Source: Thermoplasmata archaeon (GTDB taxonomy: Archaea; Thermoplasmatota; Thermoplasmata; Lutacidiplasmatales; UBA184). Taken from it: a DNA stretch of 64,000 nucleotides. The notes beneath the pieces were generated by a model. That model was not told the origin of the DNA. It ran no database searches and saw nothing but the letters and a program-made list of their open reading frames with translations. The position numbers and the translations under genes are program-made. The stretch is taken from assembly GCA_022750195.1 (NCBI GenBank), contig JAKIWE010000001.1, positions 928,672 through 992,671 of the forward strand. Reading direction: 5' to 3'. How positions within the stretch are numbered: the first letter of the stretch is position 1; each line of letters opens with the position of its first letter. This document shows positions 1 to 64,000 of the stretch, piece by piece.

Positions 1-1
1 C

Positions 2-2812
2 CTGAACGGAAGCGCGATCACCGGCAACCCCGCGCTCCAGACCCCGAGCTACCTGTGGAACCGGACGGTGCTCGCGAACAGCGTGTTCGCCCCCACCGTG
101 ACGATCGCCGCGGGCGCCCACGCCTTGCTCGGGCAGAGCGCGCTGCTCCAGACCTACAAGGACAACACGTCGGTGTCGGGCGTTCCCCAGCCGGCGACCC
201 CGATCCTCTTCAACACCACGGCCCAGACCGTGACGAACGCCCGGTGGGCGAGCTTCGGTCATCTCGTCCTGCCCCCGGACCCTGAGAACCTGACCAAGGC
301 CGACCTGTACCCGACCATCGCCGGCGGCTCGATCATCCTGGACTACGGCACGGCGGTCGGCACCTCCGCGCCGGTCACGCTCAATTACGGCGCGTCGAAC
401 TTCCCGATCGGCACGGCCAACTTCCCGATGGCCGGGGCCGAGGTCGTCCTTCCGCTGCCCCCGGCGACGGTCCAGGGCATCAATGCGTTGGGGTGGACCG
501 CCTTCCTTCAGGCGACCGGCAGCTTCGGTGGCACCAGCCTCGTGAACATCGACGTCGGAACCACCGGGTCGGCGACGCCGGTCAACCTCACCTACGCCCA
601 GTTGGTCACCGTTCCGGCGATCAGTTCGAACATCACCGTCACGGGGGCCGGGTCGATCCTGACAGCGGCCGACAGCTTCTTCGACCTCAACTTCAACCGC
701 TCGTCGCTGACCCCGTGGGGCTCGAGCAAGCTCGAGATCACGAACGGGGCGACGGCGTTCCTCGCCAACCTCTCGCTCTCCTCACCGTGGACCGCGGTCT
801 ACCTGAACGACTCCGCGGTGATGCCGGACGCGTCCAGCACCGCGGTGTTCTACCGGTGGGAACAGGTCCCGGTCGCCGCCTCGGCGGGCATCCCGATCCC
901 GGGGGCCCAGGCGAGCGCGTTCTACGCGAACAACGCGATCCAGCTCAACAATGCCACGGCGACGGCGTACAACAACCTCGGCAGCGCCGACCCCGACCTG
1001 GCCACCTACGTGACCGCGTGGGACAAGCTCGACCACGTCTCCGGCTACGGGATCAGCGACTTCCACGGCAACTCGAACCTGCTGCTGGCGAGCTCCGTGC
1101 TGACCGGCCCGGGGCTCCCCGACGGGACGTATCTGGGCACCTACCACATCGCGGTCGATGTCGCCGCTCTGACGTCGAACGCGACCCAGTGGGTGTACGC
1201 CTCCACGACGCCCTACCCTGCGTCGATGGCTCCGGCGACCCCCGACGTCACGCCCGCCTTCTCCTACCCCGGGTACCTCGCCTCGATCGGTGTGGGCCAG
1301 GTCACCGTCTCGGCGGCCGGCCAGTTGACCGGGTCGGCCTCGGTCGCGATCGGACAGACGCTCACCGTCTCCGCGGTCATCACGAACACCGGGACCGCCT
1401 CGGTCGCGGCGTACACGGCGAACCTCTCCTACAAGCTCGCGGCCCCGCTTCAGCCGAAGCCGGTCGCTGCGACCCTCTCCTTCAACGCCCTCGCGCCGGG
1501 TCACAGCCAGTCGGTGAACCTCTCGTGGCTCGTCAACGAGTCGGTGACCGGGGACCACGGGAAGTTCCTCGCCAACTTCCTCCTCACCGCCACCTGGAAC
1601 GGTGGCGTGGGACCAAACGCCGGGATCGTCGATCTCCTCGTGCCCGTCACGATCCTGCCGGCCCCGATCTCCGTCACGCTCACCCCGCCCGGCACCCAGT
1701 TCGAGGTCGGCCACGACTACTTCGCTCCGGGGACGGTCAACTTCGCCGGCCGCGGCGGCGCGTACATCAACGTCACCGCGATCGGTCCGGGCGGAAGCTT
1801 CCTCCTCAACACCTTCCAGACCCCGAACGGTACCTTCGAGGCCGGGGTGTCGCCGCTCCCCACGATGGGGCCGGGGACCTACACGCTCATCGTGAGCGCC
1901 GAGTACAACACCGTCACCGCCTACGACAACTTCACGAACGCCTACACGATCCCGGGGGCGTCGAGCTCCCAGGGACCGCTCTCCTTCCTGACCAACACCC
2001 TCCTCGGGCTCCCGATCTGGCTGCTCCTCGTGATCGCAGCGATCGGCGTGGGCGCGGTCCTCGCCGCGCTGTTCGTCCTCGGCCGCTCGGCGAAGGGCAA
2101 GCTCGTCGAGTGCGGGGAGTGCGGCGAACTGATCCCCGAGAACGCCACGGTCTGTCCGAAGTGCGGGGCCGAGTTCGAGTCGGACCTCGTCCGGTGCAGC
2201 CGTTGCAGCTCGACGATACCGGCGAACTCGAAGGTCTGCCCCGAATGCTCGGCGCAGCTCCTCGGCAAGGCCGAGGGTGCCGGGGCCGATCCGGAGCAGC
2301 AGGGGTACGCGGACTTCATCGAGCGGTACCGCATCGACGCCCGCAAGGAGCTCGGCGACAACTACAGCGAGGGAGCGTTCTGGGACTGGTGGAAGCGCCA
2401 GGCGACGTACGTCTCCTTCAGCCAGTGGCGCCTGCAGCAGGGCCAGGGGACCCGCAGCGGTATGTCGGCCCCTCCCGGCGGCGACTCCGACGACGTCCCG
2501 GTCATCTCACCCCCTGCCCCGTCGCCTCCGCCTCGACGCGGCGGCGGCGCGGGTGGGGTCACGGCCGGACCGGCCCAAACTCCGGCTCCGACCTCGGCGC
2601 GTCCCTCCTCCACCGCCGCCCGCACGGCCGCCCCGGTCGGACGGGCCCCGCCGACCGCCGCCCCGACGACGCCACCCGCGGCGACGGCCCCGCCCCCTTC
2701 GGCGGTGGCGCCCTCGGCGGGGGGAGCGGCCATGAAGGCGTGCTCGAACTGCGGCAAGGAGATCCCGCCCGACTACCTGGTCTGTCCGTTCTGCGGCGCG
2801 GTGACCCGCTAG
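2..2812 (+). CDS. Large membrane-anchored surface protein with cytoplasmic zinc ribbons (5' end outside window)
   Basis: The reading frame is open to the left edge, so the true start lies outside the window. Residues 1 to about 640 (counted from the GTG at 68) are Thr/Ser/Asn-rich with many N-x-S/T sequons and repeated beta-strand-like stretches, typical of archaeal surface domains; one part resembles CARDB-type repeats. A hydrophobic segment near residues 648-672 is followed by Gly-Lys-Gly-Lys, giving a single membrane anchor. The cytoplasmic tail holds two CxxC...CPxC zinc ribbons (about 680-735), a Pro/Ala/Thr-rich disordered linker and a third ribbon at the very C-terminus (CSNCGKEI...CPFCG). 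No enzyme motif is visible. The exterior domain plus zinc-ribbon tail could be a receptor or scaffold; that is inference. Confidence 0.8.
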   Translation: MNGSAITGNPALQTPSYLWNRTVLANSVFAPTVTIAAGAHALLGQSALLQTYKDNTSVSGVPQPATPILFNTTAQTVTNARWASFGHLVLPPDPENLTKADLYPTIAGGSIILDYGTAVGTSAPVTLNYGASNFPIGTANFPMAGAEVVLPLPPATVQGINALGWTAFLQATGSFGGTSLVNIDVGTTGSATPVNLTYAQLVTVPAISSNITVTGAGSILTAADSFFDLNFNRSSLTPWGSSKLEITNGATAFLANLSLSSPWTAVYLNDSAVMPDASSTAVFYRWEQVPVAASAGIPIPGAQASAFYANNAIQLNNATATAYNNLGSADPDLATYVTAWDKLDHVSGYGISDFHGNSNLLLASSVLTGPGLPDGTYLGTYHIAVDVAALTSNATQWVYASTTPYPASMAPATPDVTPAFSYPGYLASIGVGQVTVSAAGQLTGSASVAIGQTLTVSAVITNTGTASVAAYTANLSYKLAAPLQPKPVAATLSFNALAPGHSQSVNLSWLVNESVTGDHGKFLANFLLTATWNGGVGPNAGIVDLLVPVTILPAPISVTLTPPGTQFEVGHDYFAPGTVNFAGRGGAYINVTAIGPGGSFLLNTFQTPNGTFEAGVSPLPTMGPGTYTLIVSAEYNTVTAYDNFTNAYTIPGASSSQGPLSFLTNTLLGLPIWLLLVIAAIGVGAVLAALFVLGRSAKGKLVECGECGELIPENATVCPKCGAEFESDLVRCSRCSSTIPANSKVCPECSAQLLGKAEGAGADPEQQGYADFIERYRIDARKELGDNYSEGAFWDWWKRQATYVSFSQWRLQQGQGTRSGMSAPPGGDSDDVPVISPPAPSPPPRRGGGAGGVTAGPAQTPAPTSARPSSTAARTAAPVGRAPPTAAPTTPPAATAPPPSAVAPSAGGAAMKACSNCGKEIPPDYLVCPFCGAVTR

Positions 2813-2875
2813 GCCCGCGCAACCCCCATCGTCCCCGGCGCGGTTCCACGGCGCCGGGGCGCCGCTTTCCGACCG

Positions 2876-2885
2876 CCTTTTATGC
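2876..2885 (+). promoter_or_regulatory. Box A (TATA) promoter of the adenosylhomocysteinase gene
   Basis: CCTTTTATGC sits about 35 nt upstream of the ATG at 2916 in an otherwise GC-rich gap, which predicts a transcript with only about 10 nt of leader. Confidence 0.55.
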
Positions 2886-2915
2886 GACGCGAACTGATGC
2901 GCCGCGGCGCATCGG

Positions 2916-4148
2916 ATGACGGGGGAGCAGCGCACCGGGGAGCTCAAGATCGCCTGGGCGCGCTCCCACATGCCGGTCCTCGAAGGGATCCGACGTCGCT
3001 TGGAGGCGGAGCACCCGTTCCGGGGGCTCACGCTCTCGGTCGTCCTCCACGTTGAGGCGAAGACGGCCGCGCTGGCGCTCGCCCTTCGCGCCGGCGGAGG
3101 CGACGTGCACCTCGCCGCTGGGAACCCGCTCTCCACGGACGACGACGTCGTGGCCGCGCTGAACGCGGACGGACTGCCCACCCTCGCGCGCAAGGGGGAG
3201 TCGGTCGCCGACTTTCACCAGGGCGTCCGCGCGATGCTGGACGCCGACCCGGACCTGATCGTTGACGACGGCGCCGACCTCGTGGCCCTCGCCCACACCG
3301 AGCGGGCGGACCGCGGGAAGATCCTGGGCTCGACCGAAGAGACGACCACGGGGATCACGCGACTGCGGGCGATGGAGAAGCACGGCGCGCTCCGGTGGCC
3401 GGCGATCGACGTCAACGACGCGACGATGAAGCACCTGTTCGACAACCGGTTCGGCACCGGTCAGTCGACCCTGGACGGCATCATGAACGCCACGAACCTG
3501 CTCATCGCCGGCCGCGTGGCCGTCGTCGCGGGCTACGGCTGGTGCGGCCGCGGGGTCGCCTCGCGCCTTCGAGGCCTGGGCGCGGAGGTCGTCGTCACCG
3601 AGATCGACCCGGTGAAGGCGATCGAAGCCCGGCTCGAAGGGTTCCGAGTTCTCCCGATGCTCGACGCGGCTAAGGTCGCCGATCTGATCGTCACGGTCAC
3701 CGGCAACCGGGACGTGGTCCGGGCGGAGCACCTCAAGGTCGTGAAGAACGGTTGTCTGCTCGCCAACGCCGGCCACTTCGATATCGAGATCAACAAGCCG
3801 GACCTCGAAGGGATGGCCGTGAGCCACGCCCTCGCCCGACCGGGCGTGGAGACCTACCAGTTCGCCGACGGGCGACGCGTCCACCTGCTCGCGGACGGAC
3901 GACTCGTCAATCTCGCGACCGGGCAGGGCCATCCGGTCGAGATCATGGACCTCTCCTTTGCGTTGCAGGCGCGCAGCGCCGAGCATCTGGCGAAGCACGG
4001 GAAATCGATGGCGGTGAAGGTCCACGCTGTCCCGGCGGAGATCGACCGGGAGGTGGCGGCCGCCGCTCTCGGCCCTCTCGGCGCCGCGATCGATGAGCTC
4101 ACCGCCGTCCAGCGGACCTATCTCGATTCGTGGCAGGGGGGGTCGTGA
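2916..4148 (+). CDS. ahcY: S-adenosylhomocysteinase family enzyme
   Basis: NAD-dependent hydrolysis of S-adenosylhomocysteine (or, in some archaea, S-inosylhomocysteine) to homocysteine, which recycles methyl-group metabolism. The 410-aa length fits the shorter archaeal form. Diagnostic segments are HVEAKTAALALAL near residue 50, NPLSTDDDVVAAL, the DDGADLV motif near 117, EETTTGITRL, FDNRFGTGQSTLDGI, and the Rossmann loop GYGWCGRGVASRLRGLGAEV near 207. The ATG at 2916 leaves 18 residues before the conserved MPVLEGIRRR helix, as in homologues. The gene overlaps gcvH, so the two are co-transcribed, which links methyl-cycle and one-carbon functions. Whether adenosine or inosine is released cannot be decided from sequence. 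Confidence 0.92.
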   Translation: MTGEQRTGELKIAWARSHMPVLEGIRRRLEAEHPFRGLTLSVVLHVEAKTAALALALRAGGGDVHLAAGNPLSTDDDVVAALNADGLPTLARKGESVADFHQGVRAMLDADPDLIVDDGADLVALAHTERADRGKILGSTEETTTGITRLRAMEKHGALRWPAIDVNDATMKHLFDNRFGTGQSTLDGIMNATNLLIAGRVAVVAGYGWCGRGVASRLRGLGAEVVVTEIDPVKAIEARLEGFRVLPMLDAAKVADLIVTVTGNRDVVRAEHLKVVKNGCLLANAGHFDIEINKPDLEGMAVSHALARPGVETYQFADGRRVHLLADGRLVNLATGQGHPVEIMDLSFALQARSAEHLAKHGKSMAVKVHAVPAEIDREVAAAALGPLGAAIDELTAVQRTYLDSWQGGS

Positions 4149-4537
4149 GCCCGTCGCGTTTGCCGGAGGAGTTGCGCTACACCGCCACGCACGAGTGGCT
4201 TCGTCTCGAGGGGGACCATGCCACCGTGGGGATCACCGACCACGCCCAGGCGGAGCTGACCGACATCGTCTTCGTCGACCTGCCCAGGGTCCCGAAGGAG
4301 GTCAAGGCCGGCGAGAGCGTCCTCGTCCTAGAGTCGGTCAAGACCGTCGCCGACGTCTACGCTCCGATGATGGGCACCGTCCTCGAGGCGAACCCGGCCC
4401 TGAAGGCCAAACCGGGACTCATCAACGTCGACCCGTACGGAGAGGGCTGGCTGTACAAGATCCGTCTCGCGGGGGCCTCGCCTCCTTCGGGTCTTCTGTC
4501 GGCGGCAGAGTACCGCGCCCAGATCGGCGAAGGCTGA
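4145..4537 (+). CDS. gcvH: Glycine cleavage system H protein
   Basis: Lipoyl carrier protein that shuttles the aminomethyl group in the glycine cleavage complex. The family pattern THEWLR...HAQAELTDIVFVDLP...GESVLVLESVKTVADVYAP is complete; the lipoylated lysine is K66 in ESVK. I prefer the GTG at 4145, which forms a GTGA overlap with the ahcY stop behind a G-rich Shine-Dalgarno; an in-frame GTG at 4130 would add five residues. Length (130 aa) is normal. No gcvT or gcvP gene is visible in the window. H protein can also serve as a lipoate donor or relay, so activity in glycine cleavage here is not proven. Confidence 0.93.
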   Translation: MSPSRLPEELRYTATHEWLRLEGDHATVGITDHAQAELTDIVFVDLPRVPKEVKAGESVLVLESVKTVADVYAPMMGTVLEANPALKAKPGLINVDPYGEGWLYKIRLAGASPPSGLLSAAEYRAQIGEG

Positions 4538-4653
4538 GCTCTCTCGGGACGGATCCCCCCGATCGGCGGCACCGCCACCGGGGCCGGACCGGCCCTCGAA
4601 GAGCTTGGCGCGCGAGCGCTAGCGCGCTTCTCCCGGGGAAAAACTCGGCTTCG

Positions 4654-4662
4654 GACTATATG
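4654..4662 (+). promoter_or_regulatory. Box A promoter of the DHFR-like gene
   Basis: ACTATATGC lies 41-49 nt upstream of the ATG at 4703. A Shine-Dalgarno GGAGGGGG at 4687-4694 precedes the start, so this is a leadered transcript, unlike many neighbours. Confidence 0.55.
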
Positions 4663-4702
4663 CGGAGCGCATCTTTTCCAGCACACGGAGGGGGTCCCCC
4701 CC

Positions 4703-5293
4703 ATGCGCAAGATCACCGCAAGTCTGTACATGACGCTGGACGGCCGCGGCGCGTTCCCGAAGTATCCTGGATGGGACCGGGACACGAAGGAGGCGAACGA
4801 CATGTGGCGCGAGATGTGGCTGAACCGGTTCGACGACGTCACGACCGTGATCATGGGCCGGAGGTCGTTCCTTGGTCACCGACGTGTTTGGACCGAGAAG
4901 GCGAGGAAACCGACCGACCCGAAGTTCCTGGTCGACTACTCCCGGTGGCTCGACGCCGTCGACAAGGTGTGCCTGTCGCACCGATTGAAATCACCGGGGT
5001 GGGAGAACTCCCGGATCTTGAAGGGCGACCTTTCGAAGATCGTGGCCAAGCTCAAGCGGGAGAAGGGCGGGAATATCATCGCGGAGGGGGGTCCGAGACT
5101 GGTCCTCGAGTTCCTCCGGCGGGGGCTCGCGGACGACTACTGGCTCGTCGTGCAGCCCGTGGTCTACGGGAAGGGTCCACAGTACTGGGGTCCGATGGAG
5201 GCCCAGGCGACCCTCAAACTGCTCACCTCCAAGACCATGGAAGACGGAGAGCTGCTCCTGCACTACGAGACCGTTCGGGGTTTCCGCGCGTAA
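4703..5293 (+). CDS. Dihydrofolate reductase / RibD-C family reductase
   Basis: A 196-aa protein with the RibD C-terminal / DHFR-like fold. It starts with ITASLYMTLDGRG (the family's substrate-binding first strand), contains TTVIMGRRSF (NADPH-binding 'MGRxT/S' motif), and ends with the GGNIIAEGGPRLVLEFLRRG strand-helix seen in RibD-type reductases. The family includes many soluble NADPH-dependent reductases of unknown substrate. It stands alone behind its own promoter, so the context gives no pathway. The dedicated riboflavin-type reductase of this genome is more likely the gene at 22355, so this one is probably a paralogue with another role. Confidence 0.78.
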   Translation: MRKITASLYMTLDGRGAFPKYPGWDRDTKEANDMWREMWLNRFDDVTTVIMGRRSFLGHRRVWTEKARKPTDPKFLVDYSRWLDAVDKVCLSHRLKSPGWENSRILKGDLSKIVAKLKREKGGNIIAEGGPRLVLEFLRRGLADDYWLVVQPVVYGKGPQYWGPMEAQATLKLLTSKTMEDGELLLHYETVRGFRA

Positions 5294-5471
5294 CGGAAGG
5301 CGGCCTCGTCGGACTCTCGGAGCTCGTCCAGGGGTATCACCCTCGGAGGACGACGCCCGTCGCTTCCTCGCCATACACGGTGCCGAACGCGTTTCCCGTT
5401 CGCGGAGGACGCCTACCTCGAAGGGCCGAAAGGGCGGGGCTCCTGCGTAGGAGCGCACTTCGCCCGACGGG
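5294..5471. other. Intergenic, no recognisable gene
   Basis: This gap lies between convergent genes. It contains a short hairpin (GCTCCTGCGTAGGAGC, about 5440-5455) that could act in 3'-end formation for either gene. I see no tRNA, box C/D or credible ORF. Confidence 0.3.
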
Positions 5472-7379
5472 CTAGTGGCCCTTGAATTTCGGCTTACGGC
5501 GCTCGAGGAAGGCGTTCATCCCTTCCTTCCGGTCCTCGGTCCAGAAGGTGTGGCCCGCCGATTCGGCCTCGAGGCGCAGGGCCGCATCGAGCGAGGCATC
5601 CATCCCTCGGTCGATCACGGCCTTCACGCTCGAGAGGCCGAACGGTGCGCGCTCGGCGATCTGCTCGGCGAGCGCCTGGACCTCGGCGCGGGCGGTCGCC
5701 TCCGGTACGAGCCGCGCGACGAACCCAAGCCGTGCCGCCTCGTCGGCATAGACCGCCGTCCCGGAGTACACCAACATCTTCGTCCGGGCCCGACCGATGA
5801 GCCGCGTGAGCCGGCTCGCGCCTCCGAACCCCGGATGGATGCCGACCGTGGTCTCGGGGAGCCCTAGCTGGGCGCCCTCGGCGGCGACGATGAAATCGCA
5901 GGCGAGAGCGAGCTCGAGTCCGCCCCCGAGCGCGTACCCCTCGACGAGCGCCAGTACGGGCCGGGGGAACTCCTCGATCCGCTTGCAGACCCTCTGGCCG
6001 TGGAATCCGAACTCTCGGCCTTCTTCGACGGTCTTCTTCGCCATCTCGGCGATGTCGGCGCCCGCGGCGAAGACCGGGGACGCACCGGCCAGCACCACCA
6101 CGCGCACCGACGGTTCGTTCTCGAGGGCGCGGAACGCCTCGTCGAGCTGGTCCAGGACCTCGGTGTTGAGCGAGTTCAGCACCTCAGGGCGGTCGAGGAG
6201 CACCCAGGCGACCGGGCCCGGACGCTCGGTGCGAACGTACCGGAGCGGCCAGCGGGTCTCGCCCCGCTCGGCCCGCATCTTGAGCTCCCGGGAGACCGGG
6301 AAGGCGGGGCCCCACCGGCGCGCATGCGCTTCGACGAGTTCGAACGCCCGACGAAGCCCGGTCTGGTTGAGCAAGCCGAACGGACCTTTCGCCCAGCGAA
6401 GCCCGACCACGGCCGCCCGGTCGACGGCCTCGGGGCTCGCGACGCCCTCCTCCACGAGCCGGGCCGAGATCCCGATGACGAGACCGAGCAGACGGTCGCG
6501 GACGAGGTCCTTGAGCCCCGGTTCGACCCGCGAAGACTTCCAATCCCACGGGGTGCCGGCCCGGAACTGCGCCTCGAGCGCCTTCGAGGGGGCGTACGCC
6601 GGTCCGAACGATTTTTCGAGCGAGCCCATCGAGTGGAAGGCGATCGGGATCCCGGTGACGTTCATCAGCTCGAACGGACCGAGGGTCGTGCCGAACAGCT
6701 CCCGTCCGACCTCCTCGATCGTCGCCGGGGTGGCGGCCATCTCCTCCACGAGCCGCGTGGCTTCGTTCAGGTACGGGACGAAGAACCGGTTCACGGCAAA
6801 GCCGGCGCTGTCCTTCACCCGCACCGGGATCTTGCGGAGGCGGTAGCCGAACGCTTCGAGCGCCCCCATCGTCAGCGGGTCGGTCTGAGGGCCGGCGATG
6901 ATCTCGAGCAGCCGGTTCACGGCGGCCGGGAAGAAGAAGTGCAGGCCGGCGAACCGGCCGGGATTAGGAACCGCCGAAGCGAGCGCCGCGACGCTCAGGG
7001 AGGAGGTGTTGGTGGCGACCACCGCGTCGGGGCGTAGGTGCGGTCCGACTTCGGTAAACAGCGCGCGCTTCACGGCCTCGTCCTCGAAGACCGCTTCGAC
7101 GACGAGCGCGGCGCCGCCGACGGCGGCGGCGAGGTCGGTCGTGAAGACGATCCGGCCCAGGATCTCGGATTTGGCCGCCGGGGTGAGCTTCTTGCGTTGG
7201 ATCGCGCCGTCGAGCGTCGCCTCGATGAGCGACCGGCCCCGGGCGATCGCGGCGTCGTCCACGTCCCGCACGCGCACGGAGAAGCCCGCCTGCGCGCACG
7301 CCTGCGCGATCCCGCTGCCCATGTTCCCCGCCCCGAGCACGGCGACCGGTTCCGGCGGTTGGAGCGTCGCGAGCGGCAT
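5472..7379 (-). CDS. Fused 3-hydroxyacyl-CoA dehydrogenase / enoyl-CoA hydratase
   Basis: A bifunctional beta-oxidation-type enzyme: the N-terminal half oxidises 3-hydroxyacyl-CoA with NAD and the C-terminal crotonase half hydrates enoyl-CoA. The start is set at the ATG (7379) of MPLATLQPPEPVAVLGAG; an upstream extension is low-complexity. The NAD-binding loop GAGNMGSGIAQA is near residues 15-26, NTSSLSV and the catalytic-region HFFFPA follow, and the helical C-domain ends near 370. The crotonase part has ASPVFAAGADI (oxyanion hole), YALGGGLELALACDF and the glutamate motif LPETTVGIHPGFGG. Length (635 aa) matches archaeal fusions such as the bifunctional crotonyl-CoA hydratase/3-hydroxybutyryl-CoA dehydrogenase. 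It may work in fatty-acid or amino-acid degradation; no acyl-CoA dehydrogenase or thiolase is adjacent. Confidence 0.9.
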   Translation of the reverse strand: MPLATLQPPEPVAVLGAGNMGSGIAQACAQAGFSVRVRDVDDAAIARGRSLIEATLDGAIQRKKLTPAAKSEILGRIVFTTDLAAAVGGAALVVEAVFEDEAVKRALFTEVGPHLRPDAVVATNTSSLSVAALASAVPNPGRFAGLHFFFPAAVNRLLEIIAGPQTDPLTMGALEAFGYRLRKIPVRVKDSAGFAVNRFFVPYLNEATRLVEEMAATPATIEEVGRELFGTTLGPFELMNVTGIPIAFHSMGSLEKSFGPAYAPSKALEAQFRAGTPWDWKSSRVEPGLKDLVRDRLLGLVIGISARLVEEGVASPEAVDRAAVVGLRWAKGPFGLLNQTGLRRAFELVEAHARRWGPAFPVSRELKMRAERGETRWPLRYVRTERPGPVAWVLLDRPEVLNSLNTEVLDQLDEAFRALENEPSVRVVVLAGASPVFAAGADIAEMAKKTVEEGREFGFHGQRVCKRIEEFPRPVLALVEGYALGGGLELALACDFIVAAEGAQLGLPETTVGIHPGFGGASRLTRLIGRARTKMLVYSGTAVYADEAARLGFVARLVPEATARAEVQALAEQIAERAPFGLSSVKAVIDRGMDASLDAALRLEAESAGHTFWTEDRKEGMNAFLERRKPKFKGH

Positions 7380-7434
7380 CGTTGCGAAGGAGCTTCCCGC
7401 GGGAGGGCCCGCGGTCGGCGCCAGACGGTGGGCA

Positions 7435-7445
7435 GCTTTTAATGG
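7435..7445. promoter_or_regulatory. Bidirectional box A between the dehydrogenase fusion and the GNAT gene
   Basis: GCTTTTAATGG reads as a TATA element on both strands (CCATTAAAAGC on minus). It lies about 60 nt from the minus-strand ATG at 7379 and upstream of the plus-strand GNAT gene. Confidence 0.5.
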
Positions 7446-7590
7446 TTGGGCCGGGGCGGCTCCGATTCCGCCATAACCTCGGTGAGGTCGCCGGGCGGGG
7501 GCGCTCTCCATCGACGTCGAACCGCTGCTCCGCGAGGAACGAGAGTTCGTCCACACCCTGGGCGGCTACTCGCTCAGCCTGCACGGCGGG

Positions 7591-8346
7591 GTGTTCGTCG
7601 TCCATGAGAAGATCCCGTTCCCCCGGTTCAATTTCGTCCAGGAGGTCGACGTCCAACGGGAGCGCTCGACCGGATTCTTCGAGGTCGCCCTCGACCACTA
7701 TTTCCAACGGGCGATCCGACCGACCTTCCGAGTCGCCACCGACGCTTCGGTCCACGCGGGTGCCACGCTCGAACTGCTCGGCTTCCACCGGCGGCCCACC
7801 GAACTAGCCTTGCTCCACACGACCACCCGGGGCGGCCGCCCGACGGAGGAGCCCTCGATCGAGGTGCGCCCCGCTCGACCGGAGGAGCTCGAGTCCGTGG
7901 TCACCTCCTTTGCGAGCCCCCCGGAGCAGTTGGAGTTGCGACGGCACCTCGAAGTCGCGTGGGACCGGCCGGGTCGACAGGAGAAGCTCACGCCGCTCCT
8001 AGGGTTCCGCGACGGAAAGCCGGTCGTCACGGCGCTCCTTCATCGCTACCGCTCCACCACCGGGATCCACGGCGTCGCGACCCAACCGGGCGCTCGAGGG
8101 AGCGGGGTCGCCACGGCCCTCGTCCGCCGAGCCATGGCGGGGGACCTGACCCCGGAGGGTGGGTCGATCTGGCTGCTCTCCGAGCACGCGTCGCTCGAAC
8201 GCCACTTGGCCCCTTTGGGATTCGGGAAGGTCGCGAGTTACACGGTCTTCGACCTGCCTCCGGACGCCGAGCTCAGCCTCCCGCCTCCCGGGCCACCGAC
8301 CCCGGCCCGCTGGCGGCCACCCCGAGGTCGGACGAGATCCCCCTAA
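7591..8346 (+). CDS. GNAT-family acetyltransferase (N-terminus probably longer)
   Basis: The C-terminal half has the acetyl-CoA-binding motif A of GNAT enzymes (GVATQPGARGSGVATALVRRAM) and a following acidic strand; the substrate is unknown. The N-terminal ~90 residues form a separate domain containing FPRFNFVQEV. The first usual start codon is the GTG at 7591, but the same frame stays open and protein-like back to about 7486 (LSIDVEPLLREEREF followed by VHTLGGYSLSLHGG). No ATG, GTG or TTG occurs there. Either a non-standard start is used or a base is missing in the G-rich stretch 7488-7500, where a GTG at 7482 is one base out of frame. Coordinates given are therefore a minimum. Confidence 0.7.
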   Translation: MFVVHEKIPFPRFNFVQEVDVQRERSTGFFEVALDHYFQRAIRPTFRVATDASVHAGATLELLGFHRRPTELALLHTTTRGGRPTEEPSIEVRPARPEELESVVTSFASPPEQLELRRHLEVAWDRPGRQEKLTPLLGFRDGKPVVTALLHRYRSTTGIHGVATQPGARGSGVATALVRRAMAGDLTPEGGSIWLLSEHASLERHLAPLGFGKVASYTVFDLPPDAELSLPPPGPPTPARWRPPRGRTRSP

Positions 8347-8397
8347 CGGAAGTCCGGCGGCCTACGGTTCAAGAGCCGGGAAGGAGTCGGCCCAAGG

Positions 8398-8835
8398 ATG
8401 ATCGCGCTCGCCGATGTGGCCGTCGTCGTCTCGGACGCCAAGGCCTCCGCTGCCTGGTGGCAGAAGAACCTGGGCTTCTCCGAGTTCATCGTGGGGGGCA
8501 CCGGGCACGCGATCCTCGTGGCCCCGCCCGGCGACCGGTTCGTCCTCCACCTCTGCGAGGGGTTCGCGCCCGCGGAAACCGGGAACACCGGCATCGCCTT
8601 CCTCACGGACGAGATCGACCGACTGATCGCTCGGATGGTCCGGGGCGGCGTGACGTTCCCGGAGCCGGTGAAGGCCGAGAGCTGGGGGAAGATCGCGAAG
8701 TTCGCCGACCCCGACGGGAACATCTTCTGGCTCATCGAGGCCCCCACAGCGATGGTCCGGGAAACCCTCCGGTCCCGCGCCCCGGTGCCGAAGCGAGCCG
8801 CCCCCAAACGTCGAGCACGACCCCGGAAGCGCTAG
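8398..8835 (+). CDS. VOC (glyoxalase/bleomycin resistance) family protein
   Basis: A 145-aa single-module VOC protein. The pattern is ADVAVVVSDAKASAAWWQKNLGF at the N-terminus, a central strand VLHLCEG, and KFADPDGNIFWLIE near the C-terminus, the usual second metal-ligand strand. Such proteins are metal-dependent lyases, epimerases or dioxygenases, or non-catalytic resistance proteins. The canonical first ligand position is hydrophobic (ALADVAVVV), so metal binding may be incomplete. The last 20 residues are Lys/Arg/Pro-rich. It may be co-transcribed with the GNAT gene 51 nt upstream. Substrate unknown. Confidence 0.8.
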   Translation: MIALADVAVVVSDAKASAAWWQKNLGFSEFIVGGTGHAILVAPPGDRFVLHLCEGFAPAETGNTGIAFLTDEIDRLIARMVRGGVTFPEPVKAESWGKIAKFADPDGNIFWLIEAPTAMVRETLRSRAPVPKRAAPKRRARPRKR

Positions 8836-8871
8836 CCCATCGCCCGGCGGAGCCCGGCGAGGAACGACCGA

Positions 8872-11265
8872 CTAGCCGACGGCCCCGCGTCGCAGGCCGT
8901 CGAGCTTGAGGCGCTGCTCGAGGGCCGCGATCGTCCGCGTGGTGGTCACCACGGTGTCGGCGTTCAGCGAGATCGAGTCGATCCCTTGGCGCACGAGGAA
9001 CTCCGCGAACTCCGGATAGACGCTGGGACCCTGTCCGCAGATCCCGACCGTCTTCCCGGCGGCGTGGGCTCCCTCGATCAGCAGCTCGATGGCTCGCTGC
9101 ACGGCCGGGTCCCGCTCGTCGAAGTAGCCCATCCGCCCGAGCGTCTCCGAGTCGCGGTCCGCGCCGAGGACGAGCTGCGTGAGGTCGTTCGACCCGATCG
9201 AGAAACCGTCGCAGTGCTGGGAGAACTCGCGGGCGAGGAGCACGGTCGACGGCACCTCGGCCATCAGGTACAGCTTGAGGTCGCGCGATCGCTTCAGCCC
9301 CGCCTCCTTGAGCATCTCCGCGATCTGTTCGAGCTCCCAGGTGTTCCGGACGAACGGGAGCATCACCTGGGCGTTCTTCAGGCCCTTCTCGGTCCGGACC
9401 TTGTGGATCGCCTCGAGCTCGAGCAGGAACGCGGGCCGGTAGATGGGGGAGATGTAGCGGGAGCAGCCCCGCCAGCCGATCATCGGGTTCTCCTCCTTCG
9501 GCTCGAACTCTTCGCCCCCCGGCATCCCGCGGTACTCGTTCGTCTTGAAGTCGGACGTACGGACGATCACCGGGCGGGGGTAGAACGCCTCGCAGACCTT
9601 GCCGATGCCATCGGCGAGCCGCTCGACGAGCTGCGCCTGCTTGCCCTGCTTGATCAGGACGAGCGGGTGCTCTCGGATGTGGGCCGTGAAAATGAACTCG
9701 ATCCGAAGGAGCCCGACCCCCTGGACCGGGAGGCGGGCGTACTCCGCGGCCTTCTCCGGCACGGCGACGTTCACGAAGATCTTCGTCGCCGTCACAGGGA
9801 CGCCGTGGTCGCTGCCGCCCCCGCCGTGCGCGGCGGCCTCGGGGGCCGGCGCGGCGGTCTTTTCGGCACGGCGCCCGGCATAGACCAGACCGGTCTTGCC
9901 GTCGAGGGTGATCTCGGCGCCGTCGGCGATGGTCTTCGTCGCGGTGCGGGTCCCGACGATGCAGGGGACGCCGAGCTCTCGCGAGACGATCGCGGCGTGG
10001 CAGGTCATCCCGCCTTCGTCCGTGACGATCCCGGCGGACTTCGTCATCGCCGGAACCATGTCCGGCGTGGTCATCGAGGTGACCAGGATCTCGCCTTCCT
10101 TCAGTCGGTCCATCTCCGCAGCCTTCAGCGTCAGCCGAGCGCGGCCCGATGCGATGCCCGGACTGGCCCCGAGGCCGCGCACGATCGCCTCACCCATGCC
10201 CTCACTCTCCGACCCCTTCGAGGGGGTCGGCGCAACGCGGCTCTCCTTCGGTCCGTGAGACACGGGTGGGGCCATGTGCGGCGCAGGAGCGGGGGTTCCC
10301 ATGGCCTTGGCGGAGATCGTGGTGATCGGGCGGGCCTGGACGATGTAGAGGCCCGAACCGTCCTCGCACCACTCGATATCCATGGGCCGGCGGTAGTGGG
10401 ACTCGATCACTCGGGCCAAGGAGGCCAGCTGCTCGATCCGTTCGTCGGAGAGCTTCTGGATCGACCGGTGCTCGGCGTCCAGGTCCTCCCGTCGGTTCCC
10501 CCCGCCCTCGGCCCGGACCACACGGAAGTTCTGCTCGGAGATCTGCTTATGGACGATCCGCTGGGTCATCCCGTCGACCACGTAGTGGTCCGGGGTCACC
10601 TCCCCCCCGACGATCGCCTCGCCGAGACCGAAGCCGGCCTCGATGATCATGTGGTTCTCGCCGGTGTTCGGGTCCCGGGTGAACAGGATCCCGCTCACCT
10701 CGCTCTCGACCATCTTCTGGACGAGGACGGCGAGTCGGACCTGGAGGTGGTCGAATCCCTTGCGCGCCCGGTAGACGAGAACGCGGCCGGTGAACAGCGA
10801 GCCCCAGCACTTCCGGATCGCGGCCAGGACCTCGTCCGTCCCGGTGACGTTCAGGTAGGTCTCCTGCAACCCTGCGAACGACGCCCCCTCGAGGTCCTCG
10901 GCGGTCGCCGAGGAGCGAACGGCGCTGAACCGGACCTCGTGGCTCTCGACGTAGTGCCGGTACGCCTGCTCGAGCGCCGCCCGCATCTCTTCCGGGAACT
11001 CCGTCGCCTCGAAGATCGACCGGATCCGCTTGGCGACGGCATCGACGCTGTCCGGTCGGTCGAGGTCCAGCGTCGCGATCGCTGCCGGGATCTCGGCCGC
11101 TAGGGGTGTCTGATCGACGAACGCCTGGTAGCACTCCGTCGTGACGACGAACCCGGGAGGGATCGGCAGCCCCTGACGGACGAGCTCCCCGAGCTTGCCG
11201 GCCTTTCCGCCGACGAGCGGGAGGTCGGAGTCGGAGACGTCCGCGAGATCGACGATGAACGGCAC
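8872..11265 (-). CDS. ppsA: Phosphoenolpyruvate synthase
   Basis: Converts pyruvate, ATP and water to PEP, AMP and phosphate, the entry step of gluconeogenesis. The start is the GTG at 11265 (then PFIVDLADVSDSDLPLVGGKAGKLGEL), 8 nt after the trm5 stop; upstream residues are low-complexity. Three domains are complete: an ATP-grasp pyruvate-phosphate-dikinase N-domain (about 1-340, with AVRSSATAEDLEGASFAGLQ), a swivelling phosphohistidine domain with GGMTCHAAIVSRE (catalytic His near 422), and a PEP-binding TIM barrel with GSNDLTQLVLGADRD and GICGQGPS near the C-terminus. The 797-aa length is normal. It is the last gene of an apgM-trm5-ppsA operon, so two gluconeogenic enzymes are expressed together. 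Confidence 0.95.
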   Translation of the reverse strand: MPFIVDLADVSDSDLPLVGGKAGKLGELVRQGLPIPPGFVVTTECYQAFVDQTPLAAEIPAAIATLDLDRPDSVDAVAKRIRSIFEATEFPEEMRAALEQAYRHYVESHEVRFSAVRSSATAEDLEGASFAGLQETYLNVTGTDEVLAAIRKCWGSLFTGRVLVYRARKGFDHLQVRLAVLVQKMVESEVSGILFTRDPNTGENHMIIEAGFGLGEAIVGGEVTPDHYVVDGMTQRIVHKQISEQNFRVVRAEGGGNRREDLDAEHRSIQKLSDERIEQLASLARVIESHYRRPMDIEWCEDGSGLYIVQARPITTISAKAMGTPAPAPHMAPPVSHGPKESRVAPTPSKGSESEGMGEAIVRGLGASPGIASGRARLTLKAAEMDRLKEGEILVTSMTTPDMVPAMTKSAGIVTDEGGMTCHAAIVSRELGVPCIVGTRTATKTIADGAEITLDGKTGLVYAGRRAEKTAAPAPEAAAHGGGGSDHGVPVTATKIFVNVAVPEKAAEYARLPVQGVGLLRIEFIFTAHIREHPLVLIKQGKQAQLVERLADGIGKVCEAFYPRPVIVRTSDFKTNEYRGMPGGEEFEPKEENPMIGWRGCSRYISPIYRPAFLLELEAIHKVRTEKGLKNAQVMLPFVRNTWELEQIAEMLKEAGLKRSRDLKLYLMAEVPSTVLLAREFSQHCDGFSIGSNDLTQLVLGADRDSETLGRMGYFDERDPAVQRAIELLIEGAHAAGKTVGICGQGPSVYPEFAEFLVRQGIDSISLNADTVVTTTRTIAALEQRLKLDGLRRGAVG

Positions 11266-11273
11266 GAGAGCAC

Positions 11274-12296
11274 CTACGCGTCGCCCCGGTGGAACCGGAA
11301 CGCGACGAGGTCGGCGCGCGGCGAGTAGGGGTGCACGACGTGGCGGTCGACGCACTTCCAGGCCCCGGGGTCGGGCAGCCCTGCCGCCAGGCGCTCCTGG
11401 GCCCCGGTCACGTCGGTCCGGTCGGCGACGATGTAGTAATACAGCACTCCGCCGGCGGCCACCGTCGCGCCGACCGAGGCGGCATACTTAATCCCTTCGA
11501 GAGGAAGGTTCACGATGACGCGCTGAACGCGGCCCGCCGAGGGGAGAAACGATTCTAGGCGGTCGACGATCGCGGTCACCGGCGGTCGTCGCGGTAGCCT
11601 CGCCAGGCTCGTCCCGAGCAGTTCGATAGCCTGGGGGTTGGCGTCGACCGCGACGATCGACGCCGCACGGCCAGCCGCCGCGATCGTGAGCGTGAAGGGT
11701 CCGACGCCGCAGCAGAGGTCGTACACCGCCTCGCCGGCTCCGACCTCCGCCGCGACGAGCGCATGTTCACGCGCCAGCCGCGGGGAGAAGTAGGCGCGCT
11801 CGAGGTCGACCCGGATCGCCAGCCCGTTCTCACGATACCACGTGCGGAAGTCCCCCTCCCCGGCGATCCGCTCGATCGTGTGGGTCCGTTCCGGACCGTG
11901 GACCCCTTTGTCCCATCCCACGACCCGTGCTCCGGGGACGAACCTTAGCAAGGCCTCGCCGATGGCGAGCGCGCGGTCGGACATCGTCTCCGGCAGGCGG
12001 ATCAGCACGATGTCCCCGACGACGTCGAACGACCGCGGTAGGGTCGCCCGTTCGGCGGGAGTCAGGTCGACGTGGTCTCGGTACGACGTGAGGGGCGGCG
12101 CGTCGGTCGGCTCGAACTCGGCCTCGACGATCCGCCCAATCTCGGGTTGCGCCGAGGGCGGGCCTGTCAGGGGGAACCAGACCTCGCCGTCACGGCGGGC
12201 GACGCGCAGGTCCGGGCGTAGGAGCCGAAGTTCCTTCAGCTGACGGCGCAGCACCTCCGCGTGCGCAGTGTCGACGACGGCCGCCCAGCTTCTCAT
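11274..12296 (-). CDS. trm5: tRNA (guanine37-N1)-methyltransferase Trm5
   Basis: Makes m1G37 in tRNAs, which prevents +1 frameshifting. The start is the ATG at 12296 (RSWAAVVDTAHAEVLRRQLKE), which overlaps the apgM stop as ATGA. Features are a small N-terminal domain, a middle segment with RSFDVVGDIVLIRLPE (the D2 strand typical of Trm5), ERTHTIERIAGEGDFRTWYRENG, the SAM-binding motif YDLCCGVGPFTLTIAAAG near residue 190, VAVDANPQAIELL, and the catalytic-loop motif NLPLEG near 260 (the Trm5 equivalent of NPPY). The 340-aa length is typical of archaeal Trm5. Confidence 0.92.
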   Translation of the reverse strand: MRSWAAVVDTAHAEVLRRQLKELRLLRPDLRVARRDGEVWFPLTGPPSAQPEIGRIVEAEFEPTDAPPLTSYRDHVDLTPAERATLPRSFDVVGDIVLIRLPETMSDRALAIGEALLRFVPGARVVGWDKGVHGPERTHTIERIAGEGDFRTWYRENGLAIRVDLERAYFSPRLAREHALVAAEVGAGEAVYDLCCGVGPFTLTIAAAGRAASIVAVDANPQAIELLGTSLARLPRRPPVTAIVDRLESFLPSAGRVQRVIVNLPLEGIKYAASVGATVAAGGVLYYYIVADRTDVTGAQERLAAGLPDPGAWKCVDRHVVHPYSPRADLVAFRFHRGDA

Positions 12297-13621
12297 GGAG
12301 TGGGAGAGGAGCCGCTCGCGAGCAGACGTGCGAGCAGCAGCCGGGCCGGCTGGACCCCCAGCGAGCCTTCGGCACAGACCCGCTCGGAGAACTTCCCGTC
12401 CCCTCGGCCCGTCCGAGCCGTCGGCTCCGGGCCAAAGCCAGCCATCACGAGCGGCACGGGATCGTCGGAGTGGGCGCGGAGTATGCAGGGCGTCGCATGG
12501 TCGGCCGTCACCGCGATCCGGGTGCTCGCCCAATCGATCCCGTCAAGGAACGGCCCGAAGAACGACCGGTCGAGCGCCTCGATGATCTCCTTCTTCGCGA
12601 CCGCCTTCCCGTCGTGCCCCGGCTCGTCCGGCCCCTTGAGGTGGACGTACACGAACGGTTGGCGGGCCAGCGCCTCGCGCGTGACCCGCGCGCGCTCCCG
12701 CAGCGCGGCGTCGCGGTCAGCTCCCATAGGCCCGACGTACAGATCGTCGAGGCCGAGCAGGCGCGCGATGCCGCGCTCGACCGGCATCTCCGTCACCGCG
12801 GCCCCTGACATGCCGTACTTTTCTAGGAACGGCTCAGGAGGGGGTGCAGGAAGTGTCCCAGCATTCCTGAGAAGGATACCGTTGGCTAGGGGGCGGCCCT
12901 CCTGAGCACGGCGCTGGTTGACGGGGTGGGCGGCCAACGGGCTTCGCGCCCGTTCCAGGAAGCGGTTCACGGCGTCGGCGGTGCGCACGGAGGCGAGTCG
13001 GTCATCGAGCGGCGCGACGAGGAGCACCCTAGGGTTCGTGGGGGTTCGGGCCCTTCCCAAGCCGCCGACCCGCTCGTAGAACGGGTCCGCGTTGGAGACC
13101 TCCGGCGACAGTCCTCCGCCGTGGATCGGGTGTAGCCAGAGGACGCCTCGGTGCCCGACGGTGGCGCGGAGCTCGGCGCGGATCCCTTCCGGGGCGAGGA
13201 GATTCGCCTCCGTGAGGGTGCGGGCGAGCGCGGTCGATTCCGACGTGGAAAGTCCCCGGCCGACGCGGGAGTCGGCGATCGTCCCGTCGGGGGCGAGGGT
13301 GGCGAAGTTCATCCGCAGGGCCACGTCGCCAGGCTCCAGCGGGACTTCGACGCCGAGCGCTTCGAGAACTCCACGCCCCGGGGAGTCCTTCTCCGGGTCG
13401 TAGCCCAGGAGCGCGAGGACCCCGGCGTCGGATTCCGGGGCGGTCCCGGGGCCGATGAGCATCACCAGTCCGCGTCGCCCGTCGGCGAGCAGGCGGTCGA
13501 GATTCGGGGTCTTCGCCGCCTCGACCGGCGAGAGGCCGCTCGTCTCCGGATGGGGTCGGTCGCCGAGCCCATCGAGGATGATGAGCGCTCGATGCAGGCT
13601 CTCGGTGCGCGCGCCTGTCAT
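12293..13621 (-). CDS. apgM: 2,3-bisphosphoglycerate-independent phosphoglycerate mutase, archaeal type
   Basis: Interconverts 3- and 2-phosphoglycerate. Alkaline-phosphatase-fold metalloenzyme: ALIILDGLGDRP (first metal-binding Asp), EAAKTPNLDRLLADG, PESDAGVLALLGYDP (the catalytic serine region), MNFATLAPDGTIADSRVGRGL, FVYVHLKGPDEPGHDGKA and VTADHATPCILRAHSDDPVP (metal-binding His/Asp). Length 442 aa is slightly above the usual ~410 because of the N-terminal ten residues and a C-terminal tail. First gene of the operon with trm5 and ppsA. The start codon is close to a TATA-like sequence shared with the divergent gene, so a slightly later start cannot be excluded. Confidence 0.92.
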   Translation of the reverse strand: MTGARTESLHRALIILDGLGDRPHPETSGLSPVEAAKTPNLDRLLADGRRGLVMLIGPGTAPESDAGVLALLGYDPEKDSPGRGVLEALGVEVPLEPGDVALRMNFATLAPDGTIADSRVGRGLSTSESTALARTLTEANLLAPEGIRAELRATVGHRGVLWLHPIHGGGLSPEVSNADPFYERVGGLGRARTPTNPRVLLVAPLDDRLASVRTADAVNRFLERARSPLAAHPVNQRRAQEGRPLANGILLRNAGTLPAPPPEPFLEKYGMSGAAVTEMPVERGIARLLGLDDLYVGPMGADRDAALRERARVTREALARQPFVYVHLKGPDEPGHDGKAVAKKEIIEALDRSFFGPFLDGIDWASTRIAVTADHATPCILRAHSDDPVPLVMAGFGPEPTARTGRGDGKFSERVCAEGSLGVQPARLLLARLLASGSSPTP

Positions 13622-13624
13622 ATC

Positions 13625-13633
13625 GTTATATGG
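13625..13633. promoter_or_regulatory. Box A in the apgM / membrane-protein divergent gap
   Basis: GTTATATGG lies 24-32 nt before the GTG at 13657, the right distance for leaderless expression of the plus-strand gene. Its complement could also serve the minus-strand apgM, although that ATG is only a few bases away. Confidence 0.5.
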
Positions 13634-13656
13634 AGTGGGCCAGTTGGCCGCGGCGC

Positions 13657-14721
13657 GTGCAGCCGCCGAGCGCGATAAAGACGTTCGCGACGCGTCCGAT
13701 CGGGCGCGTCGCGCTCATCGCGCTGGCGATCGGCACCCTCGTCGGGGCCCTGCTCGAGCTCGGTCCGTTCATCGCGATCCCTACGTTCCTGCTCTTCGGT
13801 CTCGCCCTGCCGATCTACATGGGCGAGAAGCGCCCTCGGCGTCTCGCCGTCTGGGGACTCGTGGGCCTCCTGATCGCTTCGCCGCTGGCGGGCTTGGGCG
13901 AAGCCGCGATGCTGCGGACGCCCCCCGGCGCCGTGAACTCCCCGACCGTCTTTCCGGACAGCGGCAACAGCAGCGCGGTCCTCCAGGGGGCCAAGGTCGC
14001 CCCGTACCTGGGGGGCGGCGGGTCGACGTTCGTCTTCACCGTCCACCTCGTCCCGGGCAACCTCCCCTACCCTCAGACCCAGGTCGCCTGGGTCGAACTC
14101 TGGGTGAGCACGTGTCCGGGGGCGACCAGCTCCTCCTCGAACTACTGCGCGTCCGGCTATCCGTTCTACGGGCCGTTCAACGATACGTTTGGGACCGCCG
14201 GCACCCGGAACAGCACGATGGTCCAGTTCAACGTCACGCTCCACGGCGACAACATCTGGTGGTGGCAGATGGCCGCCGCCACCCGCAATACGACCGGCGG
14301 CAACATCACTTGGATCTTCCTCGACCCACAGACAGGCTACCCCGGCGTGGAGGGTCCGATCACCGGCGACTTCCTGAGCACGGTGGGGATCGTCCTGCCG
14401 TCCGTCTACCAGTACGTTCTGATCTACGACGGCGTTCCGTTCTACATCGCCCTGCTGGTCTACGCGCTGTTCAAGTCCCGAGAGGCACGGCGCAAGGCTG
14501 CCCGGGCCCCGCCCCCGGAGCCTCGGGACGACGGGACGACCCCCGCTCCTGCGAGCGTACCCACCGCCGGTGGGACTCCCGCCCCCCCGCCGAAGCCGGA
14601 GCTAAGCTGCCCGAACTGCAAGGCGGTCGTCTATCCCAACGAAGCGAACTGCTGGAAGTGCGGCGCCCCGCTGTCCAAGAGCGCCCCGTCCTCGGCCCCA
14701 CTGGCCTCCGCCCCGAAGTAG
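13657..14721 (+). CDS. Membrane protein with extracellular loop and C-terminal zinc ribbon
   Basis: About 354 aa. Two or three transmembrane helices lie in the first ~90 residues (VALIALAIGTLVGALLEL, then FIAIPTFLLFGLALPIYM, then WGLVGLLIASPLAGLG). A ~170-residue extracellular domain rich in N-x-S/T sequons follows, then another hydrophobic helix (VPFYIALLVYALFKSRE), a basic stretch, a Pro/Ala-rich linker and a zinc ribbon CPNCKAVVYPNEANCWKCG. I chose the GTG at 13657 rather than the ATG at 13630 because the TATA element overlaps that ATG. The architecture (outside domain, membrane, disordered linker, cytoplasmic zinc ribbon) matches the surface protein at the start of the window. Function unknown. 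Confidence 0.75.
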   Translation: MQPPSAIKTFATRPIGRVALIALAIGTLVGALLELGPFIAIPTFLLFGLALPIYMGEKRPRRLAVWGLVGLLIASPLAGLGEAAMLRTPPGAVNSPTVFPDSGNSSAVLQGAKVAPYLGGGGSTFVFTVHLVPGNLPYPQTQVAWVELWVSTCPGATSSSSNYCASGYPFYGPFNDTFGTAGTRNSTMVQFNVTLHGDNIWWWQMAAATRNTTGGNITWIFLDPQTGYPGVEGPITGDFLSTVGIVLPSVYQYVLIYDGVPFYIALLVYALFKSREARRKAARAPPPEPRDDGTTPAPASVPTAGGTPAPPPKPELSCPNCKAVVYPNEANCWKCGAPLSKSAPSSAPLASAPK

Positions 14722-14737
14722 GGCGGGGTCGTCCGCG

Positions 14738-16909
14738 TTACGTGAACTTCGACGGCTGGTTGAGCAGCGAGATCGGCATCTGGTCGTCGAGCAGATTGAA
14801 CTGCGAACCGGGGACCGTCAGCACGACGCTCAGGGTGTAGCTCCCCGCCCCTGGCGCCTGCCAGAAGAGGGAGACGTACGACCAGTTCCCCGCGAAGGAG
14901 AGCGTCACGGAGGCCGTGACCGCGATCCCCTGGTAGACGGCGACGCTGCCGTTCACGTAGAGCGTGGCGGTGACCGTCGCCCCGGTCGCCCCGTTCTCAC
15001 GGAGCGCCGCGTAGATCGTCGTGAGCGAGGACGGGTGCTGGCCGAGGAGGACCGCCCCCGAAATGCCGAAATCGTAGAGAGCGCGGCCGGCCGAGCCGCT
15101 CGTCGCGATCCCGCCCGCAAAGCCCACCAAGTTGTACACGACGGCGGCTCCCGCGGCCCCGGTGCCCCACGAGTTGGCGGAAGGGGTCAAAGGCGTGGTC
15201 AGCAGGGAGGGGTCCGTGCCCAGGGCGACGAAGTTGTGTCCACCGGTGACGAACCAAGAGCCGATGGCGTGGTTGCTTCCGTCCTTGAGCCACGCCGGGT
15301 TGGTGGTCCCGGCCTTGAAGTAGGAGATCGGGGTGAACGCCGCCGATCCGGCGAGCGTTTGGTTCAGTTTCAGGGTCGCCGGCACGCCGTCGGCCCTCAA
15401 CCGGTTGGGCACGGAGGCGGTGTAGGTCAGGGTCGTCGTCGCCGCGGTCACCGTCGCGGTGACCGTTGCAGCGGAGGTGATGCCGAAGTTCGTAAGGAAC
15501 GTGGCGCCGTAGCTCGCCGAGGTCGTGGCCGCGAACAGCGCGGCGCCGGTGACGATGAAGTTGGTACCCTGCAGCTTCGCCTGCTCAGCGGTGCTCGGGC
15601 TGTTCTTGCAGCCGCCGGCGTTCGCGCTGCCAAAGTCGACGATGACGAGGCCGTAGGCGTCCAGGGCCGCCTGGCTCGGGAGCGCGGCGGTGCACGCAAC
15701 GAACATCGAGGTGAACGGCACCCCGTCGGCCACGAGCTCGTTCGCGAAGTAGGCGCTCTCGTTGCTCGCGTTCCGCTGCCCGCTGATCTGGTCGTGGGCG
15801 ATGAACAGGATCTTCGGCCAGACGGTGAGGTTGAGGGAGGCAGCGCCGCTGCCCCCGCCGGAGATCGTCACGTCGACGACGAGCTGGATCGCGCCGACGG
15901 TCGTCGGGGTCCAGGTGATCGAGAAGGTGCTGGTCTGGCCCCCGCCGATCGTTCCCGACGCCGAGCCGACGTTGGTGCCCGCCGCGAGGAACGCCAGCGT
16001 GACGGGAAGCGAACTCCCACCGTTGTTCGTGACCAGCGAAGTGACCGTGGTCCCGGAGCCCTTGATCGGCGCGCTAGGGTTGGCAAGGAGGCTGACGGTG
16101 ATGATCGAGGACGAGGTCGGGCTGACGACGGTGACCGGTATCGCTACCGAGCCGATCTGGCCGACCTGGTCGGTGGCGTTGACGAAGGCGAAGAACGTCC
16201 CCGCCTGGCTGGTCGTGCCGGCGCTGATGTTGTAGACCCACATCCCGATGGAACCGAGGTAGCTCATCAACTGCGGGCCGGAGACGGAGACGCCGGGGAT
16301 CTGGGACAGGTTGACGTACACCGAGTAGTTGCGGAGGTCATCGTCGACGATCTGGGCCTGGATCTGGACCGCTCCGCCGATCGTGGGCGTGGCGGGGGAG
16401 GTCCCGGTCGTGAGGAAGGTCGGCGGGATGTTCGGATTCGAGCCCGGTAAGGTGGTCCGGAACAGGAGCTCGGTCGTGGAGACGATCGACACGGAGAGGT
16501 TGTCCGGCGCCGTCAGGCCAAAGCTGGCCATGTTCAGGTACCAGGTCTGACCCAGCCCCCAGGTCGTCGAGCCGTTGAGCCCGTTGGCGAGGGTGAACGG
16601 ATTCGGCACGAAGGTAGGGTGCGCGGCGGACTGCAGGTAGAACAAGATCGAACCGGTGAGCGTCGGGCCGGCCAGGTGGAGGATCGTGATGCCGTTGATA
16701 TGCAACCCTCCGGCGCCGCCGTACAGGAGCTGGGCCGCGAACTGGTTCGCGGGTTGGGGGGGCGGACGTGGGAAGGTATTGACGAAGAAGAAGATCGACG
16801 CGAAGAGCGTGACCGTCAGCGCGAGGAGGAGGATCGTCGCGACGACATCGGAAACTCCTCGCGGGTTCGGCGCCCGCCAGGGGCGACGCCGCGTAAACCG
16901 TCGGTGCAC
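14738..16909 (-). CDS. Large surface protein with archaeal type IV pilin-like N-terminus
   Basis: A 723-aa secreted protein. The first 45 residues are Arg-rich and then ...NPRGVSDVVATILLLAL plus about 20 more hydrophobic residues: the class III signal peptide of archaeal pilins, with the preflagellin peptidase (PibD) site expected just before the hydrophobic helix. The rest is Thr/Ser/Gly-rich with repeated Ig/CARDB-like beta domains; one region (about 370-430) has a more globular look (WPKILFIAHDQISGQ..., LVIVDFGSANAGG), resembling a Rossmann-like module found in some surface proteins. Most archaeal pilins have 100-200 residues, so this is unusually long. It probably forms or decorates a pilus-like or S-layer-linked fibre. 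A GTG start is used. Confidence 0.8.
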   Translation of the reverse strand: MHRRFTRRRPWRAPNPRGVSDVVATILLLALTVTLFASIFFFVNTFPRPPPQPANQFAAQLLYGGAGGLHINGITILHLAGPTLTGSILFYLQSAAHPTFVPNPFTLANGLNGSTTWGLGQTWYLNMASFGLTAPDNLSVSIVSTTELLFRTTLPGSNPNIPPTFLTTGTSPATPTIGGAVQIQAQIVDDDLRNYSVYVNLSQIPGVSVSGPQLMSYLGSIGMWVYNISAGTTSQAGTFFAFVNATDQVGQIGSVAIPVTVVSPTSSSIITVSLLANPSAPIKGSGTTVTSLVTNNGGSSLPVTLAFLAAGTNVGSASGTIGGGQTSTFSITWTPTTVGAIQLVVDVTISGGGSGAASLNLTVWPKILFIAHDQISGQRNASNESAYFANELVADGVPFTSMFVACTAALPSQAALDAYGLVIVDFGSANAGGCKNSPSTAEQAKLQGTNFIVTGAALFAATTSASYGATFLTNFGITSAATVTATVTAATTTLTYTASVPNRLRADGVPATLKLNQTLAGSAAFTPISYFKAGTTNPAWLKDGSNHAIGSWFVTGGHNFVALGTDPSLLTTPLTPSANSWGTGAAGAAVVYNLVGFAGGIATSGSAGRALYDFGISGAVLLGQHPSSLTTIYAALRENGATGATVTATLYVNGSVAVYQGIAVTASVTLSFAGNWSYVSLFWQAPGAGSYTLSVVLTVPGSQFNLLDDQMPISLLNQPSKFT

Positions 16910-16939
16910 GAGGACGCTCCGTACCGCTTCCCCACCGGC

Positions 16940-16958
16940 GAACAGTGGGGGAACAGTG
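16940..16958. repeat. Tandem direct repeat GAACAGTG (candidate operator)
   Basis: Two exact copies of GAACAGTG are separated by GGG, so they repeat every 11 bp, one helical turn. They lie between the minus-strand box A and the pilin-like start codon. Ribbon-helix-helix proteins often bind such half-sites, and the divergent gene encodes one. Binding is inference. Confidence 0.45.
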
Positions 16959-17213
16959 TACGATGCTTGCGCCCCGTATTTAGAGGTTGGTAGACGTGGC
17001 GCCGCCGGCGCCGCAACGGAGTATCGACGAACGGTTCAATGCGCATTCACACGTCCGGATACACCGGTCGATTTTGGAGCGAAAAAACGGGTCGGTTATA
17101 CGGACGAATCAGCGACGAACGACGGCTCCGACGGCCCTCCGGATTTGTTCGACACGTCAGCGGAGCGCGCGTCGAGCGCGCCGGATATTTTTCGGGGCGG
17201 GGACGACCATCAG

Positions 17214-17219
17214 TTTAAG
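17214..17219 (+). promoter_or_regulatory. Box A promoter of the RHH-ftsZ-like operon
   Basis: TTTAAG within CAGTTTAAGT lies 31-36 nt before the GTG at 17250, close to leaderless spacing. Confidence 0.5.
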
Positions 17220-17249
17220 TAGAACGAGTCGGGATGGCCTGCCCAAGCC

Positions 17250-17753
17250 GTGTTCGACAAAGCCCCCCGACGCGCGACCACGCCGGCCGACGAGGCCGGA
17301 CGGTCCCGGGTCGGTCCCGAAGACGAGCGGATCGCCCTCCGGTGCAACCGGCGCGAGCTGCAGCTCTTGGACTCGTTCGTAGCGAGTGGAGAGTTCCGCA
17401 GCCGCTCCGAGCTCATGAGGGCGGCGCTGCTCGAGTTCCTCCGGGCCCGCTCCCTGGGCGCCGCTCCGGTGAGCCCCGCAGCGAGCGGGGAGCGACTCGT
17501 GGAGGTAGCGGTGCACCTCCGGCCGGACGAGGCGGAGACCTATCGGGCCTACGGCCGGATGATCGCCAACGGGACCGAGCTCGCCGACGTCGTGGCCCAA
17601 CTGGCCCGGCGCGGCGAGATCGAGCTCAAGGTTGGCGAGCTCGTGGAGCGCGCCCGACGCTCGGTCCGCGGTGCGGCCGAGACCGAGGCGGAGCTCCGCG
17701 CCCTGCAAGAGAGCGGGGAAGAGCTGAGCCGGAAAGGGGTCGTGGGGCGCTAG
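17250..17753 (+). CDS. Ribbon-helix-helix (CopG/MetJ-like) DNA-binding protein
   Basis: 167 aa. Residues about 26-66 form an RHH domain: ERIALRCNRRELQLLDSFVASG (strand and helix 1) then FRSRSELMRAALLEFLRAR (helix 2), the arrangement of dimeric RHH regulators. The C-terminal ~100 residues are charged and helical (HLRPDEAETYRAYGRMIANG, ELVERARRSVRGAAETEAELRALQ), probably a coiled-coil or oligomerisation region. It is followed after 28 nt by the FtsZ-like gene, so the pair is likely co-transcribed. Possible targets include its own promoter and the divergent pilin-like gene, where a tandem repeat sits. Confidence 0.8.
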   Translation: MFDKAPRRATTPADEAGRSRVGPEDERIALRCNRRELQLLDSFVASGEFRSRSELMRAALLEFLRARSLGAAPVSPAASGERLVEVAVHLRPDEAETYRAYGRMIANGTELADVVAQLARRGEIELKVGELVERARRSVRGAAETEAELRALQESGEELSRKGVVGR

Positions 17754-17781
17754 CAAGGGTCAGACTGTCGATCGGGCGGGG

Positions 17782-18714
17782 GTGGGGGCGACGTACGAAA
17801 CCGAGGCCAAAGGGAACGGATGGGGCCGAACGAGGGACGCGTACGACGGGACTGAGGTCGGTGGGGTCGAGACCCTGCGGCTCGGCCACGACGTCCGCTT
17901 CGTGCTCGCCGCCGTCGGCGGTGGCGCCGTCCGCGTAGGAAGGATCGTCGCGAGCCACCACCTCCGCCATCTGGAGACCATCGCCATCAACTGCGACGAG
18001 CGGGTCCAGAGCCACGATGTCTACGACCGCCGGGTCTGCCTCGGCTGGGACGGCTCCGCAGAGGACACGGGCGGATCGCCGCTCGTGGCCGCGCAGCACG
18101 CTCGCGCGGCCGAGCCCGCGCTCGAGCGCTTGTTCGACGGCGCGACCTTCGTCACGGTCATCGCGAGCCTGGGCGGCGGCGCCGGCACCGGCGCGCTGCC
18201 GTTCGTCCTCGAGGCCGCGGCGCGGCACAGCGAGTTCCTGACCGCGTTCGTGGTCAAGCCGTTCACCGCCGAAGGGGACCGCCGGTCGACCGCCGACCGG
18301 GCGATCGCCCGTCTCCATTTCGTCGACCCGTTCGTCGAGAAGCAGCAACGGCGCGCGGCGACGCTCAAGGTCCTCGACAACGAGACGTTCGCCCGGGGGC
18401 ACCCGCGCGCCGCCTTCGGCGAGCTCAACGCGACCTACGCGGAGATCATCCGCACCCAGATCGAGCAGGACTATCTGCTACCGGTCGAGGCGGCGCTGGA
18501 AGCCCGCCGGCTCGCCCAGGCCGTGGACACGGGGTTCGGGCCCCGGAACGGTGGAGGGCTCGTGCCCCCTCTGCCGGGGATGAGCCCGCTCGCGGGGGCG
18601 CACCGACCTAGCGCTCCTCCGCTGGCGGCCGCGCCGGCGTTCATGGCCGACTTCGCCTCCGACGCGGAAGTCACCTTCGAGGTCGTTCCGGACCGGGCCC
18701 GTCCGTCCCTCTAG
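17782..18714 (+). CDS. Short FtsZ/CetZ-like (tubulin superfamily) protein
   Basis: 310 aa. The tubulin signature GGGAGTG is at residues 131-137 within VTVIASLGGGAGTGALPFVLEAAA, preceded by a glycine-rich P-loop-like turn AAVGGGAVRVG near 43-53 and AINCDERVQ near 68. FVVKPFTAEGDRR near 157 matches the FtsZ T5/T6 region. Past this the protein diverges: the expected T7 (synergy) loop with two acidic residues reads FGELNATYAEIIRT, lacking the usual NxDxxD, and the C-terminal tubulin domain is replaced by a short Pro/Gly-rich tail. It may bind nucleotide but polymerise differently or not at all. Probably an operon partner of the RHH protein. The GTG start is the first available; a later start is possible. 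Confidence 0.75.
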   Translation: MGATYETEAKGNGWGRTRDAYDGTEVGGVETLRLGHDVRFVLAAVGGGAVRVGRIVASHHLRHLETIAINCDERVQSHDVYDRRVCLGWDGSAEDTGGSPLVAAQHARAAEPALERLFDGATFVTVIASLGGGAGTGALPFVLEAAARHSEFLTAFVVKPFTAEGDRRSTADRAIARLHFVDPFVEKQQRRAATLKVLDNETFARGHPRAAFGELNATYAEIIRTQIEQDYLLPVEAALEARRLAQAVDTGFGPRNGGGLVPPLPGMSPLAGAHRPSAPPLAAAPAFMADFASDAEVTFEVVPDRARPSL

Positions 18715-18743
18715 GAGCGCTCCGCCGTTCTCGCCCGCCCAGA

Positions 18744-18752
18744 GCTTATGAG
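18744..18752 (+). promoter_or_regulatory. Box A before the 54-aa membrane protein
   Basis: GCTTATGAG lies 23-31 nt upstream of the ATG at 18775, fitting a leaderless transcript. Confidence 0.45.
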
Positions 18753-18774
18753 CTGACCCGCGTCCGGGCCGGCG

Positions 18775-18939
18775 ATGGACGGCCGTATCGCCACCGCCCT
18801 GCTCACCATCGTCCTTCCGGCGGTGCTCCTGGGGGTCGTCGTCCTCCGGTTCTCCCTCAATCCCCTCGCGATCCTGGCGTTGATCGCCACGATGATCGCC
18901 GGCAGCCTGTACTTGCTCAGCTACTCGGACTCCTTCTAG
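18775..18939 (+). CDS. Small two-helix membrane protein (54 aa)
   Basis: The frame from the ATG at 18775 encodes 54 residues: MDGRIATALL, one hydrophobic helix rich in Leu/Val, a short RFSLNP turn, a second hydrophobic helix (LAILALIATMIAGSLYLLSY) and SDSF. It has its own box A at leaderless distance and does not overlap neighbours. Hydrophobic hairpin proteins of this size are common but poorly annotated in archaea. No function can be assigned. Confidence 0.55.
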   Translation: MDGRIATALLTIVLPAVLLGVVVLRFSLNPLAILALIATMIAGSLYLLSYSDSF

Positions 18940-18964
18940 GGCCCCCGGGGGAAGCAGCCCCGGC

Positions 18965-19729
18965 CTACTGGTAGATGGTCATCTCGCCGGACGCCGTCGC
19001 CTCGGGAGCTGGCTTGGACCTGGGCTTCATCGCTGCGCGGAGCGCCCTCTCGATCATCTCCGCCTGGGAGCGGAGCGGTCCCGTGTCCAGCTTCAGGACC
19101 GGCAGCAGTCGGTCGAGGGTCTCGATGAGGGCGGCCCCGGCCCTGTGGTCCGGATACCCTTCGGTCGTCCGTGCGCTGACGAGCAGCGTCGCGGTCGGCA
19201 CCTGGGCGCGGATCCCAGCGATGAGCAGCGCACCGGAGACCCCGCCGATCACGCCGTCGGCCAACGTGCGCGCGCCCGCCTTCTGAAGTCGCCCTACGAG
19301 GCCGTCCTCCGGACGGGAAGTAATGGCCCACATGCTCTCGTCCGCGCTGTCCTCGGGCTCGGGGGTCGGGTGGGGAACGACCCCTTCGAGGCTCAGGACC
19401 ATCGAGGCGTGACGGGTCGCCGCTCCGGCGAGCAGCGTTTCCGCGATCGGGGTCGCCTGGTCGGGGGGGACCGGGAACTCTGAGACCACGAGGGCGAACT
19501 CCGATCGGCCGTACACCCGGATCGGCGGTTGCACCTGGCCACCCTGGATCACCGCCAGCGGGGGCAGGTCGGGGGACTCAAAGGTACCAATGCGCGGGAG
19601 CTTCAGCGACTGAACAATGAAATGCGCGGCGACGGTCGCTGCCAGCCCTGCGCTGGGGAAGCTGACGAGAACCACCGCTTCGTCGGCCAGGCCCTGGACC
19701 CCGGGTTCGTCGCGCCACGTATAACCCAT
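18965..19729 (-). CDS. PAC2 family (proteasome assembly chaperone-like) protein
   Basis: 254 aa of the archaeal PAC2/COG1938-type family. Characteristic stretches are VVLVSFPSAGLAATVAAHFIVQSL near residue 20, PRIGTFESPDLPPLAVIQGG, FALVVSEFPVPPDQATPIAETLL, and GVIGGVSGALLIAGIRAQVPTATLLVSARTTEGYPDHRAGAALIETLDRLL. The family is related to eukaryotic proteasome assembly chaperone 2, but the archaeal members' role is not settled. The last ~25 residues are Lys/Pro-rich. The ATG at 19729 overlaps a TATA-like stretch, so translation might begin at a later in-frame GTG (19675). Confidence 0.85.
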   Translation of the reverse strand: MGYTWRDEPGVQGLADEAVVLVSFPSAGLAATVAAHFIVQSLKLPRIGTFESPDLPPLAVIQGGQVQPPIRVYGRSEFALVVSEFPVPPDQATPIAETLLAGAATRHASMVLSLEGVVPHPTPEPEDSADESMWAITSRPEDGLVGRLQKAGARTLADGVIGGVSGALLIAGIRAQVPTATLLVSARTTEGYPDHRAGAALIETLDRLLPVLKLDTGPLRSQAEMIERALRAAMKPRSKPAPEATASGEMTIYQ

Positions 19730-19796
19730 AACCGAACCGTCTTCGACTACCGGCGGCGGTACATAGCGCCGCCTCCGCCCGAGGACGAACGAAGCG

Positions 19797-19804
19797 GCAA
19801 ATAC
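19797..19804 (+). promoter_or_regulatory. Box A promoter of fen1
   Basis: GCAAATAC lies 21-28 nt before the GTG start at 19825, which predicts a leaderless message. Confidence 0.5.
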
Positions 19805-19824
19805 TCCTCGCCCCTCGGCGCACC

Positions 19825-20859
19825 GTGGGCCTTCCGCTCCGCGACCTAGTGAGCCCCAAGGAGCTCGACTGGCCGGCGCTCGCGGGACGGACCCTCGCCG
19901 TCGACGCCTACAACGCCATCTACCAGTTCCTCGCCACGATCCGCCAGCGGGACGGGCAACTGTTCACCGACGCGCAGGGACGCGTGACGAGCCATCTAAT
20001 GGGCCTGTTCTACCGGACCACCTCCCTGCTGGGCGACGGGGTGTTGCCGGTCTGGGTGTTCGACGGCCGTCCGCCCGACCTGAAGGCCGGGACCATCCGG
20101 GGACGGATCCTCGCCAAGGAGCGGGCCGAGTCGGAGTGGAAGGAGGCCTTGGCCGAGGGGGACCTCGACCGGGCGCGTCGCAAGGCCGCGCAGACCTCCC
20201 GACTCACCGGCCCAATGGTCGAGGAGGCGAAGGCGTTGTTGGCCGCTCTCGGTGTCCCGACCGTCCAGGCCCCCTCGGAGGGCGAAGCGCAAGCGGCCCG
20301 GATGGCGCGCTCCGGCTCGGTCTGGGGGACCGCCTCGGAGGATTACGACTGCCTTCTGTTCGGCGCCCCACGACTCGTCCGGGGTCTGGCGGCCCGAGGG
20401 AGCCGGAACGCCTCGACGGGGGCTCAGCTGATCGACCGGACGGAGCTCCTCGCCACGCTCGGGATCAACGACGAGGAGCTGATCCTCGTCGGGCTGCTCA
20501 TCGGCACGGACTACAACGAAGGGGTCGCAGGGTACGGCCCGAAGAAGGCGCTCAAGCTCGTCCAGCAACATCTCGGATGGGAGGCGACGTTGAAGCACGT
20601 GGGCCTCGAACCGAGTTCCGTCACCGAGGTGGCCGAGCTGTTCCGGAACCCGGCGACGACCGAGGTCCCGACGCCCAGCTTCGGGCCCGTGAACGAGGAG
20701 GAGGTCGTCCGGCTCCTCGTGGACGCGCACGGATTCTCGGGCGACCGGGTACGCGGAGCGGTGCGCCGGGCCCGGCAACGTCCGCCGCCGGCCTCCTCGC
20801 CGGGGGCCACGAAGGGGCGTCAAGCACTCCTCGACTCGTTCGGGGGCCAGGAAGCATGA
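19825..20859 (+). CDS. fen: Flap endonuclease 1
   Basis: Structure-specific 5' nuclease that removes flaps in Okazaki-fragment maturation and base-excision repair. Both catalytic halves are present: the N-domain with GRTLAVDAYNAIYQFLATIR, FDGRPPDLKAGTIRGR and the I-domain with QAPSEGEAQAARMA, TASEDYDCLLFGAPRLVRGL and LIGTDYNEGVAGYGPKKALKLV (helix-two-turn-helix). The conserved acidic metal ligands are visible (VDAYN, FDG, EGEAQ, SEDYD, GTDYN). The C-terminus has a PCNA-interacting PIP-like box, QALLDSFG, slightly degenerate in its last aromatic position. Length 344 aa is normal. It overlaps the next gene by ATGA. Confidence 0.95.
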   Translation: MGLPLRDLVSPKELDWPALAGRTLAVDAYNAIYQFLATIRQRDGQLFTDAQGRVTSHLMGLFYRTTSLLGDGVLPVWVFDGRPPDLKAGTIRGRILAKERAESEWKEALAEGDLDRARRKAAQTSRLTGPMVEEAKALLAALGVPTVQAPSEGEAQAARMARSGSVWGTASEDYDCLLFGAPRLVRGLAARGSRNASTGAQLIDRTELLATLGINDEELILVGLLIGTDYNEGVAGYGPKKALKLVQQHLGWEATLKHVGLEPSSVTEVAELFRNPATTEVPTPSFGPVNEEEVVRLLVDAHGFSGDRVRGAVRRARQRPPPASSPGATKGRQALLDSFGGQEA

Positions 20860-22337
20860 GCCTGTTCGAGTGCGTCCCGAACTTCTCCGAGGGGCGGGAA
20901 ACCTCGACGATCGACGCGCTCGCGGCTGCCGCGCGCTCGGTCACCGGTGTGACGGTCCTGGACGTCGAGCGGAACGCCGACCACAACCGATGCGTGATCA
21001 GTCTCGTGGGCGACGCGGGACCGCTCGAGGAGGCGATCGTCGGGATGACCCGCGTCGCGCTCGAGAAGATCGACCTGAACCACCACCGAGGCGAGCATCC
21101 CAGGATGGGAGCGGTCGACGTGATCCCGTTCGTACCTCTGGGCGACACGCCGATGGCCGAGGCGGTGGCGCTCGCCCGCCGGGTCGCCGACCGCCTGTGG
21201 GGAGCCTTCCGGCTGCCGGTCTACCTGTACGGAACCGCGTCGACCCGCCCGGAGCACGAGGACCTCGCCGTGATCCGAAAGGGAGAGTTCGAAGGGATCC
21301 GCGCTACCATCGCCACGGAGCCGGCCCGTGCACCGGACGTCGGTGAACGCGCGGTCCATCCGACGGGGGGGATCGTCGCCGTCGGGGCGCGTCCCGTCCT
21401 GATCGCGTACAATGCCTATCTGACGACGCCCGACGTGCAGGTGGCGAAGCAGATCGCCAAAGCGGTCCGCGCGCGCGATGGGGGGCTGCCGACGGTCAAG
21501 GCGCTCGGGTTCGAGATCAAGGAACGGAACCGGGCCCAGGTGTCGATGAACCTCACCGACTACCACGTTACCCCGATCCACCGGGCCCTCGAGGCGGTCC
21601 GGAAGGAGGCGGCCCAGCGCGGCGTCGGCGTCGAGGAGTCCGAGATCGTCGGGCTGGTGCCGGACGACGCGCTGCTCGATGCGGCGGAGTTCTATCTTCA
21701 ACTTCTCCACTTCGACCGCGGTACGGTCCTCGAACGCAAACTTCGGGCGGCCGCCGACTCGGGGTCCACGCTCCGTGACCTCCCGTTCGCGCGTCTGACC
21801 GATCGACTCGCCGCCCGCACCCCCACGCCCGGGGGCGGAAGTGCAGCGGCCTCGGCCGGCGCCCTCGCCACGGGCCTCGGGGAGATGGTGGTCGCCTACA
21901 GCCATTCGGCGAAGTCGCCCGACCCCACGCTCACCGCCCTGAGTCACGAGCTCCAGGAAGATCGACGGGCGTTCCTTCTCGGGGTCGACGCGGACGCGCA
22001 GGCGTACGAGGCGGTGCGGGTCGCCCGCAAACAGCGACGGGAGGCACCGGAAAGCGCCGAAGCGAAGTCCGCCTGGGTGCAAGCGGTCCGCCTCGCCGCG
22101 GAGGTGCCTCTCGGGGTGGCCCGTCGGGCCCGCTCGGTCGCCGACCGGCTTCGTGGCGCCCAACCGTCGTTCAACCGGAACGTGACGAGCGACTTCGTCA
22201 CGGCCGTCGCGCTCCTGGACGCCTCACGCGTCGGGGCGCTCGCCAACGTCCGCGTGAACCTCGACGAGCTAAAGGCCGAGGGAGTCCCGGTCGCCGAGCT
22301 CGAGCAAGAAGCCGCCCGCCTCGCGATGGGCCGGTAG
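20856..22337 (+). CDS. Bifunctional glutamate formiminotransferase / formimidoyl-THF cyclodeaminase
   Basis: Transfers the formimino group from formiminoglutamate to tetrahydrofolate and then releases ammonia to give methenyl-THF, a histidine-degradation and one-carbon step. The start is the ATG at 20856 (SLFECVPNFSEGR), overlapping the fen stop. Residues 1-300 are the formiminotransferase (CVPNFSEGR, DHNRCVISLVG, HPRMGAVDVIPFVPL, MNLTDYHVTPIHRALEAV). Residues 305-493 are the helical cyclodeaminase (RTPTPGGGSAAASAGALATGLGEMVV, NVRVNLDEL). Total 493 aa, close to animal FTCD. It sits in an operon with fen and a RIB7-like reductase. Whether it uses folate or a methanopterin-type carrier cannot be told. 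Confidence 0.9.
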   Translation: MSLFECVPNFSEGRETSTIDALAAAARSVTGVTVLDVERNADHNRCVISLVGDAGPLEEAIVGMTRVALEKIDLNHHRGEHPRMGAVDVIPFVPLGDTPMAEAVALARRVADRLWGAFRLPVYLYGTASTRPEHEDLAVIRKGEFEGIRATIATEPARAPDVGERAVHPTGGIVAVGARPVLIAYNAYLTTPDVQVAKQIAKAVRARDGGLPTVKALGFEIKERNRAQVSMNLTDYHVTPIHRALEAVRKEAAQRGVGVEESEIVGLVPDDALLDAAEFYLQLLHFDRGTVLERKLRAAADSGSTLRDLPFARLTDRLAARTPTPGGGSAAASAGALATGLGEMVVAYSHSAKSPDPTLTALSHELQEDRRAFLLGVDADAQAYEAVRVARKQRREAPESAEAKSAWVQAVRLAAEVPLGVARRARSVADRLRGAQPSFNRNVTSDFVTAVALLDASRVGALANVRVNLDELKAEGVPVAELEQEAARLAMGR

Positions 22338-22354
22338 CTCCGAAGGGCCGGACG

Positions 22355-23029
22355 ATGCCGACTCCTGGCGCCCGGCCCGAGGTGCATGTCAACTGCGCCG
22401 TCTCGGTGGACGGCCGTCTGGCGTACGCAGGCGGGCGGCGAGCCCGGCTCTCCGGCCCGGAAGACCTTCGACGGGTCCACGAACTCCGAGCGGCCTCCGA
22501 CGGCATCTTGGTCGGGGTCGGCACCGTGGTCCTCGACGATCCCTCCCTACGGGTGCATTGGGACCTCCTCCAGAGGACTCCGGCGAGGTCCCCCACTCGG
22601 ATCGTCCTCGACTCCAACGGCCGAACACCCCCGCAGGCGCGTGTCCTCGACGGGAGCCAAGCCACGATCGTGGCGACCGCCGAGGAGTGTCGCCGGGAGT
22701 TCCCTTCCTCCGTCACCGTCCTCCGCGCGGGCGCTCGTCGCGTCGACCTCCCGAGGCTCCTGGCGGCTCTCGTCGACCTTGGGATCCACAAGTTGATGGT
22801 GGAAGGCGGATCGCAAGTGATCGGTAGCTTTCTGCTCGGCGGCTGCGTCGACCGACTCACGGTGTACGTCGCCCCGGTGGTGATCGGTGACCCGACGGCG
22901 CCGATCCTGGCCACGTTCCCCATGGGTCGAAGCGACCCTGCCCCCGTTGTACCCCTGCGCCGCCTCGAGAGCCGACCCCTCGACGACGGGACGCTCTTGA
23001 CCTACGTACCGTCGGGCCCCTCGACGTAG
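22355..23029 (+). CDS. 2,5-diamino-6-ribosylaminopyrimidinone 5'-phosphate reductase (RIB7/RibD-C type)
   Basis: NADPH-dependent reductase of the archaeal riboflavin/F420 precursor pathway. 224 aa with the full family pattern: PEVHVNCAVSVDGRLA (substrate-binding strand), ASDGILVGVGTVVLDDPSL, SPTRIVLDSNGRTP, IHKLMVEGGSQVIGSFLLGG, and VAPVVIGDPTAPIL. It lies 17 nt after the cyclodeaminase gene in the fen operon. It fits the archaeal arfC/RIB7 type better than the DHFR-like protein at 4703 does. Confidence 0.88.
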   Translation: MPTPGARPEVHVNCAVSVDGRLAYAGGRRARLSGPEDLRRVHELRAASDGILVGVGTVVLDDPSLRVHWDLLQRTPARSPTRIVLDSNGRTPPQARVLDGSQATIVATAEECRREFPSSVTVLRAGARRVDLPRLLAALVDLGIHKLMVEGGSQVIGSFLLGGCVDRLTVYVAPVVIGDPTAPILATFPMGRSDPAPVVPLRRLESRPLDDGTLLTYVPSGPST

Positions 23030-23054
23030 ATCGGGACGAGACGACCCGGGCCAC

Positions 23055-23064
23055 CGTTAAATGG
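23055..23064 (+). promoter_or_regulatory. Box A promoter of the FAH-family gene
   Basis: CGTTAAATGG lies 25-34 nt before the GTG at 23089. Confidence 0.5.
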
Positions 23065-23088
23065 CGGAACGACTCCGAGGTCGCCGCC

Positions 23089-24093
23089 GTGAAACTCGTC
23101 CACTTCCTACTCGGCGACCAGTTCCATTTCGGCATGGTCACGGACTCGGGAGAGTACATCGACCTCGACACCGCCTGCCGCGACTACTTCGGCGTGAACC
23201 CGGTGAAGGGGGCGGACCCCAGCCGGTTCCGCGACATGCGGGCGTTCTTCACCGGGGGCACCGACTCGGTCGCGCTCACGCGCAAGATCCTAGAGTACAT
23301 CGACCGGCGTCGCAAGGCCGGTTGGACCCCGCGCGCCGCGACCGGGGCGCGGTACCTCTTCAAGCCCGAAGAGGGGATCCGGCTGCTCGCGCCGGTCCTC
23401 AACGGCGCGAAGATCTACTGCCTCGCCTCGAACTCGAAGAGCCACCTCGCCGAGCAGCAGAAGCCCACCCCGACGCGGCCGACCTTCTTCACCCGATACT
23501 TCAACAGCCTGGTGGGCCCGAGCGAGCCCCTCATCCTCCACCGCGCGGGAACGTTCCCGGACGTGGAGCTCGAACTCGCCGCGGTGATCGGCAAGTCCGG
23601 CAAGCACATCACGAAGGGTCAGGCGATGGAGCACGTCGCCGGCTACACCGTCGCCTTCGACATGGGCTACCGGGACCTTCAGTATCCCGGCGACGGGTCG
23701 ACGGACTGGGTGATGGGCAAGGGGTTCGACGCCGCGATGGCCGTGGGACCGTGGGTCGTTCCGAAGGAGGAGGTCGGCGAACCGTACCCTCTGAAAATGG
23801 AGCTCAAGGTCGGGGGTCAGGTGCGACAGGCCGGCGACACCAACGACTACGTCTTCCGGCTGCCCGACATCCTCGCGCATCTCTCCCAGGGGATCACGCT
23901 GGAGCCTGGGGACGTGATCTCGCTCGGGAGCCTCGGCGGCACGCCGGGCTTTGAGTTCGGCAAGGAGAGCCGGAAACTGAAGCCCGGCGACACGATCGAA
24001 GGAACGATCGACCGGATCGGCCGGCTCGCGGTCCCGGTCAAGGCGGAAGCCGCGCTTCCCCCCGCAGGACCAGGAACACCGCCCCCGCCGTAG
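23089..24093 (+). CDS. Fumarylacetoacetate hydrolase (FAH) family protein
   Basis: 334 aa. The C-terminal FAH fold is recognisable: RAGTFPDVELELAAVIGKSGKHI, where the two acidic residues fit the E-x-E metal ligands, then VAGYTVAFDMGYRDLQYPGDG, DWVMGKGFDAAMAVGPWVV, and QGITLEPGDVISLGSLGGTPGF near the C-terminus. Family members hydrolyse C-C bonds in aromatic and sugar catabolism or act as acylpyruvases and oxaloacetate tautomerases; the substrate here is unknown. Its 3' end overlaps the convergent priS gene by 56 nt. Confidence 0.87.
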   Translation: MKLVHFLLGDQFHFGMVTDSGEYIDLDTACRDYFGVNPVKGADPSRFRDMRAFFTGGTDSVALTRKILEYIDRRRKAGWTPRAATGARYLFKPEEGIRLLAPVLNGAKIYCLASNSKSHLAEQQKPTPTRPTFFTRYFNSLVGPSEPLILHRAGTFPDVELELAAVIGKSGKHITKGQAMEHVAGYTVAFDMGYRDLQYPGDGSTDWVMGKGFDAAMAVGPWVVPKEEVGEPYPLKMELKVGGQVRQAGDTNDYVFRLPDILAHLSQGITLEPGDVISLGSLGGTPGFEFGKESRKLKPGDTIEGTIDRIGRLAVPVKAEAALPPAGPGTPPPP

Positions 24094-25252
24094 GCAAGGA
24101 ACGCCGGGCCCCCGCCGCCCCTTGAAGTCGTCCGTTCCCGAACGGGTGGTCGACCGACTCGAGGAGTTCCACCTCCGTCTCGTGGCCGTTCTCGGCGAAC
24201 CGTGCCGTCGCGTCGCGGAGCGGTTCGAACCGAGGCAGCTCCGCCGGAGCCACCGACATCACCCGGAGGCCCGAGCCCCCGTGGAGGGAGCCGGGGAGCC
24301 GGATGAGACGGTGAACGTCGGTGGTGACCGGGGCGTCGGTCTCCCCTTGCGCCTCGAGGGCGCCGCACGTCCATAGAGCGTCGATCAGGCCCTCCTGCGG
24401 GCGGGCCTTGAACACCGCGAAGCTCTGCATGGAACGGATCTGTTCGGCGCGTCCACGATCGAGGAGCGAGCGGGCGCAGGTCGCCGCGACCTCAGCGGAG
24501 AGCCCGGCGGCCGTGAGCTCCCGCTCGACCACCGGCTTGCCTTCCCTTTCCCATCGGGCGAGCAGCTCGAGCAGGCCCCGGGAGCGCCGCCCCTTCCACC
24601 CGGGCTCGTTCACTCCCGGGAACGCCCGCCAACCTGCGGCCGCCTCTCCGGCAGACGCGCTTCGGCTCGCGGAACGCCCGGCTCCAGCCGTAGGGTCGAA
24701 TCCGGCCCCCGTGACGTACTCGACGAGCTCTCTCCGCTCGGCGCTCGTCAGGGAGAGAAACCGCTCGTCCCGAAGGTGGACGTGGTACCCGCGCCCGCCG
24801 GAGAAGACGACCTGAACCTCCGAGGGGTCGACGCCGAAGTCGCCGAAGACGAAATCGTCGAGCAGTCGCTGCAACTGCTCCTTGACGCGGACGAGCTGTT
24901 CGGCGTAGCTTCGACCTCCGGCGCCGCGCAGGTGATCGGCGTCGAGGTCGAAGATCACGTCCGCGCCGAGCCACTCCTTCGCCTCCATCGAGGGACGGTC
25001 GGGGCTCTGGTAGTAGGCGGCCGAGTAGTAGAGGTGACGCGGAGGGTCGTGGTCCAGGAATCGGCGGAGCTCGTCGGCGGAACGGAACGCCTCGTGCCGC
25101 CGCATCAACGGCTCGGTCGTGAAGGGGAACGATGCGAACTCCCGCCGTTCGAACCGCACCGGCGGGACTACGGGCGTCGAGCGGTAGTAGGAGCGGAACT
25201 GGTCGCGAGCGAAGGCGAGCTCGCGGCCCTCGAGGACGGCGGATTTGCCCAG
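24038..25252 (-). CDS. priS: DNA primase small (catalytic) subunit PriS, probable CTG start
   Basis: Synthesises RNA/DNA primers. Catalytic motifs are present: VIFDLDADHLRG (metal-binding DxD), VVFSGGRGYHVHLRDE, and HRLIRLPGSLHGGSGL near the C-terminus. The frame remains homologous upstream of the first GTG (25159): LAFARDQFRSYY then RSTPVVPPVRFERREF matches the N-terminal helix shared by archaeal PriS. The only plausible start is the CTG at 25252, two bases after the upstream KH-gene stop and five bases after GGAG of a G7AG Shine-Dalgarno. No ATG, GTG or TTG exists in that stretch. With it the protein has 404 aa. Third gene of the rio1-KH-priS operon. No PriL gene is seen here. Confidence 0.88.
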   Translation of the reverse strand: MGKSAVLEGRELAFARDQFRSYYRSTPVVPPVRFERREFASFPFTTEPLMRRHEAFRSADELRRFLDHDPPRHLYYSAAYYQSPDRPSMEAKEWLGADVIFDLDADHLRGAGGRSYAEQLVRVKEQLQRLLDDFVFGDFGVDPSEVQVVFSGGRGYHVHLRDERFLSLTSAERRELVEYVTGAGFDPTAGAGRSASRSASAGEAAAGWRAFPGVNEPGWKGRRSRGLLELLARWEREGKPVVERELTAAGLSAEVAATCARSLLDRGRAEQIRSMQSFAVFKARPQEGLIDALWTCGALEAQGETDAPVTTDVHRLIRLPGSLHGGSGLRVMSVAPAELPRFEPLRDATARFAENGHETEVELLESVDHPFGNGRLQGAAGARRSLPTAGAVFLVLRGEARLPP

Positions 25253-25254
25253 GG

Positions 25255-25827
25255 CTACTCCCCCCCTTCGGCTGGGATGTCGCCCTGCGTCGCCTCGGTG
25301 AGGGCGTCGTCGGTCCTCTGGCGGGCCAGCATGTGGAAGACCGCCGCGTGCTCGCTGCCCCGGAGAAGAAGTTCGACCGCCCGCGTGGCGCGTTCGAGCT
25401 CCTTCTCCTTGCCGATCAGCGCTACCGTCCCGCCGTACACGCTCATCGAGCAGCCGGAAAGCTCCTCGATACGACTTCGCGCGCGGCCCCGCTCCCCGAT
25501 GAGCCGAGAGCGGATGCGCCAGAGCGCGGCCTTCTCCCGGCGCCCCGTGACCCGACGGATCTCGATCACCCCGAGGTACGTATCGTCCTTCAGCAGTCGG
25601 AAGGCGCGTTCGGGCGAGAAGCCCCGGCCGATCGCGAGGACGATGTCACGTCCCCGCATCGCGTCGTCCGGGCGGTCGTCGGGGGCTGCGATCGTCACCG
25701 CTCCGTCTTCTGGGTCGACGGCCACCGCCGTGTGGGTCCGGCTCTCGATCGCGTGCTTGGTGACGCCGGCGGTGCCGATCAGGACGCCCACGCGGTCGTC
25801 CGGTACGCGGACCAACAGCGTGGGCAT
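25255..25827 (-). CDS. KH-domain RNA-binding protein (Pno1/Dim2-like)
   Basis: 190 aa with two KH modules: VRVPDDRVGVLIGTAGVTKHAIE then HTAVAVDPEDGAVTIAAP (first GxxG: IGTAG), and a second containing RSRLIGERGRARSRIEELSGCSMSVYGGTVALIG (GERG loop). This arrangement and its place directly after rio1 match the archaeal homologues of Pno1/Dim2, which bind the 3' end of small-subunit rRNA during ribosome maturation. The ATG at 25827 follows the rio1 stop by two bases (TGAGCATG). The long frame extending further upstream is a shadow of rio1. Confidence 0.9.
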   Translation of the reverse strand: MPTLLVRVPDDRVGVLIGTAGVTKHAIESRTHTAVAVDPEDGAVTIAAPDDRPDDAMRGRDIVLAIGRGFSPERAFRLLKDDTYLGVIEIRRVTGRREKAALWRIRSRLIGERGRARSRIEELSGCSMSVYGGTVALIGKEKELERATRAVELLLRGSEHAAVFHMLARQRTDDALTEATQGDIPAEGGE

Positions 25828-25829
25828 GC

Positions 25830-26609
25830 TCACTCCTCCTTCGGGAGGATCGGCCCCCCGCAGCGTTCGAGGAAGTCGTCCGGGGAGGTTTCGGCCCCCA
25901 TCTTGCGCAGGTACTTGCCGAAGTTCTGGCAGTCGCGAGCGAACAGCGCCGGGGCCTGAGGGTGATCGCTCGGGATCGCCTGCGCCACGTCGATCAGGAC
26001 CGGTTGCCCTTCGTGCAGCAGCACGTTGTACGGAGAGAGGTCGCCGTGGACCAGGTGGGCGTCCGCGATCATGCGGCGGATCTGAACCGCGAGCTCGTCG
26101 CGGAGGGCGTCCGGCTCCCCGACCGCCATCTGCTGGAGGATGGGGGCTGCCACGCCGTCCGTGCCGATGAACTCCATGACGAGCACGTTGCGGAGATGGA
26201 CGAACGGGTCCGGCACCCGCACGTGGGCGTCGTGAAGTCTCCCGAGGATCGTGTGCTCGCGGCGGACCCAGGCCGAGATGAGACGGCCGAAGTTCCCGAG
26301 ACTCGCCTCCCGCCGGAGCTGTTCGAGGACGTAGGGGGGCAGCCGCCGGAACATCGTGTTGCCCACGCGGTAGATCTTGACCGCCCGGAAACCCTCCGGT
26401 CCGGTCGTTCGGAACACGCCGCCCTCCTTCCCGGTGGCGATCGGGTAGTCGATGGTCCCGATATGACCCCGGCTCACGAGGCGAGAGATGACCATCAGGG
26501 TGGAGTGGTCGAAGAACTCGTCGAGGAGCTTGCGCTGCTGGCCCTCCTTCCGACGGTCCTCCATCCGCTCCTTGCGGCGTGGAAAGAGGAGCTCCTCGGC
26601 TTCGCTCAC
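25830..26609 (-). CDS. rio1: RIO1-type serine/threonine kinase/ATPase
   Basis: Atypical protein kinase for late 30S-subunit maturation. 259 aa. The nucleotide-binding loop reads YPIATGKEGGVFRTTG (the family's STGKEAxVY), the Lys is in FRAVKIYRVGN, the catalytic loop is HLVHGDLSPYNVLLHEG and the metal-binding motif is LIDVAQAIPSDHP. NFGKYLRKMG near the end is typical of RIO1. The GTG at 26609 lies behind a box A (GGCCTATAGC) at leaderless distance. It heads the operon with the KH protein and priS. Confidence 0.93.
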   Translation of the reverse strand: MSEAEELLFPRRKERMEDRRKEGQQRKLLDEFFDHSTLMVISRLVSRGHIGTIDYPIATGKEGGVFRTTGPEGFRAVKIYRVGNTMFRRLPPYVLEQLRREASLGNFGRLISAWVRREHTILGRLHDAHVRVPDPFVHLRNVLVMEFIGTDGVAAPILQQMAVGEPDALRDELAVQIRRMIADAHLVHGDLSPYNVLLHEGQPVLIDVAQAIPSDHPQAPALFARDCQNFGKYLRKMGAETSPDDFLERCGGPILPKEE

Positions 26610-26629
26610 GGCCGGGGGAGGCGGGCCGA

Positions 26630-26639
26630 GCTATAGGCC
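26630..26639 (-). promoter_or_regulatory. Box A promoter of rio1-KH-priS
   Basis: On the minus strand GGCCTATAGC lies 21-30 nt upstream of the GTG start codon of rio1. Confidence 0.5.
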
Positions 26640-26741
26640 GATGCGCCCGCTGCGGGCCGCCCGGGACCTCCTCCCAAAGCGAGATGTGAGTGGCCCCAGC
26701 GTAACTCACTCCTTTTCCGCTCTGCCTCACTACATACACCC

Positions 26742-27311
26742 ATGCCTCTGCTGTCCGACACCCCTCCTCGGGGTCCAACGCTCACGGGCGCGCTCACCGC
26801 TCCTACGGGCACGGCGACCCGCCCCTCCGAGCTCACGGAGGCCCTCGACCGGGCGAGCTCGTTCGATGCGGTGTACCGGATCGTCCGAAGCGCGGTGCGG
26901 CGGACGCTCGGTCAGGAGCGACCCGGGTTGGGTCTTGGGCTCTCGGACCTGCCGCCCCAGCTCGGTGCCTACTGGCAGGTGACCGGGAACCTCATCGTGA
27001 TGAACGAAGGGTTGCTCCGCGTGATGCGGGCGACGGCCTCCTCCTCCCGCGAGTACAATTCCTTCGTCTTCGTCATTCTCGCCCATGAGTACCTGCACGC
27101 GCTCGGGTACCTCTCCGAGTCGCAGGTGCGCCCCGTGACCGCGCAGGTCGCCCGGGAGGTCTTCGGCGCCGACCATGCCGCGACGAAGATGGCCGAAGGC
27201 GACCTTTGGAGCATGTTCCCGGCGCTGCGCTACGCTCGAGGCGGCGACGGACAGACCGTCCGGGTCGTTCGCGGTTTCGACCTCGATTCTACGGCGACGT
27301 ACATCCGCTAG
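26742..27311 (+). CDS. HExxH zinc-metalloprotease-like protein
   Basis: 189 aa, no signal peptide or membrane helix. The central helix ILAHEYLHALGYLSE near residue 110 contains the zincin motif HEYLH, so H and E would bind zinc and act as base. NLIVMNEGLLRVMRA upstream and ADHAATKMAEG downstream could contribute; the glutamate/aspartate third ligand cannot be assigned confidently. The size is small for a complete peptidase. A hexamer inverted repeat GTGAGT/ACTCAC (26686-26709) precedes it. Partner and substrate unknown; related small cytosolic zincins occur in archaea. Confidence 0.65.
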   Translation: MPLLSDTPPRGPTLTGALTAPTGTATRPSELTEALDRASSFDAVYRIVRSAVRRTLGQERPGLGLGLSDLPPQLGAYWQVTGNLIVMNEGLLRVMRATASSSREYNSFVFVILAHEYLHALGYLSESQVRPVTAQVAREVFGADHAATKMAEGDLWSMFPALRYARGGDGQTVRVVRGFDLDSTATYIR

Positions 27312-27410
27312 ACCGGCCCGCCGGAGGGGCCACCCCCGACGGGCGCCCCGCGGTAGGGACCGTACGCTCGAACCCAGCCCACGCGTTGACGGCGTCCGCC
27401 GTCAGCGAAT

Positions 27411-27419
27411 CCTTAAGCG
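27411..27419 (+). promoter_or_regulatory. Box A promoter of the NfeD-like gene
   Basis: CCTTAAGCG lies 31-39 nt before the GTG at 27450. Confidence 0.5.
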
Positions 27420-27449
27420 GCGTGCCCGCATCAACGGGCCGGCGGACCC

Positions 27450-27923
27450 GTGGAAGTCTTTGGGCTAGCGATCGGACTGTTCCTGATCATCCTGGGCCTC
27501 GTCCTACTGGGCATCGAGCTCGCACACCCGGGCGTCTTCTTGCTCATTCCGGCCACGGCGATCCTGGTCGCGGGGGTCATCTACATCTTCGCGCCGGACA
27601 TCCTGCTCGACACGATCTGGGGGCCGGTGGCGATCACGGTCGCCGCGTTTGCCGCCGCCTTCGCCACGATCCCGTACTACCAGCGGATCGCGCCCATCCA
27701 TCGCCCCATGAGCACGACGTCCGGCTCGCTTCAAGGGGAGACCGGCCTCGTCGTGAGCGACGTCATTCCCGATACCCTGCGAGGGAAAGTGCGCATCCGT
27801 TCGGAGATCTGGTCCGCCCAGTCCGAGCGCCCGATACCGTCGGGGACGAAAGTGCGGGTCGTGCGCGGCGAGGGGGTTTCCGTTTGGGTCGTGCCGGAAA
27901 GCCCGGCGGCTGCACCCACCTAG
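27450..27923 (+). CDS. NfeD-like membrane protein
   Basis: 157 aa. Three hydrophobic helices (about 3-80: GLAIGLFLIILGLVLLGIEL, FLLIPATAILVAGVIYIF, WGPVAITVAAFAAAFATIP) are followed by a ~65-residue soluble domain, GLVVSDVIPDTLRGKVRIRSEIWSAQ..., ending in VRVVRGEGVSVWVVPE, the OB-fold of NfeD C-domains. NfeD proteins are coupled with stomatin/SPFH proteins; both a broken and an intact SPFH gene follow, as in bacteria and archaea. Probably organises membrane microdomains or membrane proteostasis. Confidence 0.88.
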   Translation: MEVFGLAIGLFLIILGLVLLGIELAHPGVFLLIPATAILVAGVIYIFAPDILLDTIWGPVAITVAAFAAAFATIPYYQRIAPIHRPMSTTSGSLQGETGLVVSDVIPDTLRGKVRIRSEIWSAQSERPIPSGTKVRVVRGEGVSVWVVPESPAAAPT

Positions 27924-27967
27924 ACCGACACCGGTCGGACCCGTCGAACTCCGAGGCGTGAGCCGCG

Positions 27968-28580
27968 GTCGACCTGCTCACTTTCAGCGTCCTCGCGACT
28001 CGGTTGATGGGCATCGTCTTCGTGCTGTGGCCCGGTCGATCCACACCGTCCAAGCGTCTCAGCGAGGGGTGGCCGTCCTGTTCGGATCGTGCAAGGGCGT
28101 CCTGAATCCTGGCGTCCACATCCTCAATCTCTGGGTCCGAGTCCACCCTGTGGATCTCCGCCGAAGACCCTCGAATTCTCCGTGGCAGATGCGACGTCTC
28201 CGGACGGGAGGCCGTACCCCCTCGACCTTCGTCTGATCGTCCGTGTCGCCGACGCGCGTCGGTCGGTTTTCTTCCGATCCCAGTTCGAGCCGGCCACGAC
28301 GCAACGCGCGGGCCGAGAGATCCGGGCCCCAGTGAGTTCCCTGTCCCCGATCGAGGTCAACCTGCTACGAGACCCGCTGTCCGCACGCCTCCAGGGAGCA
28401 GTGGAACCCACCCTTGCCGAATGGGGGCTGGCGATCGACGACCTAGAACTCCTCCGCGCCTCACAAGGCCTACCCGCGCAGGGATCGTCGCCCCCGGTGC
28501 CGGTAGGCAGATACCCTGCTCTGCCCGAGTACCGACCCACGCCCTCCCCGGTGGCGACTCCTCCCTTCCAGATGCGTTAA
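27968..28580 (+). pseudogene. Frameshifted stomatin/SPFH pseudogene (decayed copy of the next gene)
   Basis: Protein similarity to the intact stomatin runs through three frames. Frame A from 27968 gives VDLLTFSVLATRLMGIVFVL (intact: VDIISFGILAF...), but its start codon is GCG where the intact gene has ATG. Near 28028 a one-base loss shifts into ARSIHTVQASQRGVAVLFG then CKGVLNPGVHILN (intact ARTIHTVQPYQQAIVTLFG). Near 28160 a second shift leads to PKTLEFSVADATSPDG, then DLRLIVRVADARRSVFF (intact VDAIIYIKVVDAPKAIF), and on to a stop at 28578. The coiled-coil part is missing. Two indels, a lost start and divergence speak for real decay rather than a single sequencing error. Confidence 0.8.
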
Positions 28581-28583
28581 GCG
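28574..28583 (+). promoter_or_regulatory. Box A promoter of the intact stomatin gene
   Basis: GCGTTAAGCG overlaps the stop of the pseudogene and lies 28-37 nt before the ATG at 28611. Confidence 0.5.
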
Positions 28584-28610
28584 CAGTACCGGCTTGAGCC
28601 ACTCCGCCCC

Positions 28611-29804
28611 ATGGTCGACATCATCAGCTTCGGGATCCTCGCGTTCCTGATCATCGTCATCGTCCTGATCATCTTCGCGCGGACGATCCACACTGTCCAG
28701 CCCTACCAACAGGCGATCGTCACCCTGTTCGGTTCGTTCAAGCGCATCATCAATCCTGGCCTGAACTTCGTCCACCCGCTCGCCCGCGTGGTCCCGATCG
28801 ACCTGCGAACGCAGGTGCTCGAGGTCCCCCGCCAGGAGGTCATCACGAAGGACAACTCGCCGACCAACGTCGACGCGATCATCTACATCAAGGTCGTCGA
28901 CGCGCCGAAGGCCATCTTCCAGGTCCAGGACTATCACATCGCGACCGTCGCACTCGCGCAGACGACGCTCCGGTCGATCATCGGCGACATGGAACTGGAC
29001 GAGATCCTCTACAACCGCGAGAGGATCAACACCCGGCTCCGCGACATCCTGGACGAGGCGACGGACCGTTGGGGCGTTCGCGTTGAGGCGGTCGAGATCA
29101 AGGAGGTCGACCCGGTCGGCCCCGTCAAGTCGGCGATGGAGGAGCAGACCTCCGCCGAGCGGCAGCGGCGGGCCGCCGTGCTGCGCGCCGACGGGGAGAA
29201 GCGGAGCGCCATCCTGGTGGCCGAGGGCCAGAAACGGTCCCGCATCCTTCAGGCCGAAGGGGTTCGGCAGTCCCAGATCCTCGAGGCCGAGGGTGCCCGG
29301 ACGGCGACGATCCTGACCGCCCAAGGCGAGGCCCAACGACTCCGGATCCTGTCGCTGGGGGCCGCGACGCTGGATGCGAAGTCGCTGACGGTCCTCTCCC
29401 TGGACACCGTGACGAATATGGCCAACGGTCAGGCGACCAAGATCCTGTTCCCCTTCGAGTTCTCGCGGTTGATGGAAGGGGCGGCGGAGTACCTCGGCAC
29501 CTCGAAGGGCATCGCGGAGCGGTCGATCAATACCCTCGGCGAGCTCCAACAAAACGTCGGCACGCTCGACGACGTCCTCGGTTCGATCCCGAAGCAGTCG
29601 GAGCTCCTCTCGGAGATCAAGACGATCGAAGAGGAGATCGCGGCCGAGGCCGAGGAGTCGAGCGCGCTCGTCGAACCCAGCGGGGGCAAGGCCGTGCGCC
29701 CCGCCGGACAGTTCGCTCCGCCGGGTTCGGCCGTCCCTCCTCCCGAGGACCTACCTCCCCCGGCGCCGGCCGCGAAGAAGCCGGGAACGACCCCCGCGCC
29801 GTAG
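28611..29804 (+). CDS. Stomatin/prohibitin-like SPFH protein
   Basis: 397 aa. One N-terminal membrane helix (about 3-25, ILAFLIIVIVLIIFA), the SPFH domain (TIHTVQPYQQAIVTLFG, NPGLNFVHPL, VDAIIYIKVVDAPKAIF, LRDILDEATDRWGVRVEAVEIKEVDP), then an Ala/Glu-rich coiled coil with an imperfect repeat of the type AEGxRxSxILxAEG (about 205-250), and a Pro-rich tail. Family members oligomerise into membrane microdomains and often pair with NfeD, found 690 nt upstream. It probably supports membrane-protein quality control. Confidence 0.93.
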   Translation: MVDIISFGILAFLIIVIVLIIFARTIHTVQPYQQAIVTLFGSFKRIINPGLNFVHPLARVVPIDLRTQVLEVPRQEVITKDNSPTNVDAIIYIKVVDAPKAIFQVQDYHIATVALAQTTLRSIIGDMELDEILYNRERINTRLRDILDEATDRWGVRVEAVEIKEVDPVGPVKSAMEEQTSAERQRRAAVLRADGEKRSAILVAEGQKRSRILQAEGVRQSQILEAEGARTATILTAQGEAQRLRILSLGAATLDAKSLTVLSLDTVTNMANGQATKILFPFEFSRLMEGAAEYLGTSKGIAERSINTLGELQQNVGTLDDVLGSIPKQSELLSEIKTIEEEIAAEAEESSALVEPSGGKAVRPAGQFAPPGSAVPPPEDLPPPAPAAKKPGTTPAP

Positions 29805-29858
29805 AATCGGCCGCGGAGGTTTTGCCCCCCGCGGCGTAGGGAGGGCAGGTGGCCCCCG

Positions 29859-30803
29859 ATGAGCCGGCGATTCCCTTCCCTGAGCGGCGGCGTCGTCGCC
29901 TACAACGAGGCCCCGAGGATCCGGGCCTCGCTGGAGTCCCTGCTCGGACAAGAGCTGCCGCCGGGCGCATCGTGGGATCGAATCTGGGTCGTCGCGAGCG
30001 GATGCACCGACAGGACGGCCGACGTCGCCCGGTCGGTCGACCCCCGGATCCGGGTGGTGGAGGAGCCCGTACGGCGGGGCAAGGCCGCTGCGCTGCTCGA
30101 GATCTTCCGTCGCGCTCCGGGCGACTACCTGGTGTTGCTCAATTCGGACGCGGTCGCCTCCCCCACCGCCGTCCGCGAGCTCCTGTCGGCCGCGGCCCCA
30201 CTCTCCCCTCCGTTCGCGGTGATGGGGCGTCCGCAGCCCCCTCGTGGAGCGCCAGGGTTTGCGGATAGCGTCGCCTTGCTCTGGGAACTTCACCACCGAT
30301 TCCACGAGCTCGTTCTCGGACGGGGAGAGGGGACGCACCTCTCCGACGAGCTTCTGCTTCTCCCGACCGAGTCGTTGCCTCCGCTCCCCCCGGGCGTAGT
30401 GAACGACGGGGCGTACCTCGGGGCGTGGTTGACGACGCTCGGCGGGCGACTCGCCTACGCCCCCCGAGCGGAGGCGACCATCCAAGTTCCGCTTCGGTTC
30501 CACGACCATGTGGCGCAGCGCCGCCGGATCGTGTATGGGCATCACCAGGTCGGCCGTCTCACCGGCGTAGCCCCGTCCACGCTCGAACGGTTCGCGCTCC
30601 ACCACCCGCGCTCGGCGACGCGACTCCTTCTGGACTCCATGAAGGGCCGGCCACGAGCGCTGCGGGCGTTCGCCATCCTCCTGGCCGCGGAGATCGCCGC
30701 CGGGGTGTTCGCCGAGTGGGACCGAGTCCCTCCCCGCCGGGACCACACCCGGTGGGTCACGCTTCCGGAGCCACCACCGTCGCCGGAGCGAACAGCTCGG
30801 TAA
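29859..30803 (+). CDS. Family 2 glycosyltransferase
   Basis: 314 aa GT-A-fold glycosyltransferase. The nucleotide-sugar site begins at SGGVVAYNEAPRIRASLESLLGQ, with WVVASGCTDRTADVA and RRGKAAALLEIF next; the DxD position reads LLNSDAVASP near residue 97 (NSDA). The C-terminal region carries basic helices rather than a clear membrane anchor. It starts an accessory block of glycan-related genes. Donor and acceptor unknown. Its 3' end overlaps the convergent nucleotidyltransferase gene by 47 nt. Confidence 0.82.
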   Translation: MSRRFPSLSGGVVAYNEAPRIRASLESLLGQELPPGASWDRIWVVASGCTDRTADVARSVDPRIRVVEEPVRRGKAAALLEIFRRAPGDYLVLLNSDAVASPTAVRELLSAAAPLSPPFAVMGRPQPPRGAPGFADSVALLWELHHRFHELVLGRGEGTHLSDELLLLPTESLPPLPPGVVNDGAYLGAWLTTLGGRLAYAPRAEATIQVPLRFHDHVAQRRRIVYGHHQVGRLTGVAPSTLERFALHHPRSATRLLLDSMKGRPRALRAFAILLAAEIAAGVFAEWDRVPPRRDHTRWVTLPEPPPSPERTAR

Positions 30804-31704
30804 GGCGCCCGAATTTTTCCGTCTCGTACGCGAGGCGCCCGAGGCGAGTGACCGTTCGGAACGCTTCGCCCGAGCGCCCGGCGCGTCGGAGCCGCCAGTT
30901 CCGGAGCAAGCAGATCGCCTGGAGGTACGTGCCGACGATCGGGAACAACAGGACGTTGAGAACGCGGACGAACGAAGGTGCCGGCGCTTCCGGTGCCGCC
31001 GCCGGGAAGCCCTCCTGCTTCCAGCGGGCATAGAGACGCGGCGCCTCGGTCCCAAGCCAACCGGCCGATCCCACGAGCCCGCGATAGTACGATTCGCCCT
31101 CGACCACGCGTGCCGTGAGCGCCTCCCGGGCGAACAAGAACCCTTGGGGGACGGAGAACTCGTGGACCGCCGCCCGTTCGTCGAGCACGAAGTTGAAGCA
31201 CCAGACGGACGGCGCCTCGGCCGGCAACGCCGCTCGGCGAAGCCGCAGACGGAGGTAAGTGAACGCAAGGAACGGCCAGAGGGCGCCGCGGCGCGTCACG
31301 ACGAGGAGGTCGCAGTCGTCCCCGGATTCCGGTTCTCCGTACGCCGTCGAGCCGGTCACGGCGGCGCACCGTACGAGCCCGCGCGCCGGCGCAAGGAACG
31401 AACGGACGAGGTACGACGCCGACGCCAGATAGGCTTGCCCTCGGGCGCGGCGCCGATCCAGCTCCTCGCCCCGGGTCGAGGGCGGACCGCGATAGGCGAC
31501 GCCGCCCGAGACGGTGCTCGTGGGCGCGTGCTTGGCCAGGTACCGCTCCATCGACTCGGGAGTCGCCGGCGCCTCGACGGTCAACAGCTCGGAGAGTTCG
31601 TGAAGGCCCACGCCGGTGCCGAACTCGTCGGCGACCTGCAACACGGTCTCCACCCGTCGAAGGGTGACCGTGGACTCGCTCTCGGTCGCCACCTGCGCGG
31701 TCAT
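30757..31704 (-). CDS. Nucleotidyltransferase-domain protein with C-terminal membrane-like helix
   Basis: 315 aa. An N-terminal helical domain of about 100 residues is followed by a DNA polymerase beta-type nucleotidyltransferase core, RCAAVTGSTAYGEPESGDDCDLLVVTRR (GS...DxD pattern) near residue 115. FLAFTYLRLRLRRAAL and a later hydrophobic helix (VRVLNVLLFPIVGTYLQAICLL) suggest membrane association. Such proteins transfer nucleotides to sugars, antibiotics or proteins. Placement among glycosyl- and methyltransferases suggests a role in surface glycan metabolism, which is inference. A TATATA box A lies upstream. Confidence 0.72.
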   Translation of the reverse strand: MTAQVATESESTVTLRRVETVLQVADEFGTGVGLHELSELLTVEAPATPESMERYLAKHAPTSTVSGGVAYRGPPSTRGEELDRRRARGQAYLASASYLVRSFLAPARGLVRCAAVTGSTAYGEPESGDDCDLLVVTRRGALWPFLAFTYLRLRLRRAALPAEAPSVWCFNFVLDERAAVHEFSVPQGFLFAREALTARVVEGESYYRGLVGSAGWLGTEAPRLYARWKQEGFPAAAPEAPAPSFVRVLNVLLFPIVGTYLQAICLLRNWRLRRAGRSGEAFRTVTRLGRLAYETEKFGRLTELFAPATVVAPEA

Positions 31705-31736
31705 CGAGGCTACGCGAAACGGCCCACCCGAGGCCC

Positions 31737-31749
31737 GGTATATATGACC
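31737..31749. promoter_or_regulatory. Strong bidirectional TATA element
   Basis: GGTATATATGACC is the most AT-rich hexamer of the area. On minus it lies 33-45 nt before the nucleotidyltransferase ATG (31704). On plus it would start a transcript near 31765 that runs through about 190 nt before the 96-aa gene. Confidence 0.6.
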
Positions 31750-31952
31750 CGGTCACCGTTTCGACGGTGAGAATCAGCAGGCCGTGCCGCGTCCCCTTCT
31801 ATGATTCGTGGACAGGGTAGCCCACCCGTTTCCGCGAGGGCTGACGGTGATTCGTCTGGGCGATCCATGCGCCGTTGAGTCGGGATCAGCCTCCTCGGGG
31901 GGTCCGCGGGAGGGGGGGCTGCCGTTCGAGCGCCCCGCCAGGGGAGAGACTC
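31750..31952 (+). other. Long leader upstream of the 96-aa gene
   Basis: If transcription starts near 31765, a long untranslated region precedes the ATG at 31953, unusual here where leaders are short. It holds a tiny frame from a GTG at 31767 (17 codons) and G-rich runs around 31900-31920. I recognise no known riboswitch. Confidence 0.3.
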
Positions 31953-32243
31953 ATGCGAGTGGCTATAGAGCGGCCGTTTCCTGGCCGGCCGGTGGGCGAG
32001 CGTGTGAAGGTCTACTCGGAACGACTGTTCCTGAAGTACCTGTTCTCCAACCACGGCGTCTGTTTCGGGATCGACATGAAAGATCGCTCCTACCTTCTCC
32101 TCCTGTCGAAGGCCGGACTCATCCTGCAGCGCCGGCCGGTGGGCGACAAGGTCGTCGAGAATCTCGATTACGAAATCCCCGAGATCGTGTCGGCCCTAGC
32201 AGCCGAGCGCTCCCCCCGGGTTCAACCGGGGGCCGGGACATAG
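31953..32243 (+). CDS. Uncharacterised 96-aa protein
   Basis: The start is the ATG at 31953 behind GGGGAGAG (31941-31948); the frame extends upstream but with unlikely composition. The protein reads like a small alpha/beta cytosolic domain: MRVAIERPF, then GERVKVYSERLFLKYLFSNH and VCFGIDMKDRSYLLLLSKAG, then LILQRRPVGDKVVENLDYEI and PEIVSALAAE. No signal, membrane helix, cysteine pair or catalytic motif stands out. I do not recognise the family. Confidence 0.6.
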   Translation: MRVAIERPFPGRPVGERVKVYSERLFLKYLFSNHGVCFGIDMKDRSYLLLLSKAGLILQRRPVGDKVVENLDYEIPEIVSALAAERSPRVQPGAGT

Positions 32244-32329
32244 CCTCTCGAAGTTGAGTGGCCGGTGCCGCGACGGGTGCATCGCCGCTTTCGAGTTCTG
32301 GTGGAACCGCGCGAGGAGACCGGGGGATC

Positions 32330-33169
32330 GTGACAGCGGACGATCGGAGGGAGGAGCGAAAGGAGGACGCCCGTCGGGTCTCCGAACTCCCGCCGCCCCG
32401 ACGCCCGCCAGGTTCGGAGCGATGCGCCCCCTGGTTCTCTCGACCGCTCGCGCGGCTCGTCGAGCGCTCGCGGATCCGAGCGAAGCCCGAGCGAGTGTTC
32501 GTGGTCGTGGCAGCCGTCTGGCTGCTGGTCAACGTGGCCCCGTGGGGGTTCGGCACCGACTACCTCTACTCGTTCTACCTCGCCTTCACGTTTCAGAAAT
32601 CCGACGTCATCTTTCCGTTCACCTATGCGTTCGCGGTCGGCACTTTCGCCGTCCTCATGTCGGCGGGACTCCGTCGGACCACCCTCGGTCCGGCCCGGAC
32701 CTTCCTCATCGCCGGAACGGTTCCGTTCGCCGGGCCTGGCGCGTTCGAGATCATCTTTCAGGAAGCGGGGCACTACCTCCACCCGGGGCTGTTCCTCGGC
32801 TACGCCCAGCCGTACGTGATGTTCTCCTACGGGACCTGGGTACTGCTCGGTCTCACGGGTCTCGGCTGGTGGCGGGTCACCTGGAAATGGTGGGCCACCC
32901 TAGGCTACTCGATCGCCGGATTCGCTACCTGGTTCGCCTTAGGATTCCCTCTGGTCACCGGCCTCACGTTTCTCCAGCAGCCGGCCGGCTACCTTCTCAA
33001 TATCTCGCTGAAGGGCAGCCTCTACCTCGTGTTTTTCCTACCCGTTCTCGAGGGCATGCTCCGCCGTGCTCCCGCGTACGAGGCGCTCGGCCATCTTGCG
33101 GCCCAATCCGTTCCCGCGCGCCAGCCAAGCCCGGACGGGTCTACGGAGGACCCGCCCGGACCCCGATAA
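32330..33169 (+). CDS. Polytopic membrane protein
   Basis: About 279 aa from the GTG at 32330 (with GGGGGAT just upstream); an earlier ATG-equivalent frame opens at 32258. After ~50 charged residues come about six hydrophobic helices (VFVVVAAVWLLVNVAPWGFG, FTYAFAVGTFAVLMSAGL, ARTFLIAGTVPFAGPGAF, YVMFSYGTWVLLGLTGLG, WWATLGYSIAGFATWFALG, SLYLVFFLPVLEGML). EIIFQEAGHYLHPG sits in a loop; its HxxxH-like spacing is not diagnostic. Neighbouring glycosyl/methyltransferases suggest a surface-related role. I do not recognise the family. Confidence 0.65.
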   Translation: MTADDRREERKEDARRVSELPPPRRPPGSERCAPWFSRPLARLVERSRIRAKPERVFVVVAAVWLLVNVAPWGFGTDYLYSFYLAFTFQKSDVIFPFTYAFAVGTFAVLMSAGLRRTTLGPARTFLIAGTVPFAGPGAFEIIFQEAGHYLHPGLFLGYAQPYVMFSYGTWVLLGLTGLGWWRVTWKWWATLGYSIAGFATWFALGFPLVTGLTFLQQPAGYLLNISLKGSLYLVFFLPVLEGMLRRAPAYEALGHLAAQSVPARQPSPDGSTEDPPGPR

Positions 33170-33893
33170 CCCGACGGTCCCGGAACTGCCAGGTCTCCGG
33201 CCGAAGATAGCCCCGCAAGAACTTCGCGTAGAACACGGGAGTGTACGCGACGTTTCGAAGTTGACGACTGTTCAGGTGGATGAGGACCACCACCAACAGC
33301 GAGTTGACGACCTCGCGCGGACTCCATCCCGCCGCGGCCCGGATCTGGGCCCCTTGCCACTCGGGCCAATCCCTCCCCCGGTAGATCGAGCGGTGCACCA
33401 TCGCCTCCGCGACGTACCGCACCCGGAGGCCCTGCCGGCGGAGAGCCCGACGGAAATAGTACGTTTCCGCCCCCTGCGCCGTCGAGGGTATCGCAACGGT
33501 CGAGGCCCAGCGGCGTGGCAGGAGGGTCAGGCCCAACGGCAATCCGTACAGGAACCTGTGCCCGACCGAAGTTCCGACCACCGCCCCGACCCCGGGCCGG
33601 TCGAGCTCGTCCGTGGCTCGGGCGTAGAAATCGGGACGAACGATCGTGACATCGCTGTCCACGAACAGGACCCGGTCGGTGGTGGCGGCGGCGAGGGCCC
33701 GGTTGGTCGCCTCCCCCAGGCCGCGCTCCTCGAACTGCACCTCTGCGCCGAATTCGCGCGCGATCGGGACCGTAGCGTCGGTGCTGTTGCGGTCGACCAC
33801 GATGAGGCGCGCGACGGGCACACGCTCACGGATCGACTGCAGACAGGCTCGGAGGCCAGGGGCCGAGTTGAACGTGCGGACGAGGACGTCCAC
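33141..33893 (-). CDS. Family 2 glycosyltransferase
   Basis: 250 aa GT-A glycosyltransferase: MDVLVRTFNSAPGLRACLQSI, VARLIVVDRNSTDATVPIARE, GLGEATNRALAAATTDRVLFVDSDV (DxD at VDSD near residue 78). The middle region (RRALRRQGLRVRYVAEAMVHRSIYRGRDW) holds the usual acceptor-side basic cluster. No membrane helix is obvious except a weak one near VVNSLLVVVLIHL. It overlaps the membrane-protein gene tail-to-tail by 29 nt. It starts with GTG; a box A lies about 75 nt upstream. Confidence 0.82.
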   Translation of the reverse strand: MDVLVRTFNSAPGLRACLQSIRERVPVARLIVVDRNSTDATVPIAREFGAEVQFEERGLGEATNRALAAATTDRVLFVDSDVTIVRPDFYARATDELDRPGVGAVVGTSVGHRFLYGLPLGLTLLPRRWASTVAIPSTAQGAETYYFRRALRRQGLRVRYVAEAMVHRSIYRGRDWPEWQGAQIRAAAGWSPREVVNSLLVVVLIHLNSRQLRNVAYTPVFYAKFLRGYLRPETWQFRDRRVIGVRAGPP

Positions 33894-33962
33894 CGCGGCT
33901 CCCGCGGGCGGCGGTTGGGCCAGGCTCGTCGTTCCCCCCTCCCAGCCCGGGGAGCTGGGGAC

Positions 33963-33971
33963 AACTATACG
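33963..33971. promoter_or_regulatory. Box A in the glycosyltransferase / methyltransferase divergent gap
   Basis: AACTATACG lies 26-34 nt before the plus-strand ATG at 33997, fitting leaderless expression; its complement can serve the minus-strand glycosyltransferase. Confidence 0.5.
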
Positions 33972-33996
33972 TTCCCACCGTCGACTCTCCGGGTCG

Positions 33997-35157
33997 ATGG
34001 CCGCTCGCCCCCCGGACGGGGAAAGCCTGCTCGTCGCGACGCCGCGGGGGGCCGTCCCGCTCGGCTACGTCCAGGACGGACCGACCGTCTACCTCGTGGC
34101 GCGTGAGCGCTCCGCGCAGTGGCCGATCGAGTTGCTCCGCACGGGGGTCGCCGAGCTACGGCTCGCCGACGGTGCCCATCGGGGGGAGGCGGCTCTCGTG
34201 CGCGACGCGGGAGAGTCGGTTCAGATCCTCGAGCGTTTCCGTCGGAAGTACGGCGACGAGCGGTTCGCCCGATGGTACGACCGCCCGGCCCGGGTGCTGC
34301 GCGTCGACCTCGTCGACCAGGCGTCCGTCGCGCCCGGCCACGAGGCCCAGACGTACTATCGTTGGCTCGAGTCGGAATTCGACGTTGTCGCTGCCGACTA
34401 CGACCACCACATCACCGGCAACCGGATGAACCGCCTGCTCCGGGACCGGTCCCTGGCCCGCCTTCGACCGCTGTTCCGGGACGCCCCGCGGCTTCTAGAG
34501 GTCGGCTGCGGTTCAGGGATGGAGACACTTCCCCTGCTCAGAGAGGGACACTCGGTGACCGCCGTCGACATCTCCGAGCGGATGCTCGACGTCGTTCGGA
34601 CCAAGACCGTGGCTGAAAAGATCGAGTCGCGATTAACCACCCGACAGCTTCGGGCCTCGGAGCTCTCCCGGCTCGTTGACGAGGTGGGGCCGGAGGCGTT
34701 CGACGGCGCCTACTCGACCTACGGCGCCATCAACTGCGAACCGGATCTACGTCCGGTCAGCGCGGCGTTCCACGACCTTCTCAAGCCGAACGCTTCGCTC
34801 GTCCTCGGGATCTACAACCGGTGGTGCCTCTTCGAACTTCTCGGCTACACAATGTCGCTCCAAGGGGCGCGGGCGTTCGGACGCCGGTCGAACCCGGTCC
34901 GCGTCGGGGCCTCGCGATTCTGCGTCGACGTCTACGCGTACTCGGTATCGGACGTCGTACGAGCGTTCCACGACGGGTTCCGGGTTGCTTCCGTCGAGGG
35001 GGTGCCCGTGGCCCTTCCCCCGTCCGACCTGACGGGGTATGCCGAGAAGTTTGCCCGCCATTTCGACCAGCTCGCTTCGTTCGATGCGTGGCTCGGCCGG
35101 CGATGGCCGTGGAGCACCCTCGGGGACCACTTTCTGGTTACGCTGACGAGGCGGTGA
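33997..35157 (+). CDS. Fusion of a flavin-barrel-like domain with a SAM methyltransferase
   Basis: 386 aa. Residues 1 to about 110 (TPRGAVPLGYVQDGPTVYLV, RYDRP-like RWYDRPARVLRVDL) resemble the split-barrel of deazaflavin/FMN-binding nitroreductase-type (DUF385/PNPOx-like) proteins; I am moderately confident of this. From about 125 a class I methyltransferase follows: YRWLESEFDVVAADYDHH, LLEVGCGSGMETLPLL near 168, VTAVDISERMLDVV, and AFDGAYSTYGAINC (post-motif region). The acceptor is not known. The combination is unusual. It overlaps the next methyltransferase by GTGA, so both are made together. Confidence 0.72.
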   Translation: MAARPPDGESLLVATPRGAVPLGYVQDGPTVYLVARERSAQWPIELLRTGVAELRLADGAHRGEAALVRDAGESVQILERFRRKYGDERFARWYDRPARVLRVDLVDQASVAPGHEAQTYYRWLESEFDVVAADYDHHITGNRMNRLLRDRSLARLRPLFRDAPRLLEVGCGSGMETLPLLREGHSVTAVDISERMLDVVRTKTVAEKIESRLTTRQLRASELSRLVDEVGPEAFDGAYSTYGAINCEPDLRPVSAAFHDLLKPNASLVLGIYNRWCLFELLGYTMSLQGARAFGRRSNPVRVGASRFCVDVYAYSVSDVVRAFHDGFRVASVEGVPVALPPSDLTGYAEKFARHFDQLASFDAWLGRRWPWSTLGDHFLVTLTRR

Positions 35158-35975
35158 CCCAGGGCATGGAGTCGCCGGACTCGAAGGAGCGCGGGCCCCC
35201 CGGCATTCCGGCGTCGAGCTTTGCCGGACTGGATTTCTCCTCGCTTTGGAAAGGGCGAGAACGGACGACCCTGGTGGAATCGGAACTGGTTCAGCGCGCG
35301 CTCGGCGAAGGCCCCATCGGACGATTGCTCGAATTAGGAACCGGCAACGGCCGGCTCTCCTCGCAGCTCCAGGCTCGAGCCAACGAGTACGTGGGCGCGG
35401 ACAGGACTCCGGAGTTCCTGCGGGAGCTCCGAGGAGACTCGGATTCGTCGCGCCCCCCCCGCTTGGCCGCGGCCGACGGCTACCGACTTCCGTTCCGGGA
35501 GGCGGCGTTCGATGCGGTGGTGATGGTCCGCGTCTACAATTTCTTGGAACGACCGACGGCGCTGCTGCAAGAAATTCGACGCGTCCTCGGCCCGGACGGG
35601 CTGCTCGTGTTCTCCTGCGACCCTCGCCCTTCGATCGCCACGCTCGTCGCCGACGTGAAGTGGGCGCTCGCCGATCGTCGCGGCGAGCCGTTCCGATTTG
35701 CGACGTTCGCACGGCAGAGAAGCGTCCGGATCCACCCCAGCTCGTTCCCGACCTTCGCACCGAACTATCCCGCGCTGGCCGAGGACATCGCCGCGGCCGG
35801 ATTCCGGGTGGACCGGGTGTGGAGTAGTGGGTTGGAGGATTATCTCCCGTTTCGATCGATGCCGGCCCGGTTCTCCCTGACCCTCGCCACGGCGCTTCGC
35901 CCGATCCCCTTTCTCCCGACCCTGTTCGTTCGGGTCCGCCCTGGCAGAGTCGACGGTAGGCCCCGCCAGGGCTAG
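35154..35975 (+). CDS. Class I SAM-dependent methyltransferase
   Basis: 273 aa (or 269 from an ATG at 35166). Core motifs: IGRLLELGTGNGRLSSQLQA (SAM loop near residue 57), YVGADRTPEFLREL, LAAADGYRLPFREAAFDAVVMVRVYNFLERPTALLQEIRRVL, and LVFSCDPRP. This is the UbiE/COQ5-like methyltransferase type 11 pattern. The GTG at 35154 overlaps the stop of the upstream fused methyltransferase (GTGA), so the two form an operon and may act on the same product, for instance a polysaccharide or lipid. Confidence 0.82.
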   Translation: MTQGMESPDSKERGPPGIPASSFAGLDFSSLWKGRERTTLVESELVQRALGEGPIGRLLELGTGNGRLSSQLQARANEYVGADRTPEFLRELRGDSDSSRPPRLAAADGYRLPFREAAFDAVVMVRVYNFLERPTALLQEIRRVLGPDGLLVFSCDPRPSIATLVADVKWALADRRGEPFRFATFARQRSVRIHPSSFPTFAPNYPALAEDIAAAGFRVDRVWSSGLEDYLPFRSMPARFSLTLATALRPIPFLPTLFVRVRPGRVDGRPRQG

Positions 35976-36087
35976 ATGGGCGGGGCGGGCAGAACCTCGC
36001 CCCACCGACCCACCCTGGCCTGTTGCGTTGGAGGTCCCTTATTCCCAAGCGGGCATCTCGGGTCGGTCGGCGGGGTAGCTGACTCCC

Positions 36088-36996
36088 CTAGTGGGTCTCG
36101 GGCAAGATTGGGACCGCGCCAGGGAGGCGCCGTGCGCGCAGCACGCCGATGCGGCCGGCCGTGAATTCGTGCGTAGTTCGGAATCCGCTGTGTCGTAGCA
36201 GCGGTTCCAGCTCTTGAACTCCGTCATGGAACTGGACGATCAATGCCCCGACGCGATCGAGAAGATCTCGAGATAGCGCGCCAATCACTGCGTATTCGCA
36301 CCCGACGCAGCTCAATTTGAGCAGGTCAATTCGAACCAATCCAAACTTCTGCAGGACGTCGGCGAGGCTGAGGATCGGGACCGTGGCGACCCTGTCGTAA
36401 CCGATCCGTTCGGACACGAGGGGAGGGGGATCTACGGCGCTGGCGTTCGGGTGGGTCGACGATGTGTGAAGCTCGCGATCGCCCGAGTAGGCTCCCAGCC
36501 CGGCTTCGACGACCGTGACCCGGTCCCCCACTCCCGATGCCGCCACGCTCGCCCGGGCTAAGGTGAACGAGGAGCGGTCGGGCTCAAGGGCGATCACGCG
36601 GGACGCCCCGTTCACGGCGAAATAGACCGCCGAATCTCCGTTCGCGGCGCCGACGTCGACGACGGTCATCCCCTGGAAGTCGCTGCCTAGCCATCGTCCA
36701 AGAAAAATCTGGTTCGCGTGATCGATGTCGGCGGACTCCGGGAATCGACACACCAATTTCGCGCCTGTCGGACTTTCAAGAAGGAACGTCCGTCCTTCCA
36801 CCGCCGAAACTCGCCAACCCCCATCGAGAAGCTCGGCCAACGCCAGTTTGTTGAACGCACGGGCGTTCGGTCCTAACCGCAGGTTCGCGCCGGACCGCAG
36901 GACCAAGGTGTGGGGACCGCGGCCCAACAGCCGAAGCGCGGCGACGGCCGCCCAATTCCGGAAGGCGCGTTGGGTCAGACGCAGCTCGCGCAACAT
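36088..36996 (-). CDS. FkbM-family methyltransferase
   Basis: 302 aa. The FkbM pattern is present: MTVVDVGAANGDSAVYFAVNGASRVIALEPDRSS near 110-145 (SAM loop and acidic end of strand 2), AGLGAYSGDRELHTS, ILSLADVLQKFGLVRIDLLK then LSCVGCEYAVIGAL near 225. In most homologues that last motif reads D.LKIDVEGxE; here the aspartate and glutamate-glycine are CVGC, though the E remains. The family O-methylates sugars and natural products. The N-terminal ~60 residues are basic. It faces away from the preceding methyltransferase operon. Confidence 0.8.
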   Translation of the reverse strand: MLRELRLTQRAFRNWAAVAALRLLGRGPHTLVLRSGANLRLGPNARAFNKLALAELLDGGWRVSAVEGRTFLLESPTGAKLVCRFPESADIDHANQIFLGRWLGSDFQGMTVVDVGAANGDSAVYFAVNGASRVIALEPDRSSFTLARASVAASGVGDRVTVVEAGLGAYSGDRELHTSSTHPNASAVDPPPLVSERIGYDRVATVPILSLADVLQKFGLVRIDLLKLSCVGCEYAVIGALSRDLLDRVGALIVQFHDGVQELEPLLRHSGFRTTHEFTAGRIGVLRARRLPGAVPILPETH

Positions 36997-37222
36997 TTCG
37001 TACCGCCCCGCTCGACGTCCGGCCCCGTCCGTGGCGCAGGAGGCCGTCCTCGCTTCAGCGTACCCGTGCCCGCCTACTTCCCCGCATCAGCTCGTTGTGG
37101 ACGACGGGTCCTCCGGGTACCGTCGGTGGCTAGAGGGGGAGAATCCGGGACGTTTGATCCTCGCCCCAGGGGCGTAGCCGCTGGGCGCCCTTACTTATGG
37201 GGTCCGACCGTCGGCTCGTCCG
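36997..37222. other. Intergenic between FkbM gene and crotonase gene
   Basis: It contains a box A for the plus-strand gene (TTACTTATGG, 37191-37200), 23-32 nt from the ATG. I see no RNA gene or convincing ORF in the remainder. Confidence 0.35.
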
Positions 37223-38023
37223 ATGTCGTCAGCCGCCCCTGTTCGGACCGACCATCGTGGACCGGTCGCCACCATCACGATCTCTCGCCCCTCGCGACTG
37301 AATTCTCTCGATGTTCCATCGTTCCGGGCCGTCCACGCCGAGATCCAACGCGTCGCCTTGGATCCCAAGGTGCGCGCGGTGATACTGACGGGAGAAGGTA
37401 CAGCCTTTTGCGCCGGCGGCGACGTGGCCGTCATGGACGAATATCGGGCCCGAGGGGAATTGCCCCGGCTCTTCCACGAGCTCACAGGGGTCCAGGAGGA
37501 CTCCGTTCGAGATATCATGACCATGGCGAAGCCGGTGGTGGCGGCCCTCCCGGGCGTGGCAGCGGGCGGTGGACTGGCCCTCGCTTTGGCGGCAGACTGG
37601 AGGATCGCCGCTTCCTCCGCGACGCTCGTCCCGGCGTTTCCCGCGCTCGGCGCCGTGCCCGACGGTGGGCTCACCTACCTGCTGCCGCATTTCCTCGGGC
37701 TTGGACTGGCTCAAGAGCTGTTGTTCACGAACTCGCGGATTCCCGCGGAACGCGGTCGCGAGCTCGGTCTCCTGCACGAAGTCGTCCCGGCGGACCAGCT
37801 CGTGGCCAGGGCCCAAGCCCGCGCAGAGGAACTCGCACGCGGACCGACCTTCGCCTACGGATGGATCAAGCGCCTGCTCGTTTCGGCGTTCTCCCAGTCC
37901 CTCGAGGCCCAGCTGGCCCTCGAGCGTCGTGGTGCCGTAGAAGCCGCCCGCGGCTCCGAGCTCCCCGAGGGGATTCAGGCGTTCCGGGCCAAGCGCGCCG
38001 CTGTCTTCCCGCCCCCGCCCTAG
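37223..38023 (+). CDS. Enoyl-CoA hydratase/isomerase family protein
   Basis: 266 aa crotonase. Oxyanion-hole motif TGEGTAFCAGGDVAVM near residue 65, second strand LPGVAAGGGLALALAADWRIAA near 115, and FPALGAVPDGGLTYLLP near 150. The last motif has Asp (PDGG) where classical hydratases have a catalytic Glu, as in enoyl-CoA isomerases or PaaG-type enzymes, so isomerisation is at least as likely as hydration. It has its own promoter at near-leaderless distance. Its stop overlaps the convergent GNAT gene by 4 nt. Confidence 0.85.
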   Translation: MSSAAPVRTDHRGPVATITISRPSRLNSLDVPSFRAVHAEIQRVALDPKVRAVILTGEGTAFCAGGDVAVMDEYRARGELPRLFHELTGVQEDSVRDIMTMAKPVVAALPGVAAGGGLALALAADWRIAASSATLVPAFPALGAVPDGGLTYLLPHFLGLGLAQELLFTNSRIPAERGRELGLLHEVVPADQLVARAQARAEELARGPTFAYGWIKRLLVSAFSQSLEAQLALERRGAVEAARGSELPEGIQAFRAKRAAVFPPPP

Positions 38024-38685
38024 ACCGCCGACCCACCGGTGCCGGGCGTCCACGGACGCGCGAGAAACGAGTCCAACCGATCCCGTACCGAGGGCCACTC
38101 GCCCCGTAGGATGCTGTAGACCACCGAGCTTCGGACGCGGCCGTTCCAGACTACGCGGTGGTCGCGGAGGACGCCTTCGCGGACGGCGCCGAGCCGTTCG
38201 ATCGCTCGTTGAGAGCGTAGGTTCAGCACATCCGTGCGGAGCTGGACGCGGTTAACCTTCTCTACGTCAAAGGCGTGCTCGAGCATCAGCCGTTTCGATT
38301 CGGTGTTGATCGGCGATCGCCAGAAGCGCGGGTCGTACCAAGTTCCACCGATTTCGACGGCGCGGTCCGATCGCTCGATCTCCAGGAACCGCGTCATGCC
38401 GATCGCTCGCCCCGAGGAACGGTCGAGCACGGTGAACGGCAAGTCCGTCCCTTTCGACTGCCGTTCGAGGAGCCACTCAATTGCGGAACGCATCGCGGAA
38501 AGGTCTGTGGCCGGCTTCACGACCATGAACTCCCAGACGGAGGGTTCCGCGCCCGCCTTCGCAAGGGACAAGGCGTGGTCAGGGCTCAGGGGGACCAGTT
38601 CGACGTACCGACCCACCAAGGTGACGGGAGGGCGGAAGCGCGGCTCCGAGCGGGGCTGAACTCGAACGGATTCCGCGTCCGGCAC
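38020..38685 (-). CDS. GNAT acetyltransferase (RimJ/RimL-like)
   Basis: 221 aa. N-terminal PPVTLVGRYVELVPLSPDHALSL, central AIGMTRFLEIERSDRAVEIGGTWYDPRFWRSPINTESKRLMLEHAF, and KVNRVQLRTDVLNLRSQRAIERLGAVREGVLR follow the RimJ/RimL-type N-acetyltransferase pattern, acetyl-CoA binding being in the WYDPRFWRSPINTE region. Likely acetylates N-terminal amines or small amines. It shares a promoter region with the nuo operon, on the opposite strand. Confidence 0.85.
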   Translation of the reverse strand: MPDAESVRVQPRSEPRFRPPVTLVGRYVELVPLSPDHALSLAKAGAEPSVWEFMVVKPATDLSAMRSAIEWLLERQSKGTDLPFTVLDRSSGRAIGMTRFLEIERSDRAVEIGGTWYDPRFWRSPINTESKRLMLEHAFDVEKVNRVQLRTDVLNLRSQRAIERLGAVREGVLRDHRVVWNGRVRSSVVYSILRGEWPSVRDRLDSFLARPWTPGTGGSAV

Positions 38686-38734
38686 TGCCCCGTCCCCCCT
38701 GACTCCGTGCCGAGGAGTGGCACTCGGCCTCAGG

Positions 38735-38746
38735 GGTTAAATAAAC
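38735..38746. promoter_or_regulatory. Promoter of the nuo operon (shared TATA region)
   Basis: GGTTAAATAAAC is a strong box A about 45-56 nt upstream of the nuoA ATG, which is itself preceded by GGAGG (38780-38784). The complement GTTTATTTAACC could drive the GNAT gene. Confidence 0.55.
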
Positions 38747-38790
38747 TCTCGGGGTCGCAATTCTCGGCGGTGGCGAGCCGGAGGTAGGTG

Positions 38791-39171
38791 ATGGCGGAGG
38801 CGGGGGTTGTAACGTTCCTGGTCTTCGCGGGCATCGCGGCCCTCTTCGGCGTTGGCTCGATCGTCGCGAACCGAATGCTGGGGGCCAAGCGGCGTCGATC
38901 CTACCTCGGGGCGACCACCTACGAATGCGGCGAGGAGGCCGAGGGGGAGGCGCAGATCGACTTCCCGACGCAACACTACGTCTTCGCGATCGTGTTCGTC
39001 GCCGTCGACGTGATCGGGTTCATCCTGGCTCTGTGGGGTCTCTCGTTCCGACCCTCGTTGGTGGGCAACAACTTCACGTGGACGCCGACCCTCATCGCCT
39101 TCGGGTTCACGGCCCTCGCGCTGGCCGGTATCTACTACGCGCTCCACGGCGAGCGCCGGTGGGTCGTATGA
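38791..39171 (+). CDS. nuoA: NADH-quinone oxidoreductase-like subunit A
   Basis: 126-aa, three-helix membrane subunit of the proton-pumping complex I family. [41 protein letters not shown] contains the conserved ECG...Q..F loop and the Asp/Glu-rich helix 2. The ATG at 38791 lies just behind a Shine-Dalgarno; a GTG at 38788 would add one residue. First gene of the 11-gene operon; its stop overlaps nuoB by ATGA. Confidence 0.92.
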
Positions 39172-39791
39172 GCTCCCCCGCGCCCGCGGTCAGCCCCGCG
39201 AGCGCGACCAAGCCGGGAGCGGCGTCCACCGTGGAGGCTGAAATTCCCCTGGTCAACGGCCCCGCGGTGCCGTTCGTCGAGATCGAGACCCTTCGCGCGA
39301 GGGAGTTCATCCCCCAGGCAAAGGAGGCGCTGAGCTCGATGCTCCGCGAGCAGATGGAGGGGAAACTCCTGCGGCCGGTCTTCAACTGGGCGGGCCGCAA
39401 CTCGTTGTTCCCGCTGCACTGGGGTCTCGCGTGCTGCGCGATCGAGTTCGCCGCCGCCTTCGGCGCGCGATGGGACGCCGAGCGGTTCGGCGTCGTGCCG
39501 CGCTCCTCACCGCGCCAGTGCGACCTGCTCATCGTCAACGGGACGGTCACCTGGAAGGTCGCCCACAAGCTGATCACGCTCTACGAGCAGATGCCGGAGC
39601 CCAAGTGGGTCATCGCCATGGGCAACTGCGCGACCGGCGGAGGCCCGTTCCGGACCGCCTACTCGGTCGTCCCCGGCGTGGACAAACTCGTGCCGGTCGA
39701 CGTCTACATTGCCGGCTGCCCCCCCCGACCGGAAGCCCTGCTCGACGGGATCCTTCAACTGGAGGAGCTGATTCGCCGGCGGGGGGAGTAG
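39168..39791 (+). CDS. nuoB: NADH-quinone oxidoreductase-like subunit B
   Basis: 207 aa. Holds cluster N2 next to the quinone site. The four cysteines are in place: C89 and C90 ([11 protein letters not shown]), C154 ([10 protein letters not shown]) and C184 ([14 protein letters not shown]). The unusual N-terminal ~65 residues are low-complexity with a charged helix ([21 protein letters not shown]) that precedes the conserved core. It overlaps nuoA by ATGA. Confidence 0.94.
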
Positions 39792-39834
39792 GCCTACCCC
39801 CCCCGCCGCGCGACGCTGCCCTGGAACGAGACGG

Positions 39835-40311
39835 ATGCCGAACGACGACCTCGCCTCCCGGATCGCCCCGCGCGCGGGGACCCACGTGCTTGGGGTGGAG
39901 GCGTTCGAGGGGCTGGCGGCCCGAATCCGTTTCCGGCCGGAGGGAGCTCTCGACGTCTTCAAGGCCGTGCGCGAGGAGCTCGGCTACGACCACCTCGCGA
40001 TGGTCGGCGCGATCGACTGGGTCGATCACCGCGAGGTGTTCTACATCCTCTGGTCGGACACCACGAAGCAGTATCTAGGGCTCACCGCGGACCTCACCGG
40101 GGAGCACCCCCACATCGAATCGGCCACGCCGGTCTGGCCGAGCGCGAACTGGCACGAGCGCGAGGCGTGGGAGCTCGTGGGCGTGCACTTCGACAACCAC
40201 CCGGACCTCCGGCACCTGCTGATGCCGGACGGCTACGCGTTCCACCCGCTGCTCCGGTCGTTCAAGCTCCACGAGCCCGAGGAGCTGGAGGTGAAGTTGC
40301 GCAGTGTCTGA
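39835..40311 (+). CDS. nuoC: NADH-quinone oxidoreductase-like subunit C
   Basis: 158-aa, 30-kDa-type subunit of the peripheral arm. LGYDHLAMVGAIDWVDHREVFYIL, WPSANWHEREAWELVGVHFDNHPDLRHLLMPD (the family's RE.yDlfGi.F..hpdL.rIl) and HPLLRSF near the C-terminus are diagnostic. It is not fused to NuoD. Its stop overlaps the nuoD GTG by 8 nt. Confidence 0.92.
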   Translation: MPNDDLASRIAPRAGTHVLGVEAFEGLAARIRFRPEGALDVFKAVREELGYDHLAMVGAIDWVDHREVFYILWSDTTKQYLGLTADLTGEHPHIESATPVWPSANWHEREAWELVGVHFDNHPDLRHLLMPDGYAFHPLLRSFKLHEPEELEVKLRSV

Positions 40312-41449
40312 GATGTGGGTGAACATGGGGCCTCAGCACCCCATGACGCACGGACTGTGGAACCTGCGCGTCAAGATCGACGGGGAGATCATCGTCGACG
40401 TCGACCCGGAGATGGGCTACCTCCACCGCGGGATCGAGAAGATCAGCGAGGACCGGCATTACAACGAGATCATCACGCTCATGGACCGGTGCTGCTACGT
40501 CGCCGGCATCGCCTGGGAACACGTCTACATCTCCGGCGCCGAGCACGCGCTCCACATCTCTCCCCCCGAGAGGGCGGAGTGGCTTCGCGTGATGTGCGAC
40601 GAGCTCCAGCGGCTGGCGTCCCACATCATGTGGTACGCTGCGTTCGTCCAGGACCTGGGCCTGATGAGCCCGTTCCTCTACGGCATGCGGGACCGGGACC
40701 TGATCCTCGACCTGTTCCAAAGCTTCACCGGCGGTCGGCTGACCTACGAGTACAACCGGGTCGGCGGTGTGCGGAACGACCTGCCGTCCGGCTTCACCGA
40801 CCGCTGCCGCAAGGTGATGGACTGGTTGATGGACCGGTTCGTCGAGTACGACCGGCTCTGCTTGGGCAGCGACATCTTCCGCCGCCGGTGCGACGGCCTC
40901 GGGGTGCTCAAGGCGAAGGAGTGCGTCGACCTCGGTGTCACCGGACCGATGCTTCGGTCGGCCGGGGTCGCCCGCGACCTCCGCAAGGACCGGCCGTACG
41001 CCGCGTACGATCGGGTCGAGTTCGACGTCGCCACGGCGAACGCCGCCGACGTGACGGCACGCTATCTCGTGCGGATGGAAGAGATGCGTCAGTCGGTGAG
41101 GATCGTTCGGCAGACGCTCGACTGGCTCGACAAACACCCCGGCCCGGTGCTCGCCGACCACCTTCCCCGATGGCTCGGTGCGCCGTACGCCCCCGTCGGC
41201 AAGGAGGACTACCTTCTCCGGCGCAACTATCCGAAGGGGACCGGGTTCGCGTCGGTCGAGGAGCCCCACGGCGAGGCTCAGGCCTACGTCGTCAACACGG
41301 GCGGCGAGCACCCGTACCGGGTCAAGCTCCGTTCACCGGTCTTCGTCAACCTCTCCGCGGCGAGGCACTACATGATCGGCTACCGCGTAGCCGATATCCC
41401 GCCGATCATGGGCAGCGTCGACATTTGCGTCGGGGAGGTCGACCGGTAG
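40304..41449 (+). CDS. nuoD: NADH-quinone oxidoreductase-like subunit D
   Basis: 381-aa 49-kDa subunit that shapes the quinone cavity with NuoB. NMGPQHPMTHGLWNLRVKIDGE, PEMGYLHRGIEKISEDRHYNEIITLMDRCCYVAG, ELQRLASHIMWYAAFVQDLG, and DICVGEVDR at the C-terminus (the hydrogenase-derived DPC-like end without nickel cysteines). The conserved HxxxH of the quinone site (PQHPMTH) is intact. The GTG at 40304 overlaps nuoC. Confidence 0.94.
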   Translation: MSEMWVNMGPQHPMTHGLWNLRVKIDGEIIVDVDPEMGYLHRGIEKISEDRHYNEIITLMDRCCYVAGIAWEHVYISGAEHALHISPPERAEWLRVMCDELQRLASHIMWYAAFVQDLGLMSPFLYGMRDRDLILDLFQSFTGGRLTYEYNRVGGVRNDLPSGFTDRCRKVMDWLMDRFVEYDRLCLGSDIFRRRCDGLGVLKAKECVDLGVTGPMLRSAGVARDLRKDRPYAAYDRVEFDVATANAADVTARYLVRMEEMRQSVRIVRQTLDWLDKHPGPVLADHLPRWLGAPYAPVGKEDYLLRRNYPKGTGFASVEEPHGEAQAYVVNTGGEHPYRVKLRSPVFVNLSAARHYMIGYRVADIPPIMGSVDICVGEVDR

Positions 41450-41452
41450 GCC

Positions 41453-42583
41453 ATGAGCTCGCTCACGCTCTTCGACGTCGCGAACATCCTCTCGACGGTC
41501 CTGCTGACCGGGATCGGCTCGATCCTGCCGCAGCCGCTGCACGGCTGGCTCATCAATCCCAACCTGATCTTCGGACTCGCGGCGCTGCTCTTCGGCGCGA
41601 TCCTGCTCGGCGCGAGCATGATCAACACGATCATGCTGATCTGGTTCGAGCGGAAGATGCTCGGGCGGTTCATGGACCGCCGCGGCGCGATGCACGTCGG
41701 GTACGCCGGTCTTCTGCAGAACTTCGCCGACGGTCTCAAGCTGTTCCGCAAGCACACCCTGCGCCCCCGCGAGGCCGACTCGCTCGGATTCTACGCCGGC
41801 CCGACCGCCTACATGGTCACGTCGGTGCTGATCTTTGGGATCCTGCCCATCTCGACCGGCTGGTCGAGCGGCATCCTCCCCCTCAGCCTGCTTCTCGCCC
41901 TCGCGATCTTCTCCTTCGCGCCGCTGTTCATCTTCGTCAGCGCCTGGTCGAGCAACAACAAGTACTCCCTGCTCGGCGGAATGCGCTCGGCCGCCCAGAT
42001 GATCGCCTACGAGGTCCCGATCCTCCTCGCCGTCGTCGCGGTCGTCCTGGTCTCCGGCAGCTTCGACCTCACGACGATCGTCAACCTGCAGCAGAACTAC
42101 TGGTTCTGGGGACCGCTGTTCCTCGCGCTCCTCGTCTTTGTGGTCGGCATGCTCGCCGAGATGGAGCGGATCCCGTTCGACCTCCCCGAGGCCGAGGCGG
42201 AGCTCGTCGAGGGGTGGAACACCGAGTACGGCGGGATGCTGTTCGCCTTCTTCATGCTCGCCGACTACGTCCGCGCCCTGGTCGGCAGCATCCTCGTCGT
42301 GCTGCTGTTCCTCGGGGGCTGGACGCTCCCGAGCTACGTGCCGAGCGTGCTCACGAGCTTCCCGCTCGCCGGCATCTTCTGGTTCATGCTGAAGACCTAC
42401 CTGGTCTTCGGCCTCTTCGTGTGGGTGCGGGCCTCGCTGCCGCGCGTGCGCACCGACCAGCTGCTTCGGGTGGGCTGGATGCGGATGATCCCCCTCTCCC
42501 TGCTCTCCGTGGTGCTGGCGGCCGTGCTGGTCGTCGTTCGGTGCCTTCCCGTGTTCGGCTGCGTGCCCGGTCTCGGAGGGTAG
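41453..42583 (+). CDS. nuoH: NADH-quinone oxidoreductase-like subunit H
   Basis: 376-aa membrane subunit linking the quinone chamber and the pumps. About eight helices; IWFERKMLGRFMDRRGAMHVGYAGLLQNFADGLKLF is the family's ERK...R.GP.hvG..GllQ.iADglKL signature, and LAEMERIPFDLPEAEAELVEGWNTEYGGM is the conserved E-rich quinone-access loop. A C-terminal FVWVRASLPRVRTDQLL matches. It begins 3 nt after nuoD. Confidence 0.94.
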   Translation: MSSLTLFDVANILSTVLLTGIGSILPQPLHGWLINPNLIFGLAALLFGAILLGASMINTIMLIWFERKMLGRFMDRRGAMHVGYAGLLQNFADGLKLFRKHTLRPREADSLGFYAGPTAYMVTSVLIFGILPISTGWSSGILPLSLLLALAIFSFAPLFIFVSAWSSNNKYSLLGGMRSAAQMIAYEVPILLAVVAVVLVSGSFDLTTIVNLQQNYWFWGPLFLALLVFVVGMLAEMERIPFDLPEAEAELVEGWNTEYGGMLFAFFMLADYVRALVGSILVVLLFLGGWTLPSYVPSVLTSFPLAGIFWFMLKTYLVFGLFVWVRASLPRVRTDQLLRVGWMRMIPLSLLSVVLAAVLVVVRCLPVFGCVPGLGG

Positions 42584-42593
42584 GGAGAGGTAG

Positions 42594-43373
42594 ATGGCGA
42601 CCTCCGAGCCCGCACCGGACTCGACCAGCGAGAACCCCATCCTGTACGTCGCGAAGCCCATGGCGACCGCCGCGCGCCAGTTCATGAAGAGCCTGCTCCG
42701 GCCCTCCACGATCGTCTATCCGTTCGAGCGCCTCGAGGACCCGGAGTTCCGGGACAAGGTCGCGGTGGCGGCCGGCAAGCCGATCGGCGTGGGCCACGTC
42801 TGGGACAACTACCGTGGGGTCCACGCGCTCAACATCGCTACGTGCATCTCGTGCAACCTCTGCGCGTTCAGTTGCCCGGACCTCTGCATCGACATGGTGA
42901 CGGTCCCCGGAGGGGACCCGAAGCACCCGAAGAAGTGCCCCCAGATCGACTACGGGAAATGCAGCTACTGCGGGTTCTGCTCGGACGCCTGCCCCGAGGG
43001 CTGCCTCTCGATGACCACCAAGTACGAGCTCGCCACCCCGAAGCGCTCGGAGATGATCTACTCGCCGCAAAAGATGTACGAGATCTTCGAGCGCAAGCTC
43101 CCGATGAACCCGATCCGGGTGGAGCGGCCCGCCAACGAGGACGCGATCCTGCTCGACGTGCCCCTGTGCATCGGCTGCAACGCCTGCGCGCGGGACTGTC
43201 CGACGCAGTGCATCACGATGCTCGACATCCCCAAGCCGACGGCGAAGCCCGGGGAGAAGCTTCCGAAGCGGATCTGGAAGGAGCCGGTGATCAACGACTC
43301 GGACTGCGTCCGGTGCGGCACGTGCATCTCGGTTTGCCCCAAGGAATGCCTGTTCTGGGGGACTCATCATTGA
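42594..43373 (+). CDS. nuoI: NuoI-like subunit with four [4Fe-4S] motifs
   Basis: 259 aa, far longer than a usual two-cluster NuoI (~160-180 aa). Cysteines occur as four CxxCxxCxxxCP sets at residues 84/87/90/94, 123/126/129/133, 192/195/198/202 and 238/241/244/248. The first two form the normal NuoI ferredoxin fold; the last ~70 residues form a second 2[4Fe-4S] module. The N-terminal 80 residues contain the amphipathic LLRPSTIVYPFERLEDPEFRD segment. Because no nuoE/F/G genes are present, the extra module may take electrons directly from a ferredoxin or another partner. That link is inference. Confidence 0.92.
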   Translation: MATSEPAPDSTSENPILYVAKPMATAARQFMKSLLRPSTIVYPFERLEDPEFRDKVAVAAGKPIGVGHVWDNYRGVHALNIATCISCNLCAFSCPDLCIDMVTVPGGDPKHPKKCPQIDYGKCSYCGFCSDACPEGCLSMTTKYELATPKRSEMIYSPQKMYEIFERKLPMNPIRVERPANEDAILLDVPLCIGCNACARDCPTQCITMLDIPKPTAKPGEKLPKRIWKEPVINDSDCVRCGTCISVCPKECLFWGTHH

Positions 43374-43900
43374 GCCTCGAGGACCTCGCATTCCTCGCGC
43401 TGGCGGCCGTGGCCGTCGTCACCGCGCTCCTCGCCCTGCTCGTCCGCGAGCTCGTCCACACGATCATGTGGGTCGCGGTGTTCTTCGTCACTCTCGCTGG
43501 GATCTACTTCCTGCTCGCCGCCCCGTTCTTGGGCGTGCTGCAGCTCGGGGTGTACGCGGGCGCGGTCACCATCCTCCTGCTGTTCGGAGTGATGGTCACG
43601 CGCAAGCGGATCTTCTCGCGAGAGGCGGCGACCGGGATCGGGCCCGCGCGCCTCGCGCTCGCCCTGGGGATCGTGGTGCTCGTGACGACCGGGGCGGCCA
43701 GCGCCTCGACCGTCGATAGCTCGCTCGCTGTGCACGCCCCCGTCGCGCTAGCGAACTACCTGTTCAGCACGGACGCGGCGAATTGCCCGACCGGCTCGTC
43801 GTGCGGGGCGACGGGCGGCGGATGGCTGATCCTGCTGGGGCTCACGATGCTCGCGGCCCTCTCCGGGTCGATCTATCTCGTGAGGGAGGGCCGCGAATGA
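43370..43900 (+). CDS. nuoJ: NADH-quinone oxidoreductase-like subunit J (TTG start)
   Basis: 176-aa membrane subunit, about five helices. VRELVHTIMWVAVFFVTLAGIYFLLAAPFLGVLQLGVYAGAVTILLLFGVMVT is the conserved helix 1-3 region with the pi-bulge glycines. The TTG at 43370 overlaps the nuoI stop as TTGA. A ~45-residue extracytoplasmic insert with two cysteines (ANCPTGSSCGATGGG) precedes the last helix. Confidence 0.9.
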   Translation: MSLEDLAFLALAAVAVVTALLALLVRELVHTIMWVAVFFVTLAGIYFLLAAPFLGVLQLGVYAGAVTILLLFGVMVTRKRIFSREAATGIGPARLALALGIVVLVTTGAASASTVDSSLAVHAPVALANYLFSTDAANCPTGSSCGATGGGWLILLGLTMLAALSGSIYLVREGRE

Positions 43901-44214
43901 CCGCGCTCGCGCTCGCCGACCTGTTGGGCCTCTCCGCGGCGCTGCTCGGGATCGGCCTGTTCGGCATCCTCACGCGTCGCAACTTCATCCTGCTGCTCAT
44001 CGCCGTCGAGATCTCGATGAACGCGGCGATCCTGAACTTCGTCGTCTTCTCCGCGTTCTTGTCGGGCGGCAGCGGGGTCAACGGCCAGGCGGCCGCGGTC
44101 GTCTTGGTCGGGCTCGCCGCGACCGAGGTGGCGGTGGGTCTCGCCATCGTTCTCGCCCTCAACCGCCAGCGCGGCTCGATCAACGTCGCCGAGGCGACGT
44201 CGCTCAAGCTGTAG
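43897..44214 (+). CDS. nuoK: NADH-quinone oxidoreductase-like subunit K
   Basis: 105-aa, three-helix MrpC-like subunit. RRNFILLLIAVEISMNAAILNFVVFSAF carries the conserved glutamate (VEI.mNA..L) of proton transfer and VVLVGLAATEVAVGLAIVLALNRQRGSI the second glutamate. It overlaps nuoJ by ATGA. Its stop lies directly in the Shine-Dalgarno of nuoL. Confidence 0.93.
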   Translation: MTALALADLLGLSAALLGIGLFGILTRRNFILLLIAVEISMNAAILNFVVFSAFLSGGSGVNGQAAAVVLVGLAATEVAVGLAIVLALNRQRGSINVAEATSLKL

Positions 44215-44226
44215 GAGGGGGACGAA

Positions 44227-46209
44227 CTGACGACGCCCCTCGACGGCCTCTTCGCCTTCGCCTACCTGGTCCCGCTGTTACCGGCGCTCGCCTTCGTCCT
44301 TGTCGGACTGTTCGGTACGCGCCTGCGTCGGCTCGAGTGGGGCGGCTGGGTCGCGGTCGTGTTCTCCGGAGCGGCGATGGTGATCGGCGTACTGATCGCC
44401 CTCGGCGAGGCGCTCAACCCGGGCCAGTACACCGACCGCTCGTACGCCTGGCTCAGCCTGCCGAGCACGACCGGGACCTTCCCCCACGGCTTCTCGCTCG
44501 TCATGGGGACGCTCGTCGACCCGATCTCGGCGTTGATGCTGGTCGTCGTCAACGTCGTCGGCTTCCTCGTGATGCTGTACTCGATCGGCTACATGCACCA
44601 CGACCGGGGCCTGCCCCGGTACTACGCCGAGCTCTCGCTGTTCCTCGCCGCGATGAACGGATTGGTGCTCTCCGACAACCTGCTCGAGTTCTTCCTGTTC
44701 TGGGAGCTGGTCGGGGTCTGCTCGTACTTCCTGATCGGGTTCTACTACGAGAAACCCAGCGCCGCGAGCGCCGCGAAGGAGGCGTTCCTCGTCACACGGA
44801 TCGGCGACGTCCTCTTCCTCCTCGGGATTTTCATCTATTTCGCGGTCTACGCTACCTCGGGCGCGGGCCCGGGTTGGGCCGCCTCGGGGTTCCTGTTCAC
44901 CTCGAACGGACACCCGTTCCTGGGGTCGCTCGTCGGGGGCAACACTCCGCTGCTCACGGTCGCCGGACTGATGATGCTCGCCGGGGCCGCAGGCAAATCC
45001 GCCCAGTTCCCGCTGGACGTCTGGCTCCCGGACGCGATGGAGGGGCCGACGACCGTCAGCGCCCTCATCCACGCCGCGACGATGGTGGCGGCGGGCGTCT
45101 ACCTTCTCGCCGTCACCTCCCTGTTCCTCGGCTTCACGCCCACGGACCAGCTGGCGATCGTGGCGATCGGCGGGTTCACGACGGTCTGGGCGGCGAGCAT
45201 GGCCGTCGTCAATCGCGACATCAAGCGCGTGATCGCCTACTCGACGATCTCGCAGCTCGGCTACATGGTGCTCGCCGTGGGCGCGGGCTTCACGATGGTG
45301 GGGCTGTTCCACCTGTTCACGCATGCGTTCTTCAAGGCGCTCCTGTTCCTCGCCGCGGGCTCCGTCATCCATGCCGTCGGCACCCAGGACCTGTTCCGGA
45401 TGGGGGGCCTCGGCCGGAAGATGCGGGTCACGACGATCGCCTTCGCCGTGGGGGGCCTTTCGCTCGCGGGAATCCCCCCGCTCGCCGGGTTCTGGAGCAA
45501 GGACGACATCCTCGGCTCCGTCCTGAGCCAGACCGCCGCCCACCCTCTTTACTGGCCGTTCTTCGCCTGCGCCCTGGCGACCGTCTTCCTCACGGCGTAC
45601 TACATCTTCCGCGCGTTCTTCCTCGCCTTTTCCGGCTCGCCGCGGGACACCTCCCTGCCGGAGGCGCACGAACCGCCGTGGGTCATGCGCGTGCCGCTCG
45701 TGCTCCTCTCCGCGCTCGCGATCGTGGCGGGAGCGCTCGTCTTCCTCCCCGGTTTTGACGGCCTGCTGCCAGGGGTGAACGTGCCTCCGACCTACGGAAC
45801 GACTGACCTCCTCCTCTCGGGCCTCTCGACCGCCCTGGGCGTCGGCGGTATCGGGCTCGCCTTCTCGCTGTGGGGGAACGGTCGGCTCTTCGCGCTCTCG
45901 GAGAGTTCGAGCTGGCAGCCGCTCCGCCGCCTCCTGCTCCGCCGGTACTACCTGAAGGACGCCTACGATTGGGTCGGGCTGCGCGGGGTGTACACCGTGG
46001 CTCGGTTCGCCGACTTCGTCGACCGGTACGTCATCGACGGGACGATCCACGGTTTCGAGCGCACCTTCGCCGAGCTCTCGCGCCGACTGCGGCAGGTGCA
46101 GACGGGGGTCGTGAGCGACTACGCCGCCTACGTCGTGGCGGGCCTCGTGGGCTTCCTCTTGCTCCTGATCTTCGTCGCGCCGTGGCTGGCGAACGCCTGG
46201 GGGGCGTAG
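44227..46209 (+). CDS. nuoL: NADH-quinone oxidoreductase-like subunit L, CTG start
   Basis: Antiporter-like proton-pumping subunit with the long lateral helix. 660 aa if translation begins at the CTG at 44227, five bases after GGAGGGGG (44214-44221). The residues TTPLDGLFAFAYLV, then PLLPALAFVLVGLFG, form the expected first transmembrane helix; the first ordinary start (GTG 44359) would cut that helix out. Diagnostic core: MHHDRGLPRYYAELSLFLAAMNGLVLSDNLLEFFLFWELVGVCSYFLIGF, HAATMVAAGVYLLA, INxxx-like VVNRDIKRVIAYSTISQLGYMVLAVGAG, THAFFKALLFLAAGSVIHA. Confidence 0.9.
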   Translation: MTTPLDGLFAFAYLVPLLPALAFVLVGLFGTRLRRLEWGGWVAVVFSGAAMVIGVLIALGEALNPGQYTDRSYAWLSLPSTTGTFPHGFSLVMGTLVDPISALMLVVVNVVGFLVMLYSIGYMHHDRGLPRYYAELSLFLAAMNGLVLSDNLLEFFLFWELVGVCSYFLIGFYYEKPSAASAAKEAFLVTRIGDVLFLLGIFIYFAVYATSGAGPGWAASGFLFTSNGHPFLGSLVGGNTPLLTVAGLMMLAGAAGKSAQFPLDVWLPDAMEGPTTVSALIHAATMVAAGVYLLAVTSLFLGFTPTDQLAIVAIGGFTTVWAASMAVVNRDIKRVIAYSTISQLGYMVLAVGAGFTMVGLFHLFTHAFFKALLFLAAGSVIHAVGTQDLFRMGGLGRKMRVTTIAFAVGGLSLAGIPPLAGFWSKDDILGSVLSQTAAHPLYWPFFACALATVFLTAYYIFRAFFLAFSGSPRDTSLPEAHEPPWVMRVPLVLLSALAIVAGALVFLPGFDGLLPGVNVPPTYGTTDLLLSGLSTALGVGGIGLAFSLWGNGRLFALSESSSWQPLRRLLLRRYYLKDAYDWVGLRGVYTVARFADFVDRYVIDGTIHGFERTFAELSRRLRQVQTGVVSDYAAYVVAGLVGFLLLLIFVAPWLANAWGA

Positions 46210-46213
46210 GTCG

Positions 46214-47695
46214 ATGTGGCCCCTGCTGTCGATCACGCTGCTGGCCCTCCTCGTGGGCACGGTGCTCACGTTCCTCGCCGGCGAGCGGGCGCGCTGGCTC
46301 GCCTTGGGGACCTCGATCGTGTTCCTGGTCCTCACCACCGCCCTGCTTTACGAGTTCACCTGGCCCACCGGAGGCTCCCCGCCCGGCATCACGAACTTCG
46401 CATTCTCCGAGACGTACACGTGGATCTCCGTCCCGTGGATGCACGTCGACTACGCGGTCGGCGTCGACGGCATCAGCCTCGTGCTGATCCTGCTGACCGC
46501 GTTCCTCCAGATCGCGACCGTTGTCTACTCGTGGAACGAACCGAAACGACCGGGTGCTTGGTTCGGGCTCGTCCTCCTGACGTGCCTCGGCTGTTTCGGG
46601 GTGTTCGTCGCCCTGGACGTCCTGCTGTTCTTCCTCTTCTGGGAGGCGGTCCTCGTCCCGATGTTCTTCATCATCGGCTACTGGGGCGGACCGCGCCGCC
46701 GGTATGCCGCGCTGAAGTTCTTCATCTACACCCACGTCGCGAGCATCGTCATGCTCGTCGGGCTGCTCGTCCTCGTCTTCTACTCGGGCTCGACCTCCTT
46801 CGATTTTGTCGCCCTCGCGGGCACTACGACCTCGCTGGTCGCGACCGCTCAGTCGTTCATCTTCCTCGCCCTGTTCTTCGGTTTCGGGGTCAAGTTCCCG
46901 ATCGTCCCGTTCCATACCTGGCTGCCCGACGCGCACGTCGAGGCGCCGACCGGCGGAAGCGTGCTGCTCGCCGGACTCCTGCTCAAGCTGGGGGGGTACG
47001 GGCTGATCCGGTGGGCCGTCGAACTTCTCCCGGCCGCCATCCCGCATGTCCGGTGGATCCTGTTCGTCGTCGCGTTCGCCTCGATCCTCTGGGGGTCGAT
47101 CGTCTCCCTCGCCCAGCGGGACCTGAAACGGCTCGTGGCGTTCTCCTCGATCAACCACATGGGCATCGTGCTCCTCGCGATCGCCCTCAATTCGCCCCTC
47201 GGGATCCTCGCGGCGGTGCTCCTCATGTTCGCCCACGGGGTCGTGAGCGGGCTGCTGTTCATGATCGCCGGGACGGTGCACCACAGCACCGGTAGCCGGG
47301 ACATCTCGCGGCTGGGAGGGATGACGCCGCGCACGCCCGTGCTCGCGACCACAATCATGATCGGTTCGCTGGCGTCCCTCGGACTGCCGGCGCTGATCAG
47401 CTTCCCGGCGGAGTTCACCGCCCTCCAGGCGACCTGGGCCGCGATCGGCTACTGGGTGTTCGTGCCGCTGTTCGGCCTGGTTCTCACGGCGGCGTTCTAC
47501 CTGTGGATGATGCAGCGGATGCTGTTCGGTCCCCCGAAGGGGCTTCCGGAACGCGTCGAAGACGTCCCCCGCCACGAGGGGCTCGGGATGGGCATCCTCG
47601 TCGCCCTGACCGTGATCTACGGTCTTCTACCGTTCCTGCTCGTGAACCTGATCGTCAACTCGCCGATCCTCCGAGCGCCGTTCGGACTGCCGTAG
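46214..47695 (+). CDS. nuoM: NADH-quinone oxidoreductase-like subunit M
   Basis: 493-aa antiporter-like subunit, about 14 helices. LDVLLFFLFWEAVLVPMFFIIGYWGG (catalytic glutamate helix), KFPIVPFHTWLPDAHVEAPTGGSVLLAGLLLKLGGYGLIRW (lysine/histidine network) and SLAQRDLKRLVAFSSINHMGIVLLAIALNS are diagnostic. It begins five bases after nuoL. Confidence 0.93.
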   Translation: MWPLLSITLLALLVGTVLTFLAGERARWLALGTSIVFLVLTTALLYEFTWPTGGSPPGITNFAFSETYTWISVPWMHVDYAVGVDGISLVLILLTAFLQIATVVYSWNEPKRPGAWFGLVLLTCLGCFGVFVALDVLLFFLFWEAVLVPMFFIIGYWGGPRRRYAALKFFIYTHVASIVMLVGLLVLVFYSGSTSFDFVALAGTTTSLVATAQSFIFLALFFGFGVKFPIVPFHTWLPDAHVEAPTGGSVLLAGLLLKLGGYGLIRWAVELLPAAIPHVRWILFVVAFASILWGSIVSLAQRDLKRLVAFSSINHMGIVLLAIALNSPLGILAAVLLMFAHGVVSGLLFMIAGTVHHSTGSRDISRLGGMTPRTPVLATTIMIGSLASLGLPALISFPAEFTALQATWAAIGYWVFVPLFGLVLTAAFYLWMMQRMLFGPPKGLPERVEDVPRHEGLGMGILVALTVIYGLLPFLLVNLIVNSPILRAPFGLP

Positions 47696-47711
47696 GAGGA
47701 GGGGGCAAAAG

Positions 47712-49313
47712 GTGTCGTCGATCGGGATCGTCGCCTTCGCCCCGGAAGTCGTGCTCGTCGCCGGGACGCTGCTCATCTTCCTCCTCGACACGATCGGGGT
47801 GCGCCGCAACGAGCTGTTCGCAGGGATCGCCACCGTCACGGGCGCGCTGGCTCTTCTCCTGGTCCTCGCCGACACCGGCTTCGCGCCGCTCGCGTTCCTC
47901 CGGACGCTCGACCCCTCCGCGGTCGACGTGAGCTCGGCGGCGACGCCCCGCGCGCTCTACGCGTTCACGAGCCTCGGGCTCCTCTTCCAGGCGATCTTCC
48001 TCCTGACCGCGACGTTGGTCGCCCTCGCCTCCGCCTCACGGCCGTCCGACGAGAAAGGCTCCGCGATCTTCCACGGGCTGCTGCTGCTGGCGACCACGGG
48101 GATGCTGCTCGTCGCCGTGGCCGCGGACCTGATCTTCCTCGTCCTCGCGATCGAGGTGACCAGCATCGCGACGTACCTCATGGTGGGCTACACGCGACGG
48201 GACCCGCGCGGCCTGGAGGCGGCGATGAAGTTCTACATCATCGGCGCGCTCTCGACCGCGCTGTCGTTCTTCGGCGTCTCGCTGCTCTACGGAGCGTACG
48301 GCTCGACGAGCCTCGTGGCGGTCACGGGGGCGCTGGGCGGAACAAGCCAGCCGACCTTGGCGCTGCTCGGCTTCGGGTTCCTGTTGGTCGGCCTCGGCTT
48401 CAAAGTCACCGCCGTCCCGTTCCACGCCTGGGCCGTCGACGTCTACGACGGGGCGCCGACCGACGTGAGCGCGTTCCTCGCTGGCGGTTCGAAGAAGATC
48501 GGGATCTTCGCCTTCTTCCTCGTCTTCATCGGCCCGCTGACGTTCTTCACCGTCCGCGGCGCGGCGTGTCTTGCCCCGACGTGCGGCGCGATCTACGACT
48601 TTCACGCCACGATCACCATCGCCCTCGGCGTGCTGGCGGTGCTGACCATGACGGTCGGCAACCTGCTCGCGCTGATGCAGCGGACAATGAAGCGGATGCT
48701 CGCCTACTCGTCGATCTCGCAGGCCGGTTACATGCTCATCGGGCTCGCCGTCGGCACGGCCCCGGCCCTCGCCGGTGCCACGTTGCAGGTGTTCGCCCAC
48801 GTCTTCATGAAGGCAGGGGCGTTCCTCCTCGTCGCGGGCTTCGCCGCGATCGGCGTCGGTCCGCTGATCGAGGATTATCGGGGTCTCGCGGCACGCCGTC
48901 CTCTCGCCTCGGTCGCGTTCGCACTGATGCTGCTGTCCCTGGCCGGCATCCCCCTGACCGTCGGCTTCGTCTCGAAGTTCATCCTGTTCAGCGCCGCCGT
49001 CCAGGCCCAGGGGTTCTACCTCGTCCTCGCGGTCGCCGGGCTTCTCAACAGCGCGGTCTCCGTGTTCTACTACGCTCGGGTGCTGAAAGTGATGTACATG
49101 GACCCGGCGGTGCCGGCGCCCGCCCCCGTTCCGGGGAGCCCGGGGGTCGGCGGCTCCGGGCCTCCGCCGCTCGCGGCCGGGGGATTCGGCTACGGACGAG
49201 CCGCCGCGATCGCGCTCGCCACGGTCGCCATCGTCGCCTTCGGCGTCTACCCGCAGCCGCTGCTCGCCGCCTTCCAATCGGCGGCCCAGCACTTCGTCCT
49301 TACCGGGCCGTGA
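47712..49313 (+). CDS. nuoN: NADH-quinone oxidoreductase-like subunit N
   Basis: 533-aa antiporter-like subunit with about 14 helices. MKFYIIGALSTALSFFGVSLLYGAYG, GLGFKVTAVPFHAWAVDVYDGAPTDVSAFLAGGSKKIGIFAFF and MQRTMKRMLAYSSISQAGYMLIGLAVG are diagnostic. GTG start behind GGAGGAGGGGG. Followed after four bases by the geranylgeranyl-reductase-family gene. Confidence 0.93.
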   Translation: MSSIGIVAFAPEVVLVAGTLLIFLLDTIGVRRNELFAGIATVTGALALLLVLADTGFAPLAFLRTLDPSAVDVSSAATPRALYAFTSLGLLFQAIFLLTATLVALASASRPSDEKGSAIFHGLLLLATTGMLLVAVAADLIFLVLAIEVTSIATYLMVGYTRRDPRGLEAAMKFYIIGALSTALSFFGVSLLYGAYGSTSLVAVTGALGGTSQPTLALLGFGFLLVGLGFKVTAVPFHAWAVDVYDGAPTDVSAFLAGGSKKIGIFAFFLVFIGPLTFFTVRGAACLAPTCGAIYDFHATITIALGVLAVLTMTVGNLLALMQRTMKRMLAYSSISQAGYMLIGLAVGTAPALAGATLQVFAHVFMKAGAFLLVAGFAAIGVGPLIEDYRGLAARRPLASVAFALMLLSLAGIPLTVGFVSKFILFSAAVQAQGFYLVLAVAGLLNSAVSVFYYARVLKVMYMDPAVPAPAPVPGSPGVGGSGPPPLAAGGFGYGRAAAIALATVAIVAFGVYPQPLLAAFQSAAQHFVLTGP

Positions 49314-49317
49314 GCCG

Positions 49318-50418
49318 ATGGAGTCGTTCGACGTCGTCGTGGTCGGCGCGGGTCCCGCCGGCTCGACCGCCGCCCGCTTCGCCGCGGAAGGCGGCGCCAC
49401 GACCCTGCTCGTCGACCGCCGGCCGGAGCTGGGCCACCCCGTCCAGTGCGGCGAGTTCCTTCCTGCGGCGCACGAGCTCACCGACCTGTTCGACGACCCG
49501 GAGTCGATCCACGCCAGCTTCGAGATCCCCCCCGAGTCCGTGTTGCGGGCCACGAGAACGATGGCGTGCGTGGCGCCGACCGGTCGCCGGTACGAGTTCC
49601 CGCTCGACGGCTACACCGTCAGCCGACGCGCCTTCGACAAGAGCCTCGCGCTCCGAGCCGAAGGGGCCGGGGCGCAGCTCCGCCACCCGTGCGGCGTGAC
49701 GGGGCTCCGCGGGACGGTCGTCGACTTCGCCCAGGGGCCACCGGTCCAGGCGAAGGTCGTCATCGCCGCCGACGGCCCGATCTCGACCGTGGGACGGTGC
49801 GTGGGCTTCCAGGTGCCGCGCCGGATGTACCGGATGATCACCGCGACCGCTCAGGGCCGTTTCCCGGACGAGATCGCGCTATTCTTCGGCCGTCTCGCCC
49901 CCGGGGGCTACGCGTGGACCATCCCTCGGGCGGACGACGCGAACGTCGGGCTCGGCGTGGCCCACCTGCCCCGAGGGAGCACCCTCGGCGGCCTCCTGGA
50001 CGAATTCGCGACCGAGCAGGGGTTCGGGACGGCGAGCGAGCGTACGCAATGGTGGGTCCCGCTGGGACCTCCCCCCGACTCCGCGCGACGCGGGTCAGCG
50101 CTGTTCGTCGGCGACGCCGCCAACCTGGTCATGGCGACCAACGGCGGAGGGATTCCGACCGCGATCCTCTCCGGGTACCACGCCGGCCAGGTCGCGGCGG
50201 AGCATGTCCGGAACGGCCTCTCGCTCGACCACTACGACCGTCGCTGGAAGGAGCACCTCTACGCCCCCCTCGAGCGGGCGCACCGGATCAAGCGTTTCGG
50301 CGACCGGGTCGTCGAACATGACCTCCTCCTGGCGTTAGGCATGCGATATATCGGGGCGGGGGGGTTGGACGCGATGATGCGGCTCAAGTGGCCGGGCCGG
50401 CTCGGAGGGAACGCATGA
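49318..50418 (+). CDS. Geranylgeranyl reductase family flavoprotein
   Basis: 366 aa. FAD-binding MESFDVVVVGAGPAGSTAARFAAEGG, conserved HPVQCGEFLP, VVIAADGPISTVGR and SALFVGDAANLVMATNGGGIPTAILSGYHAG are typical of GGR-family enzymes that saturate isoprenoid double bonds. Usually these act on archaeol precursors, but some reduce menaquinone tails. Here it sits between nuoN (4-nt gap) and a prenyl synthase (ATGA overlap), which favours a respiratory quinone substrate; that is inference. Length is near the usual 390 aa. Confidence 0.88.
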   Translation: MESFDVVVVGAGPAGSTAARFAAEGGATTLLVDRRPELGHPVQCGEFLPAAHELTDLFDDPESIHASFEIPPESVLRATRTMACVAPTGRRYEFPLDGYTVSRRAFDKSLALRAEGAGAQLRHPCGVTGLRGTVVDFAQGPPVQAKVVIAADGPISTVGRCVGFQVPRRMYRMITATAQGRFPDEIALFFGRLAPGGYAWTIPRADDANVGLGVAHLPRGSTLGGLLDEFATEQGFGTASERTQWWVPLGPPPDSARRGSALFVGDAANLVMATNGGGIPTAILSGYHAGQVAAEHVRNGLSLDHYDRRWKEHLYAPLERAHRIKRFGDRVVEHDLLLALGMRYIGAGGLDAMMRLKWPGRLGGNA

Positions 50419-51467
50419 CGACGCCGACCTCCGACGCCGCCGAAATGCCGCTCGAGGCGGTCGTCTCCAAGACGTTCGGCCGGACCGTCCCGGAGTCGCT
50501 CAGTGCGCTCGTCCCGGCCCTCACCTCCGACCTCGCCGAGATCGACTTCGTCCTCGACCGGTCCCTCACCTCCACCTACCCGCGGCTTCGGGAGGCCGCG
50601 ACGTACGCGAGCCGTTCGGGCGGCAAGCGGGTGCGACCGCTCCTGATGGCCGTAGCCCATCGCGCCCTCGGTGGGACGACCCCCCGCCCCATCCTGGCCC
50701 TCGCCGCCTCCTTCCAGCTGATCCACACCGCGACCCTCGTCCACGACGACGTCATCGACCATGCCGAGCAGCGGCGCGGGCGGCCGTCCGTGGCCCGGGC
50801 GTTCGGCCTCCCGGCCGCGATCGTCGCAGGCGACTACCTGTTCGTCCGTGCGTTCGAGCTGGCCGCCGAGTATCCGCGCTCGATCATCCTCCGATGCGGC
50901 GAGGCGTGCGCCGACCTCGCGGAGGGGGAGATCCTCCAGGAGACGAGCCGGTTCGACCTGACGACGGGGGTCGAGCGGTACTACCGGGTCATCGAGATGA
51001 AGACCGCGGCGATCGTCAGCGCCGCGCTCGCCAGCGTCGGGGAGATCGCCGGGATGAAGCCCGCGATCGTCGACGGCTTGGCGCAGTACGGCAAGGCCGT
51101 CGGCGTCGCCTTCCAGCTGCGCGACGACCTGCTGGACATGTACGGCGACCCGGACCTGCTGGGAAAGCCTCTCTTCGCGGACCTGCGCGAAGGCAACCCG
51201 ACGCTCGTGACCCTCGAGGCGTACGCCCACCTCACCGGCGGCGAGAAGAGCGAGTTCGAGCGTCTGTTCGCGCTCCACCGCAAGCAACCGCACGACCTGC
51301 TCCGATTGCGGGAGCTCACCGACCGCACCGGGGCGCCCGAGCGGACCGCGGCGGCGGCGACGGCCGCGGCGGACCGTGCGGTCAAAGCGCTCTCGGTGCT
51401 GACCCCCAATCCGTACGTTCACCTCCTGGAGCTGCTTGCCCGCGGCGCGGCGGAGCGTCCCTTCTAG
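50415..51467 (+). CDS. Trans-polyprenyl diphosphate synthase, long-chain type
   Basis: 350 aa class I prenyl synthase. Motifs: SGGKRVRPLLMAVAHRA, first Asp-rich motif DDVID at 111-115 followed by HAEQRRGRPSVARAF, and second motif LRDDLLDMYGD. The residue five before the first Asp is Ala106 (HTATLVHDD), and the DxxxQRRGRP extension is the pattern of hepta/octaprenyl diphosphate synthases rather than of short-chain GGPP synthases, which usually carry a bulky residue there. So a quinone-tail synthase is likely, although a GGPP role for archaeal lipids is possible. ATGA overlap with the GGR-family gene. Confidence 0.85.
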   Translation: MTTPTSDAAEMPLEAVVSKTFGRTVPESLSALVPALTSDLAEIDFVLDRSLTSTYPRLREAATYASRSGGKRVRPLLMAVAHRALGGTTPRPILALAASFQLIHTATLVHDDVIDHAEQRRGRPSVARAFGLPAAIVAGDYLFVRAFELAAEYPRSIILRCGEACADLAEGEILQETSRFDLTTGVERYYRVIEMKTAAIVSAALASVGEIAGMKPAIVDGLAQYGKAVGVAFQLRDDLLDMYGDPDLLGKPLFADLREGNPTLVTLEAYAHLTGGEKSEFERLFALHRKQPHDLLRLRELTDRTGAPERTAAAATAAADRAVKALSVLTPNPYVHLLELLARGAAERPF

Positions 51468-51507
51468 GCGCCTCCGTCGTCCGCTCTACGCCGCGCGTCT
51501 AACGCAA

Positions 51508-51516
51508 CCCATAAGG
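51508..51516 (+). promoter_or_regulatory. Box A before the 157-aa membrane protein
   Basis: CCCATAAGG lies 41-49 nt upstream of the ATG at 51557. Confidence 0.4.
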
Positions 51517-51556
51517 GCCCTGCGCGCGGAGACCCGACCCGTCGCGGATCAGACCG

Positions 51557-52030
51557 ATGCGAGGCGCGGACGACCCCACGGACGAACTTCCGACGGCGCG
51601 GCGCGTCGCCAGCGGGCCGGTCGAGGTGGGGCACCTCCCGGCGGCCTGGAACCCCACACCGCCACGTCCTCCGAGGCCCCTAGGGGTGGCGATCCTGGCG
51701 GTCGTGATCGCACTGGCCGGAGTGATCATCCTCATCTCCGGGATCTTCTCGCTCGTCAACGTCCTGGCCGGGCCGGTGCTTCCGCCCGGGCTCAACCTGT
51801 TCCCAGCGGCCGACCCGATTGGCTCGGGGATCCTCGCCCTGCTCGGGATCGTGATGCTGGCGGTCGCGAACGCCCTCTGGGACCAGGAGCGTTGGGCGCT
51901 CTGGACGACGATCGTCGGTACGTTCCTCACGTTCACCTACCTGTTCTTCACCGAGTCGCTCACGGTGCTCTTCGTCGTGCTCCTCGTGCTCTTCGTCTAC
52001 CTGCTCTCGGTGCGTCGCTACTTCTACTGA
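51557..52030 (+). CDS. Small polytopic membrane protein
   Basis: 157 aa. After a ~40-residue Pro-rich cytoplasmic N-terminus come about four helices: LGVAILAVVIALAGVIILI, SGILALLGIVMLAVANALW, WALWTTIVGTFLTFTYLFF and LTVLFVVLLVLFVYLLSV, ending in RRYFY. No family recognised. Its stop shares one base with the ATG of the nitrilase gene (TGATG), so the two are co-translated. Confidence 0.7.
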   Translation: MRGADDPTDELPTARRVASGPVEVGHLPAAWNPTPPRPPRPLGVAILAVVIALAGVIILISGIFSLVNVLAGPVLPPGLNLFPAADPIGSGILALLGIVMLAVANALWDQERWALWTTIVGTFLTFTYLFFTESLTVLFVVLLVLFVYLLSVRRYFY

Positions 52031-52854
52031 TGCGGTTGCTCCTCGGCCAACTGGCCCCTCGCCGAGGCGACCCCGAAGCGAATCTCCGCCGTATCGCGGA
52101 GGTGGTGCGCCCCGGGCTCGCGGACGCGGCGGTCTTTCCAGAGCTGTTCCTCACCGGCTACCGCGTCGGCGATAGGGTCCACGAGCTCGCCCTCCGCCCG
52201 GACGATAGGCGGATGGCGGAGCTCCGGTCGATCGCGCATCGGTCTGCGACGAGCCTGGTGCTGGGGGCTGCGATCTCCTCCACCGACCGCCCGGGCGAGA
52301 CGTGGAACGCGGCGTTGATCGTCCCTCCCGAAGGGGCCCCGTCGGTCCAGGTGAAACGTTTCCTGCCGACGTACGGTCCGTTCGAAGAAGGGGTCCACTT
52401 CTCCCCGACGGACCGCAGCGCTCCGCTCCCCCTCGCCGGTCATCGCGCGGGGGTGATGATCTGCTACGACAGTTTCTTCCCGGAGGTCGGGCGCGAGCTC
52501 GCCCGGGCGGGGGCGGAGCTGCTAGTCATAGTCTCGGCGTCCCCGGTGACCTCCCGAGCCCTCTTCGAGAAAGTGCTGCCCGCTCGCGCCGTCGAGAACG
52601 GTTGCCCGGTCGTCTACGTCAATCGGGTCGGCGTCGAGGACGGCATCGTCTTCGGCGGAGGCTCGGGAGCATGGGATCCCCGGGGGGAAGCCGTAGCGTC
52701 CGCCCCGATTGAGACGAAAGGGCTCGCGGACGAGGAGACGCTGGGCGTGGTCGACCTCGATCTGAGCGACGTTCCCCGGTGGCGCCCGTTCCGGCCGGTC
52801 CTGCGCGACCTCGACTCACCTCCTTCGAACGCCACCACCCGCGTCGACCCTTAG
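52030..52854 (+). CDS. Carbon-nitrogen hydrolase (nitrilase superfamily)
   Basis: 274 aa amidase/nitrilase-type hydrolase. The catalytic triad is visible: E38 in FPELFLTGY, K109 in VQVKRFLPTYGPFEEG and C145 in MICYDSFFPEV. ASPVTSRALFEKVLPARAVENGCPVVYVNRVG matches the usual third region. Members hydrolyse amides such as omega-amidated acids, N-carbamoyl compounds or deaminated glutathione; no substrate is indicated by the neighbours. Confidence 0.88.
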   Translation: MRLLLGQLAPRRGDPEANLRRIAEVVRPGLADAAVFPELFLTGYRVGDRVHELALRPDDRRMAELRSIAHRSATSLVLGAAISSTDRPGETWNAALIVPPEGAPSVQVKRFLPTYGPFEEGVHFSPTDRSAPLPLAGHRAGVMICYDSFFPEVGRELARAGAELLVIVSASPVTSRALFEKVLPARAVENGCPVVYVNRVGVEDGIVFGGGSGAWDPRGEAVASAPIETKGLADEETLGVVDLDLSDVPRWRPFRPVLRDLDSPPSNATTRVDP

Positions 52855-52900
52855 CCGGGCGCCCAAGGGGCTGCGTTCACCGCGCCGCTCGAACGCTCCG

Positions 52901-52909
52901 TTTATAGAG
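52901..52909 (+). promoter_or_regulatory. Box A promoter of top6B-top6A
   Basis: TTTATAGAG lies 23-31 nt before the GTG at 52932, a textbook leaderless arrangement. Confidence 0.55.
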
Positions 52910-52931
52910 GCGCTCGCCCCGACAAGCGGCG

Positions 52932-54944
52932 GTGGCGCCGGCCCGGACCCTCGCTCAGGAACTCGCTTCCCGTCAGCGGGAGATCTCGGTCGCCGAGTTC
53001 TTCGAACGGAATCGGCAGATCCTGGGGTTCGACAATCCGACTCGCGCGCTCCTCACGACGGTGAAAGAAGCGGTCGACAACGCGTTGGACGCCTGCGAGG
53101 AGGCCCGCGTCCTCCCCGAGATCCGCGTCGAGATCGCCAAGGAGGGGACCGACCGGCTCAAGGTACTCGTCGAGGACAACGGGCCCGGCATCCTCCGAAA
53201 GGAGATCCCGAACGTCTTCGGCCGGCTCCTCTACGGCTCCCGCTTCCACGCCAACCGACAGTCACGGGGGCAGCAGGGGATCGGGATCTCGGCGGCGGTG
53301 CTGTACGCCGGGCTCACCACGGCCCGGCCGACGCGCGTGACCTCGAAGGTCCAGGAGGAGGAGGCGGCCCACGTTCTAGAGCTCTCTATCGACACGCAAC
53401 GAAATCTCCCACGGGTCGTCTCCGAGGACCTAGAGCTCTGGGACCGTCCGAGCGGGACGCGCATCGAGCTCATCCTGAAGGCGAAGTACATCCGGGGCCG
53501 CCAGTCACCGACCGAGTATCTGCGGGGCACGGCGATCGTCAACCCGCACGCGCGACTCACCCTCCTCGAACCCGACGGCACGAAGATCACCTACGATCGC
53601 GCGACCGGCGAGCTCCCCGCCCTCCCAAAGGAGAGCCCCCCCCACCCGTACGGGCTCGAGCTGGGGGAGCTCGACTACCGGCTCAAGGGCTCGAAGCGGC
53701 CCACGGTCGGCCAGTTCTTGACGCAAGAGTGCTCGGGCGTTGGCCCGAGGGCGCTCAAGGAGATCATCGCGCGCTCCGGCCTGACCGGTCGCGAGGTACC
53801 GTCGAAGATACCGGGGGAGTCGGTCGAGAAGTTGCTCGCGGCGGTCCACGAGGTCCCCCTCGTCGCGCCGTCGGCCGAGTCGCTCTCCCCGATCGGTCCG
53901 ATGCTGATCAAGCGCGGATTGAAGAACGTCCTCGGAGAGGTCCGGCCGGAGTTCTACGCGCCCGCGGTCAGCCGACCTCCGAAGGTCCGGGGAGGCTTTC
54001 CGTTCGTCGTCGAGGTGGGCCTCGTCTACGGGGGCGGACTCCCCGCCGACCAACCGGTGCAGCTGCTCCGGTTCGCGAACCGCGTGCCCCTGTTGTTCCA
54101 GCAGGGCGCGTGCGCGATCACCACGGCCGTAGGCGCGCTCGATTGGCGGAGGTACGGTCTCGACCAGAAAGGGGGGAACGGGCTCCCGGTGGGGCCCTGC
54201 CTCATCCTGGTCCACGTCGCCTCGACGAAGATCCCGTTCACGAGCGAGGCGAAGGAGGCGCTCGCCGAGGACCCGGAGCTTGACAAGGAGCTAACGCTGG
54301 GGCTCCAGGCGGCGGCCCGCCACCTCAAGGTCCACCTCTCGCGGCGGACCCGGCGCGACTACGCCGCGGAGAAGTTCGCGATCATCCAGAAGATACTCCC
54401 GAAGCTCGCGGCGAAGACGAGCGGGCTCGTGGGAAAGCCGGTCCCGGACCTGACGCCGATCATCACCCGGATCATGGACATCGTCCACGTGGAGACCGCA
54501 GCGCCCACGGGAGGGGGGCCGATCGCCCTGGCCACGACCATCACGAACTACACGCCCCGCGCGAGGGTCCTCGAACTGTTCCTCGAGATGCCGACGGACC
54601 AGTTCCCCCAGGCGAGCTTCGACCCCGCACCGGACGGGACCGACGCGGAGCTGGGACGGGCTTGGTGGACGCTGCCGAAGCTCTCGCCGAACACGCGATG
54701 CGTGGTCACCGTCCAGGTTCCCAAGGGCTCGGAAGTCGAAGCCGACGACCTCGAGTTCTACATCGCGGGGGTCGACGAGGCGCGGCTGATCGGGGCGGAG
54801 CCGCTCCCCGGCGACTGGGACGTCCGGCTGCCGCGCGCGGTGATCGAAGCGGCGGAGGAGGCGGGCGAGCCGATCGCCGCCGCCGAGGAGGGGGAGGTGG
54901 ACTACGATGCCGAAGAAGGGAAAGCGGACGTCGACGACGACTGA
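52932..54944 (+). CDS. top6B: DNA topoisomerase VI subunit B
   Basis: 670-aa ATPase subunit of topoisomerase VI. The GHKL fold is intact: [21 protein letters not shown] (N box), [26 protein letters not shown] (G1), [21 protein letters not shown] (G2 and lid); an H2TH and transducer domain follow, with the switch lysine in the [10 protein letters not shown] region. The C-terminal 110 residues form an Ig-like extension ending in an acidic tail. The GTG at 52932 is leaderless; the 3' end overlaps top6A by 38 nt. Confidence 0.95.
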
Positions 54945-56040
54945 CGACGTCCCGAAGGTCCGGGCCGACGCCCTCGTCCCGACGCTCGACCTCGCCCGCG
55001 AGATCTACGAGCAGATCGCCCGGGGCGAGATCCCGCGGATGCGACTGCCGCTGCGCACGAAACAGAACCTCCAGTTCCTCGCGCGCGAAGGGGTCTGGAA
55101 GCTCGGACGGTCGCTCGGGACGCGCAGCGCCCGGAAGCTCGACGGGGCGCTGATGCTACTGCGGACCTTCTACCTCGTCGATTTCATCAACGAGATGGCC
55201 CGCGACGGGAAGACCTCGACGTTGCGGGAGCTCTACTACATCAGCGAAGGGTGGGAGGAATCCAAGTTCCACGGGGAGGACGAGTCGAACTCGCTCATCG
55301 AGGACCTCGAGGTGATCTGCCAGCGACTCCGCGAGGATTTCCGTCTCCACCCGGAGGAGAGCGGCGCGAGCGTCCTCGGCGACATTACGCTGCGCGAGCG
55401 CAACCGCAAGGGGGTGGTGAAGAAGTTCAGCTGCCGCGACGACGTCGGCGACGGCGGTTACACCCTCCCGTTCAACGTCGAGAAGGAGAAGATCGACTTC
55501 GTCAGCTCGAAGGCGAAGTTCATCGTCGCCATCGAGTGCGGCGGGATGTTCGACCGGCTCGCCGAGAACGGCTTCGACGAGCAGTACAACGCCGTCCTCG
55601 TCCACCTCAAGGGCCAGCCGGCGCGCTCGACCCGGAGGTTCCTCAAACGGGCGTCGGAGGAGCTCAAGCTGCCCGTCGTCGTCTTCACCGACGGGGACCC
55701 CTGGTCGTTCCGGATCTTCGCGAGCGTCGCCTACGGGGCGATCAAGACCGCCCACATCTCCCAGTACCTCGCGACGCCCGGCGCCGAGTTCCTCGGGGTC
55801 ACCGCGAGCGACATCGAGAACTACGACCTCCCCCACGACGCGCTCACCGACCAGGACGTCCGGGCGCTCCAGGCGGAGCTCACCGACCCGAGGTTCGGCA
55901 CCGCCGAGTGGAGGGCCGAGATCGGGATGATGCTCAAGAACGGGAAGAAAGCCGAGCAGCAGTCGCTCGCGAAGTACGGCCTCAACTACGTCACGTCGAC
56001 GTACCTACCCGAGAAGTTGCGCGAACTCGGGATCGTCTGA
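54907..56040 (+). CDS. top6A: DNA topoisomerase VI subunit A
   Basis: 377-aa catalytic subunit of the Spo11 family. The 5Y-CAP motif [14 protein letters not shown] holds the active-site tyrosine (Y111, second of the YY pair). The Toprim domain has [23 protein letters not shown] (acidic residue E) and [17 protein letters not shown] (DxD). A GGAGG-type Shine-Dalgarno precedes the ATG within the top6B C-terminal codons, so translation is coupled. Both subunits are complete. Confidence 0.96.
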
Positions 56041-56089
56041 CCCCGACCCGCCCGCAGAAGCCCGGGGCCCCCGGGACGGCGGCGACCGA

Positions 56090-56377
56090 CTACGGGAGGA
56101 TCTTGATCGTGCCCGAGCGGCCCATCGAGACCTGGAGCCGGCCGCGGTAGTCCTTGACCCATCCGTCCGTGACCTGGACCTTCTGCCCCACGGCGTAGGT
56201 CTTGGTGTCCTCGCCCCAGAGCGTGAGCGTGATCGTTCCGGAGGCATCCTGGAGCGTCGCGTCGGCGACCTTGGAAGGGCCGCGCGAGGTGGTCACGTCG
56301 CGCACCGGAGAGATGGCGGTGATCGTTGCCTCGAAGGTCGCGTTCGCGTTGGCGCGCAGGGTGCTGATGTCGGCCAT
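56090..56377 (-). CDS. Single OB-fold RPA-like single-stranded DNA-binding protein
   Basis: 95 aa comprising one OB fold: NATFEATITAISPVRDVTTSRG, VADATLQDASGTITLTLWGEDTKTY, VGQKVQVTDGWVKDYRGRLQVSMGRSGTI. This is the RPA/aRPA subdomain pattern (LxDxTGxIxLTLW...). Without extra domains or zinc finger it may be a small SSB or an RPA accessory subunit. A leaderless box A (56402-56412 on minus) lies upstream. Its position opposite top6A is not informative. Confidence 0.85.
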   Translation of the reverse strand: MADISTLRANANATFEATITAISPVRDVTTSRGPSKVADATLQDASGTITLTLWGEDTKTYAVGQKVQVTDGWVKDYRGRLQVSMGRSGTIKILP

Positions 56378-56401
56378 GGCGCTCCACGGTGGAGCCCGGC
56401 T

Positions 56402-56412
56402 CCATTAAAGCT
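56402..56412 (-). promoter_or_regulatory. Box A promoter of the OB-fold gene
   Basis: On the minus strand AGCTTTAATGG lies 25-35 nt upstream of the ATG at 56377. Confidence 0.5.
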
Positions 56413-56504
56413 GACGGCTCCCCGTGGGGGCGGCCTCCGGGCACCGAACGGCGCGAGCGAAGGCGCCGCGGCAGGTTCTAGTAAGATCGCGGCCATGGAG
56501 CGGC

Positions 56505-57119
56505 GTGGCGGTCGCACCGGTTCCGCCGCACTCCGCGGCACCGCTCCCCGGTCCTCCCACACGGCTGCCCCACCCCGGTTTCTTCTCGCATCCGGCGCAC
56601 GCGCGGACGCCGTCGGGGGACACGGCCGCGACCCTCGCCTTGATCGCCTTCATCTTCCAGGTCCTCGGGAGCGCGCTCGTGTTCTTCCTCGCCCTGCTGT
56701 TCTTCCCGGGGTTCTTCTACATCCCGAACCTGTTCGCCATCCTGCTGCTCGCGATCTTCGCGCCGATCGTCGTGGGGACGGTCGTGCTGTTGTTCGTCGG
56801 GTACGCCTTCTCGTACGCCCGGATCCGCGACGGGAACTACGAGGGGGCCAGGACGGCCACCCTGGTGCTCGGGATACTCCTGCTGTTCTTCGCGATCATC
56901 CCCGGGGTCCTCTACCTGGTCGCCTATACCAAGCTCGACGACGCGATCCGGGAGCGGATGTGGTACGGCGGCTACCCGGCCATGGCGCCGGCGGTTCCGG
57001 GGTACCAGTACGGTGCACCGCTCCCACCGGGGCCTTTGTGCCACCGGTGTGGCCGGCCCGCCATGTTCGTGCCCCAGTACGGGCGGAACTACTGCTCTTC
57101 GTGCGGGCTGTATCTCTAG
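56505..57119 (+). CDS. Membrane protein with C-terminal zinc ribbon
   Basis: 204 aa from a GTG at 56505, chosen because a TATA-like TTCTAGTAA lies at 56475-56483; frames further upstream are possible. A Pro/His-rich N-terminus is followed by three hydrophobic helices (TLALIAFIFQVLGSALVFFL, LFAILLLAIFAPIVVGTVVL, TLVLGILLLFFAIIPGVLYL) and a zinc-ribbon at the end, LCHRCGRPAMFVPQYGRNYCSSCG. The third membrane-plus-zinc-ribbon protein in this window. The hydrophobic layout recalls DUF4870-like small membrane proteins. Role unknown. Confidence 0.72.
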   Translation: MAVAPVPPHSAAPLPGPPTRLPHPGFFSHPAHARTPSGDTAATLALIAFIFQVLGSALVFFLALLFFPGFFYIPNLFAILLLAIFAPIVVGTVVLLFVGYAFSYARIRDGNYEGARTATLVLGILLLFFAIIPGVLYLVAYTKLDDAIRERMWYGGYPAMAPAVPGYQYGAPLPPGPLCHRCGRPAMFVPQYGRNYCSSCGLYL

Positions 57120-57156
57120 CGAGGGTCCCGGGCGGGGCGACGGTGCGGGTGCGGAG

Positions 57157-57573
57157 CTACGAGGGGGCGATCACCGCTCGCCCGCCGGGCGAAGCGAGAT
57201 TCACACGTAGCTCGGCAGGGGCGTAGACGAACGAGCCGTCCGGAAACTTGCTCCGCTTCCACCGGACGCCCTGTTCTTCGAACTCCGTCGTCCCACCGGC
57301 CGTCTCGCGGGCCGTCCCCGTCGGTCGGGAGCCGGCGGTCTTCCCGTCCCTTGCGATGACCAGGGCATCCCCGGCTAGGTCGTAGAGGATCCAAGGTCGC
57401 GGAATCACCACCCTCAGCTTGACGAGCTTGGGCCGGAACTGGCTCTCGCTCTCGGTCTCGGTCCGTTCGAAGACGACGAGCTCTTGGTCGTCCACCCGGG
57501 CCGTTCGCGCGAAGGCGAACGTCTTGAGCATGAAATCGAGGAGATGGGTCTCCAGGTCGGCGTCGTCGACCAT
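57157..57573 (-). CDS. Uncharacterised 138-aa cytosolic protein
   Basis: No signal or membrane segment. The N-terminal half has amphipathic helices and strands (ETHLLDFMLKTFAFARTARV, DDQELVVFERTETESESQFR, PKLVKLRVVIPRPWILYDLAG); the C-terminal half is more charged (EEQGVRWKRSKFPDGSFVYA, PAELRVNLA). A box A (GGTTATCTCC on minus, 57595-57604) lies at leaderless distance. I do not recognise the family. Confidence 0.6.
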   Translation of the reverse strand: MVDDADLETHLLDFMLKTFAFARTARVDDQELVVFERTETESESQFRPKLVKLRVVIPRPWILYDLAGDALVIARDGKTAGSRPTGTARETAGGTTEFEEQGVRWKRSKFPDGSFVYAPAELRVNLASPGGRAVIAPS

Positions 57574-57630
57574 CGGCCGGCGAGGGCCGGGCGAGGAGAT
57601 AACCCGAGGGGGCGCGGCGCGTGGGGAACG

Positions 57631-57639
57631 CTAATAAAC
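57631..57639 (+). promoter_or_regulatory. Box A promoter of eL41
   Basis: CTAATAAAC lies 40-48 nt before the ATG at 57679. Confidence 0.45.
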
Positions 57640-57678
57640 CGTGGCACGTCCCCGCGCCCGACCTCGGACGCGTACTGG

Positions 57679-57786
57679 ATGAAACGGAGCTCACGGGTTT
57701 GGAAAAAGCGCGGCCACATGCGGTGGAAGTGGCGCAAGAAGCGGATGCGTCGGCGCATGCGGGCTCAGCGCATGCGCAAGCAGTAA
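57679..57786 (+). CDS. rpl41e: Ribosomal protein eL41 (with N-terminal extension)
   Basis: 35 aa, almost half Arg/Lys, with the eL41 helix pattern MRWKWRKKRMRRRMRAQRM near the end. eL41 is a single helix at the ribosomal subunit interface and normally about 25 aa. The ATG at 57679 adds MKRSSRVWKKRGH before the conserved MRWKW; an internal ATG at 57718 would give the classical 22-aa length. It has its own promoter. So short that it escapes most automatic annotation. Confidence 0.75.
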   Translation: MKRSSRVWKKRGHMRWKWRKKRMRRRMRAQRMRKQ

Positions 57787-57829
57787 GCGGCCGTCCGTCC
57801 TCGGGCGGCCGCGCGTCCCACGGCGGGGG

Positions 57830-58054
57830 TCACCAGGTGAGGCGGTCGAGCTTGCGCGCGTCGCGCGTGGCTTTCTTCCAAGCACGGTAGTGCTCCCGGC
57901 AGAGAGGCCCCCGCCGTCCTTGCTCCTCGACGTCCGGGAAGACCTTCCGGATCTCGGTGCGGGCGATGGAGCGGGCTCCTTCGGCACCGCAGCCGGGCAC
58001 CACGCACGGAGCGGCTTCGCCGGCGTCGTCGGCGCGAGCGTCGTCGCCGTTCAT
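57830..58054 (-). CDS. Small Cys/His protein, possible zinc binder
   Basis: 74 aa. PCVVPGCGAEGARSI and a distant LCREHYRAWKKATRDARKLDRLTW supply C-x4-C and C-x2-H pairs that could bind one zinc. The basic C-terminal helix could contact nucleic acid. Its ATG overlaps the sucD stop (ATGA), so it is the third gene of the sucC-sucD transcript, though a metabolic role is not implied. I recall similar small archaeal proteins ending in a basic helix but cannot name a family. Confidence 0.6.
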   Translation of the reverse strand: MNGDDARADDAGEAAPCVVPGCGAEGARSIARTEIRKVFPDVEEQGRRGPLCREHYRAWKKATRDARKLDRLTW

Positions 58055-58932
58055 CGGCGAGCGGAGTCGAGTCGGGCGGCCACCAGTCCCGGGATCTCGT
58101 AGGGGAAGGTGGCGACGTCGGCGCCGGCAGCCCTCAGCGCCGCGAGCTTGCTCTCGGCCGTCCCACGTCCCCGGGCGATGATCGCGCCGGCGTGACCCAT
58201 CCGCTTTCCCGGCGGCGCCGAACGCCCGGCGACGTAGGCGACGACCGGCTTACTGAACTTCCGCTGGATGAACTCGGCGGCCTCCTCCTCCGCCGTCCCG
58301 CCGATCTCTCCGACCAGCACGACGAGGTCGGTCTCCGGGTCCGCCTCGAACCACGGCAGGGCGTCCACGAAGCTCGTGCCGACCACGGGGTCTCCTCCGA
58401 GGCCGATGCAGGTGCTCTGCCCGAGCCCGTGCTCCTTGATCCCGTTGACGATCTCGTAGGTGAGGGTGCCGCTGCGCGAGATGACCCCCACCCGCCCTGG
58501 ACGGAACACGACGTTCGGGATGATCCCGACCTTGGCCTTTCCCGGCGCGGCGATCCCCGGGCAGTTCGGACCGATCAACTGTGCGCCGTGAAGGCGGCCG
58601 TAGTGGTACATGGTCAGCATGTCGTGGAACGGGATGTGTTCCGTTACGGCGACGCTGAGACGGATCCCCGCGTCGACGGCTTCGAGGTACGCGTCCTTCG
58701 CGTACGGCGCCGGGACGAAGATCACGGAAGCGTTCGCGCCGGTCGATCGGACGGCCTCGGCGACCGAGTTGAAGACGGGGACGCCTTCGACCTCGCCGCC
58801 TCCCTTGCCCGGGGTCACGCCCGCGACCACCTTCGTCCCGAACGCCTTCATCTGGACCGTGTGGACCGTACCCTGGTGGCCGGTGATCCCCTGGACCACG
58901 ACGCGGGTGTCGGCGTCGACGAGGACCGTCAC
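58051..58932 (-). CDS. sucD: Succinyl-CoA synthetase alpha subunit
   Basis: 293 aa. CoA-binding N-domain ([37 protein letters not shown]), [25 protein letters not shown] with the phosphorylated histidine near 245, and [41 protein letters not shown]. The GTG at 58932 overlaps the sucC stop (GTGA); the frame extending further upstream is a shadow of sucC. With sucC it converts succinyl-CoA and ADP/GDP to succinate and NTP in the TCA cycle. Confidence 0.95.
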
Positions 58933-60083
58933 GGCGGTACCTCGGCGGCGACGTGCGGCCCGCGAGCCGCCGCCACGACGGCTTGAACCGCGGACTTGAG
59001 GTCGCTCTGGGCGGTGATCCCGGCCTCTCGGAGGATCTCGACCCCCTGGGCTTCGTTGTTGCCGCGGATCCGCGCGACGAGCGGGAATCGGTCGGCCGGG
59101 GGGATCTGGCCCCGGGCTTCGACGAGCCCGCGCGCGACGGTGTCGCACCGGGTGACGCCGCCGAAGATGTTGAGGAACACCGCCTTGGGGTGGGCCTGCG
59201 CCATCAGGAGGAACGCCTCGGTGACCTTCTTCGGGTCGTCGGTCCCGCCCAGGTCGAGGAAGACGCCGGGCTCGCCGCCGAACTCTTTGAGGACGTCCAG
59301 GGTGGCCATGGTCAGGCCGGCGCCGTTCGCGATGACCCCGATGTTCCCGTCGAGCTGCACGAAGGCGATCTCCTTCTCCCGCGCGATCTCCTCGAGCGGG
59401 GTTCGGTCGTCGCGGAGCTCGGCGTACTGCGGATGCCGGAACGATGCATCGTCCTCGATGATCACTTTCGCGTCGAGCGCCACGACCTGGTCGCCGACCA
59501 CGGCCAGCGGATTGATCTCCACGAGCTCGGCGTCCTCCCGGTTGAAGAGCTCCCAGAGCGCCCCGAGAAGCTGGTCGGCCGACCGGGCCACCGGTCCGGA
59601 GAGACCGAGCGCGGCGATCGCGGCCCGCCGTTCGTACGCGGCGAGTCCTGCGAACGGGTGGACCGGGAGCCGAACGATCGCTTCCTCCTCGACCGACTCG
59701 ATCTCGACGCCTCCGCGAGCGCTGACCATCAGGAGCGGGACGCGACGGCTTCGGTCGAGAGCGAGAGCGACGTACAGCTCCCGACCTAGGGTGAGCTTCT
59801 CTTCCAGGAGCAGTTCCTTGACGGTCTCGCCCTTGAATTCAAGTCCGAGGATCGCCGCCGCGGCGCTCTCCGCTTCCGCCGCGTTGGAGGCAAATCGCAC
59901 GGCCCCCCCTTTGCCCCGCCCGCCGGCGAGGACCTGGGCCTTGACGACGCAGGGCACCGGGACCTCCCCACGCTCGACAGCAGCTCGGGCTTCGGCCGCT
60001 GACCGAACGACCGTCCCGCGGGGCAGCGGGATGCCGTACCGGCGGAACACCTCTTTGCCGCGCCACTCCGCGAGCTTGACCAT
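58929..60083 (-). CDS. sucC: Succinyl-CoA synthetase beta subunit
   Basis: 384 aa ATP-grasp subunit. MVKLAEWRGKEVFRRYGIPLPRG, VVKAQVLAGGRGKGGAVRFA (nucleotide grip), DAELVEINPLAVVGDQVVALDAKVIIEDDASFRH (Mg-binding), GNIGVIANGAGLTMATLDVLKEFGGEPGVFLDLGG, and MAQAHPKAVFLNIFGGVTRCD. Nucleotide preference (ADP or GDP) cannot be told with certainty. Heads the operon; a box A (GGGTTAAGAGCCG on minus, 60111-60123) lies 28-40 nt before the ATG. Confidence 0.95.
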   Translation of the reverse strand: MVKLAEWRGKEVFRRYGIPLPRGTVVRSAAEARAAVERGEVPVPCVVKAQVLAGGRGKGGAVRFASNAAEAESAAAAILGLEFKGETVKELLLEEKLTLGRELYVALALDRSRRVPLLMVSARGGVEIESVEEEAIVRLPVHPFAGLAAYERRAAIAALGLSGPVARSADQLLGALWELFNREDAELVEINPLAVVGDQVVALDAKVIIEDDASFRHPQYAELRDDRTPLEEIAREKEIAFVQLDGNIGVIANGAGLTMATLDVLKEFGGEPGVFLDLGGTDDPKKVTEAFLLMAQAHPKAVFLNIFGGVTRCDTVARGLVEARGQIPPADRFPLVARIRGNNEAQGVEILREAGITAQSDLKSAVQAVVAAARGPHVAAEVPP

Positions 60084-60110
60084 GGAGGCCTCGGCCGCGC
60101 GCAGACGACC

Positions 60111-60123
60111 CGGCTCTTAACCC
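60111..60123 (-). promoter_or_regulatory. Box A promoter of sucC-sucD
   Basis: GGGTTAAGAGCCG on the minus strand is at near-leaderless distance from the sucC ATG (60083). Confidence 0.5.
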
Positions 60124-60154
60124 CGCCGGGCCGCCGGCGGCGAGAGCCCGGCGC

Positions 60155-61474
60155 TCAGCGGTTCGAGAGGGCTCTGGAACGCCGACCGCGGTGCTTCGGA
60201 CGGTCGCGTGGGCTCGAGCCGGCCGTAGGGGCGACGGCGGGACGCAGATGGCTGAGGTCACGCCCCAGGTCGTCGAGCAGCTTGCCCGCGACGTCGAACT
60301 TGGGACCTTCCAAGGTGTGCCGGGTACCCCGTGCCGAGAGGACGAGAACACGCGTCGTGCTCGCCCCCATTGCGCTCCGGTCGTTCGCAACCGTCCAGTC
60401 GAGGTCGTTCTCGCGCAGCAGGCGCTCGGCCTCGGCGGTGAACGCCGCGGGGTCCGTCGTTGCCTCGAGCTTGAATCCGATCAAGCGGGTCGGACGTGGG
60501 GCTCGGCGGCGCAGCTCGGGGAGAAGTTTCGGCGCCGGACGAAGCTCCAACGTGAGCGTCGGGTGCTCCCTCGAGGAGATCTTGCCGTGCCGGGGCGTGA
60601 GCGTGTAGTCGGAGAGGGCCGCGGGCACAAAGACGGCCGCGGCGCGGGCGAGCGTGCTACCGTGGGTGCGGACCAGGGACCGGAGGTCCTCGAGAGATCT
60701 CCACCGTTGGACTCTGAGGAACGACGGGACCGGGTACTGGGCGTTTCCCAACCACAGTTCCACTTCCGCCCCCCGGTAGTAGGACTGCGCCGCTAGGCTG
60801 ACCGCCGTTTCCCCACTGCTCTCGTTGGTGACGGAGCGGACTTCGTCGATCGCCTCCCGACTGGCGCCGCCGATGACGACCACCCCTCGGCCGGCCCAGC
60901 TGCCGCGGACCAGCCGGTGGAGGACCGCGGCCGCGATCTCCTCGGGGGAGCCCAGCTTCGCTTCCCCCTCGGCGTCGGTCGGGGCGATCACGCCGACGCC
61001 CCAGCCTCGAAGACGTTCTAGGTTCTCCCGGATCGCTGGGTTCCGCTCCATGTCCGCGTGCATCGCGGGGGCCACGAGGACGGGGACCCCTCCGCCGAGC
61101 GCGACCGACGCGAAGGAGGTCACGGCGGTGTCGTCGATCCCGTGGGCCACTTTCGAGATCGTGTTCGCCGTGGCGGGGGCGAGAAGGAGCAGGTCGGCCC
61201 GGCCCTCACCGGGTCCGAACCAGGTCACGTGCTCGACGCCCCCGGTGAGCTCCGTGACGGGCGCGTGTCCCGTCGCGAAGTGGATCGCTTCGGGGGTCAC
61301 GATGCGGGCGGCGTCCGGCGTCATGACCGCCTGCACGTCGGCGCCGTGTCGGATCAGCTCGCGAACGATCCGCGGCGTCTCCACGGCGGCGATGGACCCG
61401 GAGATGCCGATGACGATCGTCTTGCCGGAGAGCAGCTGGCTGGTTCGCCCACGGATCGCGCGGCTTGGGTGCAT
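60155..61474 (-). CDS. coaBC: Bifunctional phosphopantothenoylcysteine decarboxylase / synthetase (CoaBC)
   Basis: Two consecutive coenzyme A steps. 439 aa. The CoaC part (about 1-190): KTIVIGISGSIAAVETPRIVRELIRHGADV, LLLLAPATANTISKVAHGIDDT and VLVAPAMHADMERNPAIREN (flavin binding and the PAMH-x-M active-site region). The CoaB part: VVVIGGASREAIDEVRSVTNESSGETAVSLAAQSYYRGAEV, then a variant of the family's A(A/V)SD-Y region (FVPAALSDYTLTPRHGKISS) and RLIGFKLEATTD. The last 30 residues are basic. The ATG at 61474 is preferred; upstream sequence is an extension without conservation. Confidence 0.92.
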   Translation of the reverse strand: MHPSRAIRGRTSQLLSGKTIVIGISGSIAAVETPRIVRELIRHGADVQAVMTPDAARIVTPEAIHFATGHAPVTELTGGVEHVTWFGPGEGRADLLLLAPATANTISKVAHGIDDTAVTSFASVALGGGVPVLVAPAMHADMERNPAIRENLERLRGWGVGVIAPTDAEGEAKLGSPEEIAAAVLHRLVRGSWAGRGVVVIGGASREAIDEVRSVTNESSGETAVSLAAQSYYRGAEVELWLGNAQYPVPSFLRVQRWRSLEDLRSLVRTHGSTLARAAAVFVPAALSDYTLTPRHGKISSREHPTLTLELRPAPKLLPELRRRAPRPTRLIGFKLEATTDPAAFTAEAERLLRENDLDWTVANDRSAMGASTTRVLVLSARGTRHTLEGPKFDVAGKLLDDLGRDLSHLRPAVAPTAGSSPRDRPKHRGRRSRALSNR

Positions 61475-61546
61475 CGGTGTCTCCTCCGTCAGGTGCTGAA
61501 CGGGCGCGGAGCATGAGGCCCCAAAAGGACGCCGCCCGTCCACCCT

Positions 61547-61555
61547 CCTTAAACC
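61547..61555. promoter_or_regulatory. Box A in the coaBC / HAD divergent gap
   Basis: CCTTAAACC lies 21-29 nt before the plus-strand GTG at 61576, and its complement GGTTTAAGG about 75 nt from the coaBC ATG. Confidence 0.5.
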
Positions 61556-61575
61556 CCGGTCCCGCTCCTCGGCTC

Positions 61576-62472
61576 GTGCCCCGACGACCGTCGCGCGACC
61601 GCGCTCCCGTCAAGCCTGCCGAGACGCCGCCGTCGCTGGATCCGGACACGCCCGAGGTCGACATTCCCTTGCCGATGGTTCGTCCGGCGACCTCCGCGTA
61701 CGCCGAGATCGCGCACCTCCCGGGGCTGGAGGAGACCGTCCTCCCTCGGACCGTCGAACGGGGCGTCGTCGCCTTTGACCTCGACGGGACCCTGCTCGAC
61801 GATATTGGCCTCATCAGCCATGTCGCTGGCCAGGTCCTCGCCGAAGCGTTCGGGACGCCCCCGGACGAGGCCCGGATCCACTACCTCGCGACGACCGGTA
61901 TGCCGTTCGAGGCCCAGCTCGCCCAGCTCTACCCCGAGGCGCCCGCGGACCACCGCCTGGCGACCGCCCGGACGTTCCACGAGAAGAAGGTCAAGGAGGC
62001 GTACGCCCACGCGACCCCTTTCCCGGAAGTGCCGAAGCTCCTCAAGCAGCTCGATCGCGACGGGTGGACGCTCGTCGTCTCGACCGGGGCCGAACGGGAG
62101 ACCGCGGACCTTCTCCTCGAGCGCGAGGGGCTCCGGTACTGGTTCGAGGGCGTCCTGGGCTCGGGGCAGGGGACGAAGCGCGAGCATCTCGCCGAGTTCC
62201 GCCGTCGGTACCCCGGCGCGCCGCTCTTCCTGGTGGGGGATTCCCGCTTCGACATGGAGGCCGCCCGGTCGGTCGAAGGCGTGATCCCCCTCGGACGAGC
62301 CTCCTCGATGCACGGATGGACCCTCACGCCCGACGATCTGGCTCGTTGGGGCGCGGCCTGGGCGGACTACGCGCTCTCGGCGCTACCGACCGTCCTGCCC
62401 GAGCTGCTGAAGGGAACACGGACGCGTGGAGCCGACCGCCCCCGGCGGCGTTCCGCCAAGCCGAGGCGGTAG
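61576..62472 (+). CDS. HAD-superfamily phosphatase
   Basis: 298 aa. A ~60-residue Pro/Ala-rich extension precedes the HAD core: VVAFDLDGTLLDDIGLISHVAGQ (nucleophile Asp near 67), a helical cap, LVVSTGAERETADLLLEREGLRYWF (motif II) and LFLVGDSRFDMEAARSVEGV (motifs III/IV). It matches phosphoglycolate phosphatase/beta-phosphoglucomutase-type enzymes; substrate unknown. Leaderless GTG; the basic C-terminal tail ends one base before the 3' end of the tRNA-His gene on the other strand. Confidence 0.85.
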   Translation: MPRRPSRDRAPVKPAETPPSLDPDTPEVDIPLPMVRPATSAYAEIAHLPGLEETVLPRTVERGVVAFDLDGTLLDDIGLISHVAGQVLAEAFGTPPDEARIHYLATTGMPFEAQLAQLYPEAPADHRLATARTFHEKKVKEAYAHATPFPEVPKLLKQLDRDGWTLVVSTGAERETADLLLEREGLRYWFEGVLGSGQGTKREHLAEFRRRYPGAPLFLVGDSRFDMEAARSVEGVIPLGRASSMHGWTLTPDDLARWGAAWADYALSALPTVLPELLKGTRTRGADRPRRRSAKPRR

Positions 62473-62579
62473 GGCCGGGACCGGGACTCTCAGGCGGCGG
62501 GGTCGGTCCCCGCGACCGTTTGAACCCGGGTCGAGGGATCCACAGTCCCCCAGGATAACCAGACTACCCCATCCCGGCC
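62473..62579 (-). tRNA. tRNA-His (anticodon GTG) with a T-loop intron
   Basis: Read on the minus strand: G(-1) at 62579, acceptor GCCGGGA (1-7), T8, D-arm GGGT...ATCC, anticodon stem-loop GGGGA-CTGTGGA-TCCCT giving anticodon GTG with T33, variable loop CGAC, T-stem CCGGG, T-loop interrupted, T-stem CCCGG, acceptor TCCCGGC and C73. G(-1) pairs with C73, the hallmark of tRNA-His. Exon 1 is 62579-62519, the intron 62518-62487 (32 nt), exon 2 is 62486-62473. After splicing the T-loop becomes TTCAAAT. The CCA end is not encoded. A box A-like AAACTATTT lies about 30 nt upstream. Confidence 0.9.
62487..62518 (-). other. Non-canonical tRNA intron (position 59/60) with bulge-helix-bulge
   Basis: The 4-bp central helix is TTCA (exon 1) with TGAG (intron). 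Three-base bulges are AAC (cleaved AA/C) and AGT (cleaved AG/T). The outer helix is the T-stem CCGGG/CCCGG. The inner helix is GGT-C-GCGGGG with CCCCGC-C-GCC (one C-C mismatch) closed by the loop ACCGA. This is a complete hBHBh' motif for the archaeal splicing endonuclease. Confidence 0.88.
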
Positions 62580-62606
62580 GTAGGGCAAGCAGGGAACGTC
62601 GGGAGG

Positions 62607-62615
62607 AAATAGTTT
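62607..62615 (-). promoter_or_regulatory. Box A promoter of tRNA-His
   Basis: AAACTATTT on the minus strand lies 28-36 nt upstream of the 5' end of the tRNA, the expected archaeal distance. Confidence 0.5.
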
Positions 62616-62649
62616 CCCACATGCGGCGGACTCGGCCGTCCGACGTGCT

Positions 62650-62675
62650 GGCGCCGGTTGCCGCGAACCGGCGCC
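62650..62675. repeat. Perfect inverted repeat, 10-bp stem
   Basis: GGCGCCGGTT-GCCGCG-AACCGGCGCC forms a perfect 10-bp hairpin with a 6-nt loop in the gap upstream of the doubtful membrane ORF. Either a structured leader, an operator or a 3'-end element for a transcript from the right. Confidence 0.55.
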
Positions 62676-62699
62676 CCCCTCCGCCCGTGAAGCGCCCGA

Positions 62700-63308
62700 G
62701 TGATCGTACTTTCGCCTACCACATGCGCGTTCCACCTGGGCGCGAGGGCCGTTACTCAGTGCTCGAAGTGTGCGCGGCCGATCGCCGCGGTGTGGCGAGC
62801 GCGGGTCGAGGAGATATCGTCCTGCCCAGCGGGTGTCGAGCGTCGATTCGGGTTCCGTTCACCGACCGAGGTGGTCCGGCGCATCCCACCGAGTAGACTC
62901 GGTGAACCGACCGAGAATCTCGACGTCGTGCCGCTGCGTGATCCGCTGGTCGGCGCGGTCACGTTCGGACTGATCCGATTCGCCCTAGCGGGACTCCTCT
63001 TGGCGGCCCTGCTCCTTTTCGCCGCCTTGAGGAACGCGCTGACGACGACCGGGGCCGAGGTCGGCCGCGGGCTCACTTGGGGTGAGCTTCGCCCGTGCGT
63101 TCGGGGCATGGTCCCCGCTTGCCTACCCCGGACCATGACCGTCTGGCCAACCCTTATGGCCCGGAGCGCCGCCGCGGTCCTTCGGCTCGAGTTCGGTCCT
63201 CGAACGTTCGAACGCACCCTAGCGCTCGAGGAACCACGGTACTCCCGTAGTGAGCGTGAGTTGATGCTCCGAAGCCTGGGGCGAAGGAACCTTGGAATCA
63301 CGAGGTAG
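62700..63308 (+). CDS. Doubtful membrane protein with a damaged B-box-like zinc motif
   Basis: 202 aa from a GTG. The N-terminus TCAFHLGARAVTQCSKCARPI resembles the cysteine-rich start of archaeal membrane-anchored B-box proteins (CxxHP..A...C..C.rpiC..C), but the third and fourth pairs read AAVW and CPAG, so half the zinc ligands are missing. One clear hydrophobic helix follows (LIRFALAGLLLAALLLFAAL), then an extracytoplasmic part without known motifs. It may be a decayed member of that family or a divergent functional one. No box A is evident. Confidence 0.4.
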   Translation: MIVLSPTTCAFHLGARAVTQCSKCARPIAAVWRARVEEISSCPAGVERRFGFRSPTEVVRRIPPSRLGEPTENLDVVPLRDPLVGAVTFGLIRFALAGLLLAALLLFAALRNALTTTGAEVGRGLTWGELRPCVRGMVPACLPRTMTVWPTLMARSAAAVLRLEFGPRTFERTLALEEPRYSRSERELMLRSLGRRNLGITR

Positions 63309-63497
63309 GCGTTCCTCGTCCGGCGTCTGGACGAACGGTCCGGAGAGAGAATGGGGGCCACCTCACCTGATCTGCGATCTCCCTCCGCGGCGACGACGTC
63401 ACCCTTCTATCCGTTGAGGAAGGCGATACCTCCGGCCGGAGATTGCACCGGTTCTGACCCCGGTGCTGGCGACGCCCGGGTATCCGAGAGGAGCTGT
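63309..63497. other. Intergenic, no recognisable gene
   Basis: Between convergent frames; I see no RNA gene or conserved ORF. Confidence 0.3.
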
Positions 63498-64000
63498 TCA
63501 GTTGGAACCACGGCGAGATGCCATCGTGGCACGATGCGGTCGTCGCAACCTTCTCGAGACGAACGGTCGACCGGGTCCCGGCAGGTAGAGAAGGCCCTCC
63601 GTCGGGTCTCCGAGAGCCTCTGCTTCGCCGCGGGTGTGTTGCCGACCTACGAGGGCACAGCAGGCCGCGTCGAGCTCGTCGTGGGTGAGAGTGCTGGCGG
63701 CGGGGCGGAACCTTAGCCCAACACCGACGAGCCCTCGACGCAACCCTTCGAGGTCCGTGCCCTTTCGCGGAATTCCCCAGACGTCCTGAGCGCCTCCCGG
63801 ATACCCCTCGATCACGGTCCACCCTTCGTTGCGCAAGCGTTCTGCGAGCTCCATGCCGCGAGCCGTCAACATCCGCATCGGTCCGAGGGTCAGCGGGAAG
63901 AACCGAATTCCGCGCTTGAGCAGCTCCCGGTCGCAGACCCGCAGATGCGGACCGGTCCGGTCCTCGAGCGAGCGACGTCCGCGCGGGAGCGAGAGCGGCG
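63498..64000 (-). CDS. DUF429-like (RNase H-fold) protein, 5' end outside window
   Basis: The minus-strand frame is open to the right edge, so the N-terminus is missing. PLSLPRGRRSLEDRTG, VCDRELLKRGIRFFPLTLGPMRMLTARGMELAERLRNEGWTVIEGYPGGAQDVWGIPRK, and THDELDAACCALVGRQHTRGEAEALGDPTEGLLYLP follow the DUF429 pattern, whose last part (hDALDA...A, ...lGdp.eG.iylP) is conserved. DUF429 proteins are predicted RNase H-fold nucleases of unknown role. The last ~30 residues are a basic, non-conserved tail. Confidence 0.72.
   Translation of the reverse strand, partial: PLSLPRGRRSLEDRTGPHLRVCDRELLKRGIRFFPLTLGPMRMLTARGMELAERLRNEGWTVIEGYPGGAQDVWGIPRKGTDLEGLRRGLVGVGLRFRPAASTLTHDELDAACCALVGRQHTRGEAEALGDPTEGLLYLPGPGRPFVSRRLRRPHRATMASRRGSN

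Follow-up and report, generated by a model that had tools for sequence, protein, structure and literature searches.

Introns in the T-loop of tRNA genes are best known from Thermoproteales. Non-canonical tRNA introns in general have been described as almost confined to Crenarchaeota, with three thermophilic methanogens and other phyla also being named (PMC3218864), and the junction between tRNA positions 59 and 60 (59/60) is listed among the known non-canonical sites (PMC4090602). The same source describes euryarchaea with splicing endonucleases of the α4 or α2 type as having a single intron per gene, located at the canonical site. In the accepted picture, non-canonical tRNA introns are tied to endonucleases with an extra loop. 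Hirata and colleagues reported that relaxed motifs are removed efficiently only by (αβ)2 and ε2 enzymes and that intron positions tend to be diverse in carriers of a CSL or an ASL (PMC6379350; PMC12397907), and enzymes of the α′2 type are described as narrow in specificity (PMC6379350, Table 1). Here, we describe a tRNA-His(GTG) gene of a Thermoplasmata archaeon that is interrupted at 59/60 and lies in a window of 64,000 nt, by which we mean the whole stretch of DNA that was analyzed.

RESULTS

A tRNA-His(GTG) gene with an intron in the T-loop

The exon and intron coordinates of the tRNA-His gene were derived by hand from the sequence and tool output, and the features of the locus are as follows:

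62607 to 62615, minus strand: putative TATA-like box AAACTATTT, approximately 28 nt upstream of the tRNA-His gene, proposed from reading the sequence
62473 to 62579, minus strand: tRNA-His(GTG) gene, ending at C73 (62473) and G-1 (62579), based on the sequence, ARAGORN on the spliced form, and conservation in the family
62519 to 62578, minus strand: 5′ exon, tRNA positions 1 to 59, from the acceptor to A59, near-identical in congeners
62541 to 62543, minus strand: anticodon GTG, based on the sequence and ARAGORN
62521 to 62524, minus strand: T54-T55-C56-A57, 5′ strand of the central helix of the bulge-helix-bulge (BHB), based on pairing counts in 16 sequences and 99 distinct introns
62487 to 62518, minus strand: intron of 32 nt at T-loop position 59/60, which varies among congeners while the exons are constant
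62489 to 62492, minus strand: TGAG at the 3′ end of the intron, 3′ strand of the central helix, based on pairing by position
62474 to 62486, minus strand: 3′ exon, T60 to position 72, based on reading of the sequence

The acceptor sequence GCCGGGA starts at 62578; all 7 of the 7 acceptor pairs and 5 of the 5 T-stem pairs are present, and G-1 is opposite C73. Excision of 62518 to 62487 leaves the T-loop TTCAAAT, and ARAGORN, which does not detect the unspliced gene, calls the spliced sequence tRNA-His(gtg). An earlier sequence-only reading of this DNA, which had proposed a tRNA-His(GTG) with G-1:C73, full acceptor and T-stems, and a 32-nt T-loop intron at 59/60, is borne out by these results and by the presence of the same site in relatives (see below); the euryarchaeal context that it had proposed is that of Thermoplasmata. 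It had also claimed a full BHB. By position, the T-stem, the central helix TTCA/TGAG (four pairs, one of which is G-U), the bulges AA^C and AG^T, and a GC-rich inner hairpin are all found, but the central helix is missing from the best predicted fold of the T-arm.

At the Rfam gathering score, there was no match in the window. Below this threshold, the tRNA-His gene scored 21.8 bits compared to the cut-off of 29 and was given a wrong 3′ end. A convergent 335-aa ORF (61465 to 62472) has a stop codon that ends one base short of C73; if that ORF is a gene, then the two are arranged tail to tail and abut.

The tRNA-His intron is conserved in relatives, and the gene is the only copy found

The search for a second tRNA-His that the sequence-only reading had suggested was performed using ARAGORN, Rfam, pattern, and RNA-model searches (the last with 150 of 4898 first-look candidates scored), and we found no intron-less tRNA-His and no other GTG gene in the genome, which consists of 52 contigs and is 95.65% complete. 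Among 24 congeners, 18 have the same tRNA-His gene with a 31- to 32-nt intron at the same site. A pattern scan for tRNA-His with a 59/60 intron gave 97 matches in 400 genomes of the class, of which 94 were retained after false matches (G050, G320, and G386) had been recognized by reading the letters and removed. The intron was detected in 83 of the 95 sampled genomes of the family, i.e., 61/70 in the genus of this genome and 22/25 in the other genera, and in 5/5, 5/5, and 1/2 genomes of three further families of the class (a split that was counted by hand and whose sum equals the tool tally). Across these relatives, the exons are near-constant and their stems intact, while the introns change fast. 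This conservation, in 94 of 400 class genomes and with constant exons as opposed to diverging introns, excludes that the pattern arose by chance, and a chance origin was rejected.

A looser pattern was then applied to the 12 family genomes that had not matched; 11 of these are 56 to 87% complete, and the remaining one (G048) is 98% complete. In G048, ARAGORN calls an intron-less tRNA-His (L358) whose sequence is clearly of another type, and there was no match with a T-loop intron; this gene may be foreign, a contamination, or the result of intron loss. All other matches to the looser pattern in these 12 genomes were not tRNAs. In a scan of public genomes, 118 loci among the matches listed comprised 97 tRNA-His genes with a T-loop intron, 13 intron-less tRNA-His genes, and 8 loci without a tRNA model. 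Titles were available for 80 of the 118 loci, and all eight intron-less loci with known titles were bacterial. The same tRNA-His gene is present in the record of UBA184, which has been assigned to Lutacidiplasmatales (PMC9287336), and the family studied here probably belongs to that order. A Hadesarchaea and a Woesearchaeota record (L076 and L133) have tRNA-His with insertions of 22 and 43 nt at 59/60, so the site recurs outside the class.

The low score under the Rfam cut-off and the intron-less tRNA-His of G048 would both fit a decayed tRNA that carries an insertion, with another tRNA-His serving translation. However, no other GTG gene was found in the 95.65% complete genome, and the exons are nearly invariant across the family and retain intact stems. 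We consider decay extremely improbable, and the pseudogene reading was rejected on the basis of the intact exons and the lack of a second tRNA-His among the genes found.

At least 14 tRNA genes of the genome are interrupted at 59/60

While the tRNA-His gene is real, the sequence-only reading, which had noticed it as a single odd gene, was incomplete because at least 14 of the approximately 47 tRNA genes in this genome have an intron at 59/60. By fetching weak Rfam matches together with their flanks, we identified such introns, besides that of His, in the genes for Asn, Ala-GGC, Gly-TCC, Gln-CTG, Ser-GCT, Glu-CTC, Arg-TCG, Ser-CGA, Ser-GGA, and Asp. For RNA models, we used four well-aligned genes of this genome (R1) and 16 sequences (R2); MAFFT alignments of eight genes (with His and Arg misaligned) and of six genes (with Asn and Gly off) were set aside for the modeling. 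R2 added Arg-TCT and Lys-TTT and indicated Leu-TAG, for which the T-loop intron was judged by eye. In their spliced forms, all 11 T-loop-intron genes tested (His and the 10 genes above) were assigned the expected isotype by ARAGORN, as was Arg-TCT, and spliced Lys-TTT was assigned the right isotype once its D-arm was shortened too.

By a hand count that leaves out two odd Ile-like copies, approximately 21 of the approximately 47 identified tRNA genes have an intron of any kind. Canonical 37/38 introns are present in four genes, i.e., those for Tyr and Trp, one Met-type gene, and one that ARAGORN calls Ser-TGA and that we re-read as Leu-TAA. A further interruption is found in the D-arm region of Lys-TTT and Leu-TAG, and the only intron of Arg-GCG, of Pro-TGG, and of one Met-type gene lies in the D-loop. 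The D-loop introns map as follows:

G000:C11:208852-208956 (L217/L238): Arg-GCG D-loop intron
G000:C11:234253-234359 (L250): Pro-TGG D-loop intron
G000:C3:98550-98900 (L220): Met-type D-loop intron
G000:C3:13453-13594 (L244): Lys-TTT D-loop intron

The D-loop introns of Arg-GCG and Pro-TGG are alike by eye (CTACGGG..CCCGCT), and this likeness may mark copying between genes. A long D-arm of Arg-GCG is present in six of the seven family genera read. The two Ile-like copies are near-identical and lie 6.3 kb apart (C11:469340-469650, L223, and C11:475680-475980, L224); possibly, they represent the duplicated attachment site of an integrated element or tRNA remnants.

When the 11 T-loop-intron genes were given to ARAGORN in unspliced form, seven were missed and four were called with the correct anticodon and a wrong 3′ end; the ARAGORN list for the genome lacks His, Asn, Asp, and others. 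Using the Rfam tRNA model on the 14 T-loop-intron genes, four scored above the cut-off, eight below, and two were unlisted. The tRNA-His gene is missed both by ARAGORN and at the Rfam cut-off, but the statement of the sequence-only reading that standard tRNA finders can miss such genes is too strong. The archaeal mode of tRNAscan-SE 2.0 is described as searching for non-canonical introns (PMC8450103), and the Lutacidiplasmatales paper, in which tRNAscan-SE was used, describes one genome with tRNAs for all 20 amino acids (PMC9287336). Inventories of these archaea obtained with tools that are blind to T-loop introns would have tRNA genes missing or with wrong ends.

The same tRNA genes are interrupted across the family and beyond

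RNA-model searches of relatives give counts that are lower bounds. We fetched 100 loci from relatives, of which 97 were modeled (all except L260, L306, and L324), 85 with and 12 without a T-loop intron. In eight genomes from seven genera of the family, 58 of the 68 long non-His loci were modeled with a T-loop intron, corresponding to at least 5 to 9 per genome, and 59/60 introns were found in all seven genera sampled. The same tRNAs recur in these genomes, with Asp and Ala-GGC interrupted in 8/8 and Gln-CTG, Arg-TCG, and Asn in 7/8. In a genome from another family of the same order (G026), we found ten T-loop introns, nine of them of only 13 to 14 nt, among 11 loci read (L335-L345); eight of the ten genes have a second intron at 37/38, and 8 of the 10 T-loop introns are in tRNAs that are also interrupted in this manner in the family studied here. 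In a third family of the order (G025 and G027), T-loop introns were found in Arg-CCG and Ala-CGC only, among the loci read. A T-loop intron in Arg-TCT is present in five families of the class, including that of this genome. Because the same tRNAs are interrupted across genera and in G026, a large part of the set looks as if it was already present in the ancestor of the family and perhaps in that of the order.

Comparison of intron cores between different tRNAs of this genome gave a mean z of 0.48, with 5 of 91 pairs above 3. In the relatives, the mean z was 0.48 for different tRNAs (248 pairs) compared to 0.93 for the same tRNA between genomes (230 pairs). Spread of the introns by copy-and-paste was rejected as an established fact, as no clear kinship is seen between the intron cores when different tRNAs of one genome are compared.

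The long retention across the whole family would be in agreement with an intron that is kept for a purpose. Integrases and RNase P frequently target the T-arm, and an intron at this place might block the integration of mobile elements in the T-loop and 3′ end or might time T-arm modification and end trimming. Nevertheless, a sequence-specific role is disfavored because the intron sequences diverge fast and their lengths range from 13 to 42 nt, and we consider a purpose of this kind unlikely.

Position 57 covaries with the intron, and the predicted motif is strict with G57 and weak with A57

We compared 99 distinct T-loop introns (13 to 42 nt, median 32), most of which were found with a helix-containing model and using a locus finder that also weights the helix, and which come in part from relatives that are not independent. 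In these introns, the bases opposite T54-T55-C56-R57, i.e., the four that precede the 3′ bulge, can form four pairs in 66 cases and three pairs in 33 cases. T54 and T55 are opposite A or G in 99/99 introns, and C56 is opposite G in 98/99. At position 57, G57 is opposite C in 43 of 47 introns, while A57 is opposite T in 23, G in 27, C in 1, and A in 1 of 52. For the covariation of position 57 with a C in the intron, Fisher's test gives a p of 3e-22 over the 99 introns, which is not a true probability because the introns are related. Pairing in the central helix reaches 96.9% in the alignment of 16 sequences, itself fitted to the model, and the position-57 pair there is G-C in 7, A-U in 6, G-U in 1, and unpaired in 2. 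All of the first 11 introns of this genome, which were found blind to the helix by the Rfam tRNA model or by the reader, can form at least three of the four central pairs, and the His introns found by pattern have at least three central pairs in all but one case (L155).

In 7 of the 14 59/60 introns of this genome, the central helix has a mismatch with A57 opposite G. Folding of the T-arm alone predicted the exact 3-4-3 motif in each of the six introns with G57 and in none of the eight with A57; His is among the latter, and its central helix has a probability of approximately 0.05. The unconstrained best fold of the tRNA-His precursor is not a cloverleaf and is no better than those of shuffles (z −0.68). 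The cloverleaf with the full BHB has a predicted energy of −51.8 kcal/mol compared to −53.6 kcal/mol for the best fold, i.e., 1.8 kcal/mol higher. In these models, the motif is strict for the introns with G57 and weak for those with A57. This predicted weakness is what makes us most hesitant to assume that a narrow enzyme cuts all these introns.

The genome encodes one endonuclease of the fused α′2 type and one RtcB ligase

The endonuclease-type check suggested by the sequence-only reading pointed to one gene, of the fused α′2 type. The genome contains two PF01974 stretches, both in a single 353-aa ORF that also has two PF02778 stretches. Residues 28 to 335 of this ORF align collinearly with the A. 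fulgidus α′2 enzyme (1r0v), and the top-scoring solved chain is that of the Methanopyrus (αβ)2 enzyme (5x89), which aligned in three separate stretches. In an alignment of 12 endonucleases (this one and 11 of the class), KTGFKYG, H299, and K330 are invariant, and the catalytic Tyr, His, and Lys of the C-terminal repeat are present; the assignment of the catalytic tyrosine within this repeat is one that we presume. The linker before the L.LS strand has the native A. fulgidus length and is shorter than that of chain 3p1y, which, from its letters and PMC6379350, we take to be an A. fulgidus mutant with the Crenarchaea-specific loop. No insertion at the CSL/ASL site was found in the 12 aligned endonucleases. 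Among 12 other genomes of the class searched, 11 have two PF01974 stretches in one ORF, and G061 has one stretch. From its sequence, we classify the endonuclease as a fused α′2-type enzyme, the only endonuclease gene found, and there is one RtcB ligase gene in the genome.

The sequence-only reading had held that the tRNA-His intron would need a broad-specificity endonuclease; this is not supported, as the enzyme is an α′2 type without the CSL insertion, and all four pairs of the central helix are possible in the His BHB. The many T-loop introns here are nevertheless surprising because α′2 enzymes are described as narrow. A truly broad enzyme, i.e., an α′2 that was broadened by a route other than the known loops or that is aided by a second unrecognized subunit, would account for the A57-G mismatches in half of the 59/60 introns of this genome, which represent relaxed motifs as opposed to the narrow specificity described for α′2 (PMC6379350), and for the nine introns of G026 that leave hardly any room for an inner helix. 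On the other hand, both PF01974 stretches are in one ORF in this genome and in all but one (G061) of the others searched, and the CSL/ASL insertion is absent from all aligned sequences, in searches that are blind to a wholly unrelated subunit. We regard a truly broad enzyme as a tentative possibility. In G026, the minimal motifs co-occur with an α′2 enzyme. The A. fulgidus α′2 enzyme is described as able to excise a bulge-helix-loop intron at 37/38 from full-length pre-tRNA (PMC6379350), and cleavage of minimal BHBs at 30°C has been reported for a Ferroplasma enzyme of the same class (PMC8707768); these reports leave room for an α′2 breadth beyond the narrow label.

DISCUSSION

Taken as a whole, we consider it highly probable that the tRNA-His gene is real and is spliced at a 59/60 BHB by an α′2 endonuclease and RtcB, at a docking site that is recurrent and in a set of introns that is largely ancestral. 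The anatomy of the gene, its conservation, the covariation between position 57 and the intron, and the single genes for endonuclease and RtcB are established, and we infer from these the cleavage, the ligation, and the order of processing of the tRNA-His precursor. In the proposed mechanism, TGAG at the 3′ end of the intron would pair with T54-T55-C56-A57, and this central helix, flanked by the T-stem on one side and the intron hairpin on the other, would form the BHB. The fused α′2 endonuclease would cut both bulges, and RtcB would ligate the exons, thereby restoring the T-loop TTCAAAT. T54, T55, C56, R57, and A58, which are common to nearly all tRNAs, could serve as a universal docking site, and an intron 3′ end of CGRA (with G57) or of TGRA or GGRA (with A57) would then suffice to generate the motif in any tRNA. 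The recurrence of 59/60 in at least 14 genes could be explained by the near-universality of this site.

More broadly, we favor, on balance, that this family and part of the class filled their tRNA genes with introns at one T-loop site while having a loop-free α′2 enzyme, which breaks the (αβ)2/ε2 rule. The invariant TTCRA would supply half of the splice motif ready-made, and the spread of the introns would therefore have needed no change in the enzyme. This is the simplest reading, with hidden breadth of the enzyme as its rival. Because many non-canonical introns coexist with plain α′2 enzymes in this clade, a few substrates would be enough to test directly how intron diversity is linked to the type of enzyme.

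The His intron itself is a known kind of object, i.e., a BHB intron at a listed non-canonical site. As far as the literature searched shows, what is new is the setting, in which one T-loop site is reused in a euryarchaeal class with plain α′2 enzymes; among the matches listed in a search of open-licence papers, there was no report of such introns in Thermoplasmata. The introns described for Crenarchaeota and Thermoproteales (PMC4090602, PMC4033280, PMC8450103) are similar in that they have BHBs outside 37/38, affect many genes per genome, and are missed by older tools. However, they are described together with (αβ)2 enzymes and many sites, whereas here an α′2 enzyme without CSL is found together with one dominant site. 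Canonical euryarchaeal introns share the motif and presumably the enzyme and ligase but are located at 37/38 instead of in the T-loop, and less than 10% of tRNA genes are described as interrupted in Euryarchaeota (PMC4090602) compared to almost half of those identified here. Methanopyrus and Methanothermobacter are likewise described as euryarchaeal exceptions to the canonical site, with multiple or non-canonical introns (PMC4033280; PMC3218864); these exceptions are named species, and Methanopyrus has an (αβ)2 enzyme, whereas here a whole family with α′2 enzymes is concerned. Finally, the Asgard Atabeyarchaeia and Freyarchaeia, which are wetland-soil archaea of a different archaeal group, are described as having a similarly heavy load of non-canonical introns (PMC11291895).
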